Assembly: GCF_000384375.1 (NCBI RefSeq)
Contig: NZ_ARVX01000001.1
Location: 124,001 to 188,000 of the forward strand
DNA from: Methylotenera versatilis 79
GTDB lineage: Bacteria; Pseudomonadota; Gammaproteobacteria; Burkholderiales; Methylophilaceae
Direction: 5' to 3'
DNA length: 64,000 bases
Both the position numbers and the translations under genes were made by a program. Every line of letters starts with the position of its first letter. Positions within the stretch are counted from its first letter, which is position 1. Shown piece after piece: positions 1-64,000 of this stretch. The notes beneath the pieces were generated by a model. The model was given only the letters and a program-made list of their open reading frames with translations. It did no database searches and was not told where the DNA came from.

Positions 1-662
1 AAAACTTCATTAAAATTTAAAGAGAATAACTCTGCATAACTATGGTTGGCAAAAAGTATTTTGTCAGTTTTTCTAGAAACGATTCTCACGCTAATTGGGC
101 TACTTTCTAATAATGCCCTCATTTTAGAAGCATGATTCAAAAGATTTTTTTTGGTACTAATTTCTTTTTCAATGTTACGAAAAGTAATTACGGCGCCAAT
201 GATTTCATCTCCCTCTTTTCTAGGTGATGATAAAACGGAGACTGGTAGTTTTGTTCCTGCTCGAGTAGTAAAAGTCTCTTCAGTATGTACAGCCAAATTA
301 CTCTTTTGAACAGCTTCGGCAGGGATGTCTCGAAAATCGCCAGAAAAAGTATGGGGTAAAAGTTCAGGCAGGATGAAATCGTGGATGTTTTTACCCATCA
401 ACTCGTGTTGTTCCCATCCCAAAATACGTTCTGCTTCAGCATTCATAAATACCAACAAACCATTTTTGTCTAGCGCATACATGCCCTCACTCATGGAATT
501 GGTGATGCTTAATACAAGCTGCCGATTTTCAGTTAAGCCCGTATTAGCCTTTTTCTTGTCCTTAACAACCTTGAGGATTTTTATACCAATAACTAATAAA
601 GAAATGAAGGTAAATAGAACCGCAATTAGAAGAAAAACAACTGGTGATGCAAATAAAAACAT
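1..662 (-). CDS. PAS-domain membrane sensor, N-terminal part (cut by window edge)
   Basis: The frame is open from an ATG at 662 to the left edge, so the 3' end is missing. An AGGAAG ribosome site lies a few bases upstream of the ATG. About 220 residues are visible. A hydrophobic N-terminal helix (about residues 3-32) is followed by a PAS domain (about 48-165) with the usual pattern of a predicted small-ligand pocket, an ILGW segment and a closing ITFRNIEKEI. A second PAS-like segment begins at about 175 (SSPISVRIV). The C-terminal output domain is outside the window, so histidine kinase, GGDEF or another output cannot be decided. It lies beyond the che operon terminator and is probably a separate unit. 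Confidence 0.75.
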   Translation of the reverse strand, partial: MFLFASPVVFLLIAVLFTFISLLVIGIKILKVVKDKKKANTGLTENRQLVLSITNSMSEGMYALDKNGLLVFMNAEAERILGWEQHELMGKNIHDFILPELLPHTFSGDFRDIPAEAVQKSNLAVHTEETFTTRAGTKLPVSVLSSPRKEGDEIIGAVITFRNIEKEISTKKNLLNHASKMRALLESSPISVRIVSRKTDKILFANHSYAELFSLNFNEV

Positions 663-1036
663 TAAGCTTCCTAAATGAAAGTGCCGTTCGATAATAAGAC
701 TTAGTCCAATTGATGTTGGAGCTTAAAAAATCAAATATCGTCGTATTGCTTAATAATGTTTATTGCAAAAACTATACCTAAGTAAATATTTAATTTACAT
801 CATATAAGCATATGTTTTTTATTACTTATATAAATAATCATAGACAAATACATGTCGAGCACGTCGTGAGTTCGTCGAGGCTGTTAGGATTACATCACTT
901 TTACATTTGATGTACTTAATGGTGAGGTTGAGAACGTTTAAACAAAAAATCACGCTAATGCGTGATTATGAGTAAAGCAGAAGAAGAAATAACCAATCTA
1001 TCTATGGATAGGTTATTAAAATGATATTGTGAGTGA
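663..1036. other. AT-rich intergenic region between sensor gene and cheZ
   Basis: No credible coding frame is present. The part near 1036 holds two hairpins just after the cheZ stop, annotated separately. The rest is AT-rich and must carry the promoter of the sensor gene, which I cannot place with confidence. A short GC-rich patch at 851-882 contains GTCGAG twice, flanking CACGTCGTG. Confidence 0.5.
943..967 (-). terminator. Intrinsic terminator of the chemotaxis operon
   Basis: Read on the minus strand, an 8-bp perfect stem (AATCACGC with GCGTGATT, loop of 4) is followed directly by a run of T. It sits about 70 bases past the cheZ stop. A second imperfect hairpin (about 990-1018) lies between it and cheZ. 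Confidence 0.8.
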
Positions 1037-1699
1037 TTAAAAACCTAGACTCTCAAGTAAATCGTCTACTTGCTCTTGGTTAGTAACAGCCTCGATATTT
1101 TGTTCAGGGTTAATTTGGGGACCATTAAGTAAACCGCTTTCCTTATCTTTTTTAGGAAGCTCTGGCGTAAAATCGATCAGCACCTGAACCAGTTGTTGCT
1201 CAATACTTTGCGCCAACTCAGTAATTTTCTTGATGACTTGTCCAGTTAAATCCTGAAAATCTTGTGCCATCATAATTTGCATGAGTAACTCTTTGCTTTG
1301 ATCCACTTGCAAATGAGTTTGATCCAAATAATTCAAAGTGTCTTGCGCCACTTTGTCGTAATCTCTTTTAAATGAAGGCGTCCCAAGGACTACTTGCCAT
1401 TGGCTTTTCAATAGGGTTGCATCATTAGATAATTTATCCTGCAAAGGTATTGCCAAGTCAATTGCATTAAGGACTTTCTCAGCAGCCTGTTCTGTCATGC
1501 GCGCTACATATTCCAGCCGATCGCGAGCGTCTGGAATGTCACTAGCCGCTTTTTCCAACAATTTATCAAAACCTAATCCGCGTAAACTATCATGCAAAGT
1601 ACGCGTCATCTGACCAATACGATTGAGCATCTTCTCTTGAGTATCATGGCTTGTAGACAACTCTTCTATGGCCTCGGAAGCAAGCTTATTATTCATCAT
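1037..1699 (-). CDS. cheZ: Chemotaxis protein phosphatase CheZ
   Basis: CheZ removes phosphate from CheY-P and so ends the tumble or reversal signal. The 220-residue protein has the family signature QDFQDLTGQ, with the acidic residue and catalytic glutamine of the DxxxQ motif at D150 and Q154. The C-terminal DDLLESLGF matches the amphipathic CheY-binding helix of enterobacterial CheZ. I chose ATG at 1699, whose A is the last base of the upstream cheY TGA stop. An upstream in-frame TTG at 1702 and an ATG at 1696 are alternatives. It is the last gene of the flhDC-mot-che cluster, and a terminator follows. Translational coupling with cheY is likely. Confidence 0.95.
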   Translation of the reverse strand: MMNNKLASEAIEELSTSHDTQEKMLNRIGQMTRTLHDSLRGLGFDKLLEKAASDIPDARDRLEYVARMTEQAAEKVLNAIDLAIPLQDKLSNDATLLKSQWQVVLGTPSFKRDYDKVAQDTLNYLDQTHLQVDQSKELLMQIMMAQDFQDLTGQVIKKITELAQSIEQQLVQVLIDFTPELPKKDKESGLLNGPQINPEQNIEAVTNQEQVDDLLESLGF

Positions 1700-2097
1700 C
1701 AAGCGGTCGCCTTTTCCATTTTTTCGAAAATCTTCGCCAACTTTTCATCTAGAGTCGCTGCCGTAAATGGCTTCACAATATACCCATTAGCACCGGCTTG
1801 AGCGGCAGCAATTATATTTTCCTTTTTCGCTTCCGCCGTTACCATTAAAACCGGCAATGTTGACAAGTCTACATCTGCACGAATATTTTGCAGCATGGTT
1901 AAGCCATCCATATTAGGCATATTCCAATCGGAAATCACAAACTCAAATCCACCTGATTTAAGTTTTGCTAAACCCATTACACCGTCTTCAGCCTCATCCA
2001 CGTTGGTGTAGCCTAAATCTTTGAGTAAATTTCTAATAATGCGTCGCATCGTAGAAAAGTCATCTACGATCAGAAATTTAGTATTGAGATTAGCCAT
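1699..2097 (-). CDS. cheY: Chemotaxis response regulator CheY
   Basis: Single receiver domain of 132 residues. It carries CheA-derived phosphate to the flagellar switch protein FliM. The acidic pocket D12/D13, phospho-acceptor D57 (in ISDWNMP), T87 and K109 (in VKPF) are all present, as in E. coli CheY. It overlaps cheZ by one base (TGATG), the classical cheY-cheZ pairing. A 145-bp gap separates it from cheB upstream. A second, more divergent CheY lies beside cheA (13104-13472). Confidence 0.96.
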
Positions 2098-2242
2098 GTT
2101 TACTCCATAAACTTAAAAATAATTACAACAGTCACGTACTAAACAAATAGCACTGACCTCTTCATATCATTATCGACTACCCATATAAATACGGATCGTT
2201 GAATTCAGGCATAAATCTACCGTTAATTATCGATTTGACCTT

Positions 2243-3316
2243 TTAAACACGTAGTGCACGGCTACTATTAGCCGCTAAATAAGCTAACACACGAGAAGGC
2301 ATCTCATTGAGTGGCAGTACTTCATTGACGCCACCCAGATGCACCGCTTCTTTTGGCATTCCGTACACCACACAACTCACTTCATCTTGTGCAAAATTGT
2401 AACTACCAGCCTCGCGCATTCTGAGCATCCCTTGTGCGCCGTCCTTGCCCATGCCGGTCAATATGACCCCTACGCAGTTTTTACCGGCTACGGCTGCTGC
2501 AGAATCGAATAACACGTCCACTGAGGGTTTATGCCGATTGACCGGCTCACTGTTACTCAACTCCGTCACATAATTGGCACCGCTACGAGTCAACAGTAAA
2601 TGTGAATGTCCGGGTGCAATAAAGGCATGACCTGGCAAAATTCTCTCCCCGCCCTGCGCTTCGCTGACTTGAATTTTGCATAAGGAATTTAGGCGGTCTG
2701 AAAACGACTTTGTGAATCCAGCAGGCATATGCTGAGCCACGAGTACACCAGGCGCATCTGCAGGCAATTGGGTTAAGAACGCTTTCAACGCTTCGGTGCC
2801 GCCGGTAGACGCGCCAATAATAATAAGTTTTTCACTGCTTATAAGTGGGTTGTTCAGTTTAGGTATTTCTGAAATCTGCTCTCTAGAACCCTGAATCGGC
2901 TGTTTGATTTTTGCTAAAGCAGCAGCGCGGATCTTATCGCCTATCAAGTCAGCATATTCTTTAATGCCATCTGCTATCGATAGTCTAGGCTTAGTAACGA
3001 AATCTACTGCGCCCAGCTCCAATGCACGCAATGTGATCTCAGAACCGCGTTCAGTAAGCGACGAAATCATGACCACTGGCATAGGTCTTAAGCGCATTAA
3101 ACGCTCTAGGAAGTCCAGACCATCCATTTTAGGCATTTCAACATCCAGTGTGAGCACATCTGGATTGGTTTTCTTGATAAGCTCACGTGCTATTAAAGGA
3201 TTAGGGGCTGCGCCTACCACTTCCAGATCAGGCTCACTGTTGATAATTTCCGTCAGTAAACTTCTAATCAATGCAGAGTCATCGACGATCAATACTTTAA
3301 TTTTTTTTATTTTCAT
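2243..3316 (-). CDS. cheB: Chemotaxis methylesterase/response regulator CheB
   Basis: CheB removes methyl groups from receptor glutamates (and can deamidate glutamines) when phosphorylated by CheA, giving adaptation. The 357-residue protein has an N-terminal receiver with phospho-acceptor D58 ([12 protein letters not shown]), a linker to about residue 160, and the esterase domain. The catalytic triad is visible as S170 (GASTGG), H196 (AQHMPAG) and D292 (GMGKDG). Length and layout are normal for the family. It follows cheD by 40 bp and opposes CheR, encoded two genes upstream. Confidence 0.97.
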
Positions 3317-3356
3317 TATTAAATTGGCCTTTCTATCTTTTCACCAAACACAGAAT

Positions 3357-3968
3357 CTAAAATAACTCTGCGTCGCCAGACACAGCCGTAGCTTGTAAAC
3401 TGGATGCATAAAATTCTTCGCGTTGAGCCAAGGTATCGGTATGGACTTTCTTGAGCTTTTTTACTAAAACCCTGCCGGTATGGGGAAAGAAATAGACTTT
3501 TCTTGGGTATATATCATTAAGATCTTCCCCCGCTATTCGGATGTTTTCCGTTTTTAGATAGTTCTTTACAAAGACGGCATTACGCTCACCTACGTTAATC
3601 GCCGTAAAGGCTTTCAATACAGATCCACCGCCAAAAATCTTGGCTTCAAGATTTTCACGTTTAGCACCATGTTTGATGAGCTGGTTAATCAAGATTTCCA
3701 TGGCATAGTTGCCATAGCGCATAGACGCAGAAACCGGACTATTGATATCGCTCATACCTCCCTCCGGCAACATAAAATGGTTCATGCCGCCTATACCGGA
3801 TTTCACATCACGGATGCAAGCAGCAACACAAGAGCCAAGCACTGTGACGATCAGCATATTTTTATCGGTAAAATAAAATTCACCCGGTAATATTTTCGCT
3901 GCTTGTGCATCAAATGTCTTATCGTAGTAAAGGTTGGTGGCCATATGTTCGGCAATGGTTTTACTCAC
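3357..3968 (-). CDS. cheD: Receptor glutamine deamidase CheD
   Basis: CheD deamidates specific receptor glutamines, creating methylation sites, and in some bacteria also modulates CheC-type phosphatases. The 203-residue protein has the family core with the active-site cysteine in LGSCVAACIRD (about residue 47), the following histidine in GGMNHFMLP, and FGGGS. The start is a GTG, with a G-rich stretch immediately before it; an internal ATG nine codons in is possible. It lies between cheR and cheB. The C-terminus ends in SGDAELF, nearly the same tail as the CheZ-like protein at 13567-14112. Confidence 0.95.
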   Translation of the reverse strand: MSKTIAEHMATNLYYDKTFDAQAAKILPGEFYFTDKNMLIVTVLGSCVAACIRDVKSGIGGMNHFMLPEGGMSDINSPVSASMRYGNYAMEILINQLIKHGAKRENLEAKIFGGGSVLKAFTAINVGERNAVFVKNYLKTENIRIAGEDLNDIYPRKVYFFPHTGRVLVKKLKKVHTDTLAQREEFYASSLQATAVSGDAELF

Positions 3969-4003
3969 TTCCCCACTCTTTTCGTTGTGACGAGCGATTG
4001 CAT

Positions 4004-4855
4004 TTATACAACCGTTCTTTGCTGTGCATTTAACTCATAAACCGTTTTGCCGCGCAATTTGAATGCATTGGTCACGTATAAAAAATTTTCTGAATGGCCG
4101 CCAAACAGCAGTGCATCCGGCTTCATTAACGGCGCAAATCTGTTCAAAATTGTAGCCTGTGTCGCTTTATCAAAATAAATCATCACATTGCGGCAGAAAA
4201 TAATGTCGAATGGACCTGTTAACGGCCATTTTTCATCCAACAGATTCAGCGGCATGTATTGGATCATCTGCCGTAACTCATCACGGACGCGCACAAACCC
4301 CGCATTAGCGCCGACACCTCTTAATAGGTATTTTTTGCAAAGTGCAGGATCCATTTTTTCGATACGCTCCATTGCGTATACCCCTTGCGCCGCAGTTTTA
4401 AGCACATTGGTGTCGATATCTGAAGCAATGATTTGAACGGGTGGTTTTAACGTGTTAAACACTTCGCAAGCCGCCATCGCAATTGAATAGGGTTCTTCAC
4501 CAGTCGAACTCGCAGAACACCAAATCGTAATAGGCTGTTTAATGCTTTTGAGATGCTCCTGCAAAATTGGGAAGTGATGTGACTCCCGGAAAAACGAGGT
4601 CAAATTAGTCGTCAGGCAATTTGTGAACGCTTCCCACTCGCGCTCATCACTCGTCGCTTCTAACTGATTGAGATATTCATTAAACGATGACATATCGACC
4701 ACTCTCAAACGACGCGCTAGACGACTGTAGACCATATCGCTTTTAGCATTTGAAAGCGATATTCCTGCGTGTTTGTAAATGAGCTTACGCACCCGCTGAA
4801 AATCGTTTTCAGAAAAGTGAAACTCACGCTCAGTCGCTCTTCCTTCAGCTCTCAT
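4004..4855 (-). CDS. cheR: Chemoreceptor methyltransferase CheR
   Basis: CheR methylates receptor glutamates using S-adenosylmethionine. About 283 residues: an N-terminal helical domain (to about 85), then the methyltransferase domain with WCSASSTGEEPYSIAM (SAM-binding and acidic loop), ASDIDTNVL and FCRNVMIYF, all standard CheR motifs. I prefer ATG at 4855. An upstream TTG at 4867 would add four residues. It follows the first receptor gene by 23 bp. One of the two receptors (7480-10104) ends in a CheR-tethering pentapeptide type tail, so this CheR probably docks there. Confidence 0.95.
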   Translation of the reverse strand: MRAEGRATEREFHFSENDFQRVRKLIYKHAGISLSNAKSDMVYSRLARRLRVVDMSSFNEYLNQLEATSDEREWEAFTNCLTTNLTSFFRESHHFPILQEHLKSIKQPITIWCSASSTGEEPYSIAMAACEVFNTLKPPVQIIASDIDTNVLKTAAQGVYAMERIEKMDPALCKKYLLRGVGANAGFVRVRDELRQMIQYMPLNLLDEKWPLTGPFDIIFCRNVMIYFDKATQATILNRFAPLMKPDALLFGGHSENFLYVTNAFKLRGKTVYELNAQQRTVV

Positions 4856-4878
4856 AATATCTTTCAAGGATTGACTAA

Positions 4879-7416
4879 TTATCCGTTGCTAACCATTAAC
4901 ACTGGTTTAGCCATGGGTTCAACAGGAGAGGATTCATCCAAAATAAACACATTAACCGTATCAGAGAGTTCCTCAGATTGCTTCATGAGTGCTTCCGCTG
5001 CTGCAGCGGCTTCTTCCACTAGCGCAGCATTCTGTTGCGTCACTTCATCCATCTGTGTGATGGCAATATTAACTTGGTCAATACCAGAACTTTGCTCAAT
5101 TGAAGCAGCCGCGATCTCACCCATGATGTCAGTCACGCGTTTAACAGATGAAACAATCTCTTCCATGGTGTGGCCAGCAGCTTCAACCAGTTTGGTTCCG
5201 CCTTTAACTTTCTCGACTGAGTCTGAAATCAGTTGCTTGATCTCTTTAGCCGCTGCGGCAGAGCGTTGTGCTAAGTTGCGCACTTCTCCGGCGACTACTG
5301 CAAAGCCCCTGCCCTGTTCCCCTGCACGTGCCGCTTCCACAGCTGCGTTCAGTGCTAGGATATTGGTCTGGAAAGCGATACTGTCAATGACGCTGATGAT
5401 TTCTACGATCTTGCCTGAGCTGGCGCTGATGTCGGTCATGGTGTTGACCACTTCGCCGACCACACTGCCGCCTTTAATGGCGACGGTAGAGGCCGTGGTA
5501 GCTAGTTGATTGGCCTGTTTGGCGTTCTCGGCATTCTGTTTAACAGTAGATGCTAGTTGTTCCATGCTGGATGCAGTCTCTTCAAGTGAAGAGGCTTGTT
5601 CTTCCGTACGTTGGGAAAGGTCGGCATTGCCTTGCGCAATCTCTTTCGCTGCCGTATTAATGGTGTCAACCGAAGCTTTGACTGCTGCGATCGGCCCTAC
5701 AATCATTTCTAGAGTACCGTTGATGACTTCAACAATCCTGCGGAAATCACCTTGATGGCGAGTAATATCGGCCCGCACACTAATACGGCCTTGCTCCGCG
5801 GCATTAGCCAGCATTTGTACGTCGGCCCTTAAAGCATTTAAATTATGACGAATTTGCTCAACGGTAGTATTGATATATGCTTGTTTACCGGGAAACTGCT
5901 CTAGTTCCGCGTCAAAATTACCCTCACCAAACTGTTGCATACAGGCCAAAGCTTTGCGGTTAACTTCAATATGATTCGCCACCATCTCGTTAATACTTTG
6001 CATGATGACTGCATAGTCACCATTGAAGCGTTCATGCTGCAACTGCTGATCAATATTGCCTTGTTGATGTTCTACGGTAATTTGTTTGATAGAGTCAATC
6101 ACGCCTTTTAGATTGCTGCGCACTTGTTCAACGCTTTGATTGATTGAAGAAAGTTGGCCTGGAAAATCCTCAAGTGGCGTATCAAAATTACCATCGCCGA
6201 AGCCTTGCACACATGCCAAAACTTTTTGGTTTACGGCAATATGGCCTTGAACCATATCATTAACGCCTACTGCCATTACTTGATAAGCCCCTTTGTATTG
6301 ACTAGTATCGATACGCGCAGCAATCTTTCCTTGGCTGTGATCTTGTGACATGCGGGTCATATCAGCGATGAAGTTTTTTATATTGTTGCGCAAGCCTTCA
6401 ATACCATCATTGATGAATTTTTGTTGGCCTGGAAATTGTTGTAAAGGCTTATCAAAATTGCCTTGTGCGAAATCCTGCAGGCAAGCCGTTACCTTACGCA
6501 TGATGTCTGCTTGGTTGCTTGCCATTTGATTGACGTTATCCGCCATGTCCCGGTAGCTACCATAGAATTTATCACTATGAATTCTGCTATCGATTAGGCC
6601 TGCTTTATTTTCACTGGTTATAAAGGTTTGCTCTGCGATTACAGATTTAATCGTATCTTGCATGCTGGACATGGTGGCCATCAAGCTTGTTGTATCGTTG
6701 GGCTTTAATGTGATTCTGGTAGTGACATCGCCTCTGGAAATCTTATTAGCCACTTCGAGAGCTAAAATGGGCTCACCACCTAATTGACGCATCAGATTAC
6801 GTAAAATGTAGTATCCCATGCCGCCCATCATGATAAGCATGACCAAGGTAATGCCGATTGAAACCAAACTGGTCTGCTCGAGAGATGCCTGAGCGTGGTC
6901 AGCTTTTGCATTGGAAAGCTGAATGCTATAAGCGATCATGTCATTGATAGCATCGTTGGCACTCCGTGCTTCTGCAGATATCCCTATATACAACTTGCTT
7001 GCTTCTGGTAAATTGTTTTCGCGTGAAGCGATAATGATCGGGTACATTTTCAAATAATAATTACCCACCATCAGGCGCATATGTTCATACTTTTTCTGTT
7101 CCTTAGGATCCTTCACCAATTTAGAATATTCATTGAAAGTCTTGTCCAGGTCTGCACGATATTTTGCTATATCTCCCTCCATGGCTAATTTCTGATCCAC
7201 ATCTGGATCGATAATATGCCGGCCAATCCAGATACGGATTGTGCTGAAACTCAAACTGATTTTATTCAGCTTTGCCATATTAGGCAGGCTGCTCACGTTG
7301 GCGTAATTAGCCTCTTGGAATACTTCTTTCATTTTGTAAGCACTGAAAGCTGATAACACCACAAATCCAATTACCGCAGCCAATACTAATAAATAAATAC
7401 GTTTTGTAACTGACAT
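4879..7416 (-). CDS. Methyl-accepting chemotaxis protein with poly-HAMP repeats
   Basis: Membrane chemoreceptor of about 845 residues. TM1 is at about 8-25, followed by a four-helix-bundle type periplasmic sensor (about 30-180), TM2 at about 184-205 and a first HAMP. Then come three tandem repeats of exactly 90 residues (about 308-397, 398-487, 488-577), each containing xACxQxF, GNFDxxLxxFPG and GxI. These are read as extra HAMP pairs. The MCP signalling hairpin fills about 590-830. The start is ATG 7416, which has a GAGGAG site six bases upstream; an ATG at 7449 lacks one. The tail ends in VLMVSNG and carries no CheR-binding pentapeptide. Positions 5008-5667 are identical in DNA to the next receptor gene. 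Confidence 0.93.
5008..5667 (-). repeat. 660-bp identical tract, copy 1 (receptor signalling domain)
   Basis: Every base from 5008 to 5667 matches 7738-8397 (offset 2730); sequence diverges on both sides. It encodes most of the MCP signalling hairpin. Perfect identity at synonymous sites, next to unrelated sensor modules, indicates recent gene conversion or domain duplication. Confidence 0.97.
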
Positions 7417-7479
7417 TTGAAACTCCTCAATCTTTTTAAATGCTGTCATTAGGCTATTTAATACTTATCTAATCTAATC

Positions 7480-10104
7480 TTAAAACTCAGTCCAATCACC
7501 ATCTACACCATTGGCTGGAATCACTTTTGCAAGATGCTGCGTACCATTCATCTTCACAGATTGTGGTTTCGGTCTCGCTAATTGTTTTACCGGCGCACGA
7601 CTGATTGGCGTTACAACTGTTCGGGCGCTAGAACTAGAAACTGACTTGCTGGTTACCGCGCGCTCATCCACCTTGAATATGCTCACAGCTTCCATCAAGC
7701 TATTTGCCTGGTCGACGAGCGACTCAGCTGCTGCTGTGGCTTCTTCCACTAGCGCAGCATTCTGTTGCGTCACTTCATCCATCTGTGTGATGGCAATATT
7801 AACTTGGTCAATACCAGAACTTTGCTCAATTGAAGCAGCCGCGATCTCACCCATGATGTCAGTCACGCGTTTAACAGATGAAACAATCTCTTCCATGGTG
7901 TGGCCAGCAGCTTCAACCAGTTTGGTTCCGCCTTTAACTTTCTCGACTGAGTCTGAAATCAGTTGCTTGATCTCTTTAGCCGCTGCGGCAGAGCGTTGTG
8001 CTAAGTTGCGCACTTCTCCGGCGACTACTGCAAAGCCCCTGCCCTGTTCCCCTGCACGTGCCGCTTCCACAGCTGCGTTCAGTGCTAGGATATTGGTCTG
8101 GAAAGCGATACTGTCAATGACGCTGATGATTTCTACGATCTTGCCTGAGCTGGCGCTGATGTCGGTCATGGTGTTGACCACTTCGCCGACCACACTGCCG
8201 CCTTTAATGGCGACGGTAGAGGCCGTGGTAGCTAGTTGATTGGCCTGTTTGGCGTTCTCGGCATTCTGTTTAACAGTAGATGCTAGTTGTTCCATGCTGG
8301 ATGCAGTCTCTTCAAGTGAAGAGGCTTGTTCTTCCGTACGTTGGGAAAGGTCGGCATTGCCTTGCGCAATCTCTTTCGCTGCCGTATTAATGGTGTCGCC
8401 CGCTTGCTTAATCTGAGAAATAATTTCACCCATGTTATCGATAAGTGAATTAATGCCTGTGCAAAGCTCAGCAATATTGCCGGTTTTGTCTGAAGTAGTG
8501 ATGCGCTGCGTCAAGTCACCTGCTTTGGCAGCGCCCACAACCGCCTGCGTTTCGCCAACTGCTTTAATCAATGCTTGTTGCGCTTGAACTGTTGAAGTAA
8601 TTTCGGTGGCGAATTTCACCACTTTAGAAACTTTGCCATTAACATCTAAAATAGGGTTATAAGAGGCTTGTAACCAAACTTCGCGACCTCCTTTAGCAAA
8701 GCATTGGTATTGTCCTGAATCAAACTCCCCACGGCCGAGCTTTTCCCAGAAGGCATGATATTCCGTGCTGGCTTTGTAGGTAGGATCGACAAATGTGCTG
8801 TGGTGCTGACCGATTGCTTCAGATTCGGTATACCCCATGACATCAAGAAAGATGGCATTTACGCGAATAACTTTGCCATCAGGCGTGAATTCAATGACCG
8901 CCTGGTGGTTATTGATTGCATCCAATTGCCCGCTCGCATCTACTGCTTTGTTTTTTTCTGCGGTGATATCAGACGCAAATTTAACCACTTGGGTGACTTT
9001 TCCGTTCACATCTTTGATGGGATTGTAAGAAGCTTGGATCCAAATCTCTTTACCGCCTTTGCCAAATCGCTTGTAAACGCCTTTGTCGTACTCACCCCGG
9101 TTGAGTTTTGCCCAGAAGTCGCTGTATTCGCTGCTAGTCCTGTATGCAGGATCAACAAATAAACTATGGTGTTGGCCGATAGCTTCTACCTCGGAATAAC
9201 CTAAGCAATCCAAGAAATTCTGATTGACCTCAGTTACATGACCATCGGGAGTAAATGAAATCACGCCTAAAGATTGGCCAATCGCACTCAATTGCCCTCG
9301 AATCAGTGTCTCAAGATTTTTTTGTGTACTAATGTCTGTGGCATATTTCACCACTTTGAAGGGTTTACCGTTGAAATCTAGAATTGGGTTGTATGAGGCT
9401 TGCAACCAGATTTGATTGCCGTTTTTCCCTACCCGTTGATACTGACCTGCGTCATATTCACCGCGCGCTAGTTTCTCCCAGAAACTACGATATTCAGGGC
9501 TGTTCTTATAAGCCGAATCGACAAAAAGGCTGTGATGTTGGCCTTTAATCTCATTGAGGGTATAACCCACTACATTCAGGAAATTTTGGTTGGCTGTCAC
9601 AATGCGACCGTCAAGAGTGAATTCAATCACACCTTGTGCCTTACTAATCGCCGATATAAGCCCTTGATTCTCTGCGGATTGGAGTTTAGATTTGGTTACA
9701 TCAGTCATATAGCTGGTAACTTTTACATATGATCCATTGTTATTGGGAATCGGACTGTAATATCCCTGAAACCAATGCACTTCTCCATTTTTTGCAACAA
9801 ACTTATATTCGCCTGTGTCGTTCTGACCTAGTGCAAACTTATCCCATAAATCACGATCATTTTGATTGGGTTCGAGGAAACGGGCATGGAGCTGGCCGAC
9901 AACTTCGCGCTCTTCAAAACCTAAAGCGTTAAGAAAGTTATTGTTAACACTTAGAATTCTGCCTTCTAAATCATATTCAGCAACACAGCGCGCTTTATCA
10001 ATCGCCTTTTTAATCGCAGTGGACTCAGCCACTTCATTTTCAAGCTGCTGAAAATATTTACCCTGCAATAATTGGCCTAAACGTCTTAACCCTAAGTTTT
10101 TCAT
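7480..10104 (-). CDS. Soluble methyl-accepting chemotaxis protein with four PAS domains
   Basis: Chemoreceptor of 874 residues with no membrane segment, so probably cytosolic. Four PAS domains in tandem (about 30-140, 150-262, 273-382, 393-503) share the pattern GQHHSLFVD and QASYNPI with a W-containing segment; this resembles Aer-like or PAS-haem/flavin receptors, but the cofactor cannot be read from sequence. A short HAMP-like linker leads into the MCP hairpin (about 570-800). The last six residues are GDWTEF, fitting the xWxxF tether that binds CheR and CheB in high-abundance receptors. An AAGGAG site lies six bases before the ATG. It shares a 660-bp identical tract with the neighbouring receptor. 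Confidence 0.93.
7738..8397 (-). repeat. 660-bp identical tract, copy 2 (receptor signalling domain)
   Basis: Second copy of the tract at 5008-5667, without a mismatch. At its upstream edge (coding sense) the sequence switches from PAS/HAMP-linker coding to the shared hairpin within one codon. Confidence 0.97.
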
Positions 10105-10194
10105 TTATTTCTCCTTAACTTCTATATCGTCAGTAATTAACTATTGTTTAAGCTAATTGCAGTTAAAACACGATTTAAAATATTCTTTGATACA

Positions 10195-10704
10195 TTAATG
10201 GGTTGCAACTGTGTCGAGTAAGTCCATCTCTTGACTATTCATCAGCTTTTCGATATCAATCAAAATGAGCATGCGTTCTTCTATCGAGCCTAACCCCAGG
10301 ATATATTGCGTATCAATGTTCGAAACCAAGTCGGGCACTTCGCGGATATGTTCTGTCGATAAATCCAGCACATCTGAAACGCCATCCACGACAATTCCGA
10401 CCACGCGGCCTCGTAAGTTCAGAATGATCACCACAGTGAATTCATCGTATTGTTTATTTTCAAGGTTGAATTTGATGCGCAAATCAACAATGGGAACGAT
10501 GCGTCCGCGCAGGTTAACTACCCCTTTGATAAAGGTTGGTGTATTGGCGATTTTGGTCACGGTGTCGTAACCCCGGATTTCCTGCACTTTCAATATTTCA
10601 ATGCCGTATTCTTCACCACCTAAAACAAAGGTCAGGTATTCACCTGCAACACTTTCGACTTGTTTTTTAGCGGAATTGGTAAGGGATTCTATATTCATGC
10701 TCAT
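10195..10704 (-). CDS. cheW: Chemotaxis coupling protein CheW
   Basis: CheW bridges receptors to the CheA kinase. The 169-residue protein is a single CheW (SH3-like) domain with [34 protein letters not shown] and VVDGVSDVL. The ATG at 10704 overlaps the cheA stop as ATGA and has an AGGAG site 8 bases upstream; an ATG two codons later is possible. The 90-bp gap to the PAS receptor gene contains no obvious promoter. Confidence 0.97.
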
Positions 10705-13031
10705 GCTGCATACTCCTTTTGTAGCTGCTGTGTTTGTCCAATATTGATAATGGCGGGTATATCCAGAATAAGCGCTACAGATCCATCACCCATGATGGTT
10801 GCACCTGAAACGCCCTTCACTTTTCTAAAATCAGTTTCTAAGCTTTTGATCACTACCTGTTGCTGCCCAACCAAACTATCAATAAATAAAGCGGCCTTTT
10901 TACCCTCAGACTCAATCAACACGAGCACTCCCTGCGTTGGGTCCTTGTATTTACTTTGTTGATTGAACATTTGATGTAAAGCGATGATTGGTAAATATTC
11001 ACCACGGACATGCACCATGTATCCTTGTCCTGTTACGGTGCGAACATCGGCAGGGTTGGGTTGCAGTGTTTCTACAATCAAATTGAGTGGGATAACATAA
11101 ACGCTGTCACCCAAAGAAACTGACATACCATCTAGAATGGCTAAAGTTAATGGCAATGAAATCGAAATGGTGGTGCCAAAGCCCAAAGCAGATTTAATCT
11201 CCACCGTACCGTTCATAGAAGTGATGTTACGTTTCACCACATCCATGCCCACGCCACGGCCTGAAACATCGGTGACTGTTTCTGCAGTGGAAAAACCTGG
11301 GGCAAAAATGAGCTGCCATACATCGCTATCGGACATGTTGTCGCTAACATCTAGGCCGTTTTGTTTGGCTTTTGCTAAAATGCGTTCGCGGTTGAGGCCA
11401 CCGCCATCGTCGCTTACTTCGATAACGATATTGCCCCCGCGGTGGGTTGCCAATAAGGTCAGGCTGCCTATTTCATGCTTACCTGCTTTAATGCGGGTTT
11501 CTGGCATTTCAATCCCATGATCCACACTATTGCGGACCAAATGGGTTAATGGATCAATAATGCGTTCGATTAAACCTTTATCTAGTTCGGTAGCCGCACC
11601 TTGCGTAATAAACTCAATCTTTTTGCCAAGTTTGCTGGCCAGGTCACGCACCATTCTTGGAAATCTGGAAAACACATAATCCATCGGCATCATGCGAATC
11701 GACATAGCGGCTTCTTGCAAGTCACGTGTGTTGCGTGTGAGTTGGCTGACGCTGTTGATTAAACGTTCGTGCTCAACCGGATCTAACGCGCTGATACGCT
11801 GCTCAATCATGGCTTGTGTGATTACCAACTCGCCTACCAGGTTGATTAATTGGTCAACTTTCTCAACGCCAACGCGAATTGAGCTATTCTCTTGGTTAAC
11901 TGCTTGTTTATCGCCTTCGCGGCGCATCGTTTGTGATTTTTCAGTATCTAGTGCGGAAACTGTGTTTTGTACAAGATGTAAAGCCAGCGCTGGTGTAGCG
12001 CTTAATTCGACTTTCGGCGAAGATGAATCATTCGCTTCCGTGAAAAAACCATAGTCGACATTCTCTACAAAAGACCTCGTAGTTTCTTGCTGAGCTACCT
12101 GCTGGTTAACACTAATACTTAATGTATCCGGATCTACTACAAATGAACAAATAGATAACACTTCCGCCTGTGCAGCATCGGTCACCAAATTAAACACTAA
12201 TTGGCCATCAGAATTTACTGCTTTGGTCACCGCGCCCAGTAGTTCTAGTTCTGACTGTAGATCAGCAGCCTCTTTATCTGTGAGTTTTGGCGATACGATC
12301 AATAACGACTGTGAAGATGAAGCGGACTCTGCAGATTGATGAGGCTGTGTAATTGCAGATGGATCAATGTCGACAATGAATGAACAAATAGCAATGATAT
12401 CTTCAACGGATGTCGCGCCAGTTAATCTGAATACATACCCTTTACCAACCTTTTCTTCCTGCACAATACCGAGTAACTCAAGTTCTGATTTAAGATTGTC
12501 GGCATCTTTTTCCGATAGATCTTTTAAAGTAATCACATATTCAGGGCTGGTTTCAGAACTATCATTTACAGCAGCAGACGCCGCCTCAACTAACGTATTA
12601 GGCTCTACGTCTTTGACTACAGCAGCTATAGGTGCAATTGCTGCGCCTTCAGCGAAGTTCCTCAGTTTAAGCTTAATGTCCTCTACCACGCCTTCATCAG
12701 CTGTCGTACCGTTACGGTGACCATCCAGTTGCATAACCAATACGTCTTTGGCCACCAAGAATGCATCGACATGATCGAGTGTGAGCAGCATTTCGTTTTT
12801 GCGAATTTTGTCTAGCAGTGACTCAAGCAGATGCGTAATCTCGGTCATATCAACCATACTAAAAGTGGCTGCGCCGCCTTTAATCGAATGCGCTGCCCTA
12901 AAGATAGCGTTCAAGTGCTCTGGATCTGGATTAGCCACATCCAGATCGAGTAATAATTTTTCCGCTTCTGCCAAAAGCTCTTCCGATTCTTCGAAGAACA
13001 CTTGGTAAAACTGGGTCATATCTATAGCCAT
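10701..13031 (-). CDS. cheA: Chemotaxis sensor kinase CheA
   Basis: CheA autophosphorylates and passes phosphate to CheY and CheB. The 776-residue protein has an HPt domain with the phosphorylated H48 (AAHSIKGGA). In place of a normal P2 there are two related modules (about 164-228 and 244-307), each with ELELLG and ICSFxVD. Then follow the dimerisation domain ([13 protein letters not shown]), the HATPase domain with N box (RNSVDHGIE), G1 (DDGGG) and G2 (GRGVGMDVV), and a C-terminal CheW-like domain. It overlaps cheW by 4 bp. The duplicated central module is unusual and is discussed as a finding. Confidence 0.97.
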
Positions 13032-13103
13032 GTACTGCTCCGTTTCGATATTTCTTGCTGATACTGTAATTTCCGTTGGATGATGAGCACGATTTAACCT
13101 GAA

Positions 13104-13472
13104 TCAGCCGATGACTTTTTGTACAATCTCAATGAGCTTTTTAGGGTCAAACGGTTTTACTAACCAGCCATTCGCACCTGCGGCACGGCCTTGCGATTTC
13201 ATTTCATCACTGGATTCCGTTGTCAGCATCAAAATAGGGACTTTTTGATAACTCACTAAGTTACGTAGCGAGCGGATCAACGTAAGGCCATCCATAACCG
13301 GCATGTTCTGATCCGTCAATACAAGATCAACCGTTTGCTGTTTGGCTTTATTTAATGCATCTTGTCCATCGATGGCCTCAATTACTTTGTACCCGGCAGC
13401 ATTCAAACTAAAGACCACCATTTGCCTGAGTGAACCAGAATCGTCGACAGCCAGAATCGTTTTTGTCATCAT
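13104..13472 (-). CDS. Second CheY-type response regulator
   Basis: Single receiver domain, 122 residues. The acidic pair D10/D11, phospho-acceptor D54 (LTDQNMPVMDG), T84/T85 region and K106 (LVKPF) are present, so phosphorylation is expected. It differs clearly from the cheY beside cheZ. It lies directly upstream of cheA and downstream of a CheZ-like gene, forming a second regulator/phosphatase pair. It could bind FliM or act as a phosphate sink; sequence alone does not decide. Confidence 0.93.
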   Translation of the reverse strand: MMTKTILAVDDSGSLRQMVVFSLNAAGYKVIEAIDGQDALNKAKQQTVDLVLTDQNMPVMDGLTLIRSLRNLVSYQKVPILMLTTESSDEMKSQGRAAGANGWLVKPFDPKKLIEIVQKVIG

Positions 13473-13502
13473 ATTTCTCGCAATAATCTTGTATCGATAT
13501 AT

Positions 13503-13520
13503 CGTTATTAATTAATAACG
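13503..13520. repeat. 18-bp perfect palindrome
   Basis: CGTTATTAATTAATAACG is its own reverse complement and lies in the 94-bp gap between the CheZ-like gene and the second cheY. A second palindrome, CGATATATCG, ends within it (about 13495-13504). It has no loop or T-tract, so it is more like a protein-binding site than a terminator. No function is assigned. Confidence 0.5.
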
Positions 13521-13566
13521 CTTTTGTTTGCCCTGTATGGCAATGACATTTGTAAAAGTAAATCCA

Positions 13567-14112
13567 CTAGAAAAGCTCAATTTCGCCACTGACCATATGT
13601 TTTTGCTTTACTTCTTGACTTAGGCCGTCTTTAAGCGCCCCGCTCTTTAAACTTAAGCTGTCATGTATTTTTTCCAGCAACTCCTCAATAGATTCATTTT
13701 GTGAGGTATGCGTATCCATGCGATGATTCGCTAACACAGTTAATAAATCGCGTAATCCAGAAATCCGTTTTACGGTGCGCATGATCAGTTGATTCGTCAG
13801 GTCTTGAAATTGCAACCCAGTCACCACAGTGTTGATTTCTAGATGAATTTTTTCGCGTAGCGCCAAAACACCAAACCTTTGCGTTGCCTCAATATCATGT
13901 GTTTGTAACGCATCGCCCAATAACTGCTGTTGCTGACTAACCAGTTGATTGATCTGCATAAACCCGCCGCTTAAAGTCTTAATCGCTTGCTCTAGCAAGA
14001 ATGAGGTCTGTTCCAAGTCCGCTTCTGCAGCTTGCAAATGCTGGTTGCCATGTTCAGAAACGCGACTGAGTAAGCGCTGCAGTTCAATCATTGGTAAATT
14101 ATTCCTATCCAT
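13567..14112 (-). CDS. CheZ-like protein (putative second CheY-P phosphatase)
   Basis: The 181-residue, mostly helical protein contains LQFQDLTNQL, matching the CheZ core signature (QDFQDLTGQ). The acidic residue and catalytic glutamine of DxxxQ are both kept (D104, Q108). The long helical N-terminal part fits the CheZ four-helix hairpin. It lacks the DDLLESLGF type CheY-binding tail and ends instead in SGEIELF, close to the CheD tail. It sits between motB and the second cheY. I infer a CheZ-family phosphatase for CheY-type regulators, possibly localised through its tail; activity is not shown by sequence alone. Confidence 0.65.
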   Translation of the reverse strand: MDRNNLPMIELQRLLSRVSEHGNQHLQAAEADLEQTSFLLEQAIKTLSGGFMQINQLVSQQQQLLGDALQTHDIEATQRFGVLALREKIHLEINTVVTGLQFQDLTNQLIMRTVKRISGLRDLLTVLANHRMDTHTSQNESIEELLEKIHDSLSLKSGALKDGLSQEVKQKHMVSGEIELF

Positions 14113-14172
14113 ACCTACACAATAGCTTTACGTAGTGCTAATCAATTACATGAATACAGGTCCGAATACCTG

Positions 14173-15090
14173 TTAATTTGGGCTTAAGCTTTCTACTCCA
14201 GGCACGGTATTGCTATTCACTTTGACTGCAGCGTCATCATTCAAAACGTCCTCTTCGGCTTTCTTATTCATGACGATAATGCTGATTCGGCGATTGACCG
14301 GATTCAAAGGATTCGCCCGATCAAATAACACTGCAGAAGAAAGACCCACCACCCTTAATAATTTTGTTTCATCAATACCACCAGCAACTAATTCACGCCG
14401 TGCAGCATTTGCACGATCAGAGGACAACTCCCAGTTACTATAAAGTTTTTCGCCATTAGGATATGGCGACGCATCGGTGTGTCCGGATAGGCTAATTTTG
14501 TTCGGCAGGCCATTCAGCACTTGGCCGATCTCATGCAATATCTGCCTTGCATACGGCTGAAGCTCCGCTTTTGAAGAGGCAAACATCGGACGATTCTGGT
14601 CATCCACAATCTGAATACGTAAGCCTTCAGTGGTGATATCCAGCAGCAATTGGTTTTTGAACTGGTTCATCGTAGGACTGGCGTCAATAGCCTGTTGCAG
14701 CTTTTGTTTAAGATCTTCCAGCTTTTGTTTTTCCAGCCTTTCAAGCTCGGCCTTGGCAGACTTAATGTCAATTTTTTTGATGCTTTCCTTACCTTCTGCT
14801 TTTCTAACCTGGCCCGCCTGCTGCGTTAAATCTTTGCCTCCGCCTTTAAGCACAGACTGGCTGCCACCCACAGCCGGACCACCCATCAAGGCCACTTTCA
14901 ACGGAGTTTTGAAGTACTCTTCAACCCCTTTTAAATCCCCTGCAGACAACGTTCCTAACAGCCACATAAGCAGAAAAAAAGCCATCATGGCGGTGACAAA
15001 ATCTGCATAGGCAATTTTCCAGGCGCCACCGTGGTGGCCATGGACGATTTTCTTGATGCGTTTTACGACAATTACATTGCCATCAGCCAT
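14173..15090 (-). CDS. motB: Flagellar stator protein MotB
   Basis: MotB anchors the proton-driven stator to peptidoglycan. The 305-residue protein has one TM segment with the proton-binding aspartate D30 in KIAYADFVTAMMAFFLLMWL, a plug/linker region rich in charged residues, and a C-terminal OmpA-like peptidoglycan-binding domain (LSGHTDASPY, NWELSSDRANAARREL, NRRISIIV). Size and motifs match E. coli MotB. It follows motA by 42 bp. Confidence 0.97.
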   Translation of the reverse strand: MADGNVIVVKRIKKIVHGHHGGAWKIAYADFVTAMMAFFLLMWLLGTLSAGDLKGVEEYFKTPLKVALMGGPAVGGSQSVLKGGGKDLTQQAGQVRKAEGKESIKKIDIKSAKAELERLEKQKLEDLKQKLQQAIDASPTMNQFKNQLLLDITTEGLRIQIVDDQNRPMFASSKAELQPYARQILHEIGQVLNGLPNKISLSGHTDASPYPNGEKLYSNWELSSDRANAARRELVAGGIDETKLLRVVGLSSAVLFDRANPLNPVNRRISIIVMNKKAEEDVLNDDAAVKVNSNTVPGVESLSPN

Positions 15091-15132
15091 ATGAAACTCG
15101 ATGTATTTGATATTGGATAATTGAACGCATAG

Positions 15133-15993
15133 TTATTTGGCTTTGGCTTGTTTGACGTGTTCTTCAAGCTCTAAGAATTTAGGACGTTCTGTGGAGTACA
15201 AAACTTTACGGCCAAATTCAACTGCGATTGCAGGGGGATATCCGTTTAAACTGGCTAGGAAAGTAACTTTCACGCACTGGAACATTTTTGATGATTCGTC
15301 CGCTTTTTGCTCGAGTAAACTTGCTAGTGGGCCAATAAAACCATACGCCAGCAAGATACCCAGAAAGGTACCGACTAAAGCATGCGCAATCAAAATGCCT
15401 AACTCTGCTGGTGGAATGCCTATAGACTCCATCGTATGGACTACACCCATCACCGCGGCAACGATACCAAAGGCTGGCATACCATCGCTCAGCTTTGCGA
15501 GACAGTGTGAAGGCACCATACTTTCGTGATGATGCGTTTCAATTTCGTTATCCATCAGATTTTCGATTTGGAACGCGTCCATATTGCCCGAGACCATCAA
15601 GCGCAGATAGTCGGAAATGAAATCAATAAAGTGATGGTCTTTTAGTAAATCGGGATACTTCTGGAACAGCAAACTTTGTTCTGGATCTTCAATATCCTTC
15701 TCGATGGCCATCATGCCATCACGACGGATCTTGGTAAGAATCTCGAATAAAAGTGCTAATAAATCTAAATATCGAGCTTTAGAATGTTTGGAGCCTTTGA
15801 ATAACCCGGGGAGACTTTTAAGTGTTGCTTTCACTGCCCTAATGTCGTTTCCGACGAGAAACGCTCCCAAAGCTCCGCCTCCAATCATCAGTAACTCCAG
15901 CGGCTGGAGAAGTGCTGCAAGATGACCACCAGCAAGCGCGAATCCGCCAAACACTGAGGCAAGTACAACAATATATCCAACGATGACTAACAC
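15133..15993 (-). CDS. motA: Flagellar stator protein MotA
   Basis: MotA and MotB form the proton-driven stator. Four TM segments and a cytoplasmic loop are present; the loop carries the charged rotor-contact region (about 75-165). I chose GTG at 15993: it gives an N-terminus LVIVGYIVVLASVFGG that aligns residue by residue with E. coli MotA (LILLGYLVVLGTVFGG), and a GGGAG site lies 8 bases upstream. An upstream in-frame TTG at 16008 would add five residues but has no site. The 286-residue length is normal. A putative sigma-28 promoter lies at 16096-16122. Confidence 0.95.
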   Translation of the reverse strand: MLVIVGYIVVLASVFGGFALAGGHLAALLQPLELLMIGGGALGAFLVGNDIRAVKATLKSLPGLFKGSKHSKARYLDLLALLFEILTKIRRDGMMAIEKDIEDPEQSLLFQKYPDLLKDHHFIDFISDYLRLMVSGNMDAFQIENLMDNEIETHHHESMVPSHCLAKLSDGMPAFGIVAAVMGVVHTMESIGIPPAELGILIAHALVGTFLGILLAYGFIGPLASLLEQKADESSKMFQCVKVTFLASLNGYPPAIAVEFGRKVLYSTERPKFLELEEHVKQAKAK

Positions 15994-16095
15994 TATATCG
16001 ACTCCCAAGAAATAGCTTTATTGATAGCTTGCAGAATAACAACTGGGCCATTAATACAAATGCGGGAATAAAAGGCTTAAACCGCTTCTAATATA

Positions 16096-16122
16096 CTTAC
16101 GGAAGATGCCGGCGAAACTTTA
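16096..16122 (-). promoter_or_regulatory. Putative sigma-28 promoter before motA
   Basis: On the minus strand the -35 is TAAAGTTT (perfect), the spacer is 11, and the -10 is TCCGTAAG, matching the consensus GCCGATAA only in its CCG core and partly beyond. The predicted start is about 16089, roughly 95 bases before motA. motA is a classical class 3 gene, which supports the call. Confidence 0.5.
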
Positions 16123-16141
16123 AGGAAAGTAAAAAAGAATG

Positions 16142-16957
16142 TTACATACACCAAACATAAAGCTTGGGAGATTGTGGGCCGGCTTGCAGCGTCAAATCGG
16201 CAGGTTTGTCGATAATTTCAAATTCGTTGCTGATCAAGAAACTACCTGAAGTCATTTCCTTCGCTGCTTTTTGCCAAACTGCGCTCATGACTGCGGGAGA
16301 AAGATAGGCATAAATCACATCGTAATCAGCAAAACTGAGGTTTCGATAGTCACCATAGCAAAACTTAGCTGATGATTTTAAAATTTTACTGCGTAAAAAA
16401 CTGATTACCCATGGCAACGGAGCTATTTCTATGCCATAAAAAGACGAGTGCGGCATGTTTTTCGATAGCTGCATCATTAAGCCGCCTAATCCGCTACCTA
16501 TATCGATTACCCGCACTGGGCCTTTGTTAGAGATTATATTTTTCACTAACGCTTGAACATGACTATTCGAAGGAAAATAAGGAACTTGGCTACGGAATGT
16601 CGACCAATAAAGCGCGGAAGTAAACACCAAACCGTAGAAATAATAGGCCTGGGATATGGGATACTTAAGCATGGCTCCCACCAGCAGCGGGAATAAACCG
16701 TGGATAACATGCCACCATGCCGCCATAGAAAAAATATAAGAAAATCCGATGGCGAATAACGCTTGCAATGCAAACATCATGAGTAGGGATAACTTTAAGC
16801 CACTTAAAGCAGCTAAATAATGACTGACAAGAACTAAACTTAAAGACAGTATCTGAATAAGCAAAGCTTGGCCTGCTGGATTCAAACACTGTGTTGCTCG
16901 ACTCTTGACACCAAGCCATTGTTTAAAATTACTTGATTGGTATTCGGTTTTAAACAT
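16142..16957 (-). CDS. Membrane-associated class I SAM-dependent methyltransferase
   Basis: The 271-residue protein has three or four hydrophobic segments at the N-terminus (about 29-52, 57-75, 79-97, 104-119), then a Rossmann methyltransferase domain. Motif I is VIDIGSGLGGL (D152 to L160), with an acidic strand end at GIEIAP and a later DVIYAYLSP. It lies 13 bp after flhC and about 150 bp before motA, on the same strand, so it is probably cotranscribed with flhDC. The substrate is unknown; a lipid, quinone or protein target is possible. No good ribosome site is visible before the ATG. It is not a recognised flagellar gene. Confidence 0.8.
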   Translation of the reverse strand: MFKTEYQSSNFKQWLGVKSRATQCLNPAGQALLIQILSLSLVLVSHYLAALSGLKLSLLMMFALQALFAIGFSYIFSMAAWWHVIHGLFPLLVGAMLKYPISQAYYFYGLVFTSALYWSTFRSQVPYFPSNSHVQALVKNIISNKGPVRVIDIGSGLGGLMMQLSKNMPHSSFYGIEIAPLPWVISFLRSKILKSSAKFCYGDYRNLSFADYDVIYAYLSPAVMSAVWQKAAKEMTSGSFLISNEFEIIDKPADLTLQAGPQSPKLYVWCM

Positions 16958-16970
16958 GACTAAACAGTCA

Positions 16971-17558
16971 TTAAGCTTGTTTTGCTAATAATTGCTCATT
17001 TTGTAATTGAGTTGCTAATTTAAGTTCAGCCATTTCTTTAGCTTTTTTAGTTTTACCTGCACGTGATGGAATGTGACATAAATTACAACGGTAATCTTGA
17101 TTAAGATCGTAAGAACTCACTAAGAACCTGCCTTGGCAACAGGCGCAGGAATGCATTTTTAACAACTTAACTTCCACGAATCGCACTAATGTCCACGCAC
17201 GAGTCATGGAAAGTACCGGCTCTGAATCCGCATCAGTTTTCGCTTGGTGCAGATAAATTTTGTAAGCCGTCATGATGGCTTCAATCCCTTTTACATCTGC
17301 ATATTCCAGCAAAAAATTATAAATACTCATGAAGATGGATGAGTGAATATTAGGCTGCCAGGTCAGAAACCAATCGGATGAGAAAGGCAACATGCCTTTA
17401 GGTGGCGATACCCCTTTTAACTCTTTATACAACTTAATTAAACGCTCACGCGATAAAGTAGTTTGAGATTCTAATAGCTGCAATCGGGCCCCTAGGTTGA
17501 TTAACTTGATACTTAATTGGATTTGTTCAGCATCACTCACTACACTTTTATTCGCCAT
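16971..17558 (-). CDS. flhC: Flagellar master regulator subunit FlhC
   Basis: FlhC joins FlhD to form the DNA-binding activator of early flagellar operons. The protein aligns along its length with E. coli FlhC, including IQLxxxLINLGARLQLLE, LSRERLIKLYKELKG, TRAWTLVRFVE and the zinc-binding cysteines in CACC and CNLC. I chose ATG 17558 (195 residues), which has AGGTGA upstream and matches the E. coli start; a GTG at 17567 and an ATG at 17561 are alternatives. It follows flhD by 68 bp. Confidence 0.96.
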   Translation of the reverse strand: MANKSVVSDAEQIQLSIKLINLGARLQLLESQTTLSRERLIKLYKELKGVSPPKGMLPFSSDWFLTWQPNIHSSIFMSIYNFLLEYADVKGIEAIMTAYKIYLHQAKTDADSEPVLSMTRAWTLVRFVEVKLLKMHSCACCQGRFLVSSYDLNQDYRCNLCHIPSRAGKTKKAKEMAELKLATQLQNEQLLAKQA

Positions 17559-17626
17559 CATATTCACCTAAATTCTTAATTTTTTTAATTTGCAGCTAGC
17601 ACATTTTTACTGGGTACAAAGCGCTC

Positions 17627-17944
17627 TTATGCAATCATCTCAGCACCATGATTCGCCATCAAAATCATGGCATGCGCTTTTGCCAGCACAGTGTCTTTAT
17701 CGTAGTTAGTTAACATGCCTAGGATGACGCTGTCATCGAACCTAAATCGAGCCAGCATCATGTCTGAGCTGGACATCTTAATAATTTGTGCACTGCTTAA
17801 AGTTTCTAGGATATCGGCAATCGGTTTACTCAAACCTAACCTAAAAATTGCAGCAGATTTATCTTCGCGAATCATTTTTTGAGCCAACATTAAATAGTTC
17901 AAATTGGCATCGCGTATTTCAGAGATCATTTCGCTGTCAGTCAT
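17627..17944 (-). CDS. flhD: Flagellar master regulator subunit FlhD
   Basis: FlhD is the partner of FlhC in the heterohexameric activator. About 105 residues; conserved segments are ANLNYLMLAQKMIREDKSAAIFRLGLS and FRFDD. I prefer ATG 17944, with GGGA six bases upstream; an ATG at 17959 would add five residues. The gene is preceded by a 590-bp AT-rich leader region holding two perfect sigma-28 promoters and a long hairpin. That makes it look FliA-dependent, not (or not only) a class 1 gene. Confidence 0.95.
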   Translation of the reverse strand: MTDSEMISEIRDANLNYLMLAQKMIREDKSAAIFRLGLSKPIADILETLSSAQIIKMSSSDMMLARFRFDDSVILGMLTNYDKDTVLAKAHAMILMANHGAEMIA

Positions 17945-18058
17945 TTTATTCCCAATCATTCCGTTAAATTTGCAGGAGTGCGTGAGATGAACTTTGACGT
18001 TTATGATGTGGAAATTATATTGGAGTCTATCGGTATTTTTTGACAGACAAGCGCAATG

Positions 18059-18097
18059 AGGGAATACAGCGTTTGTCTTACAAGCGCTGTATTCCCT
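18059..18097. repeat. 18-bp inverted repeat with 3-base loop in flhD leader
   Basis: Arms 18059-18076 and 18080-18097 pair at 17 of 18 positions; the odd pair (18072/18084) is a G-U wobble in plus-strand RNA and A-C in the flhD sense RNA. The loop is CTT. In the flhD sense no T-tract follows. A nearby segment, 18046-18054, can also pair with 18069-18077, so two exclusive structures are possible in the flhD leader. Confidence 0.8.
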
Positions 18098-18235
18098 TAA
18101 TTTATTTACAACTCAATCAACAACTTATCATGTTATTGAAAGTGGTAATTTTGATAACGAAACGAATGTTTCATTGAAATTTAATTTTATTTCTGCTTAA
18201 AAATAATTTTCCATCATAAATTTTCTATAAATATC

Positions 18236-18262
18236 TTATCGGCAAGCATTTAAAAAACTTTA
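18236..18262 (-). promoter_or_regulatory. Sigma-28 (FliA) promoter toward flhDC, proximal
   Basis: On the minus strand this is TAAAGTTT, an 11-base spacer, then GCCGATAA: a perfect match to the FliA consensus. Predicted start near 18229, giving a leader of about 285 bases before flhD that includes the hairpin at 18059-18097. Confidence 0.85.
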
Positions 18263-18392
18263 GGGTTAAACAAAAAATATTTTGAATAATTTTTTAACTT
18301 AATGATTTTATTAGCTAAAAAAACAAAATATTTTTAAATAATTTCTTTTGCACTCCCTTTTCTTGTTTTTCATACAGCGTTTCCTTGGTGCC

Positions 18393-18419
18393 TTATCGGC
18401 AGAATTTCAAAAAACTTTA
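18393..18419 (-). promoter_or_regulatory. Sigma-28 (FliA) promoter toward flhDC, distal
   Basis: A second perfect TAAAGTTT-N11-GCCGATAA on the minus strand, exactly 157 bp upstream of the proximal one. The flanking bases are also similar, suggesting a local duplication. Confidence 0.85.
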
Positions 18420-18549
18420 GGATTAACCGTATTTTCACCCCCTTATTCCCGAAATCTAACTAAAGATTGCTGACCAATAATGGCAGCCATGTCATTCCAA
18501 TACACTTCATGCGTCTTAAAACACAAAAGATTGGATCATAGGAAATAAA

Positions 18550-19719
18550 GTGGCTGAAGATAGCGATTTAGAAAAAACAGAAGAAGCCTCCGCCAAGCGG
18601 CTTGAGAAAGCACGCGAAGAAGGCGACGTCCCCCGCTCACGCGAACTGGCGACCTGTACTGTGCTATTCGCTACCGGCGTAGGTTTTTCTGTGCTGGGTC
18701 AGCCAATTAATACCGCGCTTAAATCTAACATGAGTGGATTACTGCATTTAGAAAGACAAGCGGCGTTTGATCCGACATTTCTATTGAGTAGAATCGCCGA
18801 TTCGATTTTGAGCCTAATGATTGCCTTTGCTCCGCTCGCACTTTTAATCATCATCGTAGCGATTGCCTCACCCGCGTTAATTGGAGGCTGGTTAATGAGT
18901 GGCAAAGCTTTAATGCCTAAATTCAGCAAACTCAATCCGATTCGTGGCCTGTCTAATCTGATATCAAAAAATTCAGCTGTTGAGATCGTTAAGTCGGTCG
19001 CTAAATCACTTTTAGTCGGCGGCGTGGCATATCTTGTGATCAAAGCCAATCTGGATCATATGCTTTCACTTTCACAATTACCCGTGGATGAAGCCATCGG
19101 TGCAACCGCAAGTCTGCTGCTCAAGGCTTTTTTAATGATCGTCGCTTCCTTGATATTGATTGCTGTTATTGATGTGCCCTATCAGCTCAAACACTATGCC
19201 GATAAACTCAAAATGACAAAAGAGGAAGTCAAACAGGAAGCGAAAGAATCAGAAGGCAATCCTCAAATCAAGGCACGTATTCGCCAGCAGCAAAGAGAAA
19301 TGGCGAGACGTCGCATGATGTCAGAAATTCCTAAAGCGGATGTGGTCATTACCAACCCTACGCATTACGCAGTGGCCATTAAATATGCTGATGACAGCAT
19401 GCGCGCACCCAAAGTGATTGCTAAAGGTGCAGATGCTGTTGCCTTGAAAATACGTGAAATTGCCAGTGAACATCACATCATGACCTTAGAGTCACCTAAA
19501 TTGGCGCGTGCACTGTATGCGCATACTGAACTGGGCGATGAAATTCCTGAGACGTTATATTCGGCTGTGGCTGAAGTATTGGCTTATGTATTCCAAATGC
19601 GCATTTTCAAGAAAGACGGTGGCTTGATGCCTACTCTTTCCAAAGCTTTGGATATTCCGAGCGGATTAGATCCGCATGAAGAGATGAGTGCAGAACAATT
19701 ACAAGGAGTGAGTGTATGA
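18550..19719 (+). CDS. flhB: Flagellar export switch protein FlhB
   Basis: FlhB is the substrate-specificity switch of the flagellar type III secretion gate. The 389-residue protein has four TM segments (about 30-50, 85-110, 140-165, 185-210) and a cytoplasmic domain with the autocleavage motif NPTH, N at residue 269 as in Salmonella. The start is GTG with AGGA seven bases upstream. It overlaps flhA by 4 bp (ATGA). First gene of the plus-strand flhBAFG-fliA-motCD run. Confidence 0.97.
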   Translation: MAEDSDLEKTEEASAKRLEKAREEGDVPRSRELATCTVLFATGVGFSVLGQPINTALKSNMSGLLHLERQAAFDPTFLLSRIADSILSLMIAFAPLALLIIIVAIASPALIGGWLMSGKALMPKFSKLNPIRGLSNLISKNSAVEIVKSVAKSLLVGGVAYLVIKANLDHMLSLSQLPVDEAIGATASLLLKAFLMIVASLILIAVIDVPYQLKHYADKLKMTKEEVKQEAKESEGNPQIKARIRQQQREMARRRMMSEIPKADVVITNPTHYAVAIKYADDSMRAPKVIAKGADAVALKIREIASEHHIMTLESPKLARALYAHTELGDEIPETLYSAVAEVLAYVFQMRIFKKDGGLMPTLSKALDIPSGLDPHEEMSAEQLQGVSV

Positions 19720-21791
19720 GCCAACTGACATTACCTCCGTGGCTGGCTGGTCTTGCAACAAAAAGCACTGCAGCGCCATTATTGATTGTGATGCTATTGG
19801 CAATGATGATATTGCCTTTGCCCCCTATCGTTTTAGACATCCTCTTTACTTTCAATATCGCGCTTTCAATTCTGGTATTGATGATTGGCTTGCATACATC
19901 AAAACCCCTGGATTTCATAGCGTTCCCTAGTGTATTGCTCATGACGACCATGCTGCGCTTATCATTAAACGTAGCTTCTACACGTATTGTATTGACGGAT
20001 GGTCATAGCGGCCCGGATGCCGCAGGTAAAGTCATTGAAGCTTTTGGCCATTTCTTGATTGGCGGCAACTATACCGTGGGTATCGTAGTATTCGTTATCC
20101 TAACAATCATCAACTTTACGGTGGTGACTAAGGGGGCTGGCCGTATTGCCGAGGTTGGCGCAAGATTCACCCTGGATGCCATGCCTGGTAAACAGATGGC
20201 GATTGATGCAGATTTAAATGCAGGCTTGATCGGCGAAGACGAAGCGCGCCGTCGTCGTACCGAAGTAGGGCAGGAATCGGAATTCTATGGCGCAATGGAT
20301 GGTGCCAGTAAGTATGTGCGTGGGGATGCGATTGCGGGCATTTTGGTCATTATCATCAATATCGTCGGCGGCTTGATTGTAGGTATGGTGCAACATGATC
20401 TGGCTTTTGCCGAAGCCGTGAAAAACTACACGCTTTTGGCGATTGGTGATGGCTTGGTGGCACAAATTCCTTCGCTGATTATTTCGGTTGCAGCAGGTTT
20501 AGTCGTATCACGTGTTGCAGATGAACAAGATATCGGCAATCAATTAGTCAACCAATTATTCTCAAACCCCAAAGTGCTTTATCTCACCGCGGGGATTGTC
20601 GGTAGCATGGGTATCATTCCCGGTATGCCACATTTTGCCTTTTTACTCTTGGCTGGTGTACTGGCTGGCATCGCATACTTTATAGAAAAATCACGCATGG
20701 AAAAATCCGCTGCGCCTGAAGAAGCTACCGTCGAAGTGCCTAGCGAGATGGAAGAAGCGAGCTGGAACGACGTATTACCAGTCGATGTGATTGGCCTGGA
20801 AGTCGGCTACCGCTTAATTCCATTGGTGGATAAAGGTCAAGGTGGCGAGTTGCTCAAACGTATCAAAGGCATCCGTAAGAAATTCGCACAGGAGGTTGGC
20901 TTCCTCTCCCCGCCTATCCATATTCGCGACAATTTGGAACTTAAACCCTCGGAATACCGCATTACCTTAAAAGGCGTGGAAGTCGCAAAAGGAGAATCGC
21001 ATGCCAATCAATTCCTTGCCATCAACCCTGGCATGGTCGCTGGTGCATTGCCGGGCGCCATTACAACAGACCCTGCTTTTGGCCTGCCGGCAGTTTGGGT
21101 GGAAGCTGATTTGCGCGACCAAGCCCAAACACTAGGCTATACCGTTGTAGATGCTGGAACAGTCATTGCAACGCACCTGAATCATATTATTACGATATAT
21201 GCATCGGAATTGTTAGGTCGCCAAGAAGTTCAACAGTTATTGGACTATATCGGCCAAGACTCACCTAAGCTGATTGAGGACTTGGTGCCTAAGTTATTAC
21301 CTTTGGCAGTAGTACAAAAGGTATTGCAAAACCTGCTAGCTGAGCGTGTCCATATCCGCGATATGCGCACAATTATAGAAACCTTGTCTGAACATGCGTC
21401 ACGCACACAAGATATAAATGATCTGACGAGCCTAGTCCGTATCCAGTTAGGCCGCGCGATTGTTCAGCAACTTTTCCCGAACAGCAATGAAGTGACCGTT
21501 ATGTCGCTGGATAACAATCTAGAAAAAATATTGATGCAGGCGATGCAATCCAACCCCGCGGGCGGCCCGATTATCGAGCCAGGACTTGCTGAAACATTGT
21601 CTCGCGAAACCGAACAAGCCGCCAGAGAGCAGGAACAACTTGGAATGCCCCCTATCCTGTTGGTACCGGGTGCATTGAGACAGTCTTTATCCAAATTCTT
21701 ACGTCGTTTGATTCCAAACTTGTGCGTACTTGCGCATGAAGAATTACCTGATTCAAAAACAATACGTGTTAACAGCCTAATTGGAGGTTAA
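19716..21791 (+). CDS. flhA: Flagellar export gate protein FlhA
   Basis: FlhA forms the nonameric export gate ring that receives chaperone-substrate complexes. The 691-residue protein has about eight N-terminal TM segments, the conserved FHIPEP-type region (FPSVLLMTTMLRLSLNVASTR; GRIAEVGARFTLDAMPGKQM) and the large C-terminal cytoplasmic domain from about 330. Length is normal. It overlaps flhB and is followed 3 bp later by flhF. Confidence 0.97.
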   Translation: MSQLTLPPWLAGLATKSTAAPLLIVMLLAMMILPLPPIVLDILFTFNIALSILVLMIGLHTSKPLDFIAFPSVLLMTTMLRLSLNVASTRIVLTDGHSGPDAAGKVIEAFGHFLIGGNYTVGIVVFVILTIINFTVVTKGAGRIAEVGARFTLDAMPGKQMAIDADLNAGLIGEDEARRRRTEVGQESEFYGAMDGASKYVRGDAIAGILVIIINIVGGLIVGMVQHDLAFAEAVKNYTLLAIGDGLVAQIPSLIISVAAGLVVSRVADEQDIGNQLVNQLFSNPKVLYLTAGIVGSMGIIPGMPHFAFLLLAGVLAGIAYFIEKSRMEKSAAPEEATVEVPSEMEEASWNDVLPVDVIGLEVGYRLIPLVDKGQGGELLKRIKGIRKKFAQEVGFLSPPIHIRDNLELKPSEYRITLKGVEVAKGESHANQFLAINPGMVAGALPGAITTDPAFGLPAVWVEADLRDQAQTLGYTVVDAGTVIATHLNHIITIYASELLGRQEVQQLLDYIGQDSPKLIEDLVPKLLPLAVVQKVLQNLLAERVHIRDMRTIIETLSEHASRTQDINDLTSLVRIQLGRAIVQQLFPNSNEVTVMSLDNNLEKILMQAMQSNPAGGPIIEPGLAETLSRETEQAAREQEQLGMPPILLVPGALRQSLSKFLRRLIPNLCVLAHEELPDSKTIRVNSLIGG

Positions 21792-21794
21792 GTT

Positions 21795-23132
21795 ATGAAC
21801 ATTAAAAGATTTTTTGCCAGAAACTCGCGCGAAGCTTTAAGCCAGGTTCGACTCGCTTTAGGTGAGGAAGCTGTCATATTGTCCAATCGGGCGGTGGATG
21901 GTGGTACCGAGATCTTAGCGGTGAAAGAGCAGGATATGGATCAGATGATCGTAGCTCAGAATACCCTAACAAAACCTTTACCGAGTGTCGCGCTGAGTTC
22001 AAACAGCCAAAAGCAAATTGACATTTTGACCCGAAAAAATCATGGCGATGAGAATCTTGCGCAACACCCGCTAGAGATGGCAGATCAGGGTCCTGTAGAG
22101 TTTGATAAATATATTCCTGAGCCCCGTCAGACGATGAAACAACAATCTACGCATGCTAGTGAGATTGACTACATCAAGAATGAATTGCAAAGCATGCGTG
22201 AAATGTTGCAGTCACAACTGACCGAAATGTCCTGGAATAATATTCAACAGCGTGACCCAATAAAATCAAAATTGTTAACCCACATGATTTCAGCAGGATT
22301 TAGCGCTTCCCTTTCTAGATACATCGCAGAGAAAGCGCCTAGTTTTAAAAATACTCCAGATGCTGTGAAGTGGCTGCATAACGTGCTCGCTCGCAATTTC
22401 AATGCTATAACCAATGAGAGTCAGCTATTAGATGATGGTGGTGTATTCGCGCTGATTGGCCCCACTGGCGTGGGTAAAACGACCACCACTGCCAAGCTCG
22501 CCGCCCGCTATGTCATGAAACATGGCGCAAAAAATCTCGCCTTAATTACCACAGATGCTTATCGTATCGGCGGACATGAACAGTTGCGTATCTACGGAAA
22601 AATCTTAGGTGTAATGGTACATGCGGTCAAAGATCAAGCCGATCTAAAACTTGCGCTACAGGAATTGAAAGGCAAGCATACGATCCTCATCGATACCGTA
22701 GGCGTGAGTCAGCGAGACAAAATGGTGGCCCAGCAGATTGCTATGTTGCACGGCGCGGACAATAACATCAAAAAACTGCTGTGCCTGAATGCAACTTGCA
22801 CAGGGGAAACCTTAAGCGATGTGGCACGTGCCTACAAAGGACAAGGTTTAGATGGCGCCATCATGACTAAGCTAGATGAAGCCGCGACTATCGGCGGTGC
22901 ACTGGACATCATTATTCGTGAAAAACTCAGTTTATATTACGTCGCTAATGGTCAGCGGGTTCCGGAAGATCTGAATTTAGCCGATAAGCAAAAACTGTTA
23001 CAGCATGCTTTTAAATTGGGCACAGCAAAGCAAGATATCTACGGAATTCAGCAAATCGAGTTGCCTAGCTTGATGGCAAATCTAGCAAACTTATCAACCC
23101 ATAATATGGCAAGGGAGCTATCACATGGCTAG
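21795..23132 (+). CDS. flhF: Flagellar placement GTPase FlhF
   Basis: FlhF is an SRP-family GTPase that sets where flagella are built, usually at a pole. The 445-residue protein has an N-terminal basic B domain (MNIKRFFARNSREAL), an N domain and the G domain: G1 GPTGVGKT (residues 222-229), G2 TTDAYRIG, G3 IDTVGVSQRD (the usual DTAG is DTVG) and G4 TKLDEA. It overlaps flhG by 8 bp. Its presence beside FlhDC suggests few, placed flagella. Confidence 0.95.
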   Translation: MNIKRFFARNSREALSQVRLALGEEAVILSNRAVDGGTEILAVKEQDMDQMIVAQNTLTKPLPSVALSSNSQKQIDILTRKNHGDENLAQHPLEMADQGPVEFDKYIPEPRQTMKQQSTHASEIDYIKNELQSMREMLQSQLTEMSWNNIQQRDPIKSKLLTHMISAGFSASLSRYIAEKAPSFKNTPDAVKWLHNVLARNFNAITNESQLLDDGGVFALIGPTGVGKTTTTAKLAARYVMKHGAKNLALITTDAYRIGGHEQLRIYGKILGVMVHAVKDQADLKLALQELKGKHTILIDTVGVSQRDKMVAQQIAMLHGADNNIKKLLCLNATCTGETLSDVARAYKGQGLDGAIMTKLDEAATIGGALDIIIREKLSLYYVANGQRVPEDLNLADKQKLLQHAFKLGTAKQDIYGIQQIELPSLMANLANLSTHNMARELSHG

Positions 23133-23958
23133 TTTGCATTTAGATCAGGCCGCAGGTTTACGTCGTATCATGGTGCGCGCGCAGCCCAGAATCATTTCAA
23201 TACTATCGGCCCTTGGGAATACCGCTGGCAGTGCCAATGAATTACACCGGATACTGGGTAACCTAGCTGCTTCGTTTAAGCTAGACGGTGGTAAAGCCCA
23301 CATTATTTATGGGGCAGATGATGACATCGACACCTTGAAATATTATGGGTTATTGAATAAACCATGCCTCATTGACGTGATGCGAGCGCAAAAACCGCTT
23401 AAAGAAGCCATTAGCACATTAAGAAGCGACTTTACTTCCAGTTGGCTAGGTCACACTGGGAAAATGAACCCTGAGTTAGGGCCACAGCTTAGCGAATACA
23501 TCACTTTGCTCGCAAAATCGCATGACATCGTCATGGTGGAAACCAAGGTCAATGCCAATCAAAGCTTGCCTTTGCAGCTATTAAACGATGGCGTCATTAT
23601 CATCCAGATGAATCAAAAATCGGCGTCCATTAAACAGGCTTATAGCTTGATCAAGCAACTGCATAGCACACTAGGGAAGCGTGATTTCGGAATTTTAGTC
23701 CATGGTAATACCGCCAAAAACTCAGACATTGTGTTCAATAACATTGCCGCGGTAGCCATGCGCTTTCTAGGCATAGAACTTGAATACATGGGCTACGTTC
23801 CTACCGATGAACATATGAACCAAGCTTACAAAATGGGTCGCAGTGTCGTAGACGCATTCCCCACTACCGTAATTGCAAAAACCTATCGAGAGCTTTCCAA
23901 ACGCCTTCTAAGGCAGGATCCTCCGTTTACTACCTTTGATACAAACACAATGATTTAG
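23125..23958 (+). CDS. flhG: FlhG/MinD-like flagellar number regulator lacking the P-loop
   Basis: FlhG is normally a ParA/MinD-type ATPase that limits flagellar number and stimulates FlhF. The 277-residue protein keeps the FlhF-activating motif DQAAGLR (residues 7-13) and late FlhG features (SIKQAYSLIKQL, MGYVPTDEHMNQAYKMGRSVVDAFP). The segment where KGGVGKT should be (about residues 27-36) reads SALGNTAGSAN, with no lysine pair. The switch II position reads VMVETK in place of a D-containing motif. ATP binding is therefore doubtful. Position overlapping flhF and preceding fliA supports identity. Confidence 0.85.
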   Translation: MASLHLDQAAGLRRIMVRAQPRIISILSALGNTAGSANELHRILGNLAASFKLDGGKAHIIYGADDDIDTLKYYGLLNKPCLIDVMRAQKPLKEAISTLRSDFTSSWLGHTGKMNPELGPQLSEYITLLAKSHDIVMVETKVNANQSLPLQLLNDGVIIIQMNQKSASIKQAYSLIKQLHSTLGKRDFGILVHGNTAKNSDIVFNNIAAVAMRFLGIELEYMGYVPTDEHMNQAYKMGRSVVDAFPTTVIAKTYRELSKRLLRQDPPFTTFDTNTMI

Positions 23959-23966
23959 GATGCGCC

Positions 23967-24701
23967 ATGTTAACGTACGCTGATAAACCAGACTCCAAAA
24001 ACACATTGCTGATGCAAAACTCAGCCTTGGTTAAGAAAATTGCCTATCAACTCAAAGCCAAACTGCCGGCCAGCGTAGAGCTTGATGATTTGATACAAGT
24101 GGGCATGATGGGGCTGTTAGATGCCGTGAATCGCTACGAGGATAATCATGGTGCCCAGTTTGTCACTTATGCCTCCCAGAGAGTTCGGGGCGCCATGCTG
24201 GATGAACTCCGGAGCAGTGACTGGTTGCCTCGCAGCATGCGTAAAAACATGCGCGATGTGGAAACAGCCATTCAGAAGCTTGAGCAAAAGTTAAGCCGCT
24301 CCCCGACCGAGGGTGAAGTCGCTCAATATCTTGAGTTAAGTATTGAGGACTATCACTTGATGCTTGGGGATTGCGGCGGCCATCAACTTATTTACTATGA
24401 GGATTTTGGTAATGAAGACGGTGGCGAAAGTTTCCTGGATCGTTATATGGATGGCTCTTCACAAGACCCTATCCAGGCCTTGCTTTCCACTGATTTCAGG
24501 GACGCTGTGATCAATGCCATTGAAAGCCTGCCAGACCGTGAAAAAATGCTGATGGGGCTTTACTACGAGCAAGAACTTAACTTAAAAGAAATTGGCGCGA
24601 TCATGAATGTATCGGAATCGCGCGTTTCTCAATTACACAGCCAATCTGTTGCAAGATTGCGCGCCAGCCTTAAGGAGCAATCGTGGACTGGGGTAGTTTA
24701 G
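23967..24701 (+). CDS. fliA: Flagellar sigma factor FliA (sigma-28)
   Basis: FliA directs RNA polymerase to late flagellar and chemotaxis promoters and is held by FlgM until the hook is complete. The 244-residue protein has sigma region 2 (DLIQVGMMGLLDAV, RVRGAMLDELR), region 3 and region 4 (LPDREKMLMGLYYEQELNLKEIGAIMNVSESRVSQ helix-turn-helix). Promoters with its consensus occur at several sites in this window. It overlaps motC by 19 bp. Confidence 0.97.
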   Translation: MLTYADKPDSKNTLLMQNSALVKKIAYQLKAKLPASVELDDLIQVGMMGLLDAVNRYEDNHGAQFVTYASQRVRGAMLDELRSSDWLPRSMRKNMRDVETAIQKLEQKLSRSPTEGEVAQYLELSIEDYHLMLGDCGGHQLIYYEDFGNEDGGESFLDRYMDGSSQDPIQALLSTDFRDAVINAIESLPDREKMLMGLYYEQELNLKEIGAIMNVSESRVSQLHSQSVARLRASLKEQSWTGVV

Positions 24702-25423
24702 TCGGCATTGTTATCGCCCTTGGCGGTATCGCATTAGGACAAAGCATTGAAGGTGGCAATATTGCTTCCTTGCTGCAACCAGCTGCATTCGTGATCGTCT
24801 GCTGCGGCACCGTTGGCTCGGTCATGCTGCAAACTAAACTTCCTACCTTTTTTCATGGTATTACATTATTAAAATGTATTATCGTCACGCCTGCTGATAA
24901 CAGGAAAACTCTCCAGCGAAAATTGAGCGCTTGGGGACACATCGCGCGTAAAGAGGGTGTTTTAACTTTGGAAAATCATCTAAAAGTTGAACAGGATATT
25001 TTTTTAAGAAAAGGGTTGCGACATGTGATTGACGGTACGCCACCCAACAAATTACGGGAAATTTTCTCCATTGATATCGAAAACTATGAAATGAGTGAAC
25101 GTAGCGCTATTCGCATCTGGGATGCGGCGGGCGGTTACGCACCCACTGTCGGGATTTTGGGCGCGGTCCTTGGGTTGATCCATGTGATGGAGAACCTTTC
25201 CGATCCTAATTTATTGGGTAGCGGCATCGCTGTTGCCTTTGTAGCAACCATTTATGGCGTCGGCTTGGCCAACTTGGTGTTTTTACCCATCGCTAACAAA
25301 TTACGCATGTTGTTGAATATTGAAACTACCCGTCGCGAAATGATATTGGCGGGCATGATGTCGATTGCGAATGGTGAGCATCCGCAAGTGATTGAAGAAC
25401 GCATGCAGAGCTATATTCGTTAG
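24683..25423 (+). CDS. motC: Second stator channel subunit MotC (MotA family)
   Basis: The 246-residue MotA/PomA-family protein starts at a GTG inside fliA, with AAGGAG six bases upstream. Four TM segments are predicted, with a cytoplasmic loop and the late conserved AAGGYAPTVGILGAVLGLIHVMEN and YGVGLANLVFLPIANKL. It is closer to the MotC/PomA branch than to the motA at 15133-15993. The fliA-motC-motD order parallels the motCD arrangement in Pseudomonas-type flagellar loci. Confidence 0.92.
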   Translation: MDWGSLVGIVIALGGIALGQSIEGGNIASLLQPAAFVIVCCGTVGSVMLQTKLPTFFHGITLLKCIIVTPADNRKTLQRKLSAWGHIARKEGVLTLENHLKVEQDIFLRKGLRHVIDGTPPNKLREIFSIDIENYEMSERSAIRIWDAAGGYAPTVGILGAVLGLIHVMENLSDPNLLGSGIAVAFVATIYGVGLANLVFLPIANKLRMLLNIETTRREMILAGMMSIANGEHPQVIEERMQSYIR

Positions 25424-25431
25424 GGGGTTCT

Positions 25432-26226
25432 ATGGGCTTAAGACGTAGATTTCATGAAGAAGAAGCCGAGAACCACGATCGCTGGCTTGTTTCCTACGCG
25501 GATTTCATTACGCTATTGTTTGCCTTTTTTGTAGTGATGTATGCGCTTTCTACAGTAAATCAGAATAAATATCGCGATTTAACCAGCTCATTAAACAACG
25601 CATTTGGACAGCAGAACTCAGCCCTTAATAAAACGCCACTCTCCGAAACTGTGCGAAGTGGTCCGGCAAACAGCTCGCTTGATTTACCCGGTTTACCGTT
25701 AAATAAACTTAAGCATGAGCGTTTACGCAAAGAGCGTGAAAATATGACGGGTATTGCAATCAATCTTGCAAATACCCTTTCACCTTTAATTAAAGCGGGT
25801 CAACTACGTGTGATACAGAACAATGAAGGGATACGCATCGAAATTAGCGATAGCATCCTTTTTGCGCCTGGATCGGCAGCATTGGCACCCTCTTCAACTA
25901 AGCTTTTACAAGAGATTGCTCACGGACTCGCAGCTGACCATCATCGGCTGCAAATTGAAGGTCACACCGACAATCTACCCATCCACAATGTGGAATTCTT
26001 TTCCAACTGGGAGCTTTCAGCAGTACGGGCCAGCACTTTAGTGCGGATGTTCGTTATGAATGATATCGAAGAGCCGCGTTTAAGTGCAGTGGGCTACGGC
26101 GCTTCTAGGCCATTGGCCGACAACAACACCGTAGAAGGCCGAGCCAAAAATCGGCGGGTTTCCATGACATTGCTTTATGCAAACCCTAATCCATCCGAAG
26201 GTTCTGAAATCCTTCCTACACATTGA
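25432..26226 (+). CDS. motD: Second stator anchor subunit MotD (MotB family)
   Basis: The 264-residue partner of MotC has one TM segment with the ion-binding aspartate D24 in SYADFITLLFAFFVVMYAL and a C-terminal OmpA-like domain (IEGHTDNLPI, NWELSAVRASTLVRMF, NRRVSMTLLY). It begins 8 bp after motC with GGGGG-type ribosome sequence. Together they give the cell an alternative stator. Ion preference is probably protons but cannot be settled from these motifs. Confidence 0.93.
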   Translation: MGLRRRFHEEEAENHDRWLVSYADFITLLFAFFVVMYALSTVNQNKYRDLTSSLNNAFGQQNSALNKTPLSETVRSGPANSSLDLPGLPLNKLKHERLRKERENMTGIAINLANTLSPLIKAGQLRVIQNNEGIRIEISDSILFAPGSAALAPSSTKLLQEIAHGLAADHHRLQIEGHTDNLPIHNVEFFSNWELSAVRASTLVRMFVMNDIEEPRLSAVGYGASRPLADNNTVEGRAKNRRVSMTLLYANPNPSEGSEILPTH

Positions 26227-26292
26227 ATTGATACCACATAGAGTTGATCTTTAAAGTTGCAGGGGATTCTGTCAAAGGCCAATTATCAATGA

Positions 26293-26324
26293 GAAAAAAA
26301 TAAAAAACCTCTTAAGCAGAGGTT
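26293..26324 (-). terminator. Intrinsic terminator after flgN
   Basis: On the minus strand a 7-bp stem (AACCTCT/AGAGGTT, loop of 5) is followed by T6-A-T7. It lies about 40 bp after the flgN stop in the convergent gap with motD and may serve both sides. Confidence 0.85.
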
Positions 26325-26361
26325 ATCAATGCATATTTCTTTCGAGTATTGCTCTTGGTAT

Positions 26362-26820
26362 TTAAGCAACAATTCCATTTCGCATTGCGCTGCTATTAGC
26401 TGTTTGACCATTAGGGCCATAAAACTTCGTGGCTGCGTTGGGACCTTGCAAGGCATTAAGCATTTGCTGGTTGCGGTTGAATTGTTTCGTCACCAAAACA
26501 CCGTTAACGCGATTAGCTTCTTTGCTGAGGGATAGTGTGTTTTGGAATGACTGCCAAGATGTGTGCAGTTGCGTATTAGGATTTTTACTCAGCCAGTTTT
26601 TCATGCCAGATTCACTGGCTTCATAACCATTGTCTGCCAGCACTTGATAGCGTTGTTTGGAACAGTGACTGAGGTTGTTCAACAGTAGAGACTTTTCTTC
26701 CAGCAGTGCTTCCATTGCATCTACTTCAAAAGTCATAAGTGCCGACTGCTCACTTTCTAGCAAACTCAGTAATTTATTAGCAAGCTCTGCTTCTAAAACA
26801 AACGAAACTAAAGTTTTCAT
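26362..26820 (-). CDS. flgN: Flagellar export chaperone FlgN
   Basis: FlgN is the chaperone of hook-filament junction proteins FlgK and FlgL. The 152-residue, helical protein has the family pattern (LLESEQSALMTFEVDAMEALLEEKSLLL near the N-terminus). Identity rests on size, helical pattern and the position directly after flgM. It is the last gene of the flgA-flgM-flgN group, followed by a strong terminator. Confidence 0.9.
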   Translation of the reverse strand: MKTLVSFVLEAELANKLLSLLESEQSALMTFEVDAMEALLEEKSLLLNNLSHCSKQRYQVLADNGYEASESGMKNWLSKNPNTQLHTSWQSFQNTLSLSKEANRVNGVLVTKQFNRNQQMLNALQGPNAATKFYGPNGQTANSSAMRNGIVA

Positions 26821-26890
26821 GCTTAACCTTTTCAGTAATATTACACAGTCAAAACTTACTTGCTACTAATGAAACTCGCAACAAGGAGTA

Positions 26891-27193
26891 CTAGCGATTT
26901 GCCTGTAAAAAATCTTTGACGCTATTGATCAATCCGTCTGCGACTTTTTCAGCGCTCACATTAAATTGACCATTCTTGATCGCCAATTTGATTGATTCCA
27001 CTTTTTCAGCATCATAGACATTATCTGCAGCGACTTTAGCTTCCAACGACTGCAGCTTAGTCGACATCGGTGATAAAGTCACGGTGCCAGAGGCCTTCGC
27101 CGGTGTAGCTGTGTCAGGCTTTTTTGCAGCTTTATTATCAGATTTATCAGTACCGAGTACTAAGCTCTTTTGTACGGAGTCATTAATCTTCAT
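26891..27193 (-). CDS. flgM: Anti-sigma-28 factor FlgM
   Basis: FlgM binds FliA and is exported through the finished hook to release it. The 100-residue protein has a flexible, lysine/alanine-rich N-terminal half and a C-terminal sigma-binding half (VESIKLAIKNGQFNVSAEKVADGLI). It has its own sigma-28 promoter (27259-27285) with a leader of about 60 bases, which is normal feedback wiring. Confidence 0.95.
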   Translation of the reverse strand: MKINDSVQKSLVLGTDKSDNKAAKKPDTATPAKASGTVTLSPMSTKLQSLEAKVAADNVYDAEKVESIKLAIKNGQFNVSAEKVADGLINSVKDFLQANR

Positions 27194-27258
27194 TTTTTTG
27201 CCCTCAAATTTAGGTTGTTAATCATTTTAAATGTGCCAAATGATTTAATCATAATCTT

Positions 27259-27285
27259 TTATCGGCTATGTTTGATCAAACTTTA
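27259..27285 (-). promoter_or_regulatory. Sigma-28 promoter of flgM-flgN
   Basis: Perfect TAAAGTTT-N11-GCCGATAA on the minus strand. Predicted start near 27252, about 59 bases before the flgM ATG. Confidence 0.9.
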
Positions 27286-27345
27286 GCTATCTTGATCTCA
27301 ATATGACTCATTTAATACAATTAACGATGATTTATTCAAATAGCG

Positions 27346-28089
27346 CTAGAAAGCAACCTCAACTTGGCCACCGTTTCTTGCTATTCCGGCAATCACTTCA
27401 CCGTTGACCACTTTAACTTGTACCGCTTGCCCATCTGCTGCGTTGTTCAAGGCTTTTGCTTCGGTAGAGACTTCGAAACCAGCGCGAACCGTTTTCAAGG
27501 TGACGGTTTGGCCTTGCTGTATCACCGTCGGCACTTTCAACATTTCTTGCTTCAATACGGTGCCAGATAACAACGAAACACTGACCGTTCGTCCAATCAC
27601 CTGATTCGCATCTGTAAAGATGCCTGCGGGTAATGTTGTAAGGTCGCCCTTCATTTTCAGCAGATCGCTATGCATCATGACATGCCCTTGCGAGAGCGGC
27701 ATAGCCGCAACATAGTACTCCGCGATTACGCTTACTGTCGCTGGCACGTATATGGTCCATTTAGGCGCCACGCAGCTAATCACCATGCTGGTTTTACCCC
27801 ACGCCCGACTGCCAGTCGGCAGTGACACTTCGGGATTTGGGCATTGCGCTAACTTAAGATTGCGATCAATGACGGTCACATTCACATTCACTTCGCCGGG
27901 ATGTCCATTGGACTCTCGCTTTAAAAAATCCTCTGCTCGCAGCTTTAATACTGAAATATCCTGTTTTTGAAAAACAGTATTTTCGCGCCCTACTTCTTGC
28001 GCCTGCACATAGGGAAATGTACCTGTGAGCAAGCTTACAATGGCTACCTTAATCAAATGTTTACTCGATTTGCAATGCATGTCGTTCAT
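27346..28089 (-). CDS. flgA: P-ring assembly chaperone FlgA
   Basis: FlgA is a periplasmic chaperone for the FlgI P-ring. The 247-residue protein has a Sec signal peptide ending near YVQAQE (about residue 31), followed by a variable N-domain and a C-terminal SAF domain (VTVIAEYYVAAMPLSQGHVMMHSDL; VIGRTVSVSLLSGTVL; VTLKTVRAGFEVSTEAKALNNAADGQ). An internal ATG at 28080 has better ribosome-site spacing and may be the real start. Divergent from flgB. Confidence 0.93.
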   Translation of the reverse strand: MNDMHCKSSKHLIKVAIVSLLTGTFPYVQAQEVGRENTVFQKQDISVLKLRAEDFLKRESNGHPGEVNVNVTVIDRNLKLAQCPNPEVSLPTGSRAWGKTSMVISCVAPKWTIYVPATVSVIAEYYVAAMPLSQGHVMMHSDLLKMKGDLTTLPAGIFTDANQVIGRTVSVSLLSGTVLKQEMLKVPTVIQQGQTVTLKTVRAGFEVSTEAKALNNAADGQAVQVKVVNGEVIAGIARNGGQVEVAF

Positions 28090-28221
28090 GCCTTAGTAGA
28101 AAATCATAAGCTGCATTCTACGCGCGAGGCAAGCAAGCTATTTCCAGAAAAAGCTCAACAATACCCTTCTAATCACGCAATTGATGTGCATGAAAACATC
28201 CTACACTTTGCCTCATTCTCA

Positions 28222-28248
28222 TTAACGGCATTAAGTTAAGAAACTTTA
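28222..28248 (-). promoter_or_regulatory. Putative sigma-28 promoter toward flgA
   Basis: Minus-strand TAAAGTTT, 11-base spacer, GCCGTTAA (one mismatch to GCCGATAA). Predicted start near 28215, about 125 bases before flgA. It lies inside the flgB upstream region, so it could also interfere with flgB expression. Confidence 0.65.
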
Positions 28249-28271
28249 GCCTGGTTTACGGAGGTATCAGA

Positions 28272-28673
28272 ATGAATGCATTAGATGCGACACTGAATTT
28301 TCATCAATCTTCTTTACGCGTACGTGCACAGCGTCAGGAGCTGCTGGCAGCGAATATCGCCAATGCAGATACGCCTAATTACAAAGCCCGTGATATTGAT
28401 TTCAGCCAGGCAATGGCAGATGCCTTAAATGGCAATGATGCTAATAGTGCAACGCTTACCAATACCGCTACCCAGCACCTGCCCGGAAACGCACTGGAAA
28501 GCAGCTTGTCCCATGCGCTGTATCGCAAAGAAGTACAAAGCAGTATCGACGGCAACACGGTGGACATGGATGTAGAGCGAAACCAGTTTACGGATAACGC
28601 ACTGCGGTATGAAGCGAGCCTCACCATGCTGAACGCAAAAATCAAAGGTTTAATGAGCGCGATACAGGGTTAA
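28272..28673 (+). CDS. flgB: Proximal rod protein FlgB
   Basis: Rod subunit, 133 residues. The N-terminal rod/hook family motif is visible as LLAANIANADTPNYKARDIDF, and the C-terminal helix (MDVERNQFTDNALRYEASLTML) matches FlgB. GGAGG lies upstream of the ATG. First gene of the flgBCDEFGHIJ operon. Confidence 0.97.
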   Translation: MNALDATLNFHQSSLRVRAQRQELLAANIANADTPNYKARDIDFSQAMADALNGNDANSATLTNTATQHLPGNALESSLSHALYRKEVQSSIDGNTVDMDVERNQFTDNALRYEASLTMLNAKIKGLMSAIQG

Positions 28674-28718
28674 AGCCTAAAAGACTAAACCCCAGTTCGA
28701 AAATTACGAGGATTTTTT

Positions 28719-29126
28719 ATGTCTTTATTGAATGTATTTAATATCGCCGGATCTGCCATGAGCGCGCAGTCGCAGCGTCTCAATGTAGTAGCCAGTAATT
28801 TAGCGAACGCTGACAGCACTACGGGCGTCAATGGCCAGCCATATAAGGCAAAGCAAGTCATGTTCAGTGCCGTGCAGATGAACTCAGCGGATGCACAGGG
28901 CGTGAAAGTCTCTCAAGTAATCGAAGATACCGCGCCACCGAAAATGGTGTATGACCCCAAGCACCCTGAAGCGGATGAAAATGGTTATGTGGCCATGCCC
29001 AATGTGAATGTCACTGAGGAAATGGTCAATATGATTTCTGCATCACGCGCTTACCAAAACAATGTAGACACCATGAATGCCGCAAAAAGCATGCTTCTAA
29101 AAACACTCACTATTGGCCAAAACTAA
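28719..29126 (+). CDS. flgC: Proximal rod protein FlgC
   Basis: Rod subunit, 135 residues, with the flagellar basal body rod motif ([19 protein letters not shown]) and the C-terminal [31 protein letters not shown] helix. The 45-bp spacing after flgB and an AGGA-like site before the ATG are consistent with cotranscription. Confidence 0.97.
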
Positions 29127-29162
29127 CCGGGCAAGTTAACCGGTAAAACTCGGGAAATTTAT

Positions 29163-29834
29163 ATGACGACCATACAAAACAACACGGTTTCGCAAACGTT
29201 GCTTAACACCATGAATCCGGCAAAAACTGCCGCCTCTGCAGCAGACGCGGCCCAAGACCGATTTATGACTTTATTAGTCACCCAGATGAAAAACCAGGAT
29301 CCGCTTAATCCGATGGATAACGCGCAAATGACCAGTCAGCTTGCACAGCTTTCTACAGTAACGGGCATTGATAAGCTTAATAATACGATGCAATCACTCA
29401 TCAGCAATGTGCAATCCAGCCAGACCTTTCAAGCCACGGGTATGATTGGTCGCAATGTGATGGTGCCAGGAAACAGCCTATGGTTGAGCGAAAACGCCAG
29501 TTACTTTGGGGTCGACCTGCCGGCCGATGTCGACCAACTTACCGTGTCAATTAAAGATGCTGCAGGTAGCCTGGTTAAGGAAGTCAATCTGGGTCCGCAA
29601 AAAGCCGGCATTTTGCCTTTGTCATGGAATGGTTTTAACGATGCCGGCAATAGCTTGAATGACGGCAAATACACATTCGAAGTCAATGCCAAAGTGGCAG
29701 GCCAGTCAGCCAGCGCAACCTCACTCAGTTATGATCAAGTTGTGGGCATCAACAACGGCAGCTTAGGCATCGAACTCAATCTTCAATCACTTGGCACGGT
29801 CAACATGAGCCAAATCAAGCAAATCCAGAATTAA
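29163..29834 (+). CDS. flgD: Hook assembly scaffold FlgD
   Basis: FlgD caps the growing hook and is discarded later. The 223-residue protein has the N-terminal FlgD signature (FMTLLVTQMKNQDPLNPMDNAQMTSQLAQLSTVTGI) and the C-terminal FlgD Ig-like / tudor-like domains. Length matches the family. Confidence 0.97.
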   Translation: MTTIQNNTVSQTLLNTMNPAKTAASAADAAQDRFMTLLVTQMKNQDPLNPMDNAQMTSQLAQLSTVTGIDKLNNTMQSLISNVQSSQTFQATGMIGRNVMVPGNSLWLSENASYFGVDLPADVDQLTVSIKDAAGSLVKEVNLGPQKAGILPLSWNGFNDAGNSLNDGKYTFEVNAKVAGQSASATSLSYDQVVGINNGSLGIELNLQSLGTVNMSQIKQIQN

Positions 29835-29854
29835 CTTATCATTAGGAGAGCAAC

Positions 29855-31090
29855 ATGAGTTTTCAACAAGGTTTAAGTGGTTTAAATGCTGCCAGCAAAA
29901 GTCTGGAAGTGATTGGCAATAACGTAGCCAATGCCAACACCGTCGGCTTCAAGCAATCGCAAGCCCAATTTGCGGATGTGTTCGCCAGCTCCTTAACCGG
30001 TAGCGGTTCGTCACAAATTGGTATCGGTACTCAAGTCGCTAAAGTACAACAGCAATTTACGCAGGGCAATGTCACCAATTCCAATAATCCTTTAGATATA
30101 GCAATTAATGGCGGCGGCTTCTTTCGCTTGAGCGATAACGGCACAACCACCTATACACGCAATGGTCAGTTCCAATTGGATAAACAAGGTTTTATTGTAA
30201 ATGCGCAAGGTAAAAACCTCACCGGCTATACCATGGTAAATGGAGTGCTCTCCACCGGTAGTACAGCAAACCTGCAGATCAGCACGGCAAATCTGGCGCC
30301 ACAATCAACCACCGCTGTGGGCGGTTTGTTTAACTTGGACTCCAGAGGCACTGCCCTAGTCTCCGCAAATTTCGACCCGACTGACCCAACCACTTACCAT
30401 CACTCGACTTCGATTAACATATACGACAGCTTAGGTAATAGTCATATCCTGCAAAACTTCTTTGTGAAAACCGATGCCGGTGCATGGGACGTTTATACCA
30501 CTGCGGATGGCAACCCGATCACCTACACTCCACCAAGTGCGCCAGTTGCTACGGCGAGTATGGTGTTTAACGGTTCTGGCTTAGGCCCAACCGTTACGCC
30601 AGCGGTTCCCACGGTGAGCATTCCCGTCGATACCGGGGCTACAACACCTTTTAATATCACGCTCGATTTTTCACAAAGCACGCAACATGGTTCAAATTTC
30701 AGTGTAAATAGCCTCTCGCAGGATGGTTATACCTCAGGCCGGTTATCAGGTTTCAACTTTAGCAGTGACGGCACAATCGTTGGTCGCTACACAAACGGTC
30801 AATCTGCAACATTAGGCCAAGTAGTATTAGCCAATTTCACAAACCCGAATGGATTGCAATCGCTAGGCAACAATGCTTGGGCGGAAACTGCTGATTCTGG
30901 CCCGTCTTTAGTCGGTATGCCTAACACCGGAAACTTGGGCGTTTTGCAATCAAGTGCAGTTGAAGACTCTAACGTGGACCTGACCGCAGAGCTCGTCAAC
31001 ATGATTACGGCACAGCGTATTTACCAAGCCAATGCTCAAACCATCAAAACGCAAGACCAAGTGTTACAAACACTTGTGAACCTTAAGTAG
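29855..31090 (+). CDS. flgE: Flagellar hook protein FlgE
   Basis: Hook subunit, 411 residues. N-terminal MSFQQGLSGLNAASKSLEVIGNNVANANTVGFK and C-terminal SNVDLTAELVNMITAQRIYQANAQTIKTQDQVLQTLV form the D0/D1 coiled coils, with a central variable domain between. Ribosome site AGGAG upstream. Size is close to E. coli FlgE. Confidence 0.97.
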   Translation: MSFQQGLSGLNAASKSLEVIGNNVANANTVGFKQSQAQFADVFASSLTGSGSSQIGIGTQVAKVQQQFTQGNVTNSNNPLDIAINGGGFFRLSDNGTTTYTRNGQFQLDKQGFIVNAQGKNLTGYTMVNGVLSTGSTANLQISTANLAPQSTTAVGGLFNLDSRGTALVSANFDPTDPTTYHHSTSINIYDSLGNSHILQNFFVKTDAGAWDVYTTADGNPITYTPPSAPVATASMVFNGSGLGPTVTPAVPTVSIPVDTGATTPFNITLDFSQSTQHGSNFSVNSLSQDGYTSGRLSGFNFSSDGTIVGRYTNGQSATLGQVVLANFTNPNGLQSLGNNAWAETADSGPSLVGMPNTGNLGVLQSSAVEDSNVDLTAELVNMITAQRIYQANAQTIKTQDQVLQTLVNLK

Positions 31091-31122
31091 CTTGATGATT
31101 AGGCTCGCATAAGGGGAATGAT

Positions 31123-31863
31123 ATGGATCGTATGATTTACACCGCCATGACCGGCGCGAAGCATATTCTGGATCAGCAGGCCACTAATTCACATAACCTT
31201 GCCAATGCCACATCGACTGGTTTTCGGGCGCAAATCGACAGCTTTAGGTCGATGCCTGTCATGGGTGAGTCGTTGGCCACGCGCACACTGGTGGTAGATT
31301 CTACAATTGGGGCGGATATGACACCGGGCGCCATTCAATCTACCGGGCGCGATTTGGATGTTGCCATTCAAGGCAAGGGCTGGTTTGCGGTCCTGCGGGA
31401 TGATGGCACTGAAGCTTATACCCGCAATGGTTCATTCAAAGTCAATGAAAACGGGCAATTACAAACCGCTGCTGGATTAAATGTGCAAGGCGATGGCGGT
31501 CCAGTCAGCATTCCACCTGACTCTATGATCTCTATTGGCAAAGATGGCACGATTTCAGCTATTTCAGAAGTCACGCCTTCTGCCGCACCAAATGTGGTGG
31601 GTCGCCTTAAGCTCGTGAATCCGGAAGAGGCCAGTATGGTCCGCGCCGATGATGGACTTTTCAATACTGCAGATGGCGAAGCGGATGCCGATGCCACCGT
31701 TACTGTAGTGCAAGGCTCACTAGAAGGCAGCAACGTTAACGTGATTGACGCTATGGTGAATATGATCAGCCTTGCCCGCCAATTTGATTCACAAATGAAA
31801 CTGATGCAAACCGCTGAGAATAACGCGAATAAAGCCAGTCAGCTCTTCAATTTGACTGCGTAA
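31123..31863 (+). CDS. flgF: Proximal rod protein FlgF
   Basis: Rod subunit, 246 residues, with MDRMIYTAMTGAKHILDQQATNSHNLANATSTGFR at the N-terminus and the rod/hook C-terminal NVNVIDAMVNMISLARQFDSQMKLMQT. Follows flgE by 32 bp. Confidence 0.97.
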   Translation: MDRMIYTAMTGAKHILDQQATNSHNLANATSTGFRAQIDSFRSMPVMGESLATRTLVVDSTIGADMTPGAIQSTGRDLDVAIQGKGWFAVLRDDGTEAYTRNGSFKVNENGQLQTAAGLNVQGDGGPVSIPPDSMISIGKDGTISAISEVTPSAAPNVVGRLKLVNPEEASMVRADDGLFNTADGEADADATVTVVQGSLEGSNVNVIDAMVNMISLARQFDSQMKLMQTAENNANKASQLFNLTA

Positions 31864-31947
31864 GCCATGCATTAATATGGTCTCAATGCAGCAATTTATT
31901 CAAGATTAACCTTCGCCTCAGGCGAGGTGTTGAAAAAAGGAAGCACC

Positions 31948-32730
31948 ATGATTCGCTCACTATGGATTTCAAAAACCGGTCTGGACGCACAACAAACGCA
32001 GATGGATGTGATTGCCAATAACTTGGCAAACGTCAGCACGAATGGCTTCAAGCGCGCACGCGCTGTGTTTGAAGACTTGCTATATCAAAACATCCGTCAG
32101 CCTGGCGCGCAAACTTCTCAGCAAACCCAGTCACCCTCAGGCTTACAGCTCGGTACCGGTGTGCGCCCCGTTGCGACTGAACGCGTTTTTACCCAAGGTA
32201 ACTTACAGCAAACAGGCAATGATAAAGATGTCGCTATACAAGGCACAGGATTCTTCCAAATCCTGTTACCAGATGGCAGCACTGCCTATACACGGGATGG
32301 TTCATTCCAGATAGATAGTCAAGGCCAGCTAGTAACCTCTAGCGGATTTGCCGTACAGCCCGCCATTACCATTCCCGCCAACGCGGAAAGTATGTCAATC
32401 GGAAGGGACGGCACAGTTTCTATTACCCAAGCGGGATCGGCACAGACAACCCAAGTGGGGACTTTGCAACTTTCTACATTCATTAATCCGGCTGGATTAT
32501 TAGCCAGAGGTGAGAATCTTTATACAGAAACGGCAGCTTCAGGTGCACCTAGCACGAATGCGCCCGGTAGTAATGGCGCAGGTTTGTTATCCCAAGGTTA
32601 TGTTGAGACATCAAACGTCAATGTGGTGGAAGAACTGGTGAATATGATTCAAACGCAGCGTGCTTATGAGATTAACAGCAAAGCTATCACGACCTCTGAC
32701 CAGATGTTACAAAAGCTTTCTCAAATGTAA
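31948..32730 (+). CDS. flgG: Distal rod protein FlgG
   Basis: Distal rod subunit, 260 residues, the same length as E. coli FlgG. I chose ATG 31948, which has AAGGAAG four bases upstream and gives [16 protein letters not shown]; an upstream in-frame start at 31927 adds residues that are not part of the family. C-terminal [33 protein letters not shown] is typical. Confidence 0.97.
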
Positions 32731-32800
32731 TCACGATATGATGAATTTTTTAAAAATCGAATTGAACATGTTGAAGCACTTTCTCAGCAATATCGGAAAG

Positions 32801-33514
32801 ATGTCAGCTAATGTTACCCATTACGCCTCAAAATCTCCATGTGATGTGTTAGCTGGCTATCGTCTTATTGCTCGTTTTATCCTAGGTGCAAGTGTAGTCG
32901 CCATGTGCAGTTGCGCGGTGACACCCGATACTTCAGTCAAACAACCGATGACGGCAAAAGCTGGTTATATACCACTAGAAGCTAAAAATGGTGGCATTTT
33001 CAATAATGCCGCGTACAAACCGCTCTTTGAAGATCGTCGCGCACGCGCAATCGGTGACATTATCACCATCATGATTACCGAAAATACAGCAGCATCAAAA
33101 CAAGGTTCTAGTTCGGCCAGCAAAACTGGCAGCATTGATGCATCTGCCGGGGTATTCATGGGTAATGTTGTACCCAATTCATCTTTCACTGCAGCGAACA
33201 GCAATAAGCATGAAGATAAATCCGCACTAAACTCTGGAAATACTTTCAGCGGGACGCTCTCTGTCACGGTGATTGATGTGCTTGCGAATGGCAATTTAGT
33301 GGTCAGTGGCGAAAAACAAATTGCCCTGGATAAAGGCAATGAGTTTGTACGTTTCTCAGGGGTTGTCAACCCCGACTACATCAAGTTAGGCAACGTAGTG
33401 CCCTCTTCCCAAGTTGCGGACGCACATATCGAATACCGCACTAATAGCCGCATTGACGCTGCGCAGGTCGCTTCCATTCTAACGCGATTCTTTTTAAGCT
33501 TTATTCCGCTATAA
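32801..33514 (+). CDS. flgH: L-ring lipoprotein FlgH
   Basis: FlgH is the outer-membrane L-ring subunit. From ATG 32801 it has 237 residues, close to the E. coli 232. The core (YKPLFEDRRARAIGDIITIMITENTAASK; FSGTLSVTVIDVLANGNLVVSGEKQIAL; FVRFSGVVNPDYI) is canonical. The lipid-attachment cysteine is probably C38 in CSCAVTP, matching GCAWIP of E. coli, but the lipobox (MCSC) is atypical. The start is uncertain: in-frame ATGs at 32738 and 32768 exist, none with a strong ribosome site. Confidence 0.92.
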   Translation: MSANVTHYASKSPCDVLAGYRLIARFILGASVVAMCSCAVTPDTSVKQPMTAKAGYIPLEAKNGGIFNNAAYKPLFEDRRARAIGDIITIMITENTAASKQGSSSASKTGSIDASAGVFMGNVVPNSSFTAANSNKHEDKSALNSGNTFSGTLSVTVIDVLANGNLVVSGEKQIALDKGNEFVRFSGVVNPDYIKLGNVVPSSQVADAHIEYRTNSRIDAAQVASILTRFFLSFIPL

Positions 33515-33518
33515 CGAG

Positions 33519-34643
33519 ATGAGTATGCGCATCGGAACGATAAACAGTAAAGTAATGCATGTCTTTTTGCTATTTAGCCTATTATTTGCAAGTCCGGTAT
33601 TTGCCGAGCGACTTAAAGATATGGCCTCGATTCAGGGAGTACGGAGTAATCAACTGATCGGCTACGGCTTAGTAGTGGGTTTGGATGGCACCGGTGACCA
33701 AACGACCCAAACACCTTTTACCGTACAAAGCATCATTAGCATGATGCAGCAAATGGGCGTTAATCTGCCCCTAGGCACTAATCTGCAATTGAAGAATGTT
33801 GCGGCTGTCATGGTCACGAGCGCCCTACCCGCGTTTGCTCAAGCCGGGCAAACATTGGATGTCACGGTTTCATCCATGGGTAACGCAAAAAGTTTGCGCG
33901 GCGGCACCTTGCTCATGACACCATTAAAAGGCGCCGATAACCAGATTTATGCCATGGCGCAAGGTAATCTCGTTGTAGGAGGTGTAGGCGCCTCTGCGAA
34001 TGGCAGCAAAACTCAAATCAATCATTTAGGCGTTGGTCGAATTTCTTCAGGTGCGACTGTAGAACGCTCACTTCCCAACCCCATCGCTCAGCATGGCACC
34101 ATCAATCTTGAGCTCAATGAATCAGATTTTTCTACCGCAAGCATAGTTGCTGATGCGATTAATGCACGATTTGGCAATGACACTGCGACTCCAGAGAATG
34201 GTCGCGTCATCCGTGTACAAACACCGGCCAACATTCAAGACCGCGTTGCTTTCTTGGGAAAATTGGAATCCATTAATGTCATGCCAGCCAAGGGTGGCGC
34301 GAAAATAATCCTAAATGCGCGTACAGGTTCAGTGGTAATGAATCAGGCAGTTATGTTAGAAAGTTGTGCGGTATCTCATGGCAATTTATCCGTGGTCATC
34401 AATACCGCACCAGTAATCAGCCAACCCGGTCCGTTTTCAGAGGGTAGAACGGTTTCTACACAAGTCTCCCAAATTGAAATCAACAATGCACCCGGCAAAG
34501 TATTGATGCTTCCTAGCGCAGTTTCTTTGTCCGATGTGGTGAAAGCATTGAACGCGATAGGTGCAACACCGCAAGACTTGCTGGCCATTCTGCAGGCAAT
34601 GAAAGCATCCGGTTCATTAAAAGCCGAGCTTGAGATTATTTAA
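33519..34643 (+). CDS. flgI: P-ring protein FlgI
   Basis: FlgI is the periplasmic P-ring subunit. The 374-residue protein has a signal peptide ending near SPVFAE (about residue 29), then the canonical start RLKDMASIQGVRSNQLIGYGLVVGLDGTGD. It follows flgH by 4 bp. Two close ATGs (33519, 33525) are both possible starts. Confidence 0.97.
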   Translation: MSMRIGTINSKVMHVFLLFSLLFASPVFAERLKDMASIQGVRSNQLIGYGLVVGLDGTGDQTTQTPFTVQSIISMMQQMGVNLPLGTNLQLKNVAAVMVTSALPAFAQAGQTLDVTVSSMGNAKSLRGGTLLMTPLKGADNQIYAMAQGNLVVGGVGASANGSKTQINHLGVGRISSGATVERSLPNPIAQHGTINLELNESDFSTASIVADAINARFGNDTATPENGRVIRVQTPANIQDRVAFLGKLESINVMPAKGGAKIILNARTGSVVMNQAVMLESCAVSHGNLSVVINTAPVISQPGPFSEGRTVSTQVSQIEINNAPGKVLMLPSAVSLSDVVKALNAIGATPQDLLAILQAMKASGSLKAELEII

Positions 34644-34657
34644 CTTAAATATATCAC

Positions 34658-35587
34658 ATGATTGATTCGAACCTTACCGGCAAACTGGCGATTGATGCGA
34701 ACAGCTTAAGCGACTTAAAAATCGCGTCTAAAGACAATTCGCCCGCCTCTGTAAAAGCTGTGGCTTCGCAGTTTGAAGCCATGTTTGTCAACATGATGTT
34801 GAAAAGTATGCGTGATGCCACACCGCAAGAAGGCATGTTTGATAACGAGCAGACTAAGACGTTTACAGCGATGCTCGATCAGCAGTTGAGCCAAAATATC
34901 GCATCGCATGGTGTTGGCCTTGCAGACATATTAACGCGTCAATTAACCCGTGCGTCTCACTCTAAACCGGGTGACCTGCCTTTCGCAGAAACTAAAGGGA
35001 TAGTGCCGCAAAGCAATACTGATGTCGAAATTGGCGGGTCGAATTTACATTCATTAAAAAAATTACCTGCTAATACTATAAATCCAGTTGAGCGTACAAG
35101 TAGTAACGTTTCGCCAACACAGCTATCGCCTGGCAATGCGCTTTCATTCAAAAATCGGGTAGCTAGCCATGCAGAACAAGTGAGCCGTGAGACGGGAATA
35201 CCCGCCCATTTCATGATTGGTCAAGCCGCACTGGAAAGCGGTTGGGGAAAACGCGAGATTAAAGGCTCGGATGGCACATCAAGCCATAATTTATTTGGAA
35301 TCAAAGCCAATGCATCGTGGAAAGGTAAAGTCGTGGAAGCCATGACTACGGAGTACGTAAATGGTATCAAACAGAAACGTATCGAAAAATTTAGAGCATA
35401 TGATTCTTACGCGGAAACTTTTCAGGACTTTGCTAAGTTAATGAAAAATAACCCGCGCTATGAGCGAGTGATGGCGAACTTGGATAATGTGAATAATTAT
35501 GCCGCGGCAATCCAAAAATCTGGCTACGCGACAGATCCCAATTATGCCAGTAAGTTAATCAGCGTCGTTAATAAGGTTGCAGTGTAA
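34658..35587 (+). CDS. flgJ: Rod cap and muramidase FlgJ
   Basis: FlgJ caps the rod and cuts peptidoglycan for its passage. The 309-residue protein has the N-terminal rod-binding domain (SQFEAMFVNMMLKSMRDA; about 30-95), a linker, and a C-terminal glucosaminidase domain (about 160-309) with the catalytic glutamate E193 in QAALESGWGKRE. This is the two-domain form of beta- and gammaproteobacteria. Confidence 0.96.
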   Translation: MIDSNLTGKLAIDANSLSDLKIASKDNSPASVKAVASQFEAMFVNMMLKSMRDATPQEGMFDNEQTKTFTAMLDQQLSQNIASHGVGLADILTRQLTRASHSKPGDLPFAETKGIVPQSNTDVEIGGSNLHSLKKLPANTINPVERTSSNVSPTQLSPGNALSFKNRVASHAEQVSRETGIPAHFMIGQAALESGWGKREIKGSDGTSSHNLFGIKANASWKGKVVEAMTTEYVNGIKQKRIEKFRAYDSYAETFQDFAKLMKNNPRYERVMANLDNVNNYAAAIQKSGYATDPNYASKLISVVNKVAV

Positions 35588-35617
35588 TGTGCATAGTAAA
35601 TTTATTGCATTACCACC

Positions 35618-35644
35618 TAAAGTTTCTCATTTTTTTGCCGACAT
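35618..35644 (+). promoter_or_regulatory. Sigma-28 promoter of flgK-flgL
   Basis: Plus-strand TAAAGTTT, 11-base spacer, GCCGACAT (six of eight -10 bases match GCCGATAA). Predicted start near 35651, about 24 bases before flgK. Confidence 0.8.
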
Positions 35645-35674
35645 AGTCTTATACACGTAGAAAGAGTCTAATCA

Positions 35675-37624
35675 ATGGCATCTAATATTCTAAGCATCGG
35701 GCAAAGCGCACTTTCTGCAGCACAAGTGGGTATTAGCACGACCGGCCACAATATTGCAAATGCTTCTACCCCGGGCTACTCTCGGCAAGTGGTCATTCAA
35801 AGCGCTGCAAATGCCCAAAATTTCGGCTATGGCTATGTAGGTCAAGGGACTCAAGTAAGCGCAATACAGCGCATCTATAGCGAAGTGTTAGCGCGTCAGG
35901 TAGTCAGTGCACAATCAACGAGTAGTTCTTTAGCCACATACCACACGCAAATGGTGCAGATTGATAATATGCTGTCGGATTCTGCAGCGGGTCTTTCACC
36001 TGCCCTGCAAGATTTTTTCAACAGCATTCAAACACTGACCAGCAACCCTGGCGATTCCGCTACCAGGCAAGCAGCTTTATCCTCTGCCGAATCGTTGGTA
36101 GACCGTTTTCATAGTATCGGCGATCGGTTAAGTGCGTTAGGTGAAAGCGTGAATTCGCAGCTTACTGCTGGCGTCAATGAAATCAATGCTTACGCAAAAT
36201 CGATTGCAAAACTGAATGATGTCATTGAAAAATCTTACGGCACGCATAACTCCCCGCCAAACGACTTACTCGATCAGCGTGACCACCTTGTTTTAGAGTT
36301 AAGTAAACTCGTTAAAACCACTGTAGTGAATCAGGATGGCGGTAAGTACAACCTGTTCATCGGCAGCGGTCTGCCACTGGTAGTTGGCACACAGACATTC
36401 GAATTGACAACAGCCAACTCACCCACGGATGGCGGACGTCTTGATGTCGCATATGTGGCCAATGGCAAGACTACTTTGTTAAGCCCCAATAGTATGTCCG
36501 GCGGTATATTAGGCGGTTTATTGGAATTCCGTGAGCAGTCGCTAGATCCGATTAAAAACCAGCTGGGTTTGATTGCGGTGACAGTCGCACAAACCTTTAA
36601 CGAGCAGCACGCACAAGGGCTAGATGCACTGGGCAAACCGGGTGGGAATTTCTTTGCGCCGCCAGTGCCATTGGTAACACAAAATGTAGCCAATGCGGGT
36701 AACGCAACTATTACGAGTCAGATTGCCGATACGCGTGCACTGACCAGTAGTGATTACAAGCTAAAATTTGATGGCAGCAATTACACAATCGCCCGCTTGA
36801 GTGATAATCAGACTCAGACGTTTGCAAGTTTACCGCAAACCATCGATGGCATCATAATACAAATAAGTGCCGGCGCTATGCAGGCAGGTGATAACTTCCT
36901 TATTCAACCCACGGTGAATGGGGCTGCAGATCTAAAACTCGTCATCTCCAATACAGCCAAAATCGCCGCAGGCGCCCCAGTCATGAGTGCCGCAAACGCG
37001 ACGACCAATACAGGCACTGGCAGCATCAGCGGAATAACCGTCAGTACTGCTTATGCAGCAGCCCCATTAGGCGCGCCTGTCACACTCAGTTATAACAGTG
37101 GCACCAATACATTATCGGGATTCCCTGCGGGGGAAGCAGTTACGGTTACCACGGCGGGTGTCAGCACAACCTACCCGGCTGGCACGCCAGTGCCATATAC
37201 CAGCGGCGATACGATCGAATTCGCAGGCGTTAAACTCCAGGTGACTGGCGCAATCGCCAATGGTGATCAATTTACATTGACGCCTAACACCAACAGTGCC
37301 AACGGCGATAATCGCAATGCCTTGCAACTTGCAGGCTTGCAAACCAGTAGCTTTATGGCAAATGGTACGAGTACTTACGAAGGTGCTTTCAACCAGCTGG
37401 TTTCATTAGTGGGCAACAAGACTCGTGAATTACAAGTAACCAGTAAAGCAGAGAATCAAATGCTGACTCAAGCAATTGCCGCTCAGGAGTCCGAATCAGG
37501 CGTCAATTTAGATGAAGAAGCGACCAACCTTTTGCGCTACCAACAGGCTTATCAGGCCGCCGGCAAGATGATGCAGATTGCCAGTCAGTTATTCGATGTA
37601 CTCCTTACCATAGGTAGACAATAA
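35675..37624 (+). CDS. flgK: Hook-filament junction protein 1 FlgK
   Basis: FlgK is the first junction protein between hook and filament. The 649-residue protein has N-terminal AQVGISTTGHNIANASTPGYSRQ and C-terminal SGVNLDEEATNLLRYQQAYQAAGKMMQIASQLFDVLL coiled coils. The long central insert (about 330-560, rich in T, G, A, S) makes it somewhat longer than E. coli FlgK (547). Confidence 0.96.
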   Translation: MASNILSIGQSALSAAQVGISTTGHNIANASTPGYSRQVVIQSAANAQNFGYGYVGQGTQVSAIQRIYSEVLARQVVSAQSTSSSLATYHTQMVQIDNMLSDSAAGLSPALQDFFNSIQTLTSNPGDSATRQAALSSAESLVDRFHSIGDRLSALGESVNSQLTAGVNEINAYAKSIAKLNDVIEKSYGTHNSPPNDLLDQRDHLVLELSKLVKTTVVNQDGGKYNLFIGSGLPLVVGTQTFELTTANSPTDGGRLDVAYVANGKTTLLSPNSMSGGILGGLLEFREQSLDPIKNQLGLIAVTVAQTFNEQHAQGLDALGKPGGNFFAPPVPLVTQNVANAGNATITSQIADTRALTSSDYKLKFDGSNYTIARLSDNQTQTFASLPQTIDGIIIQISAGAMQAGDNFLIQPTVNGAADLKLVISNTAKIAAGAPVMSAANATTNTGTGSISGITVSTAYAAAPLGAPVTLSYNSGTNTLSGFPAGEAVTVTTAGVSTTYPAGTPVPYTSGDTIEFAGVKLQVTGAIANGDQFTLTPNTNSANGDNRNALQLAGLQTSSFMANGTSTYEGAFNQLVSLVGNKTRELQVTSKAENQMLTQAIAAQESESGVNLDEEATNLLRYQQAYQAAGKMMQIASQLFDVLLTIGRQ

Positions 37625-37658
37625 TTTTAGTGCTAACGAATAGCATGAAGGAGTTAAC

Positions 37659-38573
37659 GTGAGAATCAGCACCAATACCATTTACCAAAGTGGCATTAAC
37701 AGAATCAGCGAGTTGCAGAGTGATCAATCCCGGCGGCAACAGCAGATTTCCACAGGCAAGCGAATCCTATCGCCCTCAGATGATCCTATTGCTTCATCAC
37801 GTGCACTCGAAATCAAGCAAGCCTTGTCTACCAACGCACAGCTAGCGAGCAACCGGGTTGTTGCCCAAAACCAATTAAGCATGGTAGACAACGTATTGGG
37901 CAGCGTGTCTGACCTTGTGTTATCCGTGCAATCTACGCTGGTAAGTGCTGGTAACAGTAGCTACAGCAACAGTGAACGTTCCTATATGGCATCTGAGATT
38001 CGTGCCTCTTTAGATCAGTTGATCGGCCTTGCCAACACCAAAGATGGTGCCGGCCATTATTTATTTTCCGGCTTCGAGAACACTACGCCCACCTATGTGA
38101 AGTCTGCAACTGGCGCCACATATCAGGGTGATGATAATCAACAGTATCTGCAAGTTTCCAATGGTAGAAAAATGGCCATTAGCGATACTGGGAAAAACAT
38201 CTTTCAAGGCAATGGCTTAGATGCCTTTAAAACGCTTAACGATCTGGCTAATTTACTGGACACGCCCATTGATACCGCAGCTGATCGCGCTGCGCTGACT
38301 GCCGGCTTGGCGACTGCGGATACTAATATGTATCAAACACTCGACAATATTTTGAATTCACGTGCGATCGCCGGCACAAAATTGAAAGAGCTAGATGGGA
38401 TTGAAGTGGCAGGACAAGACGCCGTATTGCAAATGAGTAAAACCTTATCCGGTTTGGAGGATTTAGATTATGCACAAGCGCTTTCAGACTTGACCAAACA
38501 GCAAACCATTCTGACGGCTGCACAGCAATCCTTTGTAAAAACTACCAGCTTGTCGCTTTTCAACTATATCTAA
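37659..38573 (+). CDS. flgL: Hook-filament junction protein 3 FlgL
   Basis: Second junction protein, 304 residues, flagellin-like at both ends: MRISTNTIYQSGINRISELQSDQSRRQQQISTGKRILSPSDDP at the N-terminus and a C-terminal helix ending in SLFNYI. Follows flgK by 34 bp, so it shares the sigma-28 promoter. Confidence 0.96.
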   Translation: MRISTNTIYQSGINRISELQSDQSRRQQQISTGKRILSPSDDPIASSRALEIKQALSTNAQLASNRVVAQNQLSMVDNVLGSVSDLVLSVQSTLVSAGNSSYSNSERSYMASEIRASLDQLIGLANTKDGAGHYLFSGFENTTPTYVKSATGATYQGDDNQQYLQVSNGRKMAISDTGKNIFQGNGLDAFKTLNDLANLLDTPIDTAADRAALTAGLATADTNMYQTLDNILNSRAIAGTKLKELDGIEVAGQDAVLQMSKTLSGLEDLDYAQALSDLTKQQTILTAAQQSFVKTTSLSLFNYI

Positions 38574-38644
38574 TAGCAAATCAACTTAGCTCAGATTAGT
38601 TATTAAGCGCAGCGCATCAAGGGCAATAAAAAGAGTGAATCAAA

Positions 38645-40909
38645 ATGAATCAGGTCGCGACGCAAAATGTTTATTCGGATAATAAATTAAATAGAGAAAC
38701 ACTTGGGATTGAAATCGCCCGATTAAAAGCCCTTAGACGCTACCATATTTTAGACACGCCTAGCGATGGCGTGTTAGACAAAATTACCGAGATTGCTGCC
38801 CATTTACTGAACTTTCCTATCGCCTTGATCAACATGGTGGATGACGAACGTATATGGAGCAAATCGCACTATGGGACGCATGTTAAAGAATATCAACTTC
38901 ACTCAGAGTTATGCGCTTCCGTTGTATTACAAGACACCCCTTACATTATCTATGATGCTAAAACGGACCCACGTACTAAAGAGCATCCCCTAGTTAATAG
39001 CGCGACCGGTATAGAATTTTATGCAGGTGTGCAGCTAAAAACGCATGATCATCATAATATCGGCAGTTTATGTGTTATCGATTACCAACCGCGCTCCATA
39101 AGCAATGACCAAATCAAAATGCTGCAAGATTTGGCCGTGCTGGCAATGGAACATATTGAGCTGCTAATCAAGCAAAAAGACCATCAAGAAATCCTGGAAA
39201 TCGAAACACGATTCAGGCTCACGGAATTGCAAAATCAGCTTATCCTGGACTCCGCTGCCGAAGGCATTCATGTCATTAATCTGGAAGGTACAATCGTAGT
39301 CGAAAATGCTGCGGCATCTAGGTTACTGGGCTGGCCAGAAGGCGGCTTGCTCGGAAAAAATGCCCATATCACCATGCATCATCATCATGCAGATGAATTG
39401 TTTTATCCGAAGAGTGAATGCCCTATTTTACAAACCCTGGTGGATGGTCTACCCCGGCAAGTAAGTACTGAAGTTTTTTGGCGAAAAGACGGTACATTCT
39501 TTCCCGTTGACTACAGCACCAATCCGCTCATTGATCTGGATGGTAAGTTATGCGGCGTCACCGTAGTATTCAGGGATATTACCGATAGAAAATTAAATGA
39601 AGCCAAAATTCAAAGGTTGGCTTACTTTGATCCATTGACGGATTTACCTAACCGTACGTTATTTATTGACCGTTTAGGTCAGGAAATTAAAAAGGCGCAT
39701 CGCGACCATGTACGAGTCGCCTTGATGTTCATTGACCTTGATCATTTTAAAGAGATCAACGATTCTTTGGGCCATGATGTTGGAGATTTATTGCTCATAG
39801 AAGCGGCGCAGCGATTAGTCAGCTGTGTGCGTAACTCTGATACGGTTGCCCGACTGGGCGGAGATGAATTTACCGTTATTTTGAGTGATATTGCTCAGAA
39901 AGGATCCGAAGAAATCGTCGCACAAAATATTTTAAATGTCCTGACTCAACCTTTTAAGATTAAAAAAGAAACCATCTATTTATCATCTAGTATTGGCATC
40001 ACCATATATCCTGATAATGCACTGACGACAGACGAATTACTTAAAAATGCTGACCAAGCGATGTATGCCGCAAAAAAAGCCGGTCGCAATCGTTACCATT
40101 ATTTCCAAGCAGAAATGCAAATAGAGTCACAGACCAGATTGCACCTGATAACGGATTTACACAATGCGGTAGACAACAAAGAGTTCTTTTTGGTCTACCA
40201 GCCCATCATCGAACTGGCGACTGGCCATGTTAAAAAAGCAGAAGCGTTGATTCGCTGGCAACATCCAGTCAAAGGAATGGTAAGTCCAGCCCAATTTATT
40301 CCGGTCGCAGAAAAAACCGGGCTCATCGTTCGTTTGGGACAATGGGTGTTTGAAGAAGCAGTAAAACAAGTCAAAACATTGGAATCATTTGGCATTGAAG
40401 ACTTCCAGATCAGCATCAATAAATCACCTGTACAATTTACTGAGTTCAAAGGTACTCATCAGCATTGGTTTGAACATCTTTCACAAAACGGGTTGACCGG
40501 AGAAAATATTTGTATCGAAATTACCGAAGGTTTATTGCTCGATGCAACGAATGAGGTCACAGACAAACTGGTCGCATTTATGAATGCCGGCATGCAAGTC
40601 GCACTAGATGATTTCGGTACAGGTTACTCATCCTTAGCATACCTAAAAAAATTCTCAATTGATTACATCAAAATCGATCAATCATTCGTAAAAAACTTAA
40701 ACGCTGATGCGGATGATTATGCTTTATGCGAAGCGATGATTGTAATGGCCCATAAGCTCAACATCAAAGTCATCGCAGAAGGTGTAGAAACGAAGCTTCA
40801 ACATGATTTGTTGCTAAAAGCTGGGTGCGACTATGCACAGGGCTATTATCTCTCTAAGCCAATGAATGTAAAAGATTTTCACCAATATTTGCTGTCAAAG
40901 CAATCTTAA
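38645..40909 (+). CDS. GAF-PAS-GGDEF-EAL c-di-GMP enzyme
   Basis: Cytosolic protein of 754 residues. An N-terminal GAF (about 30-180), a PAS (about 195-320), then GGDEF with intact motif at 405-409 and an inhibitory site RNSD at 396-399, then EAL with E533-A534-L535 and the late DDFGTGYSSL loop. Both synthesis and breakdown of c-di-GMP are possible; a hybrid that acts mainly as a phosphodiesterase is common. It starts 72 bp after flgL with no terminator between, so it may be read from the flgK sigma-28 promoter. Confidence 0.9.
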   Translation: MNQVATQNVYSDNKLNRETLGIEIARLKALRRYHILDTPSDGVLDKITEIAAHLLNFPIALINMVDDERIWSKSHYGTHVKEYQLHSELCASVVLQDTPYIIYDAKTDPRTKEHPLVNSATGIEFYAGVQLKTHDHHNIGSLCVIDYQPRSISNDQIKMLQDLAVLAMEHIELLIKQKDHQEILEIETRFRLTELQNQLILDSAAEGIHVINLEGTIVVENAAASRLLGWPEGGLLGKNAHITMHHHHADELFYPKSECPILQTLVDGLPRQVSTEVFWRKDGTFFPVDYSTNPLIDLDGKLCGVTVVFRDITDRKLNEAKIQRLAYFDPLTDLPNRTLFIDRLGQEIKKAHRDHVRVALMFIDLDHFKEINDSLGHDVGDLLLIEAAQRLVSCVRNSDTVARLGGDEFTVILSDIAQKGSEEIVAQNILNVLTQPFKIKKETIYLSSSIGITIYPDNALTTDELLKNADQAMYAAKKAGRNRYHYFQAEMQIESQTRLHLITDLHNAVDNKEFFLVYQPIIELATGHVKKAEALIRWQHPVKGMVSPAQFIPVAEKTGLIVRLGQWVFEEAVKQVKTLESFGIEDFQISINKSPVQFTEFKGTHQHWFEHLSQNGLTGENICIEITEGLLLDATNEVTDKLVAFMNAGMQVALDDFGTGYSSLAYLKKFSIDYIKIDQSFVKNLNADADDYALCEAMIVMAHKLNIKVIAEGVETKLQHDLLLKAGCDYAQGYYLSKPMNVKDFHQYLLSKQS

Positions 40910-40974
40910 CTTTTACTATTTAAGTTAAGCATAAACAATATGCTTAATAAGTTACGTGCCATTTAAACGGCACG
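40905..40974. terminator. Convergent terminator region
   Basis: Three overlapping inverted repeats lie between converging genes: CTTAACTT/AAGTTAAG (about 40905-40929), TTAAGCAT/ATGCTTAA (40925-40947, loop 7) and CGTGCC/GGCACG (40955-40974, loop 8). T-tracts are short, so they are better described as hairpin terminators of moderate strength. Confidence 0.55.
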
Positions 40975-40993
40975 CGTTGCTTTAACTTATCGA

Positions 40994-42229
40994 TTAACTC
41001 AATGCGAAGGATTCCGCCCAGGAGATTGCAGACATATGGCAACGATTCACGTCTGCAGGGTTAATGTATAAAGCGCTTGCAACTGCTCTCAATTTCTCTT
41101 CATTACCTGCTTCGCAAGCTTCTGTTAACGACAAGAATGGGCCATACATCCCCTGCCTATTAAGCAAAGCATCTGATAATACCTCTGGTAGATCAATTTT
41201 ACTGAGAACTTCATCCATAGGCATCCCAAGCATTACGTCAAGCAGTGAAAATACCCCGATAGTAAAAAGGTTATCCTGACCTGCTTTACCGAAATAGCTT
41301 TCACCTAATAATTCCGTGAGCCTCCCTCGAATAATCGAAGTTTTCATGAGTGCAGATGAAATGGAGTTTTGACCTGCTGTGACCATTAACAACGTTAACC
41401 AACGAAATAGTTGCTTGGTACCGATCACAGTGAGCGCGTGCCTGATAGATTGAATTTCACATGAAAGTCCAAAACCTACAGAGTTGATATAGCGCAATAA
41501 TTTGAATGACAGTGCAGGATCTCTTTTGAAAGCATCTTCTATTAACTTCATATCGACATCATTGCTGACCAAATTCAATAATTCCACGACAGTAACGAAA
41601 GCAGGATTAATGACTTTTGCCGTGAAAATCTGTGGTTGTGCGAAGTAATAGCCTTGTACAAACTGAAAGCCGATTTTTTTGCAGGCTTCAAATATTTCTC
41701 TCGTTTCAACTTTTTCTGCAATCATTTTCTTCGACAGAAATTGGTAATTCTTGAATCTGATGGCTGCCTGCTCTACCCCAACTTTATGGACATCAATCTT
41801 CACGTAATCGACTAATCGACTCACTGCAGGATTCACCTCGTTATGCAATGTGGGGTCATCTCGAACTGCTATTTTGTAGCCGGCTTGGCGTAAAGCTTGA
41901 CAACGTTGCAAGGTCGCTTCATCCAACACCACGGACTCCAGCAATTCCAATACTGTTTTGCTGGGAGGTAATAGTTCTAATAATTCGTTATTCAGCAGTT
42001 CAGTATCTACTAGAATAAATGCTGATTTGTCTTCTAATAGACCTTGGGTCCCGATATCACTTAATGTGTTCACCAGTATCCGAGCAGACGCCTCATCAGT
42101 ATCGACAATGACAGCACTTTTGGCTTCTGCGCTATCACGAAATAATAATTGATAAGCAACAATCTCCTGATGCGTATTCAGTATTGGTTGGCGTGCGATG
42201 AATGCGAGACTTTGTGAGGTGGCTTCCAT
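40994..42229 (-). CDS. EAL-HDOD signalling protein (degenerate EAL)
   Basis: The 411-residue protein starts with an EAL-like domain (IARQPILNTHQEIVAYQLLFRD) that lacks the catalytic ExL and acidic metal ligands, so no phosphodiesterase activity is expected. An HDOD domain follows (about 205-400; DPALSFKLLRYINSVGFG, VIGTKQLFRWL). This YuxH-type architecture is known from c-di-GMP-linked motility regulators. It is on the fliR strand but 60 bp upstream of its own start lies no visible promoter; an independent transcript or the end of the fliL-R operon are both possible. Confidence 0.85.
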   Translation of the reverse strand: MEATSQSLAFIARQPILNTHQEIVAYQLLFRDSAEAKSAVIVDTDEASARILVNTLSDIGTQGLLEDKSAFILVDTELLNNELLELLPPSKTVLELLESVVLDEATLQRCQALRQAGYKIAVRDDPTLHNEVNPAVSRLVDYVKIDVHKVGVEQAAIRFKNYQFLSKKMIAEKVETREIFEACKKIGFQFVQGYYFAQPQIFTAKVINPAFVTVVELLNLVSNDVDMKLIEDAFKRDPALSFKLLRYINSVGFGLSCEIQSIRHALTVIGTKQLFRWLTLLMVTAGQNSISSALMKTSIIRGRLTELLGESYFGKAGQDNLFTIGVFSLLDVMLGMPMDEVLSKIDLPEVLSDALLNRQGMYGPFLSLTEACEAGNEEKLRAVASALYINPADVNRCHMSAISWAESFALS

Positions 42230-42288
42230 ATTTTTACCTGTTATTTATATGCAATAGTCATTGTTACTAAAAAAATCTGGTGCAGTAG

Positions 42289-43080
42289 TCATGGCTTGCC
42301 TGGGCTTGGGCTACTGATGCTGCTCAAGAAACTAAAGCTCTCGTTAATCAGATGCTGCATCGGTTTGAGCATGCCCGGTAATGACAAGGCAATGATTAGA
42401 AAGCCCATACCAATCGTGATAGGAAAGCCAATGCCGAAAAGATTCAGTTGCGGGGCTGTTCGAGTAAGAATGCCCAACGCCATATTGGTAATCAGCAAAG
42501 CTGCAACCACCGGCATGGCCATCATGAGCCCAGCGCTAAAAATATTGCTGGCCCACATGGCCATGGTCATGCCATTGATATGTGTTAACCCATCAGCGCT
42601 GATGGGCAAGGTGTGAAAACTTTCTAACATTGCACTGATTAACATCAAATGACCGTTCATACTCAAAAAAACCAGCATTGCCAGCAGGCCGAAAAATTGA
42701 CTGATTGAGGTGGATTGACCGCCGGATGCCGGGTCAAAAAAACTGGCAAAACCCAGGCCCATGGTCAGACTGCATAATTGTCCGGCAAGCTCTACTGCTG
42801 CCAAAAAGATACGTAAACTGAAACCGATGGCAGTACCTATAATGATTTGTTGGACGAGTATTAAAAGACCGGTCAATGAAATAACATCGACTTGGGGCAG
42901 ACTGGGCAAGGTCGGCACAATAATCATTGTGAGTAATAACCCGAAGCCCAACTTAACACGAAGCGGGATGACGCGATTGCTCAACAAAGGCGCAGCTGCC
43001 AAGACCGCTAACACCCTTGTAAGTGGCCACAGCAAGCCACTGATCCAGCTTTGTAAAATATCGCTGCTAAGCGAAATCAT
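42289..43080 (-). CDS. fliR: Flagellar export gate protein FliR
   Basis: Inner-membrane export gate subunit, 263 residues (E. coli 261) from ATG 43080. The longer in-frame start upstream overlaps fliQ and is not family sequence. Six TM segments are visible. The start follows the fliQ stop within 3 bases. It closes the fliLMNOPQR group. Confidence 0.95.
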   Translation of the reverse strand: MISLSSDILQSWISGLLWPLTRVLAVLAAAPLLSNRVIPLRVKLGFGLLLTMIIVPTLPSLPQVDVISLTGLLILVQQIIIGTAIGFSLRIFLAAVELAGQLCSLTMGLGFASFFDPASGGQSTSISQFFGLLAMLVFLSMNGHLMLISAMLESFHTLPISADGLTHINGMTMAMWASNIFSAGLMMAMPVVAALLITNMALGILTRTAPQLNLFGIGFPITIGMGFLIIALSLPGMLKPMQHLINESFSFLSSISSPSPGKP

Positions 43081-43082
43081 AG

Positions 43083-43352
43083 CTAGCCAGCCATACTCGG
43101 AATACTGGTAAAAACTACTCGCATGTAATCCACCATCACAGATAGCATCCACGGGCCTGCGATCACTAAAGCTGCGAACACGCCCACAAGTTTAGGAATA
43201 AATGACAATGTCTGTTCGTTGATTTGCGTAGCCGCCTGAAAAATACTGACGACCAGTCCGATCATCAGCACTACTAATAATATAGGCGCAGATACTAGCA
43301 ATAGAACTTCCATCGCGTGGCGCGCCATGGTCATAACGCTTTCGGGATTCAT
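43083..43352 (-). CDS. fliQ: Flagellar export gate protein FliQ
   Basis: Two-TM gate subunit, 89 residues (MNPESVMTMARHAMEVLLLVSAPILLVVLMIGLVVSIFQAATQINEQTLSFIPK), canonical in length and pattern. Assembles with FliP and FliR. AGGAGG upstream of the start. Confidence 0.97.
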   Translation of the reverse strand: MNPESVMTMARHAMEVLLLVSAPILLVVLMIGLVVSIFQAATQINEQTLSFIPKLVGVFAALVIAGPWMLSVMVDYMRVVFTSIPSMAG

Positions 43353-43360
43353 AAGGCCTC

Positions 43361-44119
43361 CTAATAAAAACTTTGTACTAAAGAACCCAGAATCAAACCC
43401 CAGCCATCCACCAACACGAACAGCATGAGCTTAAAGGGCAAAGAAACAATCGCTGGAGACACCATCATCATCCCCATCGACATCAGCACACTTGCTACCA
43501 CCATATCGATAATCAAAAACGGGATAAATACGGCAAAGCCTATCTGGAATGCGGTTTTGAGTTCGCTGGTGACAAAAGCGGGTACCAATACACTTAACGG
43601 CACATCAGCAGCACTCTTGAGTGGTGGTTTATTAGACATTTTCACGAACAACGCCAAGTCCGTTTCACGCGTTTGCTTGAGCATGAATGATTTAAGCGGC
43701 GCAGCACCTTTATCTAACGCTTCTTGCATATTTATTCTGTTCTCAGAATAAGGAAGGTAGGCATCAGCATAAATTTTATCTAATACTGGGCTCATCACGA
43801 AAAATGTCAAAAACAAGGCAAGGCCTATCAATACTTGGGTAGGTGGCGAAGACTGTGTACCCAATGCCTGACGCAAAAGTGAGAGCACGATGATGATGCG
43901 CGTAAACCCTGTCATCATCAGCAATAAAGCCGGTAAAAATGAAAGCGAAGTTAATAGGATAAGCGTCTGTAAGCTAAGACTGTAATCCTGGCCACCACCC
44001 AACGCTGGTGTGGCATTCAGTACGGCAATGCTTCCAGATTCTGCAGCATAGATGGGCAGTGCAAAACCAAGTAAAAATAGCAAACTTAACAATTTAGAAA
44101 ACTTCATATTCACGCTCAT
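43361..44119 (-). CDS. fliP: Flagellar export gate protein FliP
   Basis: Gate subunit, 252 residues, with a cleavable signal peptide (to about residue 25) and four TM segments. [44 protein letters not shown] is the family signature. Eight bp before fliQ. Confidence 0.97.
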
Positions 44120-44170
44120 GCTTAGTGCTTAGGGGTTTCAAAAACATAGCTTTTATAATCATGTTTCTTA

Positions 44171-44671
44171 TCAATCATGTTTCTTGTAAGCTTTGTTTAA
44201 AGATTGTTTTAACCAGACGGAAAAGCTTTGCCCGTTCTGTAATAGGCTAGGCATATGCTGTAAATGCGCAGCTTCAATACCATCCTTTGGCTCAGCGTAG
44301 TTAGTCCGCACTGAAAGCGTCGCGCCATCCTCTTTACCTAAGTTAGCAATGGCATTTACCTGACCAGCTGCCACCCCTACAACTAACCAGCGGTTGCCCA
44401 CTTCAACCACCACAACACGCTCACGGGATCCGACACTGACACCCCCGACAATACGTGCCACTGAATGAGAATTACCTTGCCGTCCAGCCATGCGTTTAGC
44501 AAACCAAGCCAGCGCTGCCATCACACCTAACACCACTGCTAGCCCGAATATCGTTTTGAATAGGCTAACTGTCGGAGTAGCCATCGTAGCCGGCGCGGTT
44601 GTAGCAAAGGCTTGCTGCAGCAGGCACAAGTTAACGATGTTTAACGCTAAAAATTTAAGGATGAATTTCAT
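44171..44671 (-). CDS. fliO: Flagellar biosynthesis protein FliO
   Basis: FliO helps FliP fold and assemble. The 166-residue protein has a signal-like N-terminal hydrophobic stretch, a second TM (about 40-62), and the cytoplasmic FliO domain (IVGGVSVGSRERVVVVEVGNRWLVVGVAAGQVNAIANL). Poor conservation is usual; position between fliN and fliP confirms it. Confidence 0.9.
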   Translation of the reverse strand: MKFILKFLALNIVNLCLLQQAFATTAPATMATPTVSLFKTIFGLAVVLGVMAALAWFAKRMAGRQGNSHSVARIVGGVSVGSRERVVVVEVGNRWLVVGVAAGQVNAIANLGKEDGATLSVRTNYAEPKDGIEAAHLQHMPSLLQNGQSFSVWLKQSLNKAYKKHD

Positions 44672-44745
44672 CGCACTCTTTGCACTCTTTATCTAATTTG
44701 CTGTTTATCTAGTCGCTTGCGATTTAGTACGTTTGCGATTGACTA

Positions 44746-45147
44746 CTAGCGATTCAACTTACGAATTCGTTCTGCAGGCGTAATGATGTCAGTCAAGCGA
44801 ATCCCGAATTTATCGTTCACCACCACAACTTCACCTTGCGCAATCAGACAGCCATTCACCAATACATCCATGGGCTCACCGGCCAGGCCATCCAACTCTA
44901 CGACAGAGCCTTGTGCTAGTTGCAATAAATTCTTAATTGCAATTTTTGTGCGCCCTAACTCGACTGTTAATTGCACTGGAATATCTAAAATGAAATCGAT
45001 ATCGTTTTGTGTGTCACTTAATTTATTGCCTGAAAGCTCGGCAAAAACAGCCGCTTGATCAGATTTTGTTTGAACGGTAGCGCTTTGCTGTTCCGCCATT
45101 GCGGCACCCCAATCATCTTCAGCTACCACCTCAGGATTATTCTCCAT
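44746..45147 (-). CDS. fliN: Flagellar motor switch protein FliN
   Basis: C-ring subunit, 133 residues, SpoA domain at about 55-130 (ILDIPVQLTVELGRTKIAIKNLLQLAQGSVVELDGLAGEPMDVLVNG). I chose ATG 45147, with AAGGAG six bases upstream; it overlaps the end of fliM by 11 bp. A longer start at 45165 lacks a site. Confidence 0.95.
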   Translation of the reverse strand: MENNPEVVAEDDWGAAMAEQQSATVQTKSDQAAVFAELSGNKLSDTQNDIDFILDIPVQLTVELGRTKIAIKNLLQLAQGSVVELDGLAGEPMDVLVNGCLIAQGEVVVVNDKFGIRLTDIITPAERIRKLNR

Positions 45148-46141
45148 ACGTATCTCCTTTAACATATTCTGTAGAATTGGCTCTTAATAACTTTTCGACT
45201 CGCAAGGCATACTGGCTGTTTGAAATGCCATAACGACACTGCATGATGGGTACGCTATCAATGCGCGCCTCAATCTCTTCATCTATTTTTAGGGGTATGA
45301 CATCGCCCACTTTCATCTTCAAGATATCTGCCAACTGCAACTTGCTATTTCCAAGTTCAGCAACAATTTCAACTTCAGCGCTTTGAATCTGTTGTGTCAT
45401 CAATCTAACCCAGCGCTTATCAACCCCGAGCATTTCACCTTGCAAGCTAGAAGTTAACATGTCTCGGATAGGCTCAATCATCGAATAAGGCATACAAAAG
45501 TGGATCTCACCTGTGGCCGAGCCTAGTTCGACGATGAATGTTGTTGAAACCACGACTTCATTGGGTGTCGCGATGTTGGCAAACTGTGTATTCATTTCAG
45601 AACGGATATATTCAAATTCCACTGGATAGACTGGCTCCCATGATTTAGCATAGTTTTCGAATACAATCTCTAGTAGCCGTTGGATGATTCGCTGTTCAGT
45701 TTGTGTGAAGTCTCGACCTTCTACGCGGGTATGGAAACGACCGTCCCCGCCAAACATGTTGTCAATCACTAAGAACACGAGCGTAGGGTCAAATACGATC
45801 AGTGACGTCCCTCTTAACGGTTTCATTTGTACTAAATTAAGATTGGTAGGTACGACTAAATTCCGGATGAAATCCGTGTATTTGGAAATGCGAACTGGCC
45901 CGACGGATACTTCAGCCGTACGTCTTAAAAAGTTAAACAACCCTACCCGCAACAAACGCGCAAAACGTTCGTTAATGATTTCAAGCGTAGGCATACGCCC
46001 ACGTACAATTCGTTCCTGGGTCGCAAGATTGTAATCACGGACTTGTGACGGATCTATCTCCGTTTCAGGCTCTTCCTGCTCGTTGTTAACCCCCATTAAG
46101 AGGGCATCGGCTTCTTCCTGGGATAAGAATTCATCAGACAT
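45137..46141 (-). CDS. fliM: Flagellar motor switch protein FliM
   Basis: Rotor protein that binds CheY-P. The 334-residue protein opens with the CheY-binding segment LSQEEADALL, followed by the CheC-like middle domain and C-terminal SpoA domain. Normal length. Confidence 0.96.
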   Translation of the reverse strand: MSDEFLSQEEADALLMGVNNEQEEPETEIDPSQVRDYNLATQERIVRGRMPTLEIINERFARLLRVGLFNFLRRTAEVSVGPVRISKYTDFIRNLVVPTNLNLVQMKPLRGTSLIVFDPTLVFLVIDNMFGGDGRFHTRVEGRDFTQTEQRIIQRLLEIVFENYAKSWEPVYPVEFEYIRSEMNTQFANIATPNEVVVSTTFIVELGSATGEIHFCMPYSMIEPIRDMLTSSLQGEMLGVDKRWVRLMTQQIQSAEVEIVAELGNSKLQLADILKMKVGDVIPLKIDEEIEARIDSVPIMQCRYGISNSQYALRVEKLLRANSTEYVKGDTYGE

Positions 46142-46147
46142 GATGGG

Positions 46148-46624
46148 TTATTGAATAACGAAAGAAGTAAAGAATACGCCAGCGACTTTATTCAGCTTGT
46201 TGCCGGCAGTGAATGTTTGATTCATTTGTGCGGAAATTTCAGTGCTTAGTTTTTTCTTGCCTTCTAAGGTGCTGATATCATCACCTTTTTTTGTGGTTAG
46301 CAGCATCAACAATCGATTTCTCACTTCGGGCATATGGGTCTTTACCAAAGCGGCATCGGTTTCATCGGCGAGCTGTAACGTAATATCCACTTGCAGGAAC
46401 TGTTCGGCTGGATCTGGCAGTAAATTTATTGTGAATGTATCAAGACTCACAAACACTGGTGGTTTAGAAGGTTTCTCTTTAACCGCTTTCGGTGAATGAG
46501 GCGCTTGATTGTAATACCAGGCACCTGCCCCACCCGCACTGCCCAATAAAAGGAGTGCGCTTAGGATAATAATTTTTTTTGATTTTTTAGGTGGAATGAC
46601 GTCCACTTCGTTTTGCTGTGCCAT
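46148..46624 (-). CDS. fliL: Basal-body associated protein FliL
   Basis: FliL forms a ring around the stator and supports torque. The 158-residue protein has a cytoplasmic start, one TM (about 17-37) and a periplasmic stomatin-like domain (FVSLDTFTINLLPDPAEQFLQVDITLQLADETDAALVKTHMPEVRNRLLMLL). First gene of the fliL-R operon; the 200-bp region upstream should hold its promoter. Confidence 0.95.
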   Translation of the reverse strand: MAQQNEVDVIPPKKSKKIIILSALLLLGSAGGAGAWYYNQAPHSPKAVKEKPSKPPVFVSLDTFTINLLPDPAEQFLQVDITLQLADETDAALVKTHMPEVRNRLLMLLTTKKGDDISTLEGKKKLSTEISAQMNQTFTAGNKLNKVAGVFFTSFVIQ

Positions 46625-46824
46625 TGCTAACCTTTTAGTGATAACCCATGACTACATTATCAAAAAAAAACCACTAGCAGGATGCGTGGAACAGAGGGGG
46701 GAAACCATAGTAAATTAACGCATCACCATACAGATTTTGAGTCTTTTAAATATCGCGAACAATATCTCAGCTAAAACTTGGGCTTTATTTGACAGACTAT
46801 TGCTGATAGCGCTTATTCATATGG

Positions 46825-48159
46825 TCAAGCAAATGTATCAACTAAGCCATTAGAAACGAAAATCCTAGATGTAGTATTAGTAACAGTCGATTGAGCATCA
46901 TCTGATGTAGCGATGGGGCCCAAGGCAGATTGAGTTGATCGCTGGGAATGTTGCTGCGCTTGGTTGTCAGAATGGACATTTGCCTGGCCAAGTTGTATAC
47001 CAGAGTTTGTCATCATATCGCGTAGGTTATCCAAGCCATCTTGTAGCGCCTGTCTAACCTCTGGGTTTTGTGAAATAAAAGTGGTATCTGCTTGTTGGTT
47101 ATGCACCTGAATCACCACTTGTAATGGTCCTAGATCCGGCGGGTTAAGCGTTAAAGTAGCAGATTGCTGTTCCGTCCCTACCATCCAGATGATTCTTTTG
47201 CTAATAGCTTCATTCCAATCAGAACCGCCTAATTTAGGGGCAATATCATAACTAATGACAGGCTGGGCGCTATTTGTCGCAGTAACCACTACCGGTGCAG
47301 TTGTAGGTAAGTTAGCTGATACTTGTAGACTACTGAATTGATTCGTTAATTTAACTTCAGATTCATCATGAAAATTTGATTGCTGATTCAACGATTCTGT
47401 AAAACTTTGGCTAATCCCCATCTGGCGATTTTCATGATCATCAGGTGTTTCAACATCAGCAACAACATCTAATGGGTTCTTTTTAGCCCACTTCTCATCG
47501 ATAGGAAGCTCGGAGAACTTGGCATCAATTAATCCGCTATTTTTGATTTCATCTGAACCGTTATCAAGCACGGGCGCAGATTTATCGAGTTTAGATTGAA
47601 TAGTCGAATTGATATGGATCATATTCAGCATGGGCAACAATGGATTCGTAACAATGGCCGACTCTTTAGGATGCTGTAGCTCGTGATTAACGTCGCTGGC
47701 GATGGCTTGGTCTTGGGCTGCACTGTTTATTAGAGATACCGATTGTCCTGAATTTTCACCGGTCAGAAAACCACCTAATAAATCTACTTTATCTTTTAGA
47801 TTTTCATTATTTCTAAGCTTGTTATCTGTGTAAGGCTTTTCATTCAGTACTGTTTTTTTATCCCCATTGTGCTGTGTACGCGTTATTTTCTGATGAGCAC
47901 TTTTTGCAGTGTGAGCTAAGGGTAGCTTGGCTTTATCATCCTGTATTTCGGGCGTTGATGGATTAGTCGATAAATTTTTGTGCGTTTTATCGCCAGCAGG
48001 CTTCACAACTTCATCACGTTTTTTTTGTAACTCAGCATGGTTTAACTGCTTTTCTAATACTTTCTGAAAAGCTTCTGCATTTGATTCACTAGTCGTGATG
48101 ACAACCTGACTTTGATTCTGCTTAACTGTTTGCAGTGGGTTAGCGGTAATGAATGCCAT
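46825..48159 (-). CDS. fliK: Hook-length control protein FliK
   Basis: FliK is the exported molecular ruler that triggers the FlhB specificity switch. The 444-residue protein has a long low-complexity, Q/N/T-rich ruler region and a C-terminal hook-length domain (about 325-410) with LNPPDLGPLQVVIQVHNQQADTTFISQNPEVRQAL. It follows fliJ by 46 bp. A second, shorter FliK-like gene exists at 54287-55222. Confidence 0.93.
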   Translation of the reverse strand: MAFITANPLQTVKQNQSQVVITTSESNAEAFQKVLEKQLNHAELQKKRDEVVKPAGDKTHKNLSTNPSTPEIQDDKAKLPLAHTAKSAHQKITRTQHNGDKKTVLNEKPYTDNKLRNNENLKDKVDLLGGFLTGENSGQSVSLINSAAQDQAIASDVNHELQHPKESAIVTNPLLPMLNMIHINSTIQSKLDKSAPVLDNGSDEIKNSGLIDAKFSELPIDEKWAKKNPLDVVADVETPDDHENRQMGISQSFTESLNQQSNFHDESEVKLTNQFSSLQVSANLPTTAPVVVTATNSAQPVISYDIAPKLGGSDWNEAISKRIIWMVGTEQQSATLTLNPPDLGPLQVVIQVHNQQADTTFISQNPEVRQALQDGLDNLRDMMTNSGIQLGQANVHSDNQAQQHSQRSTQSALGPIATSDDAQSTVTNTTSRIFVSNGLVDTFA

Positions 48160-48205
48160 TAATAATCTCTTAATAATAAGTTTTGTAAAAGCGAGCTTTA
48201 AACCA

Positions 48206-48655
48206 TTAGGCTATTCTTACTTTGCTAACACGCATGGCAAATTCATCCATAAGCTTTTGCTCTCGGCGACCTTCCAATTGGTTTTCTTTCTTTTGATAGC
48301 GGTCACCCAGCACGTCATATGAAAACTTCTTTTTATTACTATATTGCCAAGCGTGTTGATCCATCATTACTTTTGCCTTGGCATTTTCCACAACCTGTTC
48401 TTGACCTTTAATTGCATCATCCAACATTTGCAAAAATCGTTGGAAGTTCTGATGAATTTGAATATCCACACCTGTTTCCAGCTTTACCGATAACTTAGCA
48501 ATGTATTCATCACGATATTTTTCGAGCATGACCAATGTATTCTTTTCATCAGCAAGCGATTGATTACTGGTTGTCAGTTGCTCAGCCGCGGTATCCACCG
48601 CTTTTGTAGCAAGTTGCTGCAATGTGACTAATACTGTTTTTGCGGACATCATCAT
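48206..48655 (-). CDS. fliJ: Flagellar export protein FliJ
   Basis: FliJ is the coiled-coil stalk that couples the FliI ATPase to FlhA. The 149-residue, fully helical protein is highly charged, with the expected heptad pattern. Three ATGs stand in a row at the start; the second or third is best spaced from AGGAG. Confidence 0.92.
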   Translation of the reverse strand: MMMSAKTVLVTLQQLATKAVDTAAEQLTTSNQSLADEKNTLVMLEKYRDEYIAKLSVKLETGVDIQIHQNFQRFLQMLDDAIKGQEQVVENAKAKVMMDQHAWQYSNKKKFSYDVLGDRYQKKENQLEGRREQKLMDEFAMRVSKVRIA

Positions 48656-48701
48656 TCTCCTGAGCGTTTATCAATACAACTTATCAAGTTAATACCTGTG
48701 A

Positions 48702-50096
48702 TCAAACTAATACTTGGCCCAGCTGCTGCAAGCTATCTGCAACATCGGCGCGCTCTGCAATATCCTGTTGTAAAAATGCCTGTACCTGCGTATTTCTAGC
48801 TATCGCTTCATCAAGAACAGGATCGCTACCCGCTTGATAAGCCCCTACATTGATCAAATCTTGACTACGCATATACCGCGAGTTCAACTGTTTAAGCCTG
48901 CGAGATAGTTTTTGATGTGTACTAGATGTAATGTTGTGCATGGCACGGCTGATCGATTGTTCAATATCGATCGCTGGGTAATGGCCACTCTCAGCCAGAG
49001 TCCGATTTAAAACGATATGTCCATCTAAAATAGCACGGGCTGCGTCTGCAATAGGATCTTGTTGGTCGTCGCCCTCAGTTAGCACGGTATAAAATGCCGT
49101 AATGGACCCCTCGCCTGGCCTACCGTTGCCGGCGCGCTCTACCAATGCCGGTAATTTCGCAAACACGGAGGGTGGATAACCTTTTGTTGCAGGAGGCTCA
49201 CCCACAGCTAGCGCGATCTCGCGTTGTGCCATCGCAAAACGCGTGAGTGAATCCATAATAAGCAGAACGTTTTTTCCTTGATCGCGGAAATACTCGGCAA
49301 TGGTGGTGGCATAGTTTGCCCCTTGTAAGCGCAACAATGCTGGTGCATCTGCTGGCGCTGCAATAACCACGGAGCGGGCCAAGCCCTCCGGCCCAAGAAT
49401 CTGCTCAATAAATTCTTTTACTTCTCGACCGCGCTCACCAATCAAACCCACAACAATCACATCTGCGGTGGTGTATCGTGCCATCATGCCTAACAACACA
49501 CTTTTACCCACGCCCGATCCCGCAAACAAGCCCATACGCTGCCCTCTGCCAACCGTTAACATGCTATTGATTGCTCGAACACCCACATCAAGAATTTCCT
49601 CAATAGGCGCCCTTGTTAATGGATTAAGCGGGCGCACAGTTAACGGTGCACTATGATGAGAATTAATGGGTCCCAGACTATCCAGCGGCCTGCCTGCACC
49701 ATCGAGTACACGACCCAACAATGCATCACCGACAGGCAAATGACGTGAATGGTCGGAGGCGCGGCGTTTTGGTACGCTCTGGCCAGTAGGACTGAGTTGC
49801 ACCTGAGTGGTATTCAGCGCATAGACCTTAGCGCCGGGTACGATCCCATCTACATTACTGTGAGGCATTAATAGTAATCGATCACCGTCGAAGCCTACCA
49901 CTTCAGCTTCAACGTTGCTATTTTCGCCGATTGGAACGATACAAGCACTCCCCACTGGCAAATGGATGCCGACCGCTTCCATGACCAACCCGGTGAGTTT
50001 GGTAATGCGTCCGCACACCTCGAATGATTCAACTTTGTTGAGCATTGAACTGTAGCCAGCGACCTTCTGTTGCCAAATTTGCGCGGTGCTACTCAT
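48702..50096 (-). CDS. fliI: Flagellar export ATPase FliI
   Basis: F1-type ATPase of the export apparatus, 464 residues. Walker A is GSGVGKS with K198, followed by the FliI/ATPase beta signature ([14 protein letters not shown]), [11 protein letters not shown] and [43 protein letters not shown]. Overlaps fliH by 8 bp. Confidence 0.97.
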
Positions 50097-50739
50097 GCAT
50101 CATCCAATCTGTTTTACAGCCCAGCGCTTCGTTGATGCGTTTCCAACGTGTCGCATTTGTAGCATCTACCTGATTAGCACCCGTTTCGATTAAACACCCG
50201 CCTCGCTCAACATCGTTATTTTCAGTTACCAACCATGTTCCATTGATTTTCTCCGCAAGCTCTTGTTTGATAATTGCAGCGTCCTTAGGGTTAACAATGA
50301 TTTTTGCAGGTTTTTGTATATAAGGCAGTGACTTAATCGCCTCTTCCACCACCGGGATGATGACGTCGTGATTCACCTCAATCCTACTTTTAATCATACT
50401 TTTCGCAATATCCAACGCAAGGTTAAGCAAGTCTTGTGTGATTTGCTGTTGATGCACATCCACTATTTTATGCATCGCTTCGGCAATACTTTCTAACGCT
50501 TGCTGATTCACGCCTAGTTCTAAGCGAACTTGCTGGCTTCCCTCTTCATAGCCCTGCTTTAACCCTTGCTGATAGCCTTCTTGTCTAGCTGCATCCGACA
50601 TTTGGGTCAAGGTCTCACTTAACTCAGAGGATTTTTTTTCACGAATCGACTGAGTTCTATTGCTATGGCCTCCCAAGGACGAAAGTTCCCAGCGCTCATA
50701 AGCCGTTTGCTGCTCTTTAGGAATAATCATGCTAGACAT
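50089..50739 (-). CDS. fliH: FliI regulator FliH
   Basis: Peripheral stator of the export ATPase, about 216 residues from ATG 50739 (GAGG six bases upstream); an earlier in-frame ATG at 50745 is possible. It has the glycine-spaced helix ([17 protein letters not shown]) and the C-terminal FliH/YscL V-ATPase E-like domain. The start overlaps the fliG stop by 8 bp. Confidence 0.93.
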
Positions 50740-51733
50740 ACGCATCCTCAGAGTTCGTGCCTAGTACGATTTGCCCTTCTTCAGCTAATCTGCGAATAGT
50801 TTGCAGAATGATTTTTTGCTGGGCTTCCACTTCTGAGAGTCTGACTGGACCTTTGCTTTCTAAGTCTTCCTTGAGCATTTCACTTGCACGAGTAGACATA
50901 TTGCTGAATATTTTTTCACGCAATTCTGCTGAAGCCCCTTTGAGAGCGACGATCAAGCTATCCGATTGCACTTCCTTAAGAATGGTTTGGATGCCCTTGT
51001 CATCGATTTCCATAATGTTGTCGAATACGAACATTTCATCCATGATTTTTTGCGCCATTTCCTCATCATATTTCTTGAGCGCTTCGATGAGGTTCGATTC
51101 GTTTTCGCCATTCATGAAGTTCATAATATTGGCAGCTGACTTGATGCCGCCAATTGATTTTTTCTTCAGATTTTCATTGCCAGATAAAAGCTTGGTAAGA
51201 ACTTCATTCAGCTCTTTTAATGCGGCTGGTTTTACACCATCTAAGGTAGCAATACGTAACATGACGTCTTGGCGCAAACGCTCCGTGAACGCGCCTAATA
51301 CCTCGGCAGACTGGTCAGCCTCTAAGTGCACTAAAATCGTGGCGATGATCTGTGGATGTTCATTTTTAATAAACTCGGCCACGGACTCTGCATCCATCCA
51401 CTTAAGGCTTTCAATACCGCTGGCATCGCGGCCTTGCAGAATACGATTGAGTAAACTAGAGGCTTTATCGTCGCCTAAAGCCTTGGTCAGCACAGACCGG
51501 ATGTATTCATCTGAATCCAAACCAAAAGTAGTACTCGCGTCTGCGGCGGTCACAAAACTGCCCAATACATCTTCTACATCTTCATTGGCTACAGCTTTGA
51601 GAGACGCCATCGCGGCACCTAGCTTTTGAACCTCTTTTGGTCCGAGATATTTCATCACCTCAGAGGCTTCATCCTCGCCCAATGTCAGCATGAGTACTGC
51701 TGCGCGCATAGTCCCGTTTTCAATCATTGCCAT
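50732..51733 (-). CDS. fliG: Flagellar motor switch protein FliG
   Basis: Rotor protein contacting MotA. The 333-residue protein shows N-, middle- (EHPQIIATILVHLEADQSAEVLGAF) and C-terminal domains (FVFDNIMEIDDKGIQTILKEVQSDSLIVALKGA), with the charged torque helix. Overlaps fliF by 14 bp. Normal length. Confidence 0.97.
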   Translation of the reverse strand: MAMIENGTMRAAVLMLTLGEDEASEVMKYLGPKEVQKLGAAMASLKAVANEDVEDVLGSFVTAADASTTFGLDSDEYIRSVLTKALGDDKASSLLNRILQGRDASGIESLKWMDAESVAEFIKNEHPQIIATILVHLEADQSAEVLGAFTERLRQDVMLRIATLDGVKPAALKELNEVLTKLLSGNENLKKKSIGGIKSAANIMNFMNGENESNLIEALKKYDEEMAQKIMDEMFVFDNIMEIDDKGIQTILKEVQSDSLIVALKGASAELREKIFSNMSTRASEMLKEDLESKGPVRLSEVEAQQKIILQTIRRLAEEGQIVLGTNSEDAYV

Positions 51734-53393
51734 TCACCCAATTGGTTACCACGCTTGCCACCATGCGCGGGTTGTCTTTTGCCGTTTGTCGGGCGGTGAT
51801 CAGATTGTTCTGGTAGCCTTTAACTGGACCTTCCTGTCCGTTCGTTTGACTTAAGTTCACTACAGCATCGATTCCGTTACTTGTTAGCAATGCAGGACTA
51901 GGCACTTGTACCAATTTATTAGCCATGGGTTTAAGCAGTTTTTTATACAAGATGAAGAGCACCATCGCGCCGGCTAGATATTTCAGAAATTGCATAGCCA
52001 TATCCATCATTTCCGGTTTTTTCCAGAGCGGTATTTCTGCCACTTGCTCTTGTCTAGCCACCATGAAAGAACTGTTTACCACACTGAGTGAATCGCCACG
52101 ATCTTCACGGAATCCCATCGCCTGCTTAGCCAGGTCACTAATTTGGTTTTTTTCAGCATCCGTCAAAGGGCGTGTGACGGTTTTGCCATTTTTATTGACC
52201 TCTTGTTTATAATTCACCACGACCGCAACGGTTAAACGCTTAATGCCACCCATGGATTGTTGCGTGTAACGAATGGTTTTATCAATTTCGTAATTTGTAG
52301 TGGTATTTTTTTGAGAGTTTAACGGCGTTGCATTATTGCCAGCATCAGCAGGTGCTGGCGAGGCTGCACCTACTGTTGGATTTGCAGGAGGCTGTGCTTG
52401 ATTCGCTTGCGGTTGATTGGATACAGCGCCAGGTACCCCACCTGTGGTATTTGGCATAGCGCTTTGCGTTTCAGCCGTTTGTTGGCTGCGAATCACAGTT
52501 GCATCTGGTGTCTGGTTAGGTTTATACGTTTCTGCCGCTTGTTCTAATGTAGAAAAATCCACATCGGCACTGGCTTCTGCATGGACATTCTGCGCACCCA
52601 CAATAGGGCTAATGATCGACTCCACACGTTTAATAATATTTTTTTGCAACTCTTCTACATACTTAATCTGACTTGGATCCAGATTATTCGTGTTTTCCTT
52701 TTTAGTGGCATCTGTCAATAAGCTACCATTTTGGTCCACGATGGTGACACTTGAAGGGGATAACTCTGGAATGCTGCTCGCAACTAAATGCACAATCGCA
52801 CTCACTTGCTGTTGATCCAGAGCACGACCCTGATGCAAATTAAGTAAAACCGAGGCTGAGGGTTTCTGCTGTTCGCTTACGAATACGGATGGTTTAGGAA
52901 TTGCTAAATGGATACGTGCGGTTTGTACGGCGGAGATGGATTGCACACTACGTTCTAACTCACCTTCTAACCCTCGTTGAAAATTTACTTGTTCAACAAA
53001 TTGGGAAACACCGAACTTCTGGTTTTCTAATAACTCAAAACCAATATTGCCGCCCTTAGGTAAGCCTTGCGCAGCAATTTTTAGACGTGCTTGATGCACA
53101 TGCGCCGCAGGTACCAAAATTGCTGTGCCGCCCTCGGAGAATTTATAAGGCACATTCATTTGCTCCAAGCTTGCAACGATTTCGCCACCATCTTTATCCG
53201 AAAAATTGGAAAATAGCACGCGGTAATCAGGTTGCTGACTCCACATCATAACCACCACCATGACAGCGATCACAGCAGCAATACCCGCTATCAGCAATAT
53301 TTTATTACTGAACTGCGATTTAAAATTTGTTGCTTTATTACTCTCAACGCTATCTTTTTCTGCTGCCACTTGTATCTCCATATCCTGAGGCAT
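51720..53393 (-). CDS. fliF: MS-ring protein FliF
   Basis: Base of the flagellar motor. The 557-residue protein has TM1 (about 30-50), the YscJ/PrgK type ring-building motifs, a P/Q/A-rich region at about 310-360 and TM2 (about 445-465), with the FliG-binding C-terminus. The ATG at 53393 has no ribosome site; a GTG at 53369 has GGAG six bases upstream and may be the true start (549 residues). Confidence 0.95.
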   Translation of the reverse strand: MPQDMEIQVAAEKDSVESNKATNFKSQFSNKILLIAGIAAVIAVMVVVMMWSQQPDYRVLFSNFSDKDGGEIVASLEQMNVPYKFSEGGTAILVPAAHVHQARLKIAAQGLPKGGNIGFELLENQKFGVSQFVEQVNFQRGLEGELERSVQSISAVQTARIHLAIPKPSVFVSEQQKPSASVLLNLHQGRALDQQQVSAIVHLVASSIPELSPSSVTIVDQNGSLLTDATKKENTNNLDPSQIKYVEELQKNIIKRVESIISPIVGAQNVHAEASADVDFSTLEQAAETYKPNQTPDATVIRSQQTAETQSAMPNTTGGVPGAVSNQPQANQAQPPANPTVGAASPAPADAGNNATPLNSQKNTTTNYEIDKTIRYTQQSMGGIKRLTVAVVVNYKQEVNKNGKTVTRPLTDAEKNQISDLAKQAMGFREDRGDSLSVVNSSFMVARQEQVAEIPLWKKPEMMDMAMQFLKYLAGAMVLFILYKKLLKPMANKLVQVPSPALLTSNGIDAVVNLSQTNGQEGPVKGYQNNLITARQTAKDNPRMVASVVTNWVNGND

Positions 53394-53575
53394 TGTTACG
53401 ATGCTTAAACCTGAAAGTTAGGTGCACCGCTATTGGATAGCATTATGCGAGTCAGAAAAAAAATCAAAAGCCAGAATAGAACGATTTTATCGAGGTTATT
53501 TATCGGCTTGCTTGATAAACGAACTGCTATTGTATGAGGGTAAGAATCTGGTTTAACTAGCGATATGGAGAGACC

Positions 53576-53950
53576 ATGAAAGTAACAGCAATAGATTCAG
53601 GCAGGATTGAAGCAATGATGGCGCAGCTTAAAGCCGCCGCACAAAAAAACTCAACCGAGAGTATTGATGGGAATATGGGCAGCGTAGGGTCATCTACAGC
53701 CATCAATAGCACTCCCGGCACTAATAAAGTAAATTTTGCAGATGCCCTCAAGTCCTCATTGAATCAGGTAAACAAAGTACAAACTGAAGCGGACACCTTA
53801 GGCAAGCGTTTTGCCATGGGTGACGACAGGGTAAATTTATCCGATGTGATGATTTCCATGCAAAAAGCCAGCATTTCATTTCAAGCCACTGTCCAAGTGC
53901 GCAATAAATTCATCGCGGCGTACAACGACATCATGAATATGCAAATATAA
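53576..53950 (+). CDS. fliE: Basal-body protein FliE
   Basis: FliE joins the MS ring to the rod. The 124-residue protein ends in the FliE motif (VMISMQKASISFQATVQVRNKFIAAYNDIMNMQI). GGAGAG lies upstream of the ATG. It is divergent from fliF and alone on this strand; the 182-bp gap between them must hold both promoters. Confidence 0.96.
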   Translation: MKVTAIDSGRIEAMMAQLKAAAQKNSTESIDGNMGSVGSSTAINSTPGTNKVNFADALKSSLNQVNKVQTEADTLGKRFAMGDDRVNLSDVMISMQKASISFQATVQVRNKFIAAYNDIMNMQI

Positions 53951-53979
53951 ACTGTAACCTTGTGCTATTGGCCAATACT

Positions 53980-54312
53980 CTACAAAGTAATGAGGTTCGT
54001 AGATGGCGGCTGAGCCTCATTAGTATCAATACCATTCTCTAATTGATACAACCAAGCCAGAACCTCAGCGATTGCAGTATATAAAGCCGGCGGAATATGA
54101 TCGTCTAAATTCACTTGCATCAGCAAGGCTACTAACTCTTTGGATTCATGCACAAATACATTGTGCGCCTTTGCTTCTTCAATGATGCGCTGGGCAATCA
54201 CACCACGCCCTTTTGCGACCACACGCGGCGCTGATTCTCCTACTTCATAGGTCAGTGCAATCGCTTGCTGCAGGGGCGTTTGCTTATCACTCACCGCGAT
54301 TACCTTGTGCAA
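53980..54312 (-). CDS. fhlB: Small FlhB C-terminal homologue (FhlB family)
   Basis: The 110-residue protein matches only the cytoplasmic C-terminal part of FlhB (VAKGRGVIAQRIIEEAKAHNVFVHESKELVALLMQVNLDDHIPPALYTAIAEVLAWLYQLE), lacking the NPTH site. Such stand-alone FlhB tails can replace the cleaved FlhB-CC fragment. It overlaps the FliK-like gene upstream by 26 bp, a pairing also seen in other bacteria. Confidence 0.88.
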   Translation of the reverse strand: MHKVIAVSDKQTPLQQAIALTYEVGESAPRVVAKGRGVIAQRIIEEAKAHNVFVHESKELVALLMQVNLDDHIPPALYTAIAEVLAWLYQLENGIDTNEAQPPSTNLITL

Positions 54313-55222
54313 TTGAGATTGCTTCTAATCTTCCAGTATGCTGTTCTAAAGATTGAATCAAAGCCCGGCTATTAATCTTCAAAGTGTCTGTGGTAGCTTG
54401 TTCATCTGCAACCAGTGCAACCGTTAACTTGTCACCTGCTAGACGGATTTTTGCTGTGATATTTCCCAAGTGTGGTAATTGCAGATTTAAATGACTGCTT
54501 ACAGTTGTCTCTTGAGAGATATCTGACCCGGCTTGTGACTGATTCTCCACTTCCACCTGCCAATCTGCTAACTGTCCAGGCCAAATCTCCCCGTGCCAAA
54601 CCAAGCGTTGAGTTTCTAATACATTCAACTGCTGAGCCATTAAATGATGCAATATGAGACCACCTTGATTTTGTGGTTCTTGCATGAGGCTACTTAATGT
54701 TCTAATCCCTTGCGTGAAATCCGCTAAGTGCGATTCATAAAATAAGCCCGTCACTTCCATAGTATGTTGTAAATCTGCCGCAAACTGCTTGACTTGCTCG
54801 GGCTTGTTGGTTGCGGGGATCATCGCTTGATAGATGTTGGCGGCGCCTTCTCGATTAGCCAGATTGATCTGCTCAGCAACTTGTTTGGCAGTAGGACTTA
54901 AAATAACCTGTGCGGTATTTTCAGCCACGTGAGGTAACAACTGAAAACTGATACCCGTCTCATCGCCCATATATCTAAGCGTCAGCGTTTCGCCAATTTT
55001 CCAGTGCTGCTGCATATTTAAGACCAGCTGACGACCTTCAACAGAAACTTTAAGACCACCATTGACAGCAACGTCGATGATTTTAGCGCTGTAAATATGG
55101 CCTTTGACTAACTGCGGCAGTTCCAGTCTGCTGTTGCGCCGGTGATCATCAAGTAGGCCGAGCGGCTTGATGGCCGATACCCTATCAATGGCTTTAACAT
55201 CGCTGGACAAAGGCTTGTACAT
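54287..55222 (-). CDS. Second FliK-like protein
   Basis: The 311-residue protein has weak similarity to the hook-length family, with a C-terminal Flg_hook-like domain (LNLQLPHLGNITAKIRLAGDKLTVALVADEQATTDTLKINSRALIQSLEQH). The N-terminal half is conserved hydrophobic/beta sequence, not a ruler. It overlaps fhlB, suggesting a dedicated FliK-FhlB pair. Role is inferred from this context. Confidence 0.75.
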   Translation of the reverse strand: MYKPLSSDVKAIDRVSAIKPLGLLDDHRRNSRLELPQLVKGHIYSAKIIDVAVNGGLKVSVEGRQLVLNMQQHWKIGETLTLRYMGDETGISFQLLPHVAENTAQVILSPTAKQVAEQINLANREGAANIYQAMIPATNKPEQVKQFAADLQHTMEVTGLFYESHLADFTQGIRTLSSLMQEPQNQGGLILHHLMAQQLNVLETQRLVWHGEIWPGQLADWQVEVENQSQAGSDISQETTVSSHLNLQLPHLGNITAKIRLAGDKLTVALVADEQATTDTLKINSRALIQSLEQHTGRLEAISIAQGNRGE

Positions 55223-55227
55223 AAAGG

Positions 55228-55560
55228 TTAGCTTGGAGGTTTATTGAATTGAGATGGCATCTGTTTTGTTTTACCGCTAAACAAAGCATCCATTCTTAAC
55301 ATCCATGGATTAAGTAAATCTCTGATCTCACGATCATGTGCGAGTATTTTATGAATACTTGCAATTTTGCTTTGCAAAGCTGCGCCTGTAATAGGCTCGG
55401 GTTTTGCACTGGTAATTTTTTCAATCTCAATTGCGCATAAGGCCTCAAGCTCAGTGATCTTCGGCCAATCTTTAGCACGCGCAGCTTTCAACATCATACT
55501 TGTGATGTCAGCAATACGTTCGTAAGTAATAGATGAATCCTTCACAGTATCGATTATCAT
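55228..55560 (-). CDS. fliT: FliT-like flagellar chaperone
   Basis: The 110-residue helical protein fits FliT (chaperone of the FliD cap; in enterics also an FlhDC inhibitor). It has the family's WPKITELEALCAIEIEKI pattern. Identity rests on size, helical content and the position directly after fliS. Starts 9 bp past the fliS stop. Confidence 0.8.
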   Translation of the reverse strand: MIIDTVKDSSITYERIADITSMMLKAARAKDWPKITELEALCAIEIEKITSAKPEPITGAALQSKIASIHKILAHDREIRDLLNPWMLRMDALFSGKTKQMPSQFNKPPS

Positions 55561-55569
55561 TTCATCAGC

Positions 55570-55959
55570 TTAGTGCTGCATGGCTTCCCAAGCGGATCTG
55601 AGTTCAATGAGCAACTGGATGACCTCACTCACTGGTTCTGGTTGATTTTTTAAATTTGCAATATAAAGTCGATTACTCATGTAGTCATACAAAGCGTCCA
55701 AGCTTTCTGCGATCTCACCACCCGCTTGTTTATCCAAACTGGCTTTAAGACCGCTTTCTATAATCATGATTGCTTTAGATATCATCGTGCCTTTTTCTGC
55801 AAAAGCCTTGGCTTCAATATGGGGCAGTGCGTTTTTACAGGCTAAGATTGCGCCGTCAAAAAGCATGACGATCAATTGATGTGGATTAGCCGATACCACC
55901 CCAGTTTCTAGGCCTACTCTGCTGTACTCATTCACACCTTGTATATTGTATCCAAACAT
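55570..55959 (-). CDS. fliS: Flagellin chaperone FliS
   Basis: Four-helix chaperone of flagellin, 129 residues from ATG 55959 (AGGA with good spacing). It includes ANPHQLIVMLFDGAILACKNA and ALYDYMSNRLYIANLKN. A longer in-frame start at 55971 adds MRKS and is less likely. Confidence 0.95.
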   Translation of the reverse strand: MFGYNIQGVNEYSRVGLETGVVSANPHQLIVMLFDGAILACKNALPHIEAKAFAEKGTMISKAIMIIESGLKASLDKQAGGEIAESLDALYDYMSNRLYIANLKNQPEPVSEVIQLLIELRSAWEAMQH

Positions 55960-55993
55960 AGATTTCCTCAATCAGGATTAACTATCCATCAAA

Positions 55994-57973
55994 CTAATTA
56001 TTATTATTTTGAAAACTGGCGATTTGCTGCGATAAATAACTACTGGTTTGTTGCATGCTGCTGATTAAAGTATCCAGCGCCGTATACTGCTGGCGATAGC
56101 GTTTCTCAATTTGTACCAATCGATCCTGCAACGCTTCCTGTTGTTTTGTCAGGCGTGAGATCGAGCTGTTAATTCCATCGGTGCGTGAGGTCAAAATACC
56201 GTCTGAACCCAGTAAATTCTTAACCAATTTATTCAATTGATAGGCATAACCTTGACTATACGTGACCGAACCCCGATCTCCCAAACTACCCCCATTCACC
56301 TGCACGACTAGTCCTTCACTAGCATCGCCAATCGCGCCTATCAATTGCTGGCCTACCCCTTTTGCCGCTACGCCATTGATCGTGCCTGCCGCGTCTAAAC
56401 CCTCTGTCGTGATCGGAGTGCCGAATAAATTTGAAATCCCGTTACCTGATGACAGCATAACTGATGCTGTGGCACCGTAATTCGCAGAAGTGACTTGGAT
56501 ATTGCCGCCATTTATGACGACCTTAGCAGTCGAACCTGCAGCGGATAAGCGGGTTTGGAGTTCAGTGATGATATCGGAAGTAGAGTCATAAGTACCGGCA
56601 GTCAGGTCAATGCTGTATGCCACGCTATCGATATTAAAATCGATATGATCGTTAACCCCTTGAGTAATGGTCAGGCCTGGCGCACTTCCGCCTTGCACAT
56701 TTCCTTGCGTCGCTAACCGAGTAACATTGATCGCATAATTTCCGGAAGCAGTTTTGTCGATTTGCCCGGTATGTGTGATCAAACTATCTGTTGCTTTGCC
56801 TGTGGCTGCAAATAAGGCTGGAATGTCCTTGGTATTATTTTGAATCGCCAGTTTGAGTTTGCTGTCATTAATCGCCAAAGTACCATCACGCTGGAAACTC
56901 ACGCCAATATCACTTAGGGACTTCAGCATTCCAGCCCCACCGATTGTGCCGGTAAGCACTTGCTTGATTTGGGTGGCGACAGAGCGAGTCGCCGCATCAC
57001 CTAATAAGATGCCGCCAGCTTTTGTCGTCGCATCATATTTGGTCAAATCACGAATGACTTGATTTGCATCATTATAGGCTTTTACAAATGCAGTGACAGA
57101 AGCTTCAATACTGGATTGGTCGCGTGAAATTCCTAGCGCCACCGCTGTATTAGGCTGCTCTTTCAATAAATTGAAAGTGATGCCATCCACAGCATCTGAA
57201 ATCACATTGCTGGGCTTTGTAACCAACACGCCATCAATATCAACGATGGCATCTTTAGCCGTTTGCAATACTGTCAGGTTTTTACCTGTGCCAGCACCTG
57301 CAGTTGGATCGAACGCTAATTTAGATAGTCCGCTCGCATCTAGATGATCGCCATCGTCATCCGCGACCGTTATTTTGATACTATTCGACGTGCCACTACT
57401 TTTGGCGCTCAATACCAACCGATTAGATTGACCATCGTTGACTATCGTGGCTGAAACGCCAATATTTGCGGAATTGATCGAATCTCTGATACCAGCTAAA
57501 GTGTTGTTTTCCGGTGTGATATCTATCGTAGCAACCGCTTGATTTGGATTCAGCGTAAAAGCATTTGCATCACTGTCATAGGAGCCAAATGAGATTGTGA
57601 TTTTACCTACACCGATGGGACTGGTTGTAGAGACCTCGCCTGCCATAGCAATTTTTTGAGATTGTGCGAGCTGCTTTACTTTTATGGCATAACTACTTTC
57701 CACTGCATTCCCATTGGATGTCGCAGTAAAAACCGTGGCATCGGATGACTCTGCTTTCTGCGCGTTGAATTTAGAAACTGTTGCAAGGTTGGCGAGCGCA
57801 GTTTGAAAAGTGGACAGCACTCCTTTTAAACTTCCATAAGCGGAAATTTTGGTCTGGAAATTGTTTTTTTGCTGGGTAACAAGCGTAAGAGGTCCCTGCT
57901 CTGATCTCATCAGACCAGAAACAATCGTATTTACATCAAGGTTAGAACCTAACCCTGGAGACGAGATTGCCAT
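55994..57973 (-). CDS. fliD: Filament cap protein FliD
   Basis: Filament cap, 659 residues, longer than E. coli (468). N-terminal GLGSNLDVNTIVSGLMRSEQGPL and C-terminal coiled coil (GINSSISRLTKQQEALQDRLVQIEKRYRQQYTALDTLISSMQQTSSYLSQQIASF) are canonical. Extra central domains explain the size. Confidence 0.95.
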   Translation of the reverse strand: MAISSPGLGSNLDVNTIVSGLMRSEQGPLTLVTQQKNNFQTKISAYGSLKGVLSTFQTALANLATVSKFNAQKAESSDATVFTATSNGNAVESSYAIKVKQLAQSQKIAMAGEVSTTSPIGVGKITISFGSYDSDANAFTLNPNQAVATIDITPENNTLAGIRDSINSANIGVSATIVNDGQSNRLVLSAKSSGTSNSIKITVADDDGDHLDASGLSKLAFDPTAGAGTGKNLTVLQTAKDAIVDIDGVLVTKPSNVISDAVDGITFNLLKEQPNTAVALGISRDQSSIEASVTAFVKAYNDANQVIRDLTKYDATTKAGGILLGDAATRSVATQIKQVLTGTIGGAGMLKSLSDIGVSFQRDGTLAINDSKLKLAIQNNTKDIPALFAATGKATDSLITHTGQIDKTASGNYAINVTRLATQGNVQGGSAPGLTITQGVNDHIDFNIDSVAYSIDLTAGTYDSTSDIITELQTRLSAAGSTAKVVINGGNIQVTSANYGATASVMLSSGNGISNLFGTPITTEGLDAAGTINGVAAKGVGQQLIGAIGDASEGLVVQVNGGSLGDRGSVTYSQGYAYQLNKLVKNLLGSDGILTSRTDGINSSISRLTKQQEALQDRLVQIEKRYRQQYTALDTLISSMQQTSSYLSQQIASFQNNNN

Positions 57974-58020
57974 ATTTACTCCTCAAAAAAATGGCTTACG
58001 CTGGTTACTTAAAATTTTAT

Positions 58021-58353
58021 TCAAACCTTTTGATTTAACAGCAAACCTTTAAATGTTTCTAAACTTCTTGAAAATGCAATCGCCTCCAGATTAGGAAGCT
58101 GCCTTAATACACTTTTCGTTTCAGTATCCACTACTTTTATAACAGGTGATCCAGTCGTCTTATCTAAGCTGAACTCCACCGACGTATTGCTTTGCGCCAT
58201 CAAGGCATTCAGTTTTTTTACTGCTGCTTCAAGTTCACTTTTGCTCGGTTGCTTTACTTCTGAAATTTCGGCAACTGTTCCCTGAGTCGCAACTTTGCTC
58301 TTGTTTGGTACACCAGTAGCACTGGTGATTTTATTAATGTTATCGATAGCCAT
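58021..58353 (-). CDS. flaG: FlaG family protein
   Basis: The 110-residue protein carries the FlaG domain at its C-terminus (NTSVEFSLDKTTGSPVIKVVDTETKSVLRQLPNLEAIAFSRSLETFKGLLLNQKV). FlaG affects filament length in several bacteria; the mechanism is unclear. It lies between fliC and fliD. Confidence 0.9.
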   Translation of the reverse strand: MAIDNINKITSATGVPNKSKVATQGTVAEISEVKQPSKSELEAAVKKLNALMAQSNTSVEFSLDKTTGSPVIKVVDTETKSVLRQLPNLEAIAFSRSLETFKGLLLNQKV

Positions 58354-58376
58354 GATTTGTACTCCTTCAGCAAAAT

Positions 58377-58405
58377 GCTCCTAAGTTCTTTTGAAACTTA
58401 GGAGC
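58377..58405 (-). terminator. Hairpin terminator/attenuator after fliC
   Basis: An 11-bp perfect stem (GCTCCTAAGTT/AACTTAGGAGC, loop of 7), about 20 bp after the fliC stop. The T-tract after it is short, so some reading into flaG-fliD is likely. It would give more flagellin mRNA than cap mRNA. Confidence 0.75.
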
Positions 58406-58426
58406 GATTACTCGGTGTTACTTCAA

Positions 58427-59260
58427 TTAGCCTCTTAATAATGCCAATACACCGTTAGGCAATGAGTTCGCTTGCGCTAACATTGCGGTACCGGCTTGTT
58501 GCAAGATCTGACCACGCGTCAAGTTCGCTGTTTCTGCCGCGAAGTCTGCATCCATGATGCGGGATTTAGCAGCTGAAGTGTTCTCTACTTTGTTTTGCAA
58601 ATTGCTTACTACTGAGTTAAAGCGGTTTTGTACTGCACCGAAAGTTGCGCGTTCTGTATTCACTTCATCAAGCGCAGCATCAATTGCAGTGATTGAAGCA
58701 GTGGCTTTAGCAACCGTCGTTACATCGTTAGTAGCTGAGTCTGCAGCGATTGCTGATTTAGCAGCCGCATCTGTCAAGTCTGTACCTGTCACTGTAATCA
58801 CATCAGTAGTATCAGCACCTACTTGGAAAGTATTCGCAGTACCGTTCAAAACTTTATTGCCGTTGAATGTTGTGTTGCCGGTGATACGGGTAATTTCTTC
58901 TTGTAATTGTTTGAACTCAGCATTCAGATTGGTACGGTCGCCAGCGTTGTTGGTGGCGTTGGCTGATTGCACCGCTAATTCACGCATACGTTGTAATGCA
59001 TCGGTTACACCGCCTAATGCACCATCTGCTGTTTGTGCATATGAGATCGCATCATTCGCATTACGGATTGCAACAGTTGAGCCGCGAACTTGTGAATCCA
59101 TACGTGTCGCAATAGATAAACCTGCAGCGTCGTCTTTAGCACTGTTAATGCGCAAACCTGATGACAAACGCTCGATGGATCTATTCAAACTCATTTGTGA
59201 CGTACCCAGATTACGTTGGGCATTTAAAGATGAAATGTTGGTATTAATAACTGCTGCCAT
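58427..59260 (-). CDS. fliC: Flagellin
   Basis: Filament subunit, 277 residues, a short flagellin with almost only the D0/D1 core. N-terminal MAAVINTNISSLNAQRNLG and LSSGLRINSAKDDAAGLSIA, C-terminal FAAETANLTRGQILQQAGTAMLAQANSLPNGVLALLRG. The central part (about 145-190) is short and rich in T, A, D. Its own sigma-28 promoter lies at 59344-59370. Confidence 0.97.
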   Translation of the reverse strand: MAAVINTNISSLNAQRNLGTSQMSLNRSIERLSSGLRINSAKDDAAGLSIATRMDSQVRGSTVAIRNANDAISYAQTADGALGGVTDALQRMRELAVQSANATNNAGDRTNLNAEFKQLQEEITRITGNTTFNGNKVLNGTANTFQVGADTTDVITVTGTDLTDAAAKSAIAADSATNDVTTVAKATASITAIDAALDEVNTERATFGAVQNRFNSVVSNLQNKVENTSAAKSRIMDADFAAETANLTRGQILQQAGTAMLAQANSLPNGVLALLRG

Positions 59261-59343
59261 GATAATACTCCTTAAAATTCAGTTAATTAGGTTGACCCTT
59301 GCCTTCAGCTTTGCTTGCTGCTTAGTGCTCGGCTGTTAAACTT

Positions 59344-59370
59344 ATATCGGTAGTGATTTGAAAAACTTTA
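59344..59370 (-). promoter_or_regulatory. Sigma-28 promoter of fliC
   Basis: Minus-strand TAAAGTTT, 11-base spacer, ACCGATAT (six of eight bases match GCCGATAA). Predicted start near 59337, giving a leader of about 77 bases. Flagellin promoters are typical FliA targets. Confidence 0.8.
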
Positions 59371-59544
59371 ATTACTTTTTTTCACTACATACAAGGTAAT
59401 CTTGCATAAGTTTATTCACGGCAACATTAAGGAGTTCTTTAGGAAATTTGCAAAATTAATAAAAATCAATTTTTCATAACCTGAAATAAATCATAAAAAT
59501 ATAGACTTACATGCTTTGTTAAAATAGCTTTTTTAATGGATAAA

Positions 59545-59586
59545 ACCCAATATCACTTCGATTATTTTAAAAGAAGTTTATTGGGT
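59545..59586 (-). terminator. Terminator of the NarL-type regulator gene
   Basis: On the minus strand, about 50 bases past the stop, arms ACCCAAT/ATTGGGT and ACTTC/GAAGT pair around a small internal loop (terminal loop of 13) and are followed by TTTTA. Confidence 0.65.
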
Positions 59587-59635
59587 CTAATTTGAAGAAC
59601 TAAGAAGGGAAAGTCTGCTATTAAGCAGGATTGGG

Positions 59636-60280
59636 TTATTCGACGATTTTGTTTTTAATCGCGTAGTGCGTGATTTCTGCGTTATGACGCAAATTCATTT
59701 TTTCTAAAATGCGCGAACGATACATGCTGACGGTTTTAACAGAAAGATTTAATTTAACCGCAATATCACCTACAGTAAATCCTGAAGCGATCATCGTCAT
59801 CGTCTGGAATTCACGGTCAGACAATAATTCATGAATGGGCTTTTCTTGATCGATCCCCACTTGATCAGCCAGCGTTAAGGCGACTTCCGGGGTGATGTAT
59901 TTTTTACCCTTGGCAACTGTTTCAATGGCCGTAACGAGCTCCGCGGAGGCTTTTTGCTTACTGAGATATCCAGCAGCGCCAGCCTTTAATGCGCGCACTG
60001 CATATTGATCTTCGCGATACATGGATAGCATTAATACAGCGAGTTGCGGATTTATTTTTTTTATTTGCTTGAGAACTTCAATACCATTTTTGTCTGGCAA
60101 AGAAATATCTAGCAACATCACATCGGCTTTATGCTTAGTGGCGAGTTGTATTGCCTGAGCTCCACTTTCTCCTTCAGCCACCACTTCAATCGCTTCGGTC
60201 TCACCTAGAATCTGTTTTAAACCTTCTCTTAAAATATCGTGGTCATCAATTACGATTACTCGAATTTTTTTCGTCGCCAT
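59636..60280 (-). CDS. NarL/FixJ-family response regulator
   Basis: The 214-residue two-domain regulator has an N-terminal receiver with acidic residues D12/D13, phospho-acceptor D58 (LLDISLPDKNG) and a lysine in YLSKQK, and a C-terminal LuxR-type helix-turn-helix (LSDREFQTMTMIASGFTVGDIAVKLNLSVKTVSMYRSRIL). No cognate histidine kinase is visible in this window. Location next to fliC hints at a motility link but does not prove it. Confidence 0.9.
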   Translation of the reverse strand: MATKKIRVIVIDDHDILREGLKQILGETEAIEVVAEGESGAQAIQLATKHKADVMLLDISLPDKNGIEVLKQIKKINPQLAVLMLSMYREDQYAVRALKAGAAGYLSKQKASAELVTAIETVAKGKKYITPEVALTLADQVGIDQEKPIHELLSDREFQTMTMIASGFTVGDIAVKLNLSVKTVSMYRSRILEKMNLRHNAEITHYAIKNKIVE

Positions 60281-60393
60281 ATTGAATTACAACTTCGCAT
60301 TGATTACTTAAAAGTCATTCTAACCCAAGGTTACATCGAGGCGAAACGCTTTATAACAAATTATTCACTTTCATCGCAATGCTAGTGCCACAT

Positions 60394-61179
60394 CTAATTT
60401 TGTCTTACAAATTGAAGCAGTTTTTCTTTTAGCGGGATCGAGGCAAGATGCATTTTCGCAATCAGATCTGGTAAGGTTTTTGTGGCACCAACGCGAGCGT
60501 CTGCTTCCAGTTCTTCTGCAACTAATGCCATTTGTTCGGCGCCCAGCATTGCTGCCACACCACCCATTCGGTGTGCTAATTTAGCTATTTCATCAATATT
60601 GTTTGCTTTTAAGGCCAAGTCTAAATCTGCTAAAGAATTTGGCAACTCCTTCAAAAACATAGGTACCATTTTCATACTCGGAACTGATTGACCTAGAACG
60701 CGGCCTTTCAAGCTTTCCGCATTAAATATGCTCGCGTTTGTCACGGATAACTTCGGGGTTTCCTTATGGATAATTTCGGTTTCATCATGCTGGCTATTAG
60801 AGCTTAGCTTTGCGATGAGTATTTGGGCATCTATTGGTTTTGTAATGTAATCATCCATTCCGGCCGACATACAAATCTCCCGGTCACCTTTCGTTGCATT
60901 TGCGGTTATGGCGATGATACGCACCCGTCCACCTGAAACTTCTTCACGCTTTCTAATTTCCATCGCCGCTTGGCAGCCATCCATCACTGGCATTTGCATA
61001 TCCATTAATATGACATCAAAAATCTCTTGTTCTAATAACTCAATGGCTTCCAAACCATTATCGACAACCATGAATTCGTAACCATCATGACTTAGAATCG
61101 CTTTGATGACTTCTTGGTTAACCGCATGATCTTCTGCGATAAGCACTCTTGGTTTTGGGTAAGTGTGATATTTATTCAT
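60394..61179 (-). CDS. Receiver-HPt phosphotransfer protein
   Basis: The 261-residue protein has a receiver (residues 11-125; D60 in LMDMQMPVMDG, K114 in YITKPID) followed by an HPt domain (about 160-261) with the phosphorylatable H203 in LAHRMGGVAAMLGA. This resembles the C-terminal part of a hybrid kinase, free of its kinase domain. It may relay phosphate between a hybrid kinase elsewhere and the downstream NarL-type regulator, 113 bp away on the same strand. Confidence 0.88.
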   Translation of the reverse strand: MNKYHTYPKPRVLIAEDHAVNQEVIKAILSHDGYEFMVVDNGLEAIELLEQEIFDVILMDMQMPVMDGCQAAMEIRKREEVSGGRVRIIAITANATKGDREICMSAGMDDYITKPIDAQILIAKLSSNSQHDETEIIHKETPKLSVTNASIFNAESLKGRVLGQSVPSMKMVPMFLKELPNSLADLDLALKANNIDEIAKLAHRMGGVAAMLGAEQMALVAEELEADARVGATKTLPDLIAKMHLASIPLKEKLLQFVRQN

Positions 61180-61413
61180 ATGTTTTTATGGATTTATTTA
61201 AGTATAAAAAAATCCATCTGCAACCCCAATTAAGTATTCCCACATTATCAGACACCTCACATATTTGAATCCAATTGATCCATTTGTGACCCTTATTAAA
61301 CGTTTAATAATTTATATTCCAGATATAGACTATTTTTCAACTGTTTATTCAAATATGGAAAAAAAATGTATAGCGTATAAACATACCAAATATTTTATAT
61401 TCTCTCAGTACAA

Positions 61414-64000
61414 ATGATGCTAAATAATATTATTCAAATTGAAAATCCAAATATTTATTTGGATTCGGTCGGATTAGACGGGTTTTCTGATGGATTGAAT
61501 CTGGAAAATGATTTGCAAGAACTTATAAAACTTGCAACTAACTTTTGCCAGACTTCAATCGCCGCAATTGCATTACAGGGAATGCATGCGCCAGTAAAAA
61601 AACATCAGCAACTCTATGTCACATCTTCTAAACTTTCTGTTGAAGATGAATTTCAAGCCAATATTTTTTGTTCTGAAGTACTGCTTAGCAATCAACTAAT
61701 CATTGTAAATGATGCTTTGTATGATGCGAGATTTTCACAATCGATAGCTACAGAAGAATCGATCAGGTTTTTTGTTGGCTTTCCCCTAGCATTATCTAGT
61801 GGAGATATTATCGGTGTGTTTTTTGTCGCTGACAAATTGCCCAAACAATTAAGTCATTTGCAATTAGATATGCTTAAGCTTCTAAGTGCCCAAATTACGG
61901 CACAATACGAGTTGGATCGATTTCAGGAGATAGTCGGAAAACTCTCTGAAGAGCGCCAGTCTATCAACAATGCATTAGTTCATCAGACCACACTGCTTCA
62001 TGAAGCACAGCGCATTGCCGAAGTGGGAAGCTGGGATTTGATTATTGATCAAAAGAAACTTTCTTGGTCAAAAGAAGTGTTCCGAATTTTCGGACAAGAT
62101 GATTCAGAGCCTGAGCAATCATTTGAAGGTTTTTTATCTGCCGTACACCCTGAAGATTGCGTTGGCCTCTTGCAAGCTCAAGAGCTTGCGCTCAAACAAC
62201 TCAAACCCCTTGATTTTGAACATAGAATTATTAGGCCGAACGGCGAGGTTCGATTTGTTCATGAAAAAGGTCGTCTAATCTTTAGTGAGCATGATAATAA
62301 ACTTCATTTTATAGGTACTGTGCAAGATATCACTGAACGAAATAAAAAATATTTTGAATTAGCGATGTTGAATCGTGTACTGCAAATGTCAAGTGCAAGT
62401 AATGATGCGCTTTTACATGTGACTGATGAATCCGAGCTTTTTTTAAAAGTCTGCCAAATTGCCGTAAATATTGGAAATTATGCTTGTGCCTGGGTTGGTA
62501 TTACTGGCAATCCAATTGGCAACACTTTCTCGTCTTCAATACATTACGCAAGACAAGATATTAATCAGGTTAATGAATACCACGGGATTGCACATGAAAT
62601 ATCTTTTCAAGACCCGTTAGACCCCATTCTTCTGTCTGTTCAAAATAATGAATTTATTTTTATACAGGATACTTCTCAAAATGAAAGGTTAACACCTAGT
62701 TTAATTGCAGCTAATCTTTCAGGCTTCAAAGGAATGATTTGCCTACCACTGGTTCATTTGCATGAAACATTTGGCGTTCTGGTACTTTATTCAGATGATA
62801 TTCGTCAAATACCAGATGCAGAAATAAAATTATTGAAAGAAATGGGGAATAACTTAGCATTCGGTGTACGAAATATCCACATACAAAACGATAGGAATCG
62901 TTTACAAAATGCCATGATGAAAGTAGCAACTAGTGTTTCTACAAATAACACCCCTGCGTTCTTTAAACATCTTGTTTCAAATATGGTTGAAGCACTTGAT
63001 GCGGATGGCGCAATTGTTTCAAGGTTGAACGCAAACAAAACAGAAGCTACGACCATTATCAATTTTAATGATGGGGAGTTTCTTGATAATTTTGTCTATT
63101 TTTTATCTGAGGTAGAGCATGCTACTGCCAACGATAATGAAAGTAATATCTTTACATGCAAATTACATAACGAAGAAAACCATTTCTTTAACATCCATAA
63201 ATGGCCAACAAGCACTTGTTTTGGAAGCGATTTAAAGAATAGCAACGGCCATTTGATTGGTTCTATTTTTGTTTTCTTTAAAGAAGAGCCTAAAAATACA
63301 AAATTTATAGAATCTACCTCACAGATTTTTGCTGCCAGAGCGGCAGCTGAACTGGAGCGTCAAGACAGTGACTCAATAATTCAAGAACAAGCCTCACTTT
63401 TAGATAAAACCCATGACGCTATTTTGGTTTTAGATATCGACCATAAAATTCAGTTCTGGAGTAAAGGTGCAGAGCGACTATATGGTTGGAAGGCCAATGA
63501 AGTAGTCGGTTTGAATATAGAAACAATTTTCATTAATGAAACCATTGATTTGCAACATGCCCTTAAAAGGGTTAAGGCTCAAAAAGAATGGAATGGAGAA
63601 TTGCATCAACATAAAAAAGACGGTAGCAAAATTATTGTAGATGGCAGATGGACGTTAGTCTTTAATGAAGGAGCGCAGCCTCACGCCATTTTGGGTATCA
63701 ATACTGATGTGACACAAAAAAAGGTTGCAGCCGATGAAATACAGCAACTCGCTTTTTATGATGTGCTAACTCAGCTTCCGAACCGACAACTCCTCAGAAA
63801 TAGATTACAGCATCTGTTTGAATCTCGTGACAGGCTAAGAAATGCTTGGGTATTATTATTTATTGATTTAGATAATTTTAAAACACTTAATGACACCATG
63901 GGGCACGACAAAGGAGATATGCTCTTGCAAGAAGTTGCTAGAAGACTTACTAATTGTGTTCGTAAAAGTGATACGGTAGCACGATTGGGGGGTGACGAAT
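61414..64000 (+). CDS. GAF-PAS-GAF-PAS-GGDEF diguanylate cyclase, cut by window edge
   Basis: Open from ATG 61414 (a second ATG follows directly) to the right edge, 862 codons visible, 3' end missing. In order: GAF (about 20-175), PAS (about 195-310, ending in DITERN), a GAF-like domain (about 325-490), another GAF-like domain (about 495-645), PAS (about 655-765), and GGDEF start with NRQLLRNRLQ and the I-site RKSD before GGDE at the edge. No membrane segment. An EAL domain after the edge cannot be excluded. The 234-bp gap upstream is shared with the divergent receiver-HPt gene. Confidence 0.88.
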   Translation, partial: MMLNNIIQIENPNIYLDSVGLDGFSDGLNLENDLQELIKLATNFCQTSIAAIALQGMHAPVKKHQQLYVTSSKLSVEDEFQANIFCSEVLLSNQLIIVNDALYDARFSQSIATEESIRFFVGFPLALSSGDIIGVFFVADKLPKQLSHLQLDMLKLLSAQITAQYELDRFQEIVGKLSEERQSINNALVHQTTLLHEAQRIAEVGSWDLIIDQKKLSWSKEVFRIFGQDDSEPEQSFEGFLSAVHPEDCVGLLQAQELALKQLKPLDFEHRIIRPNGEVRFVHEKGRLIFSEHDNKLHFIGTVQDITERNKKYFELAMLNRVLQMSSASNDALLHVTDESELFLKVCQIAVNIGNYACAWVGITGNPIGNTFSSSIHYARQDINQVNEYHGIAHEISFQDPLDPILLSVQNNEFIFIQDTSQNERLTPSLIAANLSGFKGMICLPLVHLHETFGVLVLYSDDIRQIPDAEIKLLKEMGNNLAFGVRNIHIQNDRNRLQNAMMKVATSVSTNNTPAFFKHLVSNMVEALDADGAIVSRLNANKTEATTIINFNDGEFLDNFVYFLSEVEHATANDNESNIFTCKLHNEENHFFNIHKWPTSTCFGSDLKNSNGHLIGSIFVFFKEEPKNTKFIESTSQIFAARAAAELERQDSDSIIQEQASLLDKTHDAILVLDIDHKIQFWSKGAERLYGWKANEVVGLNIETIFINETIDLQHALKRVKAQKEWNGELHQHKKDGSKIIVDGRWTLVFNEGAQPHAILGINTDVTQKKVAADEIQQLAFYDVLTQLPNRQLLRNRLQHLFESRDRLRNAWVLLFIDLDNFKTLNDTMGHDKGDMLLQEVARRLTNCVRKSDTVARLGGDE

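Follow-up and report, generated by a model that had tools for sequence, protein, structure and literature searches.

In the textbook flagellar cascade control runs one way, from the master regulator FlhDC to FliA (sigma-28). For Escherichia coli, none of the sites in Table 2 of a FliA ChIP study lies upstream of flhD, and the FliA site that lies inside flhC is given there as belonging to motAB-cheAW (PMC4183435). Late feedback on flhDC has been described in Salmonella, where the relevant passages of PMC3946378 give a positive route via FliZ and HilD at promoter P5 and a negative one via RflM at P1; that feedback is indirect, acting via other regulators, whereas a direct FliA promoter is proposed here. 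Sigma-28-dependent small RNAs that act within the flagellar hierarchy are also on record, namely UhpU, MotR, FliX and FlgO in E. coli (in the passages concerned of PMC10578931) and CjNC1 and CjNC4 in Campylobacter (likewise PMC4626219). Among the open-access titles and abstract openings listed in our search, the scope of which left the subscription literature mostly outside, none describes a FliA promoter on flhDC, and the passages on FliA and flhDC in PMC9600491, PMC13432727, PMC11242183, PMC7060138 (Acidovorax) and PMC11537037 (Bordetella) mention no such promoter, which is weak evidence for its novelty.

The locus examined here lies in a 64,000 nt stretch of the genome of Methylotenera versatilis 79 (the window). 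It resembles E. coli in having the same regulators (FlhD, FlhC, FliA and FlgM), the same sigma-28 consensus and an flhDC operon that adjoins mot-che, and differs in the presence of strong sigma-28 sites upstream of flhD, where the E. coli ChIP table cited above has none. An E. coli-type hierarchy, in which the flhD upstream region is free of FliA sites, fits neither the window nor most flhD loci of the family.

Two sigma-28 sites upstream of flhD

The sites, and the genes and further site needed to judge them, are as follows.
18393..18419, minus strand: predicted distal sigma-28 promoter, TAAAGTTTTTTGAAATTCTGCCGATAA; perfect match, equivalents conserved in relatives
18236..18262, minus strand: predicted proximal sigma-28 promoter, TAAAGTTTTTTAAATGCTTGCCGATAA; perfect match, equivalents conserved in relatives
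18263..18302, minus strand: UP-like, AT-rich stretch with CCC at its end, flanking the proximal site upstream; 83% A+T over 30 nt
17627..17944, minus strand: flhD; PF05247 and NF002783, frame reaches 17959
23967..24701, plus strand: fliA, the sigma-28 gene; NF005413 and TIGR02479 above cut-off
27259..27285, minus strand: third perfect sigma-28 site of the genome, used for class 3 comparison; 66 nt before flgM
26891-27193, minus strand: flgM, downstream of the third perfect site

The sequence TAAAGTTT-N11-GCCGATAA occurs twice, exactly, on the minus strand in front of flhD with a start-to-start spacing of 157 bp, and both copies aim at flhD and match the FliA consensus in the -35 and -10 elements and the 11 nt spacer. 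The likely flhD start (17944) is the ATG where relatives begin too, and lies 292 nt from the proximal and 449 nt from the distal site. The neighbouring flhB is divergent from flhD and starts at 18550, and the gap between the two genes holds no open frame of at least 80 aa. The coordinates and orientation given in an earlier, sequence-only reading of this DNA were reproduced, as was its statement that no other gene lies between the sites and flhD. The two sequences are very likely sigma-28 promoters and, from promoter geometry alone, transcription is predicted to start near 18386 (distal) and 18229 (proximal).

The 2.6 Mb genome has only three perfect sigma-28 sites, where 0.002 would be expected given the base composition of the window, and the third stands in a normal class 3 position before flgM. 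When up to three mismatches were allowed, the window contained eight matches compared with 0.87 in shuffled sequence. Over the whole genome, 12 matches with up to two mismatches (six of them in the window) show no excess over the 14 found with a reversed control pattern and, hence, genome-wide only the perfect matches are informative. Sites with one or two mismatches lie in the flgA/flgB region, before flgK and before a flagellin gene; as class 3 flagellar genes also carry sites, this genome appears to use the motif, and both FliA and FlgM are encoded within the window. Directly after fliA, a second stator pair (24683-26226, plus strand), additional to motAB, matches models for a MotA-type flagellar motor protein and MotD.

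An AT-rich flank and similar surroundings at both sites had earlier been taken to suggest a local duplication. The description holds for the proximal flank (83% A+T), but the distal one is 57% A+T and is without the AT-rich element, and the repeat barely exceeds the promoter, extending over 35 nt at 83% (the promoter and a few bases) with an AT-rich pair of 28 nt at 75%. As the repeat is little more than promoter and flank, functional similarity explains it as well as duplication does; four congeners have a single forward site, and the duplication is weakly supported. A common upstream flank, roughly AAtttttTtaaattttTTT..aaa..aCCC, emerged from 77 sites in the family and 104 outside it, and this consensus resembles an UP element.

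Conservation in Methylophilaceae and beyond

FlhD is present in 74 of 187 genomes of the family, and 76 loci from 71 genomes were examined, leaving out G125, G155 and G162, where the copy is at a contig end or incomplete, and further second copies in g7. The main set of 68 loci omits seven second-type copies and the broken flhD of G013. In this comparison, of a kind that the sequence-only reading had put forward as a check, a forward site (up to three mismatches, between -720 and -200 of flhD) is found in 63 of the 68 main-copy loci, which are non-independent, and in 10 of 13 genera, while 149 permuted motifs gave a mean of 0.35 and a maximum of 4. Among the five misses, the sequence available before flhD is too short in L009 and L035, and the remaining three (G021, G016 and G205) have degenerate sites. 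Scored with a matrix built from four further class 3 sites in the window, the weak sites of G021 and G016 gave p=0.03 and p=0.01, respectively, and G205 carries the same weak site as G016.

The number of tandem sites varies, with three in g17 and g18, two in g2, g11 and the window, and one elsewhere. Each of the four congeners in which the region before flhD is intact has a single forward site, accompanied in three of them by a reverse site. Reverse sites were found in 35 of the 68 loci; 31 face the forward site across 112-185 bp, three (in g15) point away and in one the upstream sequence is cut off. The facing reverse sites aim at flhB where this is the neighbour, and the window has none. In L008, L012, L015 and many loci of g7 and g20 a reverse site is located at about -280 from flhD and is directed away from it.

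The second-type flhD copies of g7 (L081-L086 and L088) are without a sigma-28 site (0/7). A second-type flhD is the sole copy in G196 and G189. One FlhD that begins like the second-type copies (L065) was kept in the main set, and this locus has a site.

Outside the family, a search with the family FlhD alignment gave 585 matches and the best 80, minus 14 from Methylophilaceae, made up a set of 66 loci that is not a random draw. In these best-matching loci the forward site is present in 56 of 66 and a reverse site in one, and 43 have at least two tandem sites (38 with two, five with three). Two Massilia loci reach four sites, about 75 bp apart, at a looser cut-off. Records with sites include Massilia, Janthinobacterium, Undibacterium and Methylotenera; Massilia, Janthinobacterium and Undibacterium, like Duganella and similar genera, are members of Oxalobacteraceae. 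An even draw from the order (leaving out G374, G275, G427 and weak FlhD matches) is a fairer estimate of spread than the best-match set, and in it a forward site is present in 23 of 75 loci, three of them no more than 225 nt from flhD and possibly chance matches, and a reverse site in two of 75. Positive loci are concentrated in f34 (6/6), f42 (4/4), f25 (4/6) and f8 (4/7), with single loci in f4, f11, f16, f29 and f48, and 13 of the 22 other families show no site. Among loci titled Herbaspirillum the upstream site is absent from seven of eight, four of these seven having a site before motA, and the eighth (L163) has two upstream sites and no internal one. Sigma-28 sites before flhD are, hence, widespread but patchy. 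They are real and maintained by selection, and the earlier claim of sigma-28 promoter sequences directed at flhDC extends to Methylophilaceae and beyond.

The leader between the promoters and flhD

The stretch between the proximal site and flhD includes four further elements, all on the flhD strand.
18059..18097, minus strand: conserved hairpin with 18 nt arms and apical core TTGTAAGACAA; covariation over 54 sequences
18022..18050, minus strand: block after the hairpin, TTGTCTGTC AAAAAATACCGATAGACTCC; an altered form is conserved in relatives
18014..18019, minus strand: TATAAT, candidate class 1 -10 box with no good -35, proposed from the sequence
17982..17996, minus strand: leader segment CAAAGTTCATCTCAC, with CAAAGTACGYCTMAC in many relatives; from sequence comparison

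The conserved leader block extends to about -50 in the conservation profile of g7 and g20, and the hairpin core TTGTAAGACAA is nearly invariant, at a distance of about 150 nt from flhD, in most of the examined family loci. A scan for sigma-70-like sites found two, compared with 2.7 expected, one of them on the flhD strand (18213-18184), and the TATAAT is not among them.

The covarying hairpin is a finding in its own right. In 54 family sequences, 94.9% of the pair cells in the stem are standard and 11 of 17 pairs change on both sides; the covariation score was reached by 0 of 500 shuffles and the number of two-sided pairs by 11 of 500, and sliding the partners against each other abolishes the covariation. 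As the core was the criterion for including these sequences, the four innermost pairs are invariant by construction and the evidence lies in the outer stem. In 40 sequences from outside the family the middle of the stem is mostly unpaired. The hairpin is reduced to the core and right arm in g3, and is kept in full in g8 although the sigma-28 site there is degenerate. A stem that acts at the RNA level requires flhD transcripts that start upstream of it, and transcripts from the sigma-28 promoters would do so. Conservation of the right arm extends to some second-type copies that have no left arm, raising the possibility of a DNA-binding role for the region. The left arm has decayed in the second-type copies that were read. 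An Rfam search of the leader returned only FuFi-1, at 18.4 bits against a cut-off of 59.6. The hairpin was rejected as a dispersed repeat; the genome has a single exact copy of the 13-nt core and three copies with one mismatch, compared with five for a reversed control.

No intrinsic terminator of the type scanned for was found on the flhD strand between 17950 and 18560 of the window. Among relatives, a terminator-like T-rich tail lies between the sites and flhD in seven of 119 (4/63 in the family, 3/56 outside), in all seven at the position of the leader hairpin, while on the opposite strand the counts are 0/63 and 3/56. Conservation of the predicted transcript in g7 is moderate over the first ~35 nt and poor over the next ~40.

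Pairing of a small RNA with the flhD leader was discarded as a general mechanism, since the RNA duplex energies of 77 sigma-28 units, each scored against its own flhD leader (the only target used) and compared with 40 shuffles and with units of other genera, gave a mean z of -0.22. The only outliers were G030 and, in part, g18, where the signal is partly a low-complexity GT/AC repeat. Two of the three units of the G030 locus (L006; at -605 and -428) can form 27 base pairs with the flhD leader, with one bulge, and the pairing segments resemble an inverted copy of that leader.

Masking of the flhD start in long transcripts was examined in 55 predicted transcripts from 48 hand-picked loci (35 in the family, 13 outside) and was likewise rejected; the mean difference from transcripts with shuffled 5' parts was -0.004, and 25 of 55 were lower. 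Single loci that were lower are L107 (0.10 vs 0.36), L063 (0.52 vs 0.66) and the first site of L001 (0.25 vs 0.39), and in the window the flhD start is, if anything, more open in the predicted sigma-28 transcript. A small peptide encoded after the promoters was also considered, as an ATG is present behind the predicted start in several relatives, and was rejected, since judged by eye this ATG is lost or soon meets a stop in L041, L042, L047 and the g20 loci shown.

Genes downstream and the role of the sites

The genes that follow flhD, and a weak site among them, are listed in order.
16971..17567, minus strand: flhC; PF05280 and NF009365
16142..16957, minus strand: methyltransferase-like gene between flhC and motA; hits below cut-off, position conserved
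16096..16122, minus strand: weak sigma-28-like site before motA, 4 mismatches; 14.0 bits vs 22.5 for the flhD site
15133-16008, minus strand: motA, same strand as flhDC
14173-15090, minus strand: motB, same strand as flhDC
13567-14112, minus strand: gene of 181 aa, preceded by motB and followed by the cheY-like gene; without a match in Pfam or NCBIfam
13104-13472, minus strand: response regulator resembling CheY, same strand as flhDC

Gene order was read in 15 main-copy family loci with 8-13 kb of downstream sequence. In 13 of the 15, motA lies downstream of flhDC on the same strand, and the complete order flhD-flhC-methyltransferase-like-motA-motB-x-cheY-cheA-cheW is found in 11; among the remainder, one contig ends after motB and one locus has an insertion before motA, its stretch ending in cheA. 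The 181 aa gene keeps its position in relatives. In G031 and G035 the upstream sites are retained and motA, motB and the che genes are absent from about 9 kb downstream (G035 is also without flhB in the 3 kb upstream of flhD). In G031 motA lies further on, on the same strand, at 13.6 kb, as it does in the congeners G204 (6.3 kb) and G203 (16.8 kb), and in G035 it is on another contig; no sigma-28 site with up to four mismatches was found in the 1.5 kb before the displaced motA.

We consider it probable, at roughly 60%, that both sequences are FliA promoters that transcribe the flhDC operon, making the master operon class 3 as well and letting FlhDC and FliA reinforce each other. The tandem promoters would stand upstream of the conserved leader and of an ordinary class 1 promoter, for which the TATAAT is a candidate -10 box. 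Once the hook is finished and FlgM exported, free FliA would transcribe flhD, flhC and the methyltransferase-like gene and continue onward to motAB-che, so that an operon led by flhDC would be both class 1 and class 3 and FliA would directly boost flhDC late, in a positive loop. Direct transcription of flhDC and the downstream genes by FliA is the most likely mechanism; we infer that the promoters depend on FliA, that transcription runs through the leader hairpin, that flhD is translated from the resulting mRNA and that FlhDC levels rise as a net effect. The perfect matches, their conservation within the family and outside it, the tandem arrangement and the shared UP-like flank support this reading, as do the lack of a terminator before flhD (17950-18560) and an flhD start whose accessibility is not reduced overall. 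It is weakened by the distance of the sites from flhD (292 and 449 nt) with a strong hairpin between, by the absence of a site in 13 of 22 families of the order, in seven of eight Herbaspirillum loci and in the seven second-type g7 copies, and by the distal site of the window, which is without the AT-rich flank. Salmonella fliAZ offers a parallel as a regulatory flagellar operon with its own sigma-28 promoter, though that operon encodes FliA itself, and the sigma-28 transcript of Salmonella fliA is reportedly translationally inert, which also tells against FliA promoters serving flhDC.

The promoters might instead serve mainly to give the methyltransferase-like gene, motAB and che class 3 timing, with flhDC passed through and, as reported for Salmonella fliA, poorly translated from the long mRNAs; we regard this as unlikely but deserving of serious weight. 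The position of motA next in line in 13 of 15 family loci is consistent with it and the loss of the upstream site in Herbaspirillum, together with the site before motA, favours mot-che as the target. Outside the family (66 loci), a site internal to the flhD-motA interval is present in one of 56 with upstream sites and four of 10 without (all four Herbaspirillum; p=0.0013, kinship ignored). This exclusion is weaker over all 99 loci (5/71 vs 6/28; p=0.07, kinship ignored) and absent from the 33 order loci (4/15 vs 2/18). Of the 71 loci with upstream sites 66 have the methyltransferase-like gene, against 12 of the 28 without, but the contrast comes from the order loci alone (11/15 vs 2/18), the GTDB loci having it in 55/56 and 10/10. 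Furthermore, the motA of the window has its own weak sigma-28 site, and no general masking of the flhD start was seen in the 55 predicted transcripts (-0.004). The retention of sites in G031 and G035, without mot-che in reach, favours flhDC as the target; flhDC or the methyltransferase-like gene thus seems worth a promoter on its own. A regulatory RNA that ends wholly or partly at the hairpin, as an attenuator of flhDC or an RNA acting in trans, appears distinctly improbable. It would account for the covariation of the hairpin, the T-rich tail in seven of 119 loci (three of 119 on the opposite strand), the 27 base pairs with one bulge in G030 and the moderately conserved first ~35 nt in g7. 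However, the window is without a terminator on the flhD strand at 17950-18560, the next ~40 nt are poorly conserved in g7, pairing of unit and leader is not general (mean z -0.22, 77 units) and g8 keeps the full hairpin despite its degenerate site. The sigma-28-dependent RNAs of E. coli and Campylobacter are discrete, whereas the scan of 17950-18560 of the window found no terminator on the flhD strand and, in g7, conservation of the predicted RNA drops after the first ~35 nt.

Negative feedback, in which sigma-28 transcription across the class 1 promoter lowers late flhDC output, is very improbable; the sites do lie upstream and aim through the conserved leader block, and 31 of 68 family loci have the forward site opposed by a reverse one, but interference has no obvious need for repeated UP-like promoters. 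That the sites are chance sequence in an AT-rich gap is barely credible. The genome count with up to two mismatches, no higher than for the reversed pattern (12 vs 14), would fit chance, but conservation in relatives (63/68 vs a mean of 0.35 for permuted motifs, and 56/66 outside) does not.

Sigma-28 promoters aimed at flhDC, in this methylotroph and many of its relatives, suggest feedback from the final stage of flagellum assembly to the initial one. If so, the cascade becomes a loop able to lock cells in the motile state, and what was learned from E. coli and Salmonella would not hold for many environmental Betaproteobacteria. A bolder version is that in many Betaproteobacteria tandem, UP-like FliA promoters close a direct FlhDC-FliA loop that is gated by the leader hairpin as a tunable attenuator; we hold this to be rather doubtful, but if true the hairpin is where the cell decides whether late FliA activity leads to more FlhDC or only to a short RNA.

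An element like CCCTTTTATTC is present at 18439-18451 (plus strand) before flhB and at 16063-16075 (minus strand) before motA. It is found before flhB in nine of 10 relatives and before motA in five of 13 and, though not above chance in the window alone, it is possibly an FlhDC binding element of Methylophilaceae.
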